DNA from: a virus | Reading direction: 5' to 3' (one strand) | Virus record (IMG/VR): IMGVR_UViG_3300025828_000180 | Coordinates: 1-24,795 of that record | Length of the DNA stretch: 24,795 nucleotides | Part shown: piece after piece, positions 1 through 24,795 of the stretch | How the letters are laid out: each line of letters starts with the position of its first letter | Position numbering within the stretch: position 1 is the first letter of the stretch | Program-made: the position numbers and the translations under genes | The notes under the pieces: model-generated | What the model saw: only the letters and a program-made list of their open reading frames with translations | Told to the model about the DNA's origin: nothing | Database searches by the model: none

Positions 1-56
1 GCCAGCTTATCTAGCTTGGTTTCGATCCTGTTAAGTCGTACCGCTTGATCGTCCAT
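1..56 (-). CDS. Start of a small coiled-coil protein, cut by the window edge
   Basis: Only the first 18 codons are inside the window. They read MDDQAVRLNRIETKLDKL and continue leftward off the edge. The ATG at 56-54 lies one base after the TGA stop of the upstream gene (TGA-T-ATG), so translation is probably coupled. The spacing of leucine and isoleucine (L8, I11, L15, L18) suits a short amphipathic or coiled-coil helix. Small proteins that open this way downstream of tail-fibre genes are often XhlA-like lysis accessories or holin-region proteins. That is only a guess from position and style, because no membrane segment is visible in this fragment. Confidence 0.55.
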   Translation of the reverse strand, partial: MDDQAVRLNRIETKLDKL

Positions 57-57
57 A

Positions 58-375
58 TCATCGAATCGGAGTAGTAGTGCCATGGCCCCGGCCAATCAGT
101 CCCAAGCGTACCTTGCAGGTGCCTGAACCAAAGTCGCCTGTCTTGACGCCAATCTTATACTGAACTGCCTCTGGCTCATAGCCATACGTCTCAGTATCAG
201 CAGTAAACGAGTCAACGTCTGTGAATGTAGTGCCATCCACGCCTGTTTGTCGCTGCACTGTGACTTCCGTGCCGCCAGCAATACCAGTGACAGAGACGTT
301 AAAGTATCCCTGTATGGTAATCTCATCGCTGAATGTGTTCTGAGCTGTAATGTTCTTTGTTACTTCGCCTGACAT
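58..375 (-). CDS. Small beta-rich virion-associated protein, 105 aa, function unknown
   Basis: A 105-residue protein with no cysteine-based active site, no signal peptide and no membrane helix. It alternates hydrophobic and polar residues with many Thr, Val and Gly, as in a compact beta-sandwich. Phrases such as TVQRQTGVDGTTFTDVDSFT and a terminal stretch ending in GHGTTTPIR are typical of small proteins next to podophage fibre genes. The ATG at 375 has a clear AGGAGA ribosome-binding site eight bases upstream, placed inside the end of the 53-aa gene before it. It probably decorates the virion or assists a fibre, but this is inferred from position and beta-rich composition only. Confidence 0.75.
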   Translation of the reverse strand: MSGEVTKNITAQNTFSDEITIQGYFNVSVTGIAGGTEVTVQRQTGVDGTTFTDVDSFTADTETYGYEPEAVQYKIGVKTGDFGSGTCKVRLGLIGRGHGTTTPIR

Positions 376-378
376 GGT

Positions 379-540
379 TTAGTCTCCTGCTGGCTCATAT
401 GAAGCTAGTGCTATTGCATCCGCTTCAGTGTTGTGTTCTTGATTGCAAAACACAGTTTTTACTTCTACAACTGTACCCTGCTCATCTGTCTCAATCACAA
501 TCCAATGATTGCCACTTTGTAATTCAGCTTGATATGCCAT
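379..540 (-). CDS. Small conserved-looking protein, 53 aa, function unknown
   Basis: A short gene filling the gap between the 166-aa and 105-aa genes. It begins MAYQAELQSGNHWIVIETD and ends in EPAGD, with TAA at 381-379. Its stop lies three bases before the next ATG, and its last codons contain the ribosome-binding site of the next gene, so the two fit together exactly. An AGGTG motif lies five bases upstream of its own ATG. The sequence is acidic, with two cysteine-free beta-like strands in the first half (WIVIET, TVVEVKTV). Tight packing, same strand and a proper ribosome-binding site make it a likely real gene. No function is recognisable. Confidence 0.7.
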   Translation of the reverse strand: MAYQAELQSGNHWIVIETDEQGTVVEVKTVFCNQEHNTEADAIALASYEPAGD

Positions 541-548
541 GATTGCAC

Positions 549-1049
549 CTATAAGAATGTAAGATGAAAAGCGTGAGAAGCTCCTGATCTGTTCTCAACC
601 TTCACCACGCCAGACTGAACGGCAACTGTGACCTTATTATCTGCCCCAGTAGTGCCATCGACATCAGAAGTTGTTACATTTAAATTCGAGCCTGTGCCAG
701 TGGTAACTTTAGCGATTGCCAAAGAGCTACCGACATCAAAATGAATCATTCCAACAAAACTACTGCCGCCGGGGAATGCGCTCAAGGGGCCTAGGTTAAT
801 TAGCAAAAAGCCACCATTCATCGGTGGTGTAAATGATCCAACTGCATCGTCAGCGATGGTAGCCGTATTTGCACTCATCTTGTGGCCGTTGATCACAATG
901 TCATTTTTAAGATAAATATCTTTGAATGAATTTGTGCTAGTCCCCAAGTCGGAAGTGTTGTCAGTAGAAACTGTTACATCACCTTCAATATCGACATCAT
1001 TGAATGTTGGGTTTCGCCCGAAGATGCCGCCTAAATGTTTAATAGTCAT
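549..1049 (-). CDS. Short tail-fibre-type protein carrying a duplicated C-terminal module, 166 aa
   Basis: Residues 1-60 contain repeats of the type seen in fibre shafts (DLGTSTNSFKDIYL, then DIVINGHKM), which commonly form short beta-structured linkers. Residues about 63-166 form a module matching the last 103 residues of the 764-aa fibre: ADDAV..SF versus DDAA.SF, then MIHFDV versus MIFFNV, DGTTGAD versus SGTTGTD, and ENRSG in both. It probably forms a small head or tip domain, or an accessory that assembles with the fibres. The ATG at 1049 has GAGG five bases upstream. It has no enzymatic motif. The gene follows the tailspike with a 21-base gap. Confidence 0.8.
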   Translation of the reverse strand: MTIKHLGGIFGRNPTFNDVDIEGDVTVSTDNTSDLGTSTNSFKDIYLKNDIVINGHKMSANTATIADDAVGSFTPPMNGGFLLINLGPLSAFPGGSSFVGMIHFDVGSSLAIAKVTTGTGSNLNVTTSDVDGTTGADNKVTVAVQSGVVKVENRSGASHAFHLTFL

Positions 1050-1070
1050 ATCAACCTCAAATTGATTTCT

Positions 1071-3173
1071 TTATGCGCCGCCAGAGTTGTCAGCAGACAT
1101 ATCCACAAACCCAAGCAATCGCCAAATTGTACCATCCTCACAGATCCATCGAGTCGTATCGCCGTCTGCTGTTACGATGTCAGTAGTGCCACCTTTCAAA
1201 TTTGTGCCAGTTACATCAAAAGTAATTGCGCCTTTTGATATCACTGTAATTTCTTTGCCCGGTTCCCCGCCAGTAAAGTCAGTGATCGTAAGCGTACCCG
1301 TATCTGTGATACAGAATGTTCTGCCCGATACTGTTGGGTTGGTATCGCTTGCCGCCCAGGGACGCACAGACGCTCCTGCCGAAGATTGCAATCTTGCGGC
1401 ATCAAACTCATCAGGATCAAATGCCAAGCCTTCTGTGCCAATGTAGCCACTAACAACGCATGACGATGTAGCATAGATGAGCGCGTCATTGTTTGTGTAT
1501 GAGCCATCAACAGAAACCGATCCACCAAGCGTAATACTTTTAGCGGTCGATCCGAGTAGCTTGATAATGCTGTAAGGTCCGCCGCTTGCGTTATCACTTA
1601 GTACGTTCGCAAATGATCCATCAACATTTACGGTATCGACCGATCCCTCAAATCTAAATAAGTCACGTCGAACATCAGCTATAGATCCAGAGAAGTTAAT
1701 GTTTTTTGAGGCATAAGATGAGTTGGTGATCATAAACTCTTTGGCCGTTGTATCGTTGTTTTTACCTAGATAGGTTCCACGAATAGATACATCGGTATAC
1801 CCACCTCTCGCATCACCAAACGATATGTTGCTGTTGGCATCAAATACAGTATCGCTAATCCCTGTATGCAGATTGTCAAAGCTGGATCGCTTGATTGGGC
1901 CAAACATGATCATGCACGTCGTATCTATGATGTTCCCATCACAAAGGACGCCAGTGAAGTTTTCTTTCTGTGTGCCTACGTTACGAACAACAGTAGACGT
2001 TGATCCCATGCCATGAAATCGTGAGTTTCGGATGATGTAATTTCTAAGACCCGTTGTTGTCTTTTGATCGTCAAACTCGCCTTCTTGATATGCCGACTCT
2101 CTTTCTAGCTCAAGGCCAACTTTTACTTGGAAATGTTCACACGTATCAATGTATATGCCTCGACCAAAAATCTTGGTGGCGACTGTGGCGAACTGAAAGT
2201 TGCAGTTGTTGAATTCAGCATCAACATCTTCAAAGTTGTATTTTGCGGTCGGACTAAGAGCTAACGTATGAGTGCCGCTGCCTGTAGTTGTAATGTCAAT
2301 CGCTGTGCCAGCATTGGCGTTGTCGAGTGTTGTTGCTAACTTGCACGTAGTAGAACTGACTCTAATGACAAAGTAGTCAGTCCCAGCGACCAATGGAGAG
2401 GGCAGTGTCGTTGTTGAAGATACGCGAACAATTTTGCCCGTCTGAGTAAAGAAGTCTGAGGAATGTGTCAGCACATCGGTAGACGTATCAACGGTAAAGG
2501 TACTCGTGATATTGGTCAGCTCAGACGAGTAAGGCACACGCGGCTTAGGATGAAGCTCAACCAAAGTGCCAGTACGATCATCTGTTGCATAGCCTTCAAA
2601 TGATAAGTTTTCAAATGCTGGTGATTCAGAAGTACAGTCCATTAAAACTGTGTCTGTTGCCGAATCTAAAATGGCAATTGCTACTGGCTTGGCTCTTCGG
2701 ACGCCTTGCGGACCTCGCCACTTAATGCCATTCCTATCGAGCGTGATTGTTTGCCCAACAACATATCTGCTAGTTCCACTTGAGTTAGCAGGAAAATCCA
2801 AAACAATGCTTTGGCTATTGAAGTATCGGAAAGACATATAAGCATCTGCATTGGTTATGGCGGTATAGTCATCTGTTACGCCGTCACCCTTAGCGCCAAA
2901 TTGCTTGACGTTTACTATGCCATCAGAAAACAATCCTTTTGCTTGTCCGGTACTTCCTGTTAAATCTATATATGATCCGCCATCGGCTGTGCCTGTAGAC
3001 GCGGCAACGATATCGTATTCATTAGCGCCACCATCCCCAGCGCTATAATACCCAAGCGTTTTTACTTTGTTGCCGACAAACAACCTTGTGGCCGACACCA
3101 TTTCAGAAACAGAATTAAACGTATAAATAACGTCTTCACTTATCATTCTGTTTGGTACTTTCGTTAATGCCAT
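1071..3173 (-). CDS. Tailspike with pectate-lyase-type beta-helix, 700 aa
   Basis: Probable receptor-binding or polysaccharide-degrading tailspike. Residues about 1-85 form a small virion-attachment region (VSATRLFVGNKVKTLGYYSA, then GDGGANEYDIVA), a form frequent at the start of podophage spikes. Residues 87-104 hold the Pectate_lyase_3 signature VNVKQFGAKGDGVTDDYTAI, followed by some 450 residues of repeating beta-strand-rich sequence consistent with a right-handed parallel beta-helix. The C-terminal 80 residues (from CITDTGTLTITDF) end in GTIWRLLGFV, a frequent ending of trimeric spikes. No catalytic pair can be assigned by eye. The ATG at 3173 follows the peptidase stop as TGATATG with AGAGG upstream, so it is translationally coupled. 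Confidence 0.85.
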   Translation of the reverse strand: MALTKVPNRMISEDVIYTFNSVSEMVSATRLFVGNKVKTLGYYSAGDGGANEYDIVAASTGTADGGSYIDLTGSTGQAKGLFSDGIVNVKQFGAKGDGVTDDYTAITNADAYMSFRYFNSQSIVLDFPANSSGTSRYVVGQTITLDRNGIKWRGPQGVRRAKPVAIAILDSATDTVLMDCTSESPAFENLSFEGYATDDRTGTLVELHPKPRVPYSSELTNITSTFTVDTSTDVLTHSSDFFTQTGKIVRVSSTTTLPSPLVAGTDYFVIRVSSTTCKLATTLDNANAGTAIDITTTGSGTHTLALSPTAKYNFEDVDAEFNNCNFQFATVATKIFGRGIYIDTCEHFQVKVGLELERESAYQEGEFDDQKTTTGLRNYIIRNSRFHGMGSTSTVVRNVGTQKENFTGVLCDGNIIDTTCMIMFGPIKRSSFDNLHTGISDTVFDANSNISFGDARGGYTDVSIRGTYLGKNNDTTAKEFMITNSSYASKNINFSGSIADVRRDLFRFEGSVDTVNVDGSFANVLSDNASGGPYSIIKLLGSTAKSITLGGSVSVDGSYTNNDALIYATSSCVVSGYIGTEGLAFDPDEFDAARLQSSAGASVRPWAASDTNPTVSGRTFCITDTGTLTITDFTGGEPGKEITVISKGAITFDVTGTNLKGGTTDIVTADGDTTRWICEDGTIWRLLGFVDMSADNSGGA

Positions 3174-3174
3174 A

Positions 3175-3567
3175 TCAGCCTCTCAGTTTTGCCATTACCA
3201 TCTTAATGGCGACAGTAGTGGGGATGAATTTCCAATTGTGAAACTGGTGTCCTAGCTCTTCCATCTGAACTTTGCTCACCCAGTCCTGGGTCCAGTTATC
3301 AATGTACATATCGCCAAAGCGTAGCACTGCATGGCCCCCGCCGTTCTTGGTTGTCACATAGCACAGCTTGGCCTCGAATATAAACAGCAGCATCCAGAAT
3401 CTAAGCCATGACTTCTTGCAGATAACATAGAACAGCACAGACAGCGCATAGTCCTCGCAGTCGCCCTGATACTGGCCCAGCTCATCCAACCTCAACACGC
3501 GCCATGAGTCACGACCAAAGGCATCGTACTTGTAGCTGTATAGATTGTTGAAGTTAGTCAGGGTCAT
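3175..3567 (-). CDS. Transglutaminase-like (papain-fold) cysteine peptidase, 130 aa
   Basis: Small cysteine peptidase of the bacterial transglutaminase-like type often encoded near podophage fibres. Candidate catalytic residues are Cys37 in GDCEDYA, His79 in GGGHAVL, and Asp90 or Asn91 in YIDNW, which are in the order expected for a Cys-His-Asp triad. Residues about 41-70 are unusually hydrophobic (LSVLFYVI, then FWMLLFIF). This could be the buried core helix of a minimal fold or a membrane-associated segment. A GAGG ribosome-binding site precedes ATG 3567. The gene lies between the two beta-helix receptor-binding genes. Its job could be processing of fibres, local envelope degradation, or a lysis role. 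The fold call is fairly firm and the role is not. Confidence 0.75.
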   Translation of the reverse strand: MTLTNFNNLYSYKYDAFGRDSWRVLRLDELGQYQGDCEDYALSVLFYVICKKSWLRFWMLLFIFEAKLCYVTTKNGGGHAVLRFGDMYIDNWTQDWVSKVQMEELGHQFHNWKFIPTTVAIKMVMAKLRG

Positions 3568-3576
3568 AGCTAAACC

Positions 3577-5871
3577 TCACTGCATATGACCAGCTAAGAT
3601 TGTCGGATAAACAAATATAGTGCCGCCGGATCTATTTTCTATATAGATATTCCCATCAGTCACAGCCGCCAAATTGATTTTTGTATCTGTGCCAGTCGTA
3701 CCCGATAAAGCAGACGTTCCAACAGTAGCATTAGCGCCATGAATTAATTCGCACTCAGCGCCGCCAGAATTTACATTAAAAAATATCATTGCCGAATAAG
3801 CTACATTGTTATTTGAGTTAACAACCAATATGCCTTGTTCTTGCGATGGAGCAAATGAAATAGCCGCATCATCAGATATGGCTGCCCTAGTCTCATAATT
3901 AAAGATTCTATCGTTAAATTGTCTGACTGCTGGACGATCATTTTGTACGTCTGCTCTAATAATCTCATCAATGTCATTAGATTGATCATCAGCATTAAAG
4001 ACATAGACCCGTGTATTGCTCGGATCAACGGAGCTAGAAAGATTTAGCCATGACACATCACCAGTTACACCAGAAAAATCGCAATCACTTTCTATTGTCG
4101 CGGCATTAATCCAAACCCTAGACTCACCACTAATTCTAAAAATATCAAATGTGCTTTGTGTTGAATCAGCAGTGACACTATTCATATAAAAGTTATTAAT
4201 AACAAAAGCAGAACCAGAGCCGCCAAGAGCAACACTTGCCGGAGCTGACGCCTGATATGTTAGCTCTTCAAGATAAAAATGATTGACTGTAATTCTGTTA
4301 TCACTACTTAATATGATTGGTGTTGAACTTGAAGGATTCGCAAATTCAAAATTAATCGTATCTATAACGCCATGAACACCGCCCTGATACTCAAACAATC
4401 CAAGGCAGTCATTAGCAACCAAGCCAGATCCACGATCCCAGTTATTATTGATATATAACTGCTCTATCGTTTGACCAGAATTTGCGGCGTTATCTATCTG
4501 AAAGGCCCAGCCGGTAAAGTTTCTAATGTTTACGTTGACAAAAACATTGTTAAAAATGTTTGCAGTGCTGGTGCTGTTTTCACCGATTCCACCAAAACAC
4601 TGATGAAGATATATATTCTCAAAAGTTGACCAAGCAGTATTCCCATCAAAATCATCAAACGCTATACAAAAAGCATTAGTATCTGTTGACGGAGGTAGAG
4701 AGCTATATTTTAACTGTAGCTCTTTAACCGTTATAAAAAGACCAGAGACATCAAGTATTGGCTTGCCTGTTGTTGAATAATCAAATTCAATAATTGACGA
4801 GTTGAGCGAATTGCCAATAATACCTTTGTTATCACCTATTGAAATTGAATCAGTAATTTTATAAGTGCCTGATGGCACATAAACATTTCCAGTTGTTATT
4901 GAGTCAATAGCCGCCTGAATAGCCGCAGTATCATCAGTCGTGCCATCACCAACAGCACCAAAGTCCTTGACGCTAACGCTTTCTCTTAGCTTGGCCTGTA
5001 CTGTGCTATTAACTGCGCCAGTACCAGCGGGTGTATATACGATATTTTGTGATTGCGCTGTTTCTTGAAGTGCGCCCTCAACATTGTTCGATGTGTAGTA
5101 ACCGCCTGAGTCAGTAATTGATACATTATTAGCACTAGCTGTGCCGATATCTGTTATGCGATAGTTCAGCACCTCGATGCTGGCATTGTCTGGCGGTGCC
5201 TCGGTAAAGGTTAGCGTAGTGCTGCTAATGCTGTAGGTATCACGCTCCTGGTAAACGCCATCAATGTAGATAGATACGCCAACACCCGCAGCGCCAGGAT
5301 TAGACGCCAAGGTAAACGCCGTTGTAGAGCCATCGCCTGTCAATGCCTGCTGAGTAATGGATGTGGTTAAGCTGCTTGATGTAAACGGCTCGACGATGAC
5401 ATTGCCGGTAGCATCAAAGCCCAGCAGCGTATTAGCTCGATCTACGACGTTAGGCACCACATTGTTGATACCAGAGGTAACATCGCCATCGGGCAGCTTG
5501 ATCGCATCCTCATCACGATTCTGCTGGGTCAGCATGGTCAGCTTATCAAGTGCATCTTCATGCGCTGCAGCTGGGAATGGATCGTTCTCTGTGTAATCAG
5601 TCTCTTGTGTATAAGGCAGTACGCGACGAATGATGACAGTGTTGCCGCTAGGTGGAGCTGTGACAAATGTGACATTTCCGCCAGAATCGCTACCTGCGCC
5701 CGATACAGTGTAATCAGTAGTCAGAGTTTGCGTGGTAGATACGCCAGTTGTATCGTTCTTGAGCGAGACGACAAGATCGCTGTCCGCGAATATCTTGAAC
5801 GTATACGAAAACCCGGTCGTTGCACCGTTGCCGGAGTAGCTAACAGAGCTAGTGCTGCTGGATACTGTCAT
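3577..5871 (-). CDS. T7-type tail fibre with beta-helix receptor-binding region, 764 aa
   Basis: Main tail fibre or spike. Residues about 1-130 match the N-terminal virion-anchoring domain of T7 gp17-like fibres: SYSGNGATTGFSYTFKIF, then LTTDYTVSG, IIRRVLPYTQ and DALDKLTMLTQQNRDE. Residues about 175-240 form a second beta module (ALTGDGSTTAFTL, then YIDGVYQERDTYS). A pectate-lyase-3 start lies at 299-325 (VSVKDFGAVGDGTTDDTAAI), followed by an Asn/Ser-rich beta-helix to about 655. The last 103 residues are the module shared with the 166-aa protein. DNA for residues after about 300 is visibly AT-richer than the anchor half, which suggests an exchanged receptor-binding part. GAGGA precedes ATG 5871. 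Confidence 0.88.
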   Translation of the reverse strand: MTVSSSTSSVSYSGNGATTGFSYTFKIFADSDLVVSLKNDTTGVSTTQTLTTDYTVSGAGSDSGGNVTFVTAPPSGNTVIIRRVLPYTQETDYTENDPFPAAAHEDALDKLTMLTQQNRDEDAIKLPDGDVTSGINNVVPNVVDRANTLLGFDATGNVIVEPFTSSSLTTSITQQALTGDGSTTAFTLASNPGAAGVGVSIYIDGVYQERDTYSISSTTLTFTEAPPDNASIEVLNYRITDIGTASANNVSITDSGGYYTSNNVEGALQETAQSQNIVYTPAGTGAVNSTVQAKLRESVSVKDFGAVGDGTTDDTAAIQAAIDSITTGNVYVPSGTYKITDSISIGDNKGIIGNSLNSSIIEFDYSTTGKPILDVSGLFITVKELQLKYSSLPPSTDTNAFCIAFDDFDGNTAWSTFENIYLHQCFGGIGENSTSTANIFNNVFVNVNIRNFTGWAFQIDNAANSGQTIEQLYINNNWDRGSGLVANDCLGLFEYQGGVHGVIDTINFEFANPSSSTPIILSSDNRITVNHFYLEELTYQASAPASVALGGSGSAFVINNFYMNSVTADSTQSTFDIFRISGESRVWINAATIESDCDFSGVTGDVSWLNLSSSVDPSNTRVYVFNADDQSNDIDEIIRADVQNDRPAVRQFNDRIFNYETRAAISDDAAISFAPSQEQGILVVNSNNNVAYSAMIFFNVNSGGAECELIHGANATVGTSALSGTTGTDTKINLAAVTDGNIYIENRSGGTIFVYPTILAGHMQ

Positions 5872-5873
5872 GT

Positions 5874-8201
5874 TTAGTCCTCAATAATTCCCTCAAACTC
5901 AGGAGCACGTCTGGGCGCTAGTTCACCTGGGCGCCACCAGTAATCCCGATTGTACTCTGTATATTCCTTTCGCATAAGGCGTCGATACTTCTTTTCCGCC
6001 TCCGGATCTGCCATCATTTCCAGTTGGTCAAACAAACCCTGCTTAAGCAAATGCACCTGCCAGGTACTAGGCGTATATCTTTCTGCTATCTGAGAAGCCT
6101 CTTTAAGGATGTGCGTTTCTTCGCCTTGCACTAACTCCCTAAAATTACCAAGAGTAAACTTAGCCGTGGTATCAAGTAGCTCACCTGCTGGACCTGTAAG
6201 AGTTTCACTTATCCCCCCGCCAAATCGGTTGACATCAGAGAATACAAAGTCACCCATGATTCCTAGGCCGCCGCCCTGCTGAAGCGCTGCCGCCCAAAAC
6301 TCCGGTGTATTCATTGGTCTTGGGTCTTTGCCCTTAGCGATATCCTTAGCCTGGAGCGCAATAGCACCTAACGCCCATGTAGTTGCGAGCATGGCGCCAA
6401 AGTAGCCTGGCTTGAATCCAGAAGAGCCGAGCATACCAGCTCGATAAAAATGCGTAGTAGCAATCGTTAGCGGGAACGACTTAATCATAAACGCAGATCG
6501 CCATGCCTCGCCGGACACAGTTCCGCGCTGCAAGCCGCCAGTAGTAATGGCTCGCACTCTGGCATCCGGTGTGGGTACTGCGTAATCAACCTCAGACATA
6601 ATCATCTGGTGAAACTTCTTGCCGCCTGGTTGCGTCATATCCGCATATACGCCGCCATTATGCTTAAGCAGTGTTGTACGCCTAAACTGCGCCCAATCAG
6701 CTTCCGTAATGTCGTAAGTCTGCATAGCGCGAATTAGGTTTGGATCTAGCTCGTTAAACTTTTTGCCAAAGTTTCTGCCCAACAAGCCAGCAAACTCGAT
6801 GGTAAATGACTTTCTGCCGCCATCTGTCCAAGGCTTGAGTAGTGATGCGCGCATAACGCCTTCTGCTACTTTTGCAGTCATGCCAGTACCGTAGACATCG
6901 CCGTACCGATTGCTTGCGTGTGTCCTAGTAATCCAAGCCTCCGCGCCTAAACCAATCTGTGCAGCGATTCTTTGGCTTTCAATATCGCCTGGCGCCAGAC
7001 TACGCAGCTGCCCCATGAGAATCTTCATGGCCGGCAATCCGTTCATCTTTGCCGTTAGTGTCTGAAAGCCCACATCAGATATCGACGACAAGAATGCGCT
7101 GCCTAACGTAGATGCGGTGATAACATTGCGGAATCCTTGGAAGAAGTCAGCAGTGCTCGTAATCTCGCCTTGATTTGTTTTGCCCGATACGACGTTAAAC
7201 GTAGCCTCAACCATCTTCTTTTGGCTTGGCGTAAATAGCTTTTGTTTGTCGTAATACGCAAACATAGCCTTGTATGTATCGTTAGGGTTTGGCCCCATGC
7301 GCTCTAGTAGCGCAATATCGTTAGCGCTTGCTTCAAGGTAGTCAGTAAATATTGAGAACAGATCGCCACGCCCAAAGTCTTTTTGGTAATCAATGTATGA
7401 ATCTGCTGTCTTAAAATAGAGAACACGGCGCTCAGATCCACGCCTAGACAGCTTTCTGCCCAGCCTTGGCACTGCTAAATCCTCTAGCTTATTGAGGCCA
7501 TGTGTCGTAATTGACTCATATGAGTAGTTAAGTAAGTCATCAAGCTGTTTATCTGATAAAGGTTCGCCAGCATCATCAAGCATACGAGCACGATCTAACA
7601 CGCCCTCACGCTTCATGTAATTTACCCAAGCTTCTTTGCCAGCATTCTGGACCGCTCTTGCATCATGGTGCTGCGGCATCAGGAACCTATCGTTCTTAGA
7701 AATAGCCGCGCCGTTCCTATTCTTTAGCTGGCGAATAAGCTCTGTAGTCTCTAGCCAGTCTTTGGCAGCCGCATTGATTACCGCGTCGTCAGTAGTCTCG
7801 CCATAAATAGCACGAACAAACTTTTGCAAGTTTTCTTCGTCAGTCAGAAAGCCCAAGCCTTTTGCGCGGAAGCGCTCTAGCATCTTGGCGTTCTTGGATT
7901 GCAGCAGGTTATTATAGTACCTACCCAGAAACTCTACGTTTTTGTAGCCAGCAGCGCCCCGGTTGTCCTTGGTCAACATCGCCATCATGCCGTAAAACGG
8001 GCCGTCAGGATGTTTAGATACGTCTTTTACTGCATCAGATAGGCGCACAGCCTGGAATGCCGCCTCTCTTTTCTCTCTAGAGATGGTGGCTATGTATTCA
8101 TCGAGCACACGATCAGGCTCTACCGATTCGGTAAGTGCTTTCTTTACCTGGTCAGGCAGCTTTGCCGCTACCTTTGGCACACAGACATCAAAACTACTCA
8201 C
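5874..8201 (-). CDS. Large internal virion / DNA-ejection protein, about 775 aa
   Basis: Large mostly helical protein at the position of T7 gp16, just before the fibre gene. I chose the GTG at 8201 because GGAGGTG lies eight bases upstream and the start overlaps the previous stop as GTGAGTAG. An in-frame GTG at 8231 would add ten residues (785 aa) without a comparable ribosome-binding site. Residues about 365-380 and 600-617 (FGAMLATTWALGAIALQA) are hydrophobic enough to enter a membrane. A glycine-rich stretch at about 638-655 (FWAAALQQGGGLGIMGDFVF) resembles one I recall from podophage internal proteins. It has no lytic transglycosylase signature that I can see. The role in forming the ejection channel is inferred from gene order. 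Confidence 0.75.
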   Translation of the reverse strand: MSSFDVCVPKVAAKLPDQVKKALTESVEPDRVLDEYIATISREKREAAFQAVRLSDAVKDVSKHPDGPFYGMMAMLTKDNRGAAGYKNVEFLGRYYNNLLQSKNAKMLERFRAKGLGFLTDEENLQKFVRAIYGETTDDAVINAAAKDWLETTELIRQLKNRNGAAISKNDRFLMPQHHDARAVQNAGKEAWVNYMKREGVLDRARMLDDAGEPLSDKQLDDLLNYSYESITTHGLNKLEDLAVPRLGRKLSRRGSERRVLYFKTADSYIDYQKDFGRGDLFSIFTDYLEASANDIALLERMGPNPNDTYKAMFAYYDKQKLFTPSQKKMVEATFNVVSGKTNQGEITSTADFFQGFRNVITASTLGSAFLSSISDVGFQTLTAKMNGLPAMKILMGQLRSLAPGDIESQRIAAQIGLGAEAWITRTHASNRYGDVYGTGMTAKVAEGVMRASLLKPWTDGGRKSFTIEFAGLLGRNFGKKFNELDPNLIRAMQTYDITEADWAQFRRTTLLKHNGGVYADMTQPGGKKFHQMIMSEVDYAVPTPDARVRAITTGGLQRGTVSGEAWRSAFMIKSFPLTIATTHFYRAGMLGSSGFKPGYFGAMLATTWALGAIALQAKDIAKGKDPRPMNTPEFWAAALQQGGGLGIMGDFVFSDVNRFGGGISETLTGPAGELLDTTAKFTLGNFRELVQGEETHILKEASQIAERYTPSTWQVHLLKQGLFDQLEMMADPEAEKKYRRLMRKEYTEYNRDYWWRPGELAPRRAPEFEGIIED

Positions 8202-10194
8202 CGCGCACGCACCTCCGTAATGCTTCTGCACTTTCTAGCTGCTCATCGGCGCTCTTAATAATCGCCGGCGCGTCAAAGATAACATCATCGCCTATCTTGA
8301 CGACTTGCTCTTCTGGCGACAGTCGCTCGTATGCCGCTATAGCCTCATCATAACTAGACTCAATATCAATTTCTTCCATCAACTCCCGCTCTCTTGAACT
8401 AACAACGGGCGCTCTTGGTGCGTCTGGATACTCTTCGTAGTATTGCTCGAATGTCCTGCTAGGCTGATATGACGAATAGCGTTGCGCTTCTAGTTCTTCA
8501 GCGTATCGCATACCTTCCATCATGCGCCGCGCAGCACTTTCTTTATAAATGTCTTCTAGTGTTCGCGCTGTAATGGTAACTGGCTCTCGAAAGGTGATGT
8601 TTAGTCCATCATCTTCGATGAATACATTGCGCTGCTTAAGATCATCAACGATCTCGCGGGTTGCGTTATATCCAATGCGCAAATGCTTCTGCAGCTTGCT
8701 AGTCGTAAACGCTTTGCCCTGCTTCTTTGCAAACGTCACAGCCTTCTTTGAATTGCCGGTTAGGTCTTTGGTTGGGTCTGCAAACTTCGACTCAATCTCT
8801 AAAACTTTCCCTTCTAGCGCATCAATCCTAGCCTGTACATCTGGGTCGGCATACATCTTGGGGTTGAAGGTCATCTGATCCACAAGATCTACTGCATCGT
8901 TTGCGCCAAACTTATCAGGACCATCTGCTCGGTTTATGTAGCCAGGTAAGATATCTTGTTGATCGACAATAAACTCGGCTAGCTCATCAGGCGTCATGCC
9001 CTCATTGCCGGCGCGCCAAAAACCAGGCTGAAAACCCTTTTTGAAGTTTTCTGGATCAATGCCATCATCGGCAAAGGCTTGCTTATTAAGGCCGCCCCTC
9101 GATCTAATTAGCCCTGCTATCTTTGGCTTTTTAGCAAGCTCTTTAGACTCTGACTCCAGCTTTCTTATCATTGAGTAGTAAGCGTCTATTTCTGACCTGT
9201 ACTCGCCCTGCAAAAAACGTCGATACTCGTCGTCAATTAGTCTGTCAGGCGATGGTGGATTTGCCTCATCAAGCGCCTCTTGCAGCTCTTGAAACTCTCG
9301 CAATCCCCTATCTAGCTTTGCAAAATCTCTTTGCGGGCCAGTGCCTTTAGCGGCACCAGTCACATCCTCAAGCGCAGTAAGTGTATCGTCCTGCTCAGAT
9401 AAGAATGGCGCTGGCTCGTCAGGCGCGTCAGGCCTAGGCTCGGTAAATGAATCTGCAAGCCCCTGCCTAAATTGACGAATGTATCCAGCAATGCCGCCGG
9501 TGATACCGCCAACAAGTGCGCCACCTACGGCAGCAGAGCCAATGGCTAGTAATGCCTGGTTAGATGAGTAAGGAGAGTCGATGCTGTCTTTGTGCGCCAT
9601 GACAAATGGCTGAATGGCTAGCTCTGTGCCTGCTGTAAGCGCTGCTGTTCTGCCGGCAGTCCTTGTCGCGGCAGCTGCAACGCTCATGCCTCTTGCCATA
9701 TTAGGCAGAGTGCCAATACCCATAGTCGCAACACTAAAAGGCTCTAACGCAAGGAATGTAGCGGTCGTACCGACAAATTGTGCAGATCCAGGGCCAGCAG
9801 CTAATACGCTTTGTGCATACTCGCGCTTTTTGCGCAGCATCTCTTTGCGCTCATTCTCAAGCTCTAAGTCTGTGGATATGTAGTTACGATACGGGCCTTC
9901 TGGATCTTCATTGAGATGTCTGGCGAGACGGTTCATGTCAAAGTCGCCATCGCCGTTTGTGTAATCTGCCTCACTAACAATGCCATTTTCAATCAGCTCA
10001 AGCGCTCTGTTTCTGTTGCGCTCATACATCTGCCGATTAAGAAGGCCAGATACAGATAGATTTTCGTCTACATTAGTACCGACCGCAGCTGAAAATGCGT
10101 TATACCAGCTTGGCGCTTCTTTGTAGGTATTAGGCTCGAATAGCCTTTGCCCTTGCTCAAACGCTATCCTGTCTTGGCGAGAAACAAACGACAT
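8194..10194 (-). CDS. Internal virion / polyvalent-type protein with FtsK-gamma-like winged helix, 666 aa
   Basis: The ATG at 10194 follows the upstream stop as TGATATG. An upstream in-frame TTG would add 21 residues inside the previous gene and is unlikely. Residues about 214-239 form a glycine-zipper-like hydrophobic segment (GSAAVGGALVGGITGGIAGY), a candidate membrane-crossing helix. Residues about 360-440 (RGGLNKQAFADDG, then FWRAGNEGMTPDELAEFI) resemble domains found in large polyvalent phage proteins. Residues about 483-530 (AVTFAKKQGKAFTTSKLQK, then LRIGYN and IVDDLKQRNVF) resemble the gamma winged-helix domain of FtsK. The C-terminal part is acidic and charged. It probably travels in the capsid and is ejected with DNA. 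It could also be called an uncharacterised virion protein. Confidence 0.72.
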   Translation of the reverse strand: MSFVSRQDRIAFEQGQRLFEPNTYKEAPSWYNAFSAAVGTNVDENLSVSGLLNRQMYERNRNRALELIENGIVSEADYTNGDGDFDMNRLARHLNEDPEGPYRNYISTDLELENERKEMLRKKREYAQSVLAAGPGSAQFVGTTATFLALEPFSVATMGIGTLPNMARGMSVAAAATRTAGRTAALTAGTELAIQPFVMAHKDSIDSPYSSNQALLAIGSAAVGGALVGGITGGIAGYIRQFRQGLADSFTEPRPDAPDEPAPFLSEQDDTLTALEDVTGAAKGTGPQRDFAKLDRGLREFQELQEALDEANPPSPDRLIDDEYRRFLQGEYRSEIDAYYSMIRKLESESKELAKKPKIAGLIRSRGGLNKQAFADDGIDPENFKKGFQPGFWRAGNEGMTPDELAEFIVDQQDILPGYINRADGPDKFGANDAVDLVDQMTFNPKMYADPDVQARIDALEGKVLEIESKFADPTKDLTGNSKKAVTFAKKQGKAFTTSKLQKHLRIGYNATREIVDDLKQRNVFIEDDGLNITFREPVTITARTLEDIYKESAARRMMEGMRYAEELEAQRYSSYQPSRTFEQYYEEYPDAPRAPVVSSRERELMEEIDIESSYDEAIAAYERLSPEEQVVKIGDDVIFDAPAIIKSADEQLESAEALRRCVRGE

Positions 10195-10195
10195 A

Positions 10196-12535
10196 TCACT
10201 CTTGCTCTTCTTGCAGTCTAGCTCGTTGACGTTGCGCCTTTGTTTGTATGCCCTCAATAATCGGCGCTGTTACCGATTGCGCTAGTTTGCGCTTTCCAAG
10301 GTAAATGCTTTCAAGAACATCCCGATAGGAAGTAAGGTATTCAGTAAGAAACGACCCTTCGTATATTTCCGACGCAGTAAGTGTTCTTTTGCGGGCAGGT
10401 AAGCCCAGCTTTTCACGTTGCCTTTGCGCCTTCTGTGCCATGTTGGGAAATATCCCATACAAACTTTGCTGAGACGGCAAGGTGTTTCGTAGCTCGTCAG
10501 TCATCTGAAACCGTAATGGCTGCCCGTTAGCCAGGGTAAATGCTGGCTGTCCATTTTCTAGCTGCGGTTCATACGTATTGCTTGATATGCTTCTTATCCT
10601 AGATCGCTTCAATACCGCTAGTGCGCCATTATCTCCACCATACTGATCTGGCGTAAATCCAATTAAGCCGTCTGGCGCTAAATACTCTAAAGTATCAACG
10701 CTAAACCGCTCAATTGCATTGTTGAAGTCATCTTCCTCCATGCCTCTTGGAAGCTGATAAGTAAAGTTGTTGTACGTACCAACGCCGCCAGTAACCGCAT
10801 CAATTGACGCCTGAAACTCAGTAGTAACATCGTTGCCAATTTGTGTTTCGGGAGATGTTCTAACCTCTGCGTAATGAGCAAGCGCGGCCCTAAAAACGAT
10901 TGCATCATTTTCGCCAAAGCTGCCAGGCAATTCGTACAAGTCACCGACTTTGTTTTTGTAGATGGAGTACAGTTCGTTTTTGTTAGGTAAAGGCACACCC
11001 TGATCTATTTTGAACTGGCCCTGAAAAATTGCAGTAGCGACCGGAATGTCGTTTACGGCACCAGCCATGGCGAACTGGCTGGCTTTGCCCCTGCCTTGCC
11101 CAGCAAGCTGCTCCCATATTTGCGGGTACTTATCAGCGACCATTGAAAATGCTTGCGCGTCTTTTACCAACATCATTGGCGATGCTTCGCTTAGGTATGC
11201 AGCAAACTGAGAGGCCTCTTGATCTGTTAGTACATTTTGCTCAAACAGCATCTTGCCAGTGACCTCATCGACACCTACTGAAGCGGCAATAGCATTCATT
11301 TCTTGGATTCGTCGTGGGATAGATTCGCCAAGATTTGCAAAATCAAAAGGCTCTACGTTGACAATTTTGCGCTCCGATAAGAAGTCTAGGGCATCGCCTT
11401 TCTCGAATGCCGTAACCATCTTGTCTCGATACTCTTCGATGTTCTGTTGACTTTGCGCTAAGTAACCTAACTCTTGTGCTGTAAGCCCCGCTGTAGGCTC
11501 AGCTTTAACTTGATCGAGTAATTTATCAACGCCAGCCAGTGTGCCAGTATTGTTAAGTATCTGGACGTTCTTGTTACCTGCCAAGATGTCATCAAAGTCT
11601 CTGGCATCAGCTTCAGTGCCAAAGGCTTTTAGCTGAAGGTTTACATCATCTAGCTGTTCTTGAGGGACTTCCATGCCGGTAGCAATAACATCACGCAGCG
11701 ATCCAAGGTCATCCTTTAGCTTGGCTCTAGCAGCCTTTAATTCGTCATTACGTTTTGAAAGCACTCCGCTAGCAGCGCCTATAAGTTGACGTCGCTCTGT
11801 TGGATCAAACCGCTGATCGTCACGAATACGATTAACAAAGGCTTCTGCTTCTTCTGGCGTCTTAATTCTATTGACGACATTGATCTCACGCTCGTACTGA
11901 ACGTCTTTAACCATCTGAGCAGATCGCTTTGCGACATCCTCATCGGTCATCAATCCCTTATCTTCGAGATCAATATAAATCTTTTCGAGATCAGCTAATG
12001 CCCTGGTGCTAGTAGCAAAATCGCCATTGATCGCTTCGTCCCTGAGCGTCATCTCTCGTTTGGCAGATTCGCCAACAAGCGCATCTAATCGTCCTGCATT
12101 GGCATCTGCCCTGACGCCTACACGCTTGGAGATGGCATAACGATCAAGGCTAAGCGACAATTCCTGTTGCTGTATAGGATCTTCAAATCGCTGCGGTATC
12201 TTGTTCTGTATGCTTTGAACGGCGCTATCGAAAAAGTCTTCTCGCTTCTCTGGTGGTTGCAAAGCAGCCTCTTCAGCAGCAAGCGTTACCTCTTCCATGT
12301 ATTCGTTTGTAAATTGCTCGTTCTGAAGATCGCGCTGTATCTTTGCTTCTAGCTCTGCCGCCTCTCTCTGTCTGCGGTTTAACTCAAGCGCTGTGTCGCC
12401 TACCTGCTCAGCCAGTGCGCCCATCGCCCTAGCTTCTGCCGCACCAAAAGCTTCTGGTGTAGCGCGAACACGCATAGGTCTCGCACCTACATCAGCCGCT
12501 AATCCTGTTTGCGCTTGATATGTTGGTACTTTCAC
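10196..12535 (-). CDS. Internal virion protein, largely helical, 779 aa (gp15-like position)
   Basis: Starts at GTG 12535 with GGGAGA upstream, overlapping the end region of the previous gene by position but not by codons. The first 25 residues are flexible (MKVPTYQAQTGLAADVGARP). Residues about 30-130 and 245-330 are rich in Glu, Arg, Ala and Gln and look like long helices or coiled coils. It lacks a membrane segment and any recognisable catalytic motif. Size, helical nature and position between a gp14-like protein and a gp16-like pair match T7 gp15, a core or ejection protein that extends the tail across the periplasm. This is positional inference, since sequence resemblance to gp15 cannot be claimed by eye. 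Confidence 0.72.
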   Translation of the reverse strand: MKVPTYQAQTGLAADVGARPMRVRATPEAFGAAEARAMGALAEQVGDTALELNRRQREAAELEAKIQRDLQNEQFTNEYMEEVTLAAEEAALQPPEKREDFFDSAVQSIQNKIPQRFEDPIQQQELSLSLDRYAISKRVGVRADANAGRLDALVGESAKREMTLRDEAINGDFATSTRALADLEKIYIDLEDKGLMTDEDVAKRSAQMVKDVQYEREINVVNRIKTPEEAEAFVNRIRDDQRFDPTERRQLIGAASGVLSKRNDELKAARAKLKDDLGSLRDVIATGMEVPQEQLDDVNLQLKAFGTEADARDFDDILAGNKNVQILNNTGTLAGVDKLLDQVKAEPTAGLTAQELGYLAQSQQNIEEYRDKMVTAFEKGDALDFLSERKIVNVEPFDFANLGESIPRRIQEMNAIAASVGVDEVTGKMLFEQNVLTDQEASQFAAYLSEASPMMLVKDAQAFSMVADKYPQIWEQLAGQGRGKASQFAMAGAVNDIPVATAIFQGQFKIDQGVPLPNKNELYSIYKNKVGDLYELPGSFGENDAIVFRAALAHYAEVRTSPETQIGNDVTTEFQASIDAVTGGVGTYNNFTYQLPRGMEEDDFNNAIERFSVDTLEYLAPDGLIGFTPDQYGGDNGALAVLKRSRIRSISSNTYEPQLENGQPAFTLANGQPLRFQMTDELRNTLPSQQSLYGIFPNMAQKAQRQREKLGLPARKRTLTASEIYEGSFLTEYLTSYRDVLESIYLGKRKLAQSVTAPIIEGIQTKAQRQRARLQEEQE

Positions 12536-12536
12536 T

Positions 12537-13034
12537 TCAGTCTCCCATTCCCGCTATTTGGGCGCCGCCTCTTAGCAGCGATCCGGCAGCCTGGTAGTAA
12601 CTCGCTTTTTGTGCTGATCGGCCCATCATGCGATCAAGGCGACCTTGCAGTCTTTGCTCGGTTGCAGACTCTAGCGCCTGTTGCTCGCCAATAGATGCGT
12701 TATAGCGACGTAGCGCAATCTCGGTATCGGCTTCTCTAGCGTTGTCTAAAAGAACTTGTAATGGCGTACCGCCGGTAGCCACGAATCCGTTATACCGAAA
12801 CGCCTGGGCTGCCGTTGCTTGTAGGTCGGCAAAGTTATCTCGAAAGCGATTGATGTCAAACTCAGATGAGCGCTTAATCTGCTCCGCCTGTTGCTCTGCT
12901 ACCTTGGCATTACGCTCTGCCATGTTTGCATTGAACTGACCTGCCGCCCTAGCTGCAGCGCCTTGCTGCACAGCAGCGCTGGCACTCAAAAGCGAGGTGC
13001 CTGCTACAAGTGTTGCTGTTATTGGATCTGCCAT
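12537..13034 (-). CDS. Small internal virion protein, 165 aa (gp14-like)
   Basis: An Ala- and Gln-rich helical protein. It begins with a short hydrophobic stretch (ITATLVAGTSLLSASAAV, about residues 5-22), followed by an amphipathic helix (ARAAGQFNANMAERNAKVAE). A glycine turn (YNGFVATGGTPLQVLLDN) precedes a second helical region. This architecture, its size and its place directly after the tail nozzle and before the large internal proteins match the T7 gp14 class of ejection proteins, which form the outer-membrane pore. AGG lies seven bases upstream of ATG 13034. Its stop is one base from the next GTG start, so translation is coupled. Confidence 0.78.
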   Translation of the reverse strand: MADPITATLVAGTSLLSASAAVQQGAAARAAGQFNANMAERNAKVAEQQAEQIKRSSEFDINRFRDNFADLQATAAQAFRYNGFVATGGTPLQVLLDNAREADTEIALRRYNASIGEQQALESATEQRLQGRLDRMMGRSAQKASYYQAAGSLLRGGAQIAGMGD

Positions 13035-13037
13035 AAG

Positions 13038-16000
13038 TTACCTATCAAACGTCTGCAATCGAGGATAGATAGACAGAATTGTCAGCGGTAAAGGCTGATC
13101 CTGTTTGACGACCACAAACCCATCGTTATTGTAGCCGCCAGGAAACTCGATAAATTTGTCACCAGTATACAATGGAACGGGTTGATCCATAGCCATACTA
13201 GACTTCCTAAAGGGAATAAGATCCAAATCATCTTCGGATGGACCTATTTCCACGCCCACAGAATTCAATACCCGGATATCAAGATCACTAATCCGCTTGT
13301 TCTTGGCCTGAGCTGTACCTTCAGTACCGCCTGCTTCTATCCGCATCGTTTGCAAAATTGAGTCATAAGGTAACCCAATGTGTGCTTTGGTAACAGATCG
13401 GTCAAGCGTAACGCTACCAGAAGAAACAACCTTATCTGGATGTGTGGCGCCGTTAGCCAAGATAGAAACAGTCTGCCCTTCTAGATGGTCAAGCCCGCTA
13501 ATCGTTGTAGCCAACTGAGTGACTGTTTCGCCGTCAGCATGAGCTGATGCAATGCTGCCATCCTGTGCTCGCGTACACTTGATAAGATCATTTCCGCTCT
13601 TGGCTCCGTATGCAATGATCTCGTTGCGTATTCTTACTTTGCCAGATGCGCTAAAGCTAGATGCGTCATCTAAGGAAATCGTAACGCTTGACGCTCCAAT
13701 ACCGCCGTCTAGTGTTGATGTGACGCCGGTATACGTCAGACCAGCATCTACATAGAATGCGTCCTCTACGTTCGTGCCAAAGTCGATAGGCTTGAGTCGC
13801 TCTACGTGGCGCACATTACTGCCATTGATAGTACGGCGAACCGCAACATATACCTCTTCTTCGGTGCGCTCACCACTAGATATAGAGGCAACGCTTTCTA
13901 CAAACCCGTAGTCATAGGTCGTGCCGCCATCAGTCAACGTGCCGCCTAGCTGGTGCTCATGCCAGGCAACTACGTCTTCTTCGCGTCGATAGGTCATAGC
14001 GACTAGCTTGCCATCTTCTAGCACACACCATACGACGTTGTTTGGCTCTTGCTGATAGGCCATCTCTTTGATCTTGCCTTCAGTGATGTGCTCTGCCAGT
14101 AGCGTCATGTCTGGTGCAATGTACGAATCCACATCGAAGTTATACACAAGCTCTCGCAGCTTGCGCTGCTCTCGCTGTACGAATAGCGCAGTAGAGCCAA
14201 TGACTAGCGGCTGTATGTCGGCGCTGCCGTACTTGGCCTGCTGCTTGATCTGGGTGTTTAGCGGCGTGATAGGCGCATCTACCGAGCCAGCACGTACCGC
14301 AAACTCACCACCCGAGGTGCCAACCAGCAGCACCTTAGATGAGGTCAGATAACGAATGACGTTTACCTGGTTAGATCCAATCGTGTAGATCAGCGCGCTG
14401 TCATCAGCTACGCCGGCAGTGAAGTTTGTGTAGTCCCCGCTTACCGAGAAATACAGCGTTTGTGGCTGAAGTGTTGTATTTGCAAAGACTAGTCGCTGCT
14501 CAAAGAACGCAACACACGCAGGGTAGCCAGTCGTATCAGAGAACGCGCCCATCTGATACTCGTCATCGGCAATCAGATCGCCGCTTATCGTGACGCTCTG
14601 GCCTTCATTCTGGAAGTGTACGTCGTTACTTGTGGATAACGTGATAATGCTGTCACTTACCGCAACAATGAGAGCGTTAGAGAAGTTATTGCCATTGACT
14701 AAAGAGCCATTGGTAGAGCTTCCACTACCTGTTGCATCTTTCCGTGTGGCTGGATCAAGAAGATCAAACTTTGTGTCTGGGGTGGTTGAATCTAACTCAA
14801 CTTCAAAAAAGAAATCATTAATTACTGACGATGGCGTTGTTGGAAAGCTGACAGTGACTCCAGTAGACCCTGTAAATTTAACTAAATCGCCATTAATTAA
14901 ATTATGAGGCCCATCAGTTGTAACCGTAATCTTTGATCCACTGGTTGATATGCTAGAGATGCCTATATTAGCCGAGCCGCTTGCGCTGATACGCATACCA
15001 ACCTTAAAGCCCTGGCTGATAAAATGACCGGAGCTGTCCTCGATAAAGTCATTGTGCGCTAGGCCAGTAGCATCAGGGTCGCCTTCATGGAAGCTGATTG
15101 TGGTCGCAGTAAAGCTAGGCTCTAGCTCTTCTTCTAGCTCATCATTCTCAAGAACCGTAGCGGTTACTGAGGTGCTTTGTGTTGCATCAAGTGCATTGGT
15201 TGCGTCTGCAGTTACGACACCACCAGGACTCTCAAACGAAACTCCGTTAGTCCATGTGCTTCCTATAACGGTATCGACAACTAGAGAGCTTGCACCTACC
15301 GAGATGATTATCGCTGTAGATCCAGCGCCTGGGCCAGTCGTAGTAATTTGTTGTCCAGGAGAAAACGTGCCGCCGGATAGGTTTGTAAAGCCTAATGTGT
15401 ATCGCAGCGAGTCTATTTGCGCGTAGCCATGATGGAGCTTGATAAATCTGCCAGTGCTTAACGATGCACCCACGTCACTAGATTTGAAGAAGTTAGATAC
15501 GCTTGATGTGATGCCTACGGTGCCTGTTCTGCCATCAGCTAACAGTGTTGAGCCATCAAACACCGGGTCCAGAAACGGGCCTCGACGAAACTCAATATTG
15601 CTGATAGTCCACGCATCGTGATCTGTTCGCGTGATCTGCCGAGGTGGGTGATCGGGATGCACGATATACATGGTGTCGGCAGACTGCGTGAACTTTAATC
15701 CCGGTAATTGAGCTGCTGAGTATTGTGTAACAACTTCGATCGGGCTTCCCCCGCCATCTACAACGATTCCACCATCTTTATAAATTCTGAATCTGCCAGA
15801 TGAAAACTCCAGCACATACGTCTGCTCGACGTTAAACTCGAACGGTATTAGTCGCAGGGCAACTGAGCCGGAGCTTCTTCCTATAGCAATGTGTTCTGTG
15901 CCGGGACGACGTGTAACGCCACCCTGTGGGAAGGTCAGGAAGTTTTGTAGTTTCTTACAGCCGTTAAAATACTTCGCTAGATCGGTCCGGCCATCAAGCC

Positions 16001-16055
16001 TGGGCGATAGCTCACCAGCAGTAAAGTTAGTGAACGGCGCACTTGATTTCGCCAT
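13038..16055 (-). CDS. Tail nozzle / tail tubular protein B-like, 1005 aa
   Basis: Likely tail nozzle (T7 gp12 class). The N-terminus (APFTNFTAGELSPRLDGRTD, then KYFNGCKKLQNFLTFPQGGV) is a very recognisable start for podophage tail tubular protein B relatives. It is followed by VLEFSSGRFRIYKDG and MYIVHPDHPPRQITR, typical of the nozzle propeller. The central region, about residues 185-500, holds Gly/Ser/Thr-rich beta repeats, including an acidic linker at about 305-312 (ENDELEEELE). The protein is about 200 residues longer than T7 gp12, and the extra length seems to be in these inserted beta domains. Its ATG lies two bases after the tail adaptor stop, with GAGGT upstream. The C-terminus (GGYNNDGFVVVKQDQPLPLT) is also typical. 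Confidence 0.87.
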   Translation of the reverse strand: MAKSSAPFTNFTAGELSPRLDGRTDLAKYFNGCKKLQNFLTFPQGGVTRRPGTEHIAIGRSSGSVALRLIPFEFNVEQTYVLEFSSGRFRIYKDGGIVVDGGGSPIEVVTQYSAAQLPGLKFTQSADTMYIVHPDHPPRQITRTDHDAWTISNIEFRRGPFLDPVFDGSTLLADGRTGTVGITSSVSNFFKSSDVGASLSTGRFIKLHHGYAQIDSLRYTLGFTNLSGGTFSPGQQITTTGPGAGSTAIIISVGASSLVVDTVIGSTWTNGVSFESPGGVVTADATNALDATQSTSVTATVLENDELEEELEPSFTATTISFHEGDPDATGLAHNDFIEDSSGHFISQGFKVGMRISASGSANIGISSISTSGSKITVTTDGPHNLINGDLVKFTGSTGVTVSFPTTPSSVINDFFFEVELDSTTPDTKFDLLDPATRKDATGSGSSTNGSLVNGNNFSNALIVAVSDSIITLSTSNDVHFQNEGQSVTISGDLIADDEYQMGAFSDTTGYPACVAFFEQRLVFANTTLQPQTLYFSVSGDYTNFTAGVADDSALIYTIGSNQVNVIRYLTSSKVLLVGTSGGEFAVRAGSVDAPITPLNTQIKQQAKYGSADIQPLVIGSTALFVQREQRKLRELVYNFDVDSYIAPDMTLLAEHITEGKIKEMAYQQEPNNVVWCVLEDGKLVAMTYRREEDVVAWHEHQLGGTLTDGGTTYDYGFVESVASISSGERTEEEVYVAVRRTINGSNVRHVERLKPIDFGTNVEDAFYVDAGLTYTGVTSTLDGGIGASSVTISLDDASSFSASGKVRIRNEIIAYGAKSGNDLIKCTRAQDGSIASAHADGETVTQLATTISGLDHLEGQTVSILANGATHPDKVVSSGSVTLDRSVTKAHIGLPYDSILQTMRIEAGGTEGTAQAKNKRISDLDIRVLNSVGVEIGPSEDDLDLIPFRKSSMAMDQPVPLYTGDKFIEFPGGYNNDGFVVVKQDQPLPLTILSIYPRLQTFDR

Positions 16056-16057
16056 GC

Positions 16058-16651
16058 CTAGAACCTCGATCTAATAAATGTATCTGCCTCGATAGCGCCA
16101 GCATCAGAGACGCTTGTAATGCTTGCGGGAGTGCCTTCGGTAGCGCTAACGAATCGTGCTTCCTTGAGCTTGTCTTCGTAGGTAATACGCATCTGCTGGG
16201 CTAGGCTGTTACTGCCTACTAGTGGATACGCAACATCCGCAGCGATAGCAGCGACTAGAGTTTCGATGAGCAGAGAGTCGTACTCGCTAGTATCGGTGAT
16301 ACGCGCCAGGTAGACGAGATCAACCGTATCTTCGTCGCAGAGAATCTTGCGACCTTCAAGTCGGTAGGGGATGTCGTGATAGCGGAGATACAGAACACGC
16401 AAGCAGTAAGGATCAGCAGGTAACGTGAAAGCGTTATCAAATTCAAAAGCTGGCTTAACTGCATCGGGTGCAAGCGTTACTCTGCGCGTTAGTGCTTTCC
16501 AAGGATGCGCCCGGAAAACGGAATCTCGAATGTATTCGTATCGCTGGTTGCAGATACGAGCAGCCTTACTATCTTCGGTAAGACTTAGAATATTGGATGC
16601 GCCAATCTGATTGAGCGCGCTGTTACAAATGTCAACGATAGATGCTGCCAT
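16058..16651 (-). CDS. Tail adaptor / tail tubular protein A-like, 197 aa
   Basis: Adaptor joining the portal to the nozzle, of the T7 gp11 class. It begins MAASIVDICNSALNQIGA, the characteristic opening of this family (short helix, then CNxAL and GA). It continues with ARICNQRYEYIRDSVFRAHP and WKALTRRVTLAP, and later with FTLPADPYCLRVLYL. The length is normal for gp11-like proteins. The ATG overlaps the stop of the preceding 62-aa gene as TAATG, and the nozzle gene follows two bases after its stop. The tight adaptor-nozzle pairing supports the assignment. Confidence 0.9.
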   Translation of the reverse strand: MAASIVDICNSALNQIGASNILSLTEDSKAARICNQRYEYIRDSVFRAHPWKALTRRVTLAPDAVKPAFEFDNAFTLPADPYCLRVLYLRYHDIPYRLEGRKILCDEDTVDLVYLARITDTSEYDSLLIETLVAAIAADVAYPLVGSNSLAQQMRITYEDKLKEARFVSATEGTPASITSVSDAGAIEADTFIRSRF

Positions 16652-16839
16652 TAGTGGATACTCTCTAAATCCTCACTAGGCACAAATTCTATATCGCCTA
16701 CGGCTAATCTGCCATCCATCAGAAACAGATAAGCAAATTGGTTGGCATCTTCCTGTGTCTCGAAACCGTCAATCGCAATCAATACGGCGTAGGTTCCGTC
16801 CTCGCTTTCGGCAACGTGTACTGCAAGCGTGGTATCCAT
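16651..16839 (-). CDS. Small acidic protein, 62 aa, function unknown
   Basis: First gene after the head-tail terminator hairpin. It is a compact acidic protein (VHVAESEDGTYAVLIAIDGF, then ETQEDANQFAYLFLMDGRLA) that looks like two beta strands and a helix. TGGAG lies a few bases upstream of ATG 16839, and its stop shares a base with the next start (TAATG), so it is probably translated together with the tail adaptor. No membrane segment or motif is visible. I do not recognise a family. Confidence 0.72.
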   Translation of the reverse strand: MDTTLAVHVAESEDGTYAVLIAIDGFETQEDANQFAYLFLMDGRLAVGDIEFVPSEDLESIH

Positions 16840-16858
16840 ACAGACTCCAGGGAAGAAA

Positions 16859-16875
16859 GGGGGGCAAAGCCCCCC
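16859..16875 (-). terminator. Hairpin terminator between head and tail genes
   Basis: A perfect seven-base stem GGGGGGC with a three-base loop and matching GCCCCCC. It lies eight bases after the stop of the 185-aa head gene and just before the 62-aa gene. On the minus strand the hairpin is followed by TTTCTT, a modest U-tract, so termination is probably partial. A leaky terminator directly after the capsid genes is known from T7 (T-phi after gene 10) and would give more head than tail transcript. On the plus strand no T-run follows, so it acts on the minus strand. Confidence 0.75.
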
Positions 16876-16882
16876 GTTAGCT

Positions 16883-17440
16883 TTAGTCAGTAACGTACTG
16901 AACTACCATTACGATATCACCAGCCTGAGCACCAGAAACGGTGGCAGTCTGAGTGAGTGCAATGCGTAGCGGTACGCCTGGATCAGATGTTAAGCCCGCA
17001 TCTTCCCAAACAGCTGTAAGCGGAGCATTTTTTCGACCTGCAGTTGTAAAAGCAAATTCGTTTCCATCAGTTGAAGCTGTTCGGAATCTTGTTGATGCTC
17101 CTACATAGGCGTCTTCGTCAATAATCGCATCAGCTGCATAAAGCGTTTGAGATGCGTCAGTATCATTGAATTGGGTATTGCCATTGTAAATGCCGACATT
17201 TACAGCAGAGTCCGTTCCAGTATCAAGATCATCGTTATAAACCATAATGCTTATAATTCGAGCATTTGATGGAACTTGAGCCAAGATGACTGCATCGCCA
17301 TCAGCATTCAGATCATCGGCTGCAACTGCACGAACGTCCATTGACTGATGAAGATTGCCACCAACATTGCCTGGAGCAAGGAAGTCAAACGGATCATTCG
17401 TGTCAATCGCAGTAGCGTTTACACCTTTAGTAATAGCCAT
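16883..17440 (-). CDS. Beta-rich virion protein next to capsid gene, 185 aa; possible capsid decoration protein
   Basis: Follows the major capsid gene by 14 bases, with a strong AAGGAGG ribosome-binding site that overlaps that gap. This suggests high expression. It has an ordered alternation of beta strands (DAVILAQVPSNARIISIMVY, then SAVNVGIYNG) and no charged helices or membrane segments. Its C-terminus GAQAGDIVMVVQYVTD is beta-like. Location, predicted high expression and composition suggest an abundant virion protein such as a capsid decoration or head-fibre protein. No catalytic residues are seen. Identity is unproven. Confidence 0.75.
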   Translation of the reverse strand: MAITKGVNATAIDTNDPFDFLAPGNVGGNLHQSMDVRAVAADDLNADGDAVILAQVPSNARIISIMVYNDDLDTGTDSAVNVGIYNGNTQFNDTDASQTLYAADAIIDEDAYVGASTRFRTASTDGNEFAFTTAGRKNAPLTAVWEDAGLTSDPGVPLRIALTQTATVSGAQAGDIVMVVQYVTD

Positions 17441-17454
17441 TAGTCATTCCCTCC

Positions 17455-18336
17455 TTATGAACCGAATGTGTAGCTTTCGGATTCGTCACAGTCAATCTGA
17501 ACGACCTTCTCTTCTTCCATGCGAGTCGCACCGAATGTTGCACAGTAGTAAACCTGTGTAGAGAAAGACTTGTCAGCGCGCTCTTCGATACGAGCCATGA
17601 CGTCCTTACCAACAGCAAGCTTCATGCCATCTTCTGCCCATGCAAAGCAAGTACGGATGTTACCGGCCTTGCCAAGACGGTTAGAAACGATGAACTTGAA
17701 GCCCATGAATGTGTCTACTTCACCGCGGACCAGAGCCTTAACAGTGTTGAAGTCAGACGACGTTACCGCAGTCTCGTTCAACAGACGCTGGATCTGGAAG
17801 GGTGAGCAAACAAGGTATCGAGCAATGCTTGGATCGACAGAGTTAACGTCAAGCTTTTGCTTTGCTTCGATCAACTTCTCGATAGTCAGGTCAACAGAAC
17901 CGTTAGCAATCTGCTGTGCAGAAGGCAATGTAGTGCTAGTAGAGCCAGACTTACCAGTTTTTGCAGTGCCAGTAGCAGCCGCAATGATTGAATCGTCCAT
18001 TGCACGACCCATTGCAGCAGCCGCAGTACGGGCATATGCAGAAGTTGGATCAATTAACATACGAACTTTATCCGCATCGTCAATCAGGTCAGCCCATTCG
18101 TAGCTGTCCATAGTGACCATACGGCGAGAGTGTGGAGTATCCAAGATTGGTGTGTCAGAGTGACGTGAAGTACGCTTCACCGCCGCAGACTGACCTACCT
18201 GGTCAAAGAACGCCTTTTCACCTGTAACTGATTCCTCAGATACAGAACCACGCAGCAAGCTGCCCATCTGCTGTGAAAGCAACTGGACATTGCTGCTAAA
18301 CTGCTGCACGAATGCAGTTGTAATTTGCGTAGACAT
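17455..18336 (-). CDS. Major capsid protein, HK97 fold, 293 aa
   Basis: Shell-forming protein. Its place right after the scaffold gene and before a terminator, its strong GGAGA ribosome-binding site, and its length suit a podophage capsid protein. Typical pieces are the N-terminal helix region (FVQQFSSNVQLLSQQMGS), RRMVTMDSYEWADLIDDADK, the helix TAAAAMGRAMDDSIIAAA corresponding to the spine helix region, and the A-domain-like SIARYLVCSPFQIQRLLNET. FMGFKFIVSNRL and the C-terminal EEEKVVQIDCDES complete the fold. There is no obvious long delta domain, so assembly probably depends on the separate scaffold encoded just upstream. Confidence 0.9.
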   Translation of the reverse strand: MSTQITTAFVQQFSSNVQLLSQQMGSLLRGSVSEESVTGEKAFFDQVGQSAAVKRTSRHSDTPILDTPHSRRMVTMDSYEWADLIDDADKVRMLIDPTSAYARTAAAAMGRAMDDSIIAAATGTAKTGKSGSTSTTLPSAQQIANGSVDLTIEKLIEAKQKLDVNSVDPSIARYLVCSPFQIQRLLNETAVTSSDFNTVKALVRGEVDTFMGFKFIVSNRLGKAGNIRTCFAWAEDGMKLAVGKDVMARIEERADKSFSTQVYYCATFGATRMEEEKVVQIDCDESESYTFGS

Positions 18337-18375
18337 AATCGTCTCCTGTTAGCAATGTAAAGTTGGTTTCGCTAC

Positions 18376-18423
18376 CCGGTGAACACCGGACGAGAGTTTG
18401 TTTGACAGTTTACGTCGCTGTCA
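18376..18423. promoter_or_regulatory. Two inverted repeats in the leader of the capsid gene
   Basis: The 84-base gap before the capsid gene contains CCGGTG-AA-CACCGG (18376-18389) and TGACAG-N9-CTGTCA (18403-18423). The second includes the TGA stop of the 69-aa gene. Neither is followed by a T-run, so they are not classic terminators. They could be mRNA-stabilising hairpins, processing sites or binding sites. A weak -35/-10 pair reading leftward (TTCACC, 17 bases, TTACAT) overlaps the first repeat, but it matches the consensus poorly. Confidence 0.45.
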
Positions 18424-18630
18424 CACGGCAGGGGCTTTCGCTTGTCCTGTCTTCGGAGTGCTACTCTTTCCCCGGGCGCTAGGCTTGTCGGTAGGTTTTT
18501 CGCACCACGCTAAGAATTGATCCGATACCACGAGGGCATTGCGGATCATCTCAGGTGTTCCAAACTCGAGTGTACTCCTCAAAACCTGAAGTTTAAACTC
18601 TCTGTCTGATAATTTTTCACCCTGTGGCAT
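18421..18630 (-). CDS. Small protein after scaffold gene, 69 aa, function unknown
   Basis: Overlaps the end of the scaffold gene by 14 bases, with GGAGG four bases upstream of its ATG inside that gene. Residues 1-45 look helical (FKLQVLRSTLEFGTPEMIRN). Residues 46-69 form a flexible Lys/Pro/Ser tail (KPSARGKSSTPKTGQAKAPA). A basic unstructured tail next to scaffold and capsid may contact DNA or capsid interior. This is speculation. I do not recognise a family. Confidence 0.7.
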   Translation of the reverse strand: MPQGEKLSDREFKLQVLRSTLEFGTPEMIRNALVVSDQFLAWCEKPTDKPSARGKSSTPKTGQAKAPAV

Positions 18631-19447
18631 ATTCCCTCCACTTCATCGCTTCTTGGACATACCAATGGTGTTCAGGATGACGCTGATCCCAGTAAGGCGT
18701 ATTAGGCGCAGTCAGCTCCATGACCTTGGCCTGTGCATCGTTTGGTGTCACACCGCCGCTAGTCTTAACGCCTTCAAGCGTATCCTCGCCTACCTTGTCG
18801 CGCAGATACACACCCATGTTAGCCAGCATGCGAATGACTTCTGGGTTATCACCTAGCATCGTGCCATCGGCAAGCTGCACTTCGGTTAGTTCAGGATTGC
18901 CGAACTCAGACAGTACGCCGTTAGCCAGCGCCATGCGGTCATCGAATGCCTGGCCGTACTCTTTGCGTAGCTCGCTTTCTACTTGCTCGACACGCGCCTG
19001 GGCTTCTACACCCATGCTTTCTGCATCAGCAAACTGCATTTCGTTGTAAGCATCGAGCATCATCTGCGCTTGCTGTGGGTTCATCCCAGCCTTGTGCGCG
19101 GTTTCCTTGAACCATGACACCATGCCATCGTCCATCTCTGCGCCTTCGGGAATGTTGTTATAGGCAAGTTCATACCCATCGGGTGACTCTGGGCGGCCTA
19201 GCTTGGCATAGACTTCACCCCATTCGTCTGCGGTAGCGCTCTTGCCAGGCAAGGCTACCTTATCAGCGCCAACCATCTGCTGTGCATGGACATAGCTTTT
19301 AGCCAGTGCGCCGATATCGTTAATGTGTTCGAGACTTGAGTGTCCTCGTATCTCTTCGGGAATGCTAGATTTCCAGTCTTCAACAGACTGAGCTACCTCT
19401 GGTGCATCGACTGCCTCAGAGACTACAGCTACCTGTTCTTCACTCAT
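18617..19447 (-). CDS. Capsid scaffolding / assembly protein, 276 aa
   Basis: Acidic, mostly helical protein directly upstream of the capsid gene. The beginning is disordered and acidic (EQVAVVSEAVDAPEVAQSVE), followed by IPEEIRGHSSLEHINDIGAL and ALAKSYVHAQQMVGADKVAL, which are typical of podophage scaffold (gp9-like) proteins. SATADEWGEVYAKLGRPESP and DGYELAY are also characteristic. The C-terminal helix region (HPEHHWYVQEAMKWREYATG) is the usual site of capsid contact. The start overlaps the Bbp19-like gene by eight bases (ATGAGTGA). It guides shell assembly and is then lost. Confidence 0.87.
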   Translation of the reverse strand: MSEEQVAVVSEAVDAPEVAQSVEDWKSSIPEEIRGHSSLEHINDIGALAKSYVHAQQMVGADKVALPGKSATADEWGEVYAKLGRPESPDGYELAYNNIPEGAEMDDGMVSWFKETAHKAGMNPQQAQMMLDAYNEMQFADAESMGVEAQARVEQVESELRKEYGQAFDDRMALANGVLSEFGNPELTEVQLADGTMLGDNPEVIRMLANMGVYLRDKVGEDTLEGVKTSGGVTPNDAQAKVMELTAPNTPYWDQRHPEHHWYVQEAMKWREYATG

Positions 19448-19664
19448 TGATCTGATCCTTTAGTTTTTGATCCCAATCTGCCAGCATGTTTTTGAGAAAC
19501 AGCACTACCGTGCGCTGGCCTTCACGATAGGCTGTCTCCGTCGGATCGGACGAAAATGTGGATGTGGTTAGATGAAACCGAGACTCTAGGTGCTCTAATG
19601 CTTTTTGCCCGTCTTCAGTTTCAAATGTTCTTTTGTATACGCCCTTGATTTCATCAGGTGTCAT
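19440..19664 (-). CDS. Bbp19-like small phage protein, 74 aa
   Basis: Resembles the Bbp19 family named after Bordetella phage BPP-1: IKGVYKRTFETEDGQKALEH, then LESRFHLTTSTF and TAYREGQRTVVLFLKNML. The molecular function of this family is unknown. It is regularly found between portal and scaffold genes. The start overlaps the portal stop by four bases (ATGA), with GGAGG four bases upstream. Its stop overlaps the scaffold start. No membrane segment is seen. Confidence 0.8.
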   Translation of the reverse strand: MTPDEIKGVYKRTFETEDGQKALEHLESRFHLTTSTFSSDPTETAYREGQRTVVLFLKNMLADWDQKLKDQINE

Positions 19665-21265
19665 TGACCCTCCAATGCTCTATAGGCAGGTGCGGCTTGT
19701 CCTGCGGCCTCCATTAACTGCACGGCTTGCTGCTGTTCAGCTGCCGCTTCTTCTGCTTCTTGTCGGTTTTGTCGTATTTCAGCTACCTGGTCATTGCCAC
19801 GGATTGTCGATGCAGGAACGCCCAATACCTTGAGCAGGTACTTAGACATGCCATCAATGTCAATGTAATCCATAGCAGCTTGGTCAATCTGCGATAGCGG
19901 CATGAATAGCTCGATCATGCGTAGCGCCGATTGGATATCACCGGACCGTTGTGCTTTAGCCAGCGGTGATACGTATTCGATTTCGATATCCGAGTCGCGC
20001 ATAAAGTCAGGCGCAGGGTTAAACGCCTTGGCTCGCACCATCAGGTTATACACGCGGCCAATCATGGGTTGCAGTAGTTCAGCCTGTAAGCGTCCAAGAA
20101 CTGGACCGAGCAAGCGCATCTTCTCTTCGGTACGCTGCACGACTTCGGTCGCTGTCATCTGCGGACCTTGGCTCATAATGAGCTGGTCAACGTAGAAGGC
20201 AGACTCGATAGAGCGACGACGCTGCTCTTCCATGTTGAGACCCAATGGATTGTTAGCCCCTATATTTAGTGGTTCAAGACGGTCGCGGGTACCAGATCTG
20301 TAAAAGTTAAGGCCACCAGGTACAGTACGGATGGGTAGCATAAACCCATCGTCAGGCACCATCAGCGGTGGATCGACCTGCTTCTGCGCTGCACGAATGG
20401 TTACTTCTGACATCTTGTTAAGCATTTTGATATCAGGGAGCGCTGTCATTGCCGGTGATCGGCCATAGCCAATCTCAAAGCTGGCCTTTAGGAAGCGCGG
20501 TGCGACGTAAGGAAACTCTTCAAAACCAGACTCACTGAGAACAGTACGGCTGCCGGGGTCGAGATAGACCGAGGCAAACGGCATATTCTTGTTGTCTTTG
20601 CGAGTGGTATTGCGCTCATCGCGTGGGTATACCGCATGGATCAACGTGATTTCTTGGTACGGATCTTTCTTAGCGGCATTGATAATCTTGTTGTCTACAA
20701 TCTCTTCGCCAAAGCGCTGGATGATTGCCCTGGCTGGCATCTTAAACTGACGGAATACGGTATCGACGCGGCCCTTGTCATCTTCTGACAGATAGACTTC
20801 AGCGCAGTGTTTGGTAGAGAAACGGACCTGCGAGTCTGGATCTGACTCGATAAACATAACGCCGGTGCCAAAGCAGATAAGATCGGAATACAGCTCATGG
20901 ATCTGCTCTTGGAAGTTAGAGCGGTTGAACGCCAGGTACATATCGTCCTCGACGGACTCTAACCATTCCTTGGCTTCATCGTTTTCATCAAGCTCTTTGT
21001 TTCGAAATCTTAGGGAAAACCAGCGGGTAGCTGCATTAGTCAACATGCCGTGCAAACTAGCCGCCATGAGTTCTGCTGCATGGATAGCAGTAGAGTCAAA
21101 GATTAGCTCAGTGCGCTTATCGCCATCTGTTCGCTTCTTAGTGATATCTGCCTTGCGGGGAATCACATAGTCTGCGATTTCCTGCCAGTGACTCTCCCAA
21201 ACCTGCCGTTGTGTAGACAGACTTTGGAAGCGCCTCATCAAATCAGCGCCTAATTCATCGGCCAT
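19661..21265 (-). CDS. Portal (head-tail connector) protein, 534 aa
   Basis: Dodecameric portal of the podophage head-tail connector family. Hallmarks are RQVWESHWQEIADYVIPRKA near residue 30, LMAASLHGMLTNAATRWFSL near 68, FGTGVMFIE near 130, and APRFLKASFEIGYGRSPAMT near 260 followed by ALPDIKMLNKM. QGPQMTATEVVQRTEEKMRL near 355 is the clip/stem helix region. Length matches the T7 gp8 class. AGGGG precedes ATG 21265. A parS-like palindrome occupies the short gap upstream. The C-terminus is Gln/Ala/Glu-rich (EAEEAAAEQQQAVQLMEAA). Confidence 0.93.
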   Translation of the reverse strand: MADELGADLMRRFQSLSTQRQVWESHWQEIADYVIPRKADITKKRTDGDKRTELIFDSTAIHAAELMAASLHGMLTNAATRWFSLRFRNKELDENDEAKEWLESVEDDMYLAFNRSNFQEQIHELYSDLICFGTGVMFIESDPDSQVRFSTKHCAEVYLSEDDKGRVDTVFRQFKMPARAIIQRFGEEIVDNKIINAAKKDPYQEITLIHAVYPRDERNTTRKDNKNMPFASVYLDPGSRTVLSESGFEEFPYVAPRFLKASFEIGYGRSPAMTALPDIKMLNKMSEVTIRAAQKQVDPPLMVPDDGFMLPIRTVPGGLNFYRSGTRDRLEPLNIGANNPLGLNMEEQRRRSIESAFYVDQLIMSQGPQMTATEVVQRTEEKMRLLGPVLGRLQAELLQPMIGRVYNLMVRAKAFNPAPDFMRDSDIEIEYVSPLAKAQRSGDIQSALRMIELFMPLSQIDQAAMDYIDIDGMSKYLLKVLGVPASTIRGNDQVAEIRQNRQEAEEAAAEQQQAVQLMEAAGQAAPAYRALEGQ

Positions 21266-21278
21266 GTTTTTCCCCTAA

Positions 21279-21294
21279 TGTTCTACGTGGAACA
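21279..21294. promoter_or_regulatory. parS-like 16-bp palindrome upstream of portal gene
   Basis: Plus strand reads TGTTCTACGTGGAACA and minus strand reads TGTTCCACGTAGAACA. This differs at a single position from the gammaproteobacterial chromosomal parS site TGTTCCACGTGGAACA, which ParB binds. It fills most of the 30-base gap between the 115-aa gene and the portal gene. No T-run follows, so it is not an intrinsic terminator. It could instead be a simple hairpin or an operator for a phage protein. The match is seen directly and binding is inference. Confidence 0.5.
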
Positions 21295-21295
21295 G

Positions 21296-21643
21296 CTAGC
21301 TGCCCAATAATGTCTTTCGTTGTACGCTCGCCTGCCCTGTTAAACCCATCGGGCTAGTAGCAACACCACGAGCACGTCTTCGCCGGTAAAGCTCGCGGGT
21401 TGCCTCTTCCTGGTTCTCGGTTGCACCACTAAGCGCTGCGAGTGGTCGAATAGCCTGGCGATCAACTGCACCAGCGGGCTGTGTTTGTTCTTGCACGATC
21501 TTTGGCGTACCCGTTATAGCTTTTGCAAGATTGCTAGTTTCCCGCTGAAGAATATCTTTTTGGGCTTTTAGTCCAATAGTGCGATCAAACTTCTCACCCG
21601 CCTTGCGGATTGCCTTGCCTACTTTTTTGACTGGCTTGCTCAT
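21296..21643 (-). CDS. Basic small protein, 115 aa, possible tail or head accessory
   Basis: I start it at ATG 21643 (MSKPVKKVGKAIRKAGEKFD), which follows the GNAT-like stop as TGATATG with GGGGA upstream. The longer reading would overlap the preceding gene. The first 30 residues are strongly basic and helical. The C-terminus (RRRRARGVATSPMGLTGQAS, then VQRKTLLGS) carries an ending that also appears in modified form in the 73-aa protein two genes upstream (TILTGPRGLLDSETKRKKLG). From memory, small podophage proteins of the T7 gp7.3 type have similar endings and associate with virion tails. That link is tentative. Confidence 0.68.
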   Translation of the reverse strand: MSKPVKKVGKAIRKAGEKFDRTIGLKAQKDILQRETSNLAKAITGTPKIVQEQTQPAGAVDRQAIRPLAALSGATENQEEATRELYRRRRARGVATSPMGLTGQASVQRKTLLGS

Positions 21644-21644
21644 A

Positions 21645-22040
21645 TCATCCCCATTTGTGCGGTAGGTCCAGTACCGCGCCATCATCTGTCATGTAGCCGC
21701 CCATCCTAAGCAGCATTTCAGTTTGCGAGTTTTCCACAAGGATGCGATCAACGCCAGATACCCAAGCTACGCTAAACAACGCATTCATTAGCCGCCTGCT
21801 AAAGAATCGCCGCTGGTAATCAGGTAAAATTAGCGTATGCGCTGTCCATGTCGATTCATCGCCCTCTACCGCATAACACCAAAAGAAACCCGCAATTTGG
21901 TCCTTGACTTCGCATGTTACAACAAAAGCGTAGTCAATGATTCGTCTGTGCTCTTCCCGATACGGATAGTCATACCTCTCCATGTAATCAAGAAGTACAT
22001 CTTGAGACAGCTTAGCGTCATGTATTCTTGGGCGTATCAC
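21645..22040 (-). CDS. GNAT-like protein, 131 aa, with degenerate acetyl-CoA motif
   Basis: Looks like a compact GNAT (acyl-CoA N-acyltransferase) fold: strand and helix at 1-20, beta strands FVVTCEVKDQIAGFFWCYAV (39-58) and STWTAHTLILPDY (63-75), a helix SRRLMNALFSVAWVSG, and a closing region ILVENSQTEMLLRMGGYMTD. The usual acetyl-CoA loop (Q/R-x-x-G-x-G/A) is replaced by YQRRFFSRRL, with no glycines, so catalytic activity is doubtful. The start is GTG 22040, overlapping the previous gene by 23 bases with only a weak ribosome-binding site. A later ATG would lose the first strand. Genes like this recur between terminase and portal in podophages. The role is unknown. Confidence 0.65.
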   Translation of the reverse strand: MIRPRIHDAKLSQDVLLDYMERYDYPYREEHRRIIDYAFVVTCEVKDQIAGFFWCYAVEGDESTWTAHTLILPDYQRRFFSRRLMNALFSVAWVSGVDRILVENSQTEMLLRMGGYMTDDGAVLDLPHKWG

Positions 22041-22239
22041 CGGCGCCTAGCTTCTTTCGCTTGGTTTCGGAATCGAGTAATCCCCGTGGGCCAGTCAGAA
22101 TAGTTTGCTGTCTGCCAACACGCCGAGGATCAAATAGCTTCTTCTTTAGCCTTTCTTGCTCCCCTTCGTAAATCGGCTCGATCGGAACCATAGGAGGCGG
22201 GGGCGGAGCTGCCGGTACTTTAATCTTAGGTCTACCCAT
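22018..22239 (-). CDS. Proline-rich small protein, 73 aa
   Basis: Begins MGRPKIKVPAAPPPPPMVPI, a flexible polyproline stretch, then a charged helix (YEGEQERLKKKLFDPRRVGR), and an ending TILTGPRGLLDSETKRKKLG. That ending resembles the C-terminus of the 115-aa protein. GAGG lies eight bases upstream of ATG 22239, which is two bases after the large terminase stop. Likely an intrinsically disordered small virion or assembly protein. No defined family is claimed. Confidence 0.7.
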   Translation of the reverse strand: MGRPKIKVPAAPPPPPMVPIEPIYEGEQERLKKKLFDPRRVGRQQTILTGPRGLLDSETKRKKLGAGDTPKNT

Positions 22240-22241
22240 TC

Positions 22242-23528
22242 TTAAATCCTCGCTGAGAAAGGGTTATATGATGAATCTGCAATCGCTTGCGGTGGTCTGC
22301 CATCATGCAACGTATTGTCTTTGATGCCAACCGCTAGGTAGCGGAACGCATCGGCAGCGTGGCTAGACCAGTCATGCACAGGCGTTGCACGGAAACTTCT
22401 GGACTTCTCATTGTACGCACGATGGTACTGACGTAAGCACTCTAGCCCCGCTTGGCAGGTGTCTCGGTCGAATAGGCATCGCGGGATAAGCATTTGCGCG
22501 GCATGTATGCCGTCCTCCAATGGGAGCTTTGGAATTACTCGGAAGTTAATGCCGAGGTCAAAGGAAACTTCGCGTCGTGATTTGCCACTACCCAACTCCC
22601 TAACCTCGATATCATGCGGCGCATTATGTGTGCCATAGAGATAACCCTTGGCTTGCAGGACTTCAGCATAATGCGGCAATCCCTCATTTCTATTCTCGTA
22701 GAAATCAATGACGTGTACCGCACGTCCTACGCTTTGGGTAAACCAGATAGCCGTACTATCCCCTACACCCAAATCCCACCACGTATCTACTCGGGTAGCC
22801 GGGTCATGGGGAACCTCAGTGATGCGCCCCTTTTCGTGGAGTGCCTGTAGCTCTTTTCCGTAAATGGCCCCTGGCACATTCGCAACCCAAGAGCACTCAA
22901 ACTCCTGCTCAAACTGATCGGGAGACATCATGGCCTTAGCAGCCTCTAGCTCCTCCTCATCTAAAATGCCTGTTTCACTGGCCTTATAGACTTGAGTAAA
23001 CCAATCCTTCTGACCGCTAGCAGCGTCATATAGCTCATAGAACGCATTGTGACCACGGGGTGTACCAATGAATAATGCCCAGCCCTTTCGGTCGGATAGG
23101 GCGGGTCTGATGATCTCTGGAAAGAGCGACTCAGGCATATCGGCCATCTCGTCGAGTACAGCACCATCAAGATAGATACCCCGCAAGCTATCAGGGTTCT
23201 CAGATCCTAATAACTGTATCCTGGCACCATTGGGCAGATCAGCCCGCAATTCTGTCTCATGGAAGCGCACCATCGGTATGGCACTAGCGAACTGTTTTAG
23301 GTAATCCCATGCCACAGCTTTTGCTTGGCGATAGGTCGGCGCTATGTAAGCAAAGCGCGGGTTGGTCTTGTCGGATAGAATGGCATCTCTCAGCAGGTGG
23401 TTGATCGCCATAACGGTTTTACCGAAACGACGATGGCATACCACGACACCCCAGCGATGAGTCTGCAGTTGGTTATGCAAGTCAGCCTGTAGCTTTCTTG
23501 GCTTATAGGGGATGTATATCTCAGTCAT
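22242..23528 (-). CDS. terL: Terminase large subunit, 428 aa
   Basis: Packaging motor with ATPase and nuclease domains. The Walker A-like motif is CHRRFGKT (residues 31-38). The Walker B region YLDGAVLDE is at 119-127, with D126 and E127 as likely catalytic acids. The coupling motif IGTPRGHNAFYELY is near 154-167. The nuclease domain begins around WWDLGVGDS (250-258, D252), with VIDFYEN (D275) and VHDWSSHAADAFRY (D386, D393) as probable metal ligands. The gene starts at ATG 23528, overlapping the preceding gene by four bases (ATGA). Length and motif order are normal for the family. Confidence 0.96.
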   Translation of the reverse strand: MTEIYIPYKPRKLQADLHNQLQTHRWGVVVCHRRFGKTVMAINHLLRDAILSDKTNPRFAYIAPTYRQAKAVAWDYLKQFASAIPMVRFHETELRADLPNGARIQLLGSENPDSLRGIYLDGAVLDEMADMPESLFPEIIRPALSDRKGWALFIGTPRGHNAFYELYDAASGQKDWFTQVYKASETGILDEEELEAAKAMMSPDQFEQEFECSWVANVPGAIYGKELQALHEKGRITEVPHDPATRVDTWWDLGVGDSTAIWFTQSVGRAVHVIDFYENRNEGLPHYAEVLQAKGYLYGTHNAPHDIEVRELGSGKSRREVSFDLGINFRVIPKLPLEDGIHAAQMLIPRCLFDRDTCQAGLECLRQYHRAYNEKSRSFRATPVHDWSSHAADAFRYLAVGIKDNTLHDGRPPQAIADSSYNPFSARI

Positions 23529-23731
23529 CGTTTAAGAGATTGACTGTCGTCAGGCATCAGATGCCCAACAAACACCGTATGAGCCTTCTTGAATTCAGAT
23601 AACAAGTCTTCGAGTGCCAGCAGGTCTATGCGCTCGCCATGAGCTTGTGATCGTTCCATAGACTGCCATTGAGTCAACGCCCTGGATTGCGCTGCCATTA
23701 ACTTTTCGTATTGGTCCCTTGTAAGCTGCAT
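23525..23731 (-). CDS. Small protein between the terminase genes, 68 aa
   Basis: Helical and moderately charged (MQLTRDQYEKLMAAQSRALT, then LLALEDLLSEFKKAHTVFVG). GAGGAC precedes ATG 23731, which lies seven bases after the small-terminase stop. The end overlaps the large-terminase start by four bases, so it is almost certainly translated with it. It has no recognised motif. Being inserted between the two terminase genes, it may assist packaging. Function is unknown. Confidence 0.75.
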   Translation of the reverse strand: MQLTRDQYEKLMAAQSRALTQWQSMERSQAHGERIDLLALEDLLSEFKKAHTVFVGHLMPDDSQSLKR

Positions 23732-23738
23732 GTTGTCC

Positions 23739-24152
23739 TCACTGGTTACTGTCGTCCCACTTCAGTGTGATAGTGCCGCTGACCTTGGTGTCATTGTCTT
23801 CGGCCTTATTGCGAACCCCCAGAGGTGCTAATTGTCTTACGTACTTATCTTTCTGATCTGTCTCTAGCCTACGGCGCTGTACTTCCGCCATGGCGAGTTT
23901 TGGGTCATCAGGTAATGGCTGCTCGATAATATCAATAATCTGATCTCTCAAGACTTCAGCCTGCAACGCTCTTGCTCTGCGATATTCCTGGTATGCCTCA
24001 TCGCTATCTTGCACATGCCGCAATACCGTCTTCCATGAAGGGTACTTAGCATTCTCATTACAGATGCGGGTTAGCGACATGCCATCGGCTATCTGCTCAC
24101 AGATTTCCGAGAATTGCTGCTTTGTCAGTCTAGGCTTTCTAGGCAATGCCAT
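23739..24152 (-). CDS. terS: Terminase small subunit, 137 aa
   Basis: DNA-recognition partner of the large terminase. I chose ATG 24152 (MALPRKPRLTKQQFSEICEQ), which has TAGGAG close upstream. A longer open frame to 24329 would run through a terminator and non-coding DNA and looks spurious. Residues about 10-45 form a helix-turn-helix (QIADGMSLTRICNENAKYPS, then WKTVLRHV) typical of small terminases. Residues 51-100 form long helices for oligomerisation (EYRRARALQAEVLRDQIIDI). The acidic end (VSGTITLKWDDSNQ) is probably the large-terminase contact. First gene of the leftward block. Confidence 0.85.
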   Translation of the reverse strand: MALPRKPRLTKQQFSEICEQIADGMSLTRICNENAKYPSWKTVLRHVQDSDEAYQEYRRARALQAEVLRDQIIDIIEQPLPDDPKLAMAEVQRRRLETDQKDKYVRQLAPLGVRNKAEDNDTKVSGTITLKWDDSNQ

Positions 24153-24176
24153 CGCTCCTAAAAGATTGACTCCATC

Positions 24177-24217
24177 AAAAAAAGCCCCGCCGTAAAAAAT
24201 TGTCTCCGCCACGGGGC
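24177..24217 (-). terminator. Intrinsic terminator / possible attenuator upstream of small terminase gene
   Basis: On the minus strand GCCCCG (24217-24212) pairs with CGGGGC (24189-24184), followed at once by seven T residues (24183-24177). The loop is 22 bases and holds a run of six T. It lies downstream of the leftward promoter and 25 bases before the small-terminase ATG. The structure is well formed for leftward transcripts. The plus strand has no T-run after the stem. Its position suggests regulated read-through into the late genes. Confidence 0.72.
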
Positions 24218-24253
24218 AATGTATATGGGAGGCCAACATGCATTGGCTCGCTA

Positions 24254-24282
24254 ATAATAGGCTTGGCAGGCTGTGAAAGCAA
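24254..24282 (-). promoter_or_regulatory. Sigma70-like leftward promoter for packaging and virion genes
   Basis: Minus strand has TTGCTT (24282-24277), a 17-base spacer, and TATTAT (24259-24254, five of six matches to TATAAT). Transcription would start near 24247 and enter a leader of about 95 bases. That leader contains the small hairpin at 24232-24247 and then the terminator before the small-terminase gene. The -35 box matches the consensus in only three positions, so activity may be modest or need an activator. Confidence 0.5.
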
Positions 24283-24301
24283 GAGACTGTGTTGTGGTCG
24301 G

Positions 24302-24435
24302 AATATATATACATAACACACGCGCCCACATACGCGGGGGTACGGGGGTGCGCGCACGCAAACGCGCATACACGCTACGCGCAACGCACATGCACACGCA
24401 CCGCTGCGCACACGCATGCACAGGCGTCGCGTCGA
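24302..24435. repeat. Alternating purine-pyrimidine, ACGC-rich tract
   Basis: A run starting with alternating AT (24302-24312) and continuing as imperfect ACGC, GCGC and CACA alternation to about 24435. GCACACGCA occurs twice, 16 bases apart (24392-24400 and 24408-24416), and two runs of five G sit at about 24336-24340 and 24344-24348. Composition is unlike the rest of the window. Such alternation can adopt left-handed DNA under supercoiling. Open frames through it are low-complexity artefacts. Confidence 0.7.
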
Positions 24436-24491
24436 GAGGTTCATACGCGCGAGCAATCCCACAATGTGAGCTGATGGGTTACGTCCCAACA

Positions 24492-24596
24492 CCCCTCACC
24501 CCTAGCTGCTGCATTCCCTGGTCAAGCCCTGGCATAGCCCTCAGACGCCCTGTAATCGCCCCTGCTGCACGTTAGCTGCTGACCCTATGCAACCCT
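24492..24596. repeat. Array of CCCT repeats near helical spacing
   Basis: CCCT begins at 24493, 24500, 24516, 24527, 24538, 24548, 24560, 24583 and 24593. The steps from 24516 to 24560 are 11, 11, 10 and 12 bases, and the last is 10, close to one helical turn. The array is framed by a 9-base direct repeat TAGCTGCTG at 24503-24511 and 24573-24581. It may be an iteron-like protein-binding array. Confidence 0.55.
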
Positions 24597-24643
24597 ACCG
24601 CCTAGCACCTAAACGCTTGATATCGCTTAATTTTGCAATTCTT

Positions 24644-24660
24644 TTTGTCACGTTTGTCAC
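24644..24660. repeat. Tandem 8-base repeat TTTGTCAC at 9-base spacing
   Basis: TTTGTCAC occurs at 24644-24651 and again at 24653-24660. Just to the left, CGCTT is repeated at a 10-base period (24614-24618 and 24624-24628) in AT-rich sequence. These lie upstream of the rightward gene and may be operator or replication-initiator sites. Confidence 0.5.
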
Positions 24661-24677
24661 ACGTTTAAGCCTACCCC

Positions 24678-24706
24678 TTGACGTAACGCGTCAGGGTATG
24701 TACCTT
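24678..24706 (+). promoter_or_regulatory. Possible rightward promoter with overlapping inverted repeat
   Basis: TTGACG (24678-24683) is a good -35 box. The best spaced -10 candidate, TACCTT (24701-24706), is weak. A perfect inverted repeat TGACG-N5-CGTCA (24679-24693) overlaps the -35 box, and a further CGTCA half-site lies at 24713-24717. The layout suggests a repressor or activator site controlling the rightward gene. Confidence 0.4.
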
Positions 24707-24745
24707 GGATCACGTCAACACAACAACGCCCAGGGAGGCACTGAC

Positions 24746-24795
24746 ATGATTACATTGAACTCAATCCAACAAGAGCACATTGCGGACCTCATCAT
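24746..24795 (+). CDS. Start of rightward gene, cut by window edge
   Basis: ATG 24746 is preceded by AGGGAGG seven bases upstream, the best ribosome-binding site in the region. The first 16 codons read MITLNSIQQEHIADLI and continue beyond the window. This is the only credible plus-strand gene and marks the beginning of the oppositely oriented, presumably early, half of the genome. The fragment is too short to name. An N-terminus of this kind (SIQQEHIADLI) would suit the Q-motif area of a helicase, but that is a guess. Confidence 0.65.
   Translation, partial: MITLNSIQQEHIADLI

What the first reader, a model, noticed from the sequence alone, without database searches (positions are those of the whole stretch)
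8605..8748. FtsK gamma-like winged helix inside an ejection protein
Residues about 483-530 of the 666-aa protein (AVTFAKKQGKAFTTSKLQK, then LRIGYN and IVDDLKQRNVF) read very much like the FtsK gamma domain, where a LQR-x-KIGYNRA-like helix binds the KOPS sequence. An ejected protein with a sequence-reading DNA domain could guide genome entry, mark the genome end, or interact with host chromosome-segregation machinery. It also pairs suggestively with the parS-like site in the same genome.
Basis: partly seen in the sequence, partly recalled or inferred. Interest (0 to 1): 0.65.

Follow-up and report, generated by a model that had tools for sequence, protein, structure and literature searches.

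The report
FtsK-like DNA-binding cassette in ejection protein
A marine podovirus protein, probably injected into the host with the DNA, carries a small optional DNA-binding module related to the one with which bacterial FtsK reads the chromosome, but with the known sequence-reading residues changed, so it probably grips or places DNA rather than reading FtsK's own signal.

Summary
Residues ~482-530 of the 666-aa protein (8605-8751, - strand) match Pfam FtsK_gamma: 31.4 bits in the DNA search (cut-off 30.6), 30.4 in hmmscan. A profile from only this protein's relatives matches phage/bacterial gamma domains (98.6%), and AlphaFold gives helix-helix-helix-wing (pLDDT 81, alignment included gamma domains). 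Gene order and a C-terminal cysteine motif make the protein the probable epsilon15/phiV10 gp16-type ejection protein.

Across 39 orthologs the domain is an optional cassette: after the middle module in the window, L005, L049 and L055; before it in L010/L011; cleanly missing in close relative L052; not found in about 30 others. Four of the copies, tested by tree, form one clade (99/99) apart from FtsK and other phage gamma domains.

KOPS reading is not supported: of N1296/R1300/E1303/E1306 the window has N, E, D, K; five related records hold no KOPS; the parS-like site is single, without informative conservation.

Best reading: a gamma-derived DNA-contact module of an ejected protein, with altered or no sequence preference. 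Gamma domains in phage polyvalent proteins and a small terminase are known; this host protein, mobility and residue pattern were not found described.

The parts
8194..10194 (-). 666-aa probable gp16-type ejection protein (ATG at 10194)
   Evidence: PHROG 342 'internal virion protein with endolysin domain' E 1.5e-4; synteny with phiV10
8605..8751 (-). FtsK-gamma-like winged-helix domain, residues 482-530
   Evidence: PF09397 match residues 484-524; hhalign 98.6%; AlphaFold model
8719..8757 (-). helix 1 of the domain (residues 480-492)
8680..8703 (-). helix 2 (residues 498-505)
8632..8670 (-). helix 3, recognition helix (residues 509-521); positions equal to E. coli N1296/R1300/E1303/E1306 read N/E/D/K
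   Evidence: residue numbering
8590..8622 (-). beta hairpin (wing), residues 525-535
8767..9204 (-). middle module (residues 331-476, GGLNK...FWRAG), partly shared with a 2514-aa protein of Vibrio phage 1.185.O; the gamma cassette lies after it here, before it in L010/L011
   Evidence: positions
9460..10194 (-). N-terminal module (residues 1-245) with glycine/alanine-rich hydrophobic stretches; the part shared by all orthologs
8197..8223 (-). C-terminal motif ALRRCVRGE; cysteine kept in 36 of 36 orthologs with a complete C-terminus; similar end in phiV10 p19
10196..12535 (-). gp15-type ejection protein (PHROG 992)
12537..13034 (-). gp14-type internal virion protein (PHROG 418)
5874..8210 (-). 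gp17-type virion protein (PHROG 684), overlapping the end of the ejection protein gene

Best explanation
The segment is a true FtsK-gamma-derived winged helix, carried as an optional cassette in a linker of a gp16-type ejection protein of an epsilon15/HTVC010P-related podovirus (homology and cassette behaviour shown by sequence; ejection role probable from synteny). It most likely works as a DNA-contact module: the protein leaves the capsid before the genome, its hydrophobic N-terminal part helps to form the channel, and the part holding the winged helix reaches the cytoplasm, where it grips the entering phage DNA or nearby host DNA (inferred, by analogy with T7 gp16-C). Because the KOPS-specific residues are changed, it should bind with a different or weak sequence preference, not read KOPS (inferred from residues).
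For: Homology and fold. Protein identity: order gp14-gp15-gp16-gp17 as in phiV10, C-terminal Cys motif also in phiV10 p19. Cassette behaviour: presence/absence and two positions; the domain is found only in this gene of the records examined. Selection: dN/dS about 0.04 over the domain between window and L005, and it is the best kept segment between window and L011 (57% against 43-50%). DNA-contact character: in the window and L005 the segment is about the most basic stretch (+8, +7) of an acidic protein (-34, -37). [quoted passage not shown]). KOPS residues.
Against: No binding data. The charge argument is weak in L010/L011 (+1) and L049/L055 (+4). About 30 orthologs, including close relative L052, do without the domain, so it is not essential for ejection. 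hhalign between this family and phiV10 p19 is not significant, so the ejection role rests on synteny, a weak PHROG match and a short motif. dN/dS uses saturated synonymous sites.
Confidence: 0.55

Rival explanations
1. The domain reads KOPS (or a close host polar motif) and so steers genome entry or links to FtsK-like chromosome handling.
For: Same fold and family; N1296 equivalent kept and E1303 conservatively D or E.
Against: R1300 becomes E or Q, E1306 becomes K (E in L049/L055), R1297-A1298-A1299 becomes [AP]-T-[RK]; no KOPS in five related records. R1300A or E1303A alone already impairs KOPS recognition in E. coli FtsK (PMC2680272).
Confidence: 0.06
2. The domain contacts the host recombinase XerD, using the face that FtsK uses, for example to perturb chromosome dimer resolution early in infection.
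For: FtsK contacts to XerD are Q1288, R1289, R1292, I1293, G1294, N1296 (PMC5052618 Table 1); the window keeps Q, K, R, I, G, N. KOPS-blind FtsK still supports XerCD recombination.
Against: R1289, the most critical FtsK residue, is K in all six copies; L049/L055 also change R1292 to K and I1293 to A. The same residues also contact DNA. No dif-like site beyond chance in the window.
Confidence: 0.08
3. It is a host-directed effector domain in a polyvalent-type virion protein: after injection it binds host chromosomal DNA or regulates host genes.
For: FtsK wHTH domains are listed among rare DNA-binding domains of polyvalent proteins (PMC5512222); the middle module recurs in a 2514-aa Vibrio phage protein that carries an LPD22 domain.
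Against: No LPD or effector domain found in this protein by Pfam; no known target.
Confidence: 0.2
4. A structural remnant: the fold is kept as a spacer but no longer touches DNA.
For: Key KOPS residues are lost, the cassette is dispensable in relatives, and its charge is near neutral in L010/L011.
Against: The QKHLxxGYNxT core is kept across three lineages on a long separate branch; low dN/dS.
Confidence: 0.11

Closest known systems
FtsK/SpoIIIE gamma domain (PF09397; PDB 2j5p, 2ve8/2ve9, 5dcf)
   Same: Sequence family, winged-helix order, the QxxLxxGYN loop
   Different: Not at the end of a DNA translocase; KOPS residues R1300 and (mostly) E1306 changed; one extra residue before helix 2; separate long-branch clade
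FtsK wHTH in phage/plasmid polyvalent proteins (Iyer et al. 2017, PMC5512222)
   Same: Gamma-type winged helix in a protein predicted to be delivered with the DNA
   Different: Described as rare, in multidomain effector proteins; here in a gp16-type podovirus ejection protein with no effector domain found
Small terminase with N-terminal FtsK_gamma, phages Sam46/Sam112 (PMC8190038)
   Same: Phage virion-assembly gene that took up a gamma domain
   Different: There the DNA-binding sites are reported as highly conserved with bacteria; packaging, not ejection
RdgC-gamma, GapR-gamma and PHROG 6576 proteins in virus contigs
   Same: Gamma domain fused to DNA-handling or unknown proteins of phages
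   Different: Domain usually at the C-terminus (N-terminal in the GapR fusion), NRAA-like core of helix 3 kept; not virion ejection proteins
T7 gp16 / epsilon15 gp16 ejection proteins
   Same: Gene order, hydrophobic modules, expected cytoplasmic DNA contact
   Different: No gamma domain found in phiV10, HTVC010P, Lederberg, SI2 or ZCVPP1; T7 gp16-C DNA binding is reported as sequence-independent

Membership tests
FtsK_gamma domain (PF09397) | Match to the family profile | tested here: met
   31.4 bits over the 30.6 cut-off in the genome search, 30.4 bits, just under, in hmmscan; hhalign 98.6%. L010/L011 and L049 score below the cut-off
FtsK_gamma domain (PF09397) | Winged-helix fold | tested here: met
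   Model pLDDT 81, H-H-H-beta-beta; winged-helix matches incl. 2j5p. The alignment contained gamma domains, so the test is not fully independent
KOPS-reading gamma domain | N1296, R1300, E1303, E1306 or equivalents | tested here: not met
   Window N, E, D, K; R1300 is E or Q in all six copies; residues from PMC2533119 and PMC2680272
KOPS-reading gamma domain | KOPS motifs in the DNA it would act on | tested here: inconclusive
   0 GGGNAGGG in five related phage records; 1.3 expected in the window, so absence alone is weak; host genome unknown
XerD-activating gamma domain | Contacts Q1288, R1289, R1292, I1293, G1294, N1296 | tested here: inconclusive
   Window keeps five of six with R1289K; L049/L055 keep three
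FtsK translocase | ATPase motor domain in the same protein | tested here: not met
   Pfam finds no motor domain in this protein
gp16-type podovirus ejection protein | Gene order gp14-gp15-gp16-gp17 | tested here: met
   PHROG 418, PHROG 992, this gene, PHROG 684 as in phiV10
gp16-type podovirus ejection protein | Sequence similarity to a known gp16 | tested here: inconclusive
   PHROG 342 E 1.5e-4; hhalign to phiV10 p19 not significant; shared C-terminal Cys motif; ZCVPP1 ortholog 31% over 122 aa to L011
gp16-type podovirus ejection protein | Present in the virion and ejected | not testable with these tools
   Needs virion proteomics and an infection assay
Polyvalent protein | Several disparate effector domains in one polypeptide | tested here: not met
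   Only FtsK_gamma found by Pfam; middle module shared with an LPD22-bearing phage protein

The most novel reading that the evidence does not exclude
An injected gamma-type domain with its own sequence code: it reads a short motif of its phage or host genome, or docks on host XerD, to direct genome entry or host chromosome handling in the first minutes of infection.
Probability: 0.12. Interest if true: 0.75.

Novelty: new variant of a known kind. Interest (0 to 1): 0.42.

Why it matters
How gp16-type ejection proteins hold DNA inside the host is poorly understood. A family in which a recognisable DNA-binding module is present, absent or moved between close relatives is a natural experiment: swap or remove the cassette and measure DNA entry. 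It also adds a case where a phage took a chromosome-reading domain, changed the residues that read the known signal and kept the fold.

Tried and rejected
Chance match: rejected. KOPS, dif and parS pairing: KOPS absent, dif-like matches at chance level, parS-like site a single site with no informative conservation. Over-represented 7-mers as a candidate target: nothing stands out. Full-length AlphaFold model: too poor to use. Foldseek in the viral library: only generic winged helices. Genome collection with the family's domain: only three Anaerolineales FtsK-like proteins. Plasmids: no match. A literature search for FtsK_gamma in ejection or internal virion proteins found none in the held library, which lacks most subscription papers.

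Full report
What was checked. The window is a 24.8-kb fragment of a virus record, the structural half of a podovirus on the - strand: terminase small and large subunits, portal, protease, major capsid protein, tail tubular A and B, internal virion proteins, tail fibre. Its portal is closest, about 60-64%, to Pelagibacter phages of the HTVC010P kind, and further off to the BPP-1 kind.

The domain. Pfam FtsK_gamma matches residues 484-524 at 30.4 bits by hmmscan (cut-off 30.6) and 31.4 bits in the DNA search. A profile of only the family's own copies matches gamma domains of phages and bacteria with 98.6% and finds E. coli FtsK gamma first among PDB sequences. A model of the segment built with 15 relatives has three helices and a two-stranded wing at pLDDT 81, and Foldseek returns winged helices, 2j5p among them. 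That alignment contains gamma domains, so the model is less independent than the profile test. The full-length model was poor.

The protein. Downstream lies PHROG 684, upstream PHROG 992 and PHROG 418, the order of phiV10 gp14, gp15, gp16, gp17 (epsilon15 names). PHROG 342 (internal virion protein with endolysin domain) matches at E 1.5e-4. An ortholog lies in the same gene block in Vibrio phage ZCVPP1. All 36 orthologs with a complete C-terminus keep a cysteine within the last eight residues, and phiV10 p19 ends in a similar motif. Direct profile comparison with phiV10 p19 is not significant. The ejection role is therefore probable, not proven.

A cassette that comes, goes and moves. Scans of virus contigs and the phage collection gave 39 orthologs for analysis, counting the window but not its identical copies L002-L004; some are near-copies of each other and three are cut short. 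The domain is present in the window, L005, L010, L011, L049 and L055 and not found in about 30 others; it is in no other gene of the records examined. In the window, L005, L049 and L055 it follows the middle module (GGLNK...FWRAG); in L010/L011 it precedes it. L052 has the same architecture without the cassette, with the flanking segments joined. On the tree of the N-terminal module the carriers, L052 and L056 (cut short, so undecided) form one clade (97/94); one gain, one loss and one move is the simplest account. The domains of the window, L005, L010 and L011 form one clade (99/99) on a long branch away from FtsK and other phage gamma domains (L049/L055 were found later and are not in that tree), which argues for relocation within the protein rather than separate captures.

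Constraint. Between window and L005 the domain's dN/dS is about 0.04, with synonymous sites saturated. It is the best kept segment between window and L011: 57% against 43-50%. The two genomes are mostly 90-100% identical, but about 73% in 8250-11750, the two large ejection genes, which looks like replacement of that block by recombination.

Does it read KOPS? In E. coli FtsK, N1296, R1300, E1303 and E1306 contribute to KOPS recognition (PMC2533119, PMC2680272). The window has N, E, D, K; other copies have E or Q at 1300 and K or E at 1306. Other phage gamma domains mostly keep NRAAR, though some RdgC fusions have H or Q at 1300, so that position alone is not decisive. There is no KOPS in the window or four relatives. 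The XerD contact set (PMC5052618 Table 1) is kept five of six in the window, with R1289K, but three of six in L049/L055.

Mechanism. T7 gp16-C binds DNA without sequence preference in the host cytoplasm and is proposed to clamp the entering genome (PMC8954989). The simplest account is that this cassette adds a DNA grip to a gp16-type protein. In the window and L005 it is about the most basic stretch of an acidic protein, but this is weak in L010/L011 and L049/L055. Binding, location after ejection and target are inferred.

Known precedents. FtsK wHTH domains are listed among rare domains of polyvalent proteins (PMC5512222), and a small terminase with an N-terminal FtsK_gamma is described (PMC8190038). 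Contigs here also show RdgC, GapR and PHROG 6576 fusions. I found no description of the domain in a gp16-type ejection protein (the library lacks most subscription papers).

Noticed in passing
window 8197-8223; L010, L011, L045, L046, L047, L049-L082: gp16-type proteins end in a motif with a conserved cysteine (LRRCVRGE, RVCALG, RACFIG, VACFLRG), and the next gene's protein starts with a similar [DE]xC or DC stretch; 36 of 36 orthologs with a complete C-terminus keep the cysteine. Function unknown, perhaps docking or processing between the two proteins.
   Followed up: partly
window 8250-11750 against L037: The two large ejection genes are about 73% identical at DNA level in genomes otherwise mostly 90-100% identical, suggesting block replacement by recombination.
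   Followed up: partly
window 21279-21294: parS-like near-palindrome TGTTCTACGTGGAACA just upstream of the portal start, one mismatch from TGTTYCACGTGRAACA. Flanks identical in the only relative sharing it.
   Followed up: partly
L015-L017, L019-L021, L024: Phage RdgC-like proteins with a C-terminal FtsK gamma domain (RdgC confirmed by Pfam for L015; the others read by eye).
   Followed up: no
L025 7128-7865: GapR-type DNA-binding domain fused to an FtsK gamma domain in a virus contig.
   Followed up: no
L006 7882-15426 (Vibrio phage 1.185.O): 2514-aa protein with LPD22, an acetyltransferase-like stretch and a match to a PHROG named ParB C-terminal domain; shares the middle module of the window protein.
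   Followed up: partly
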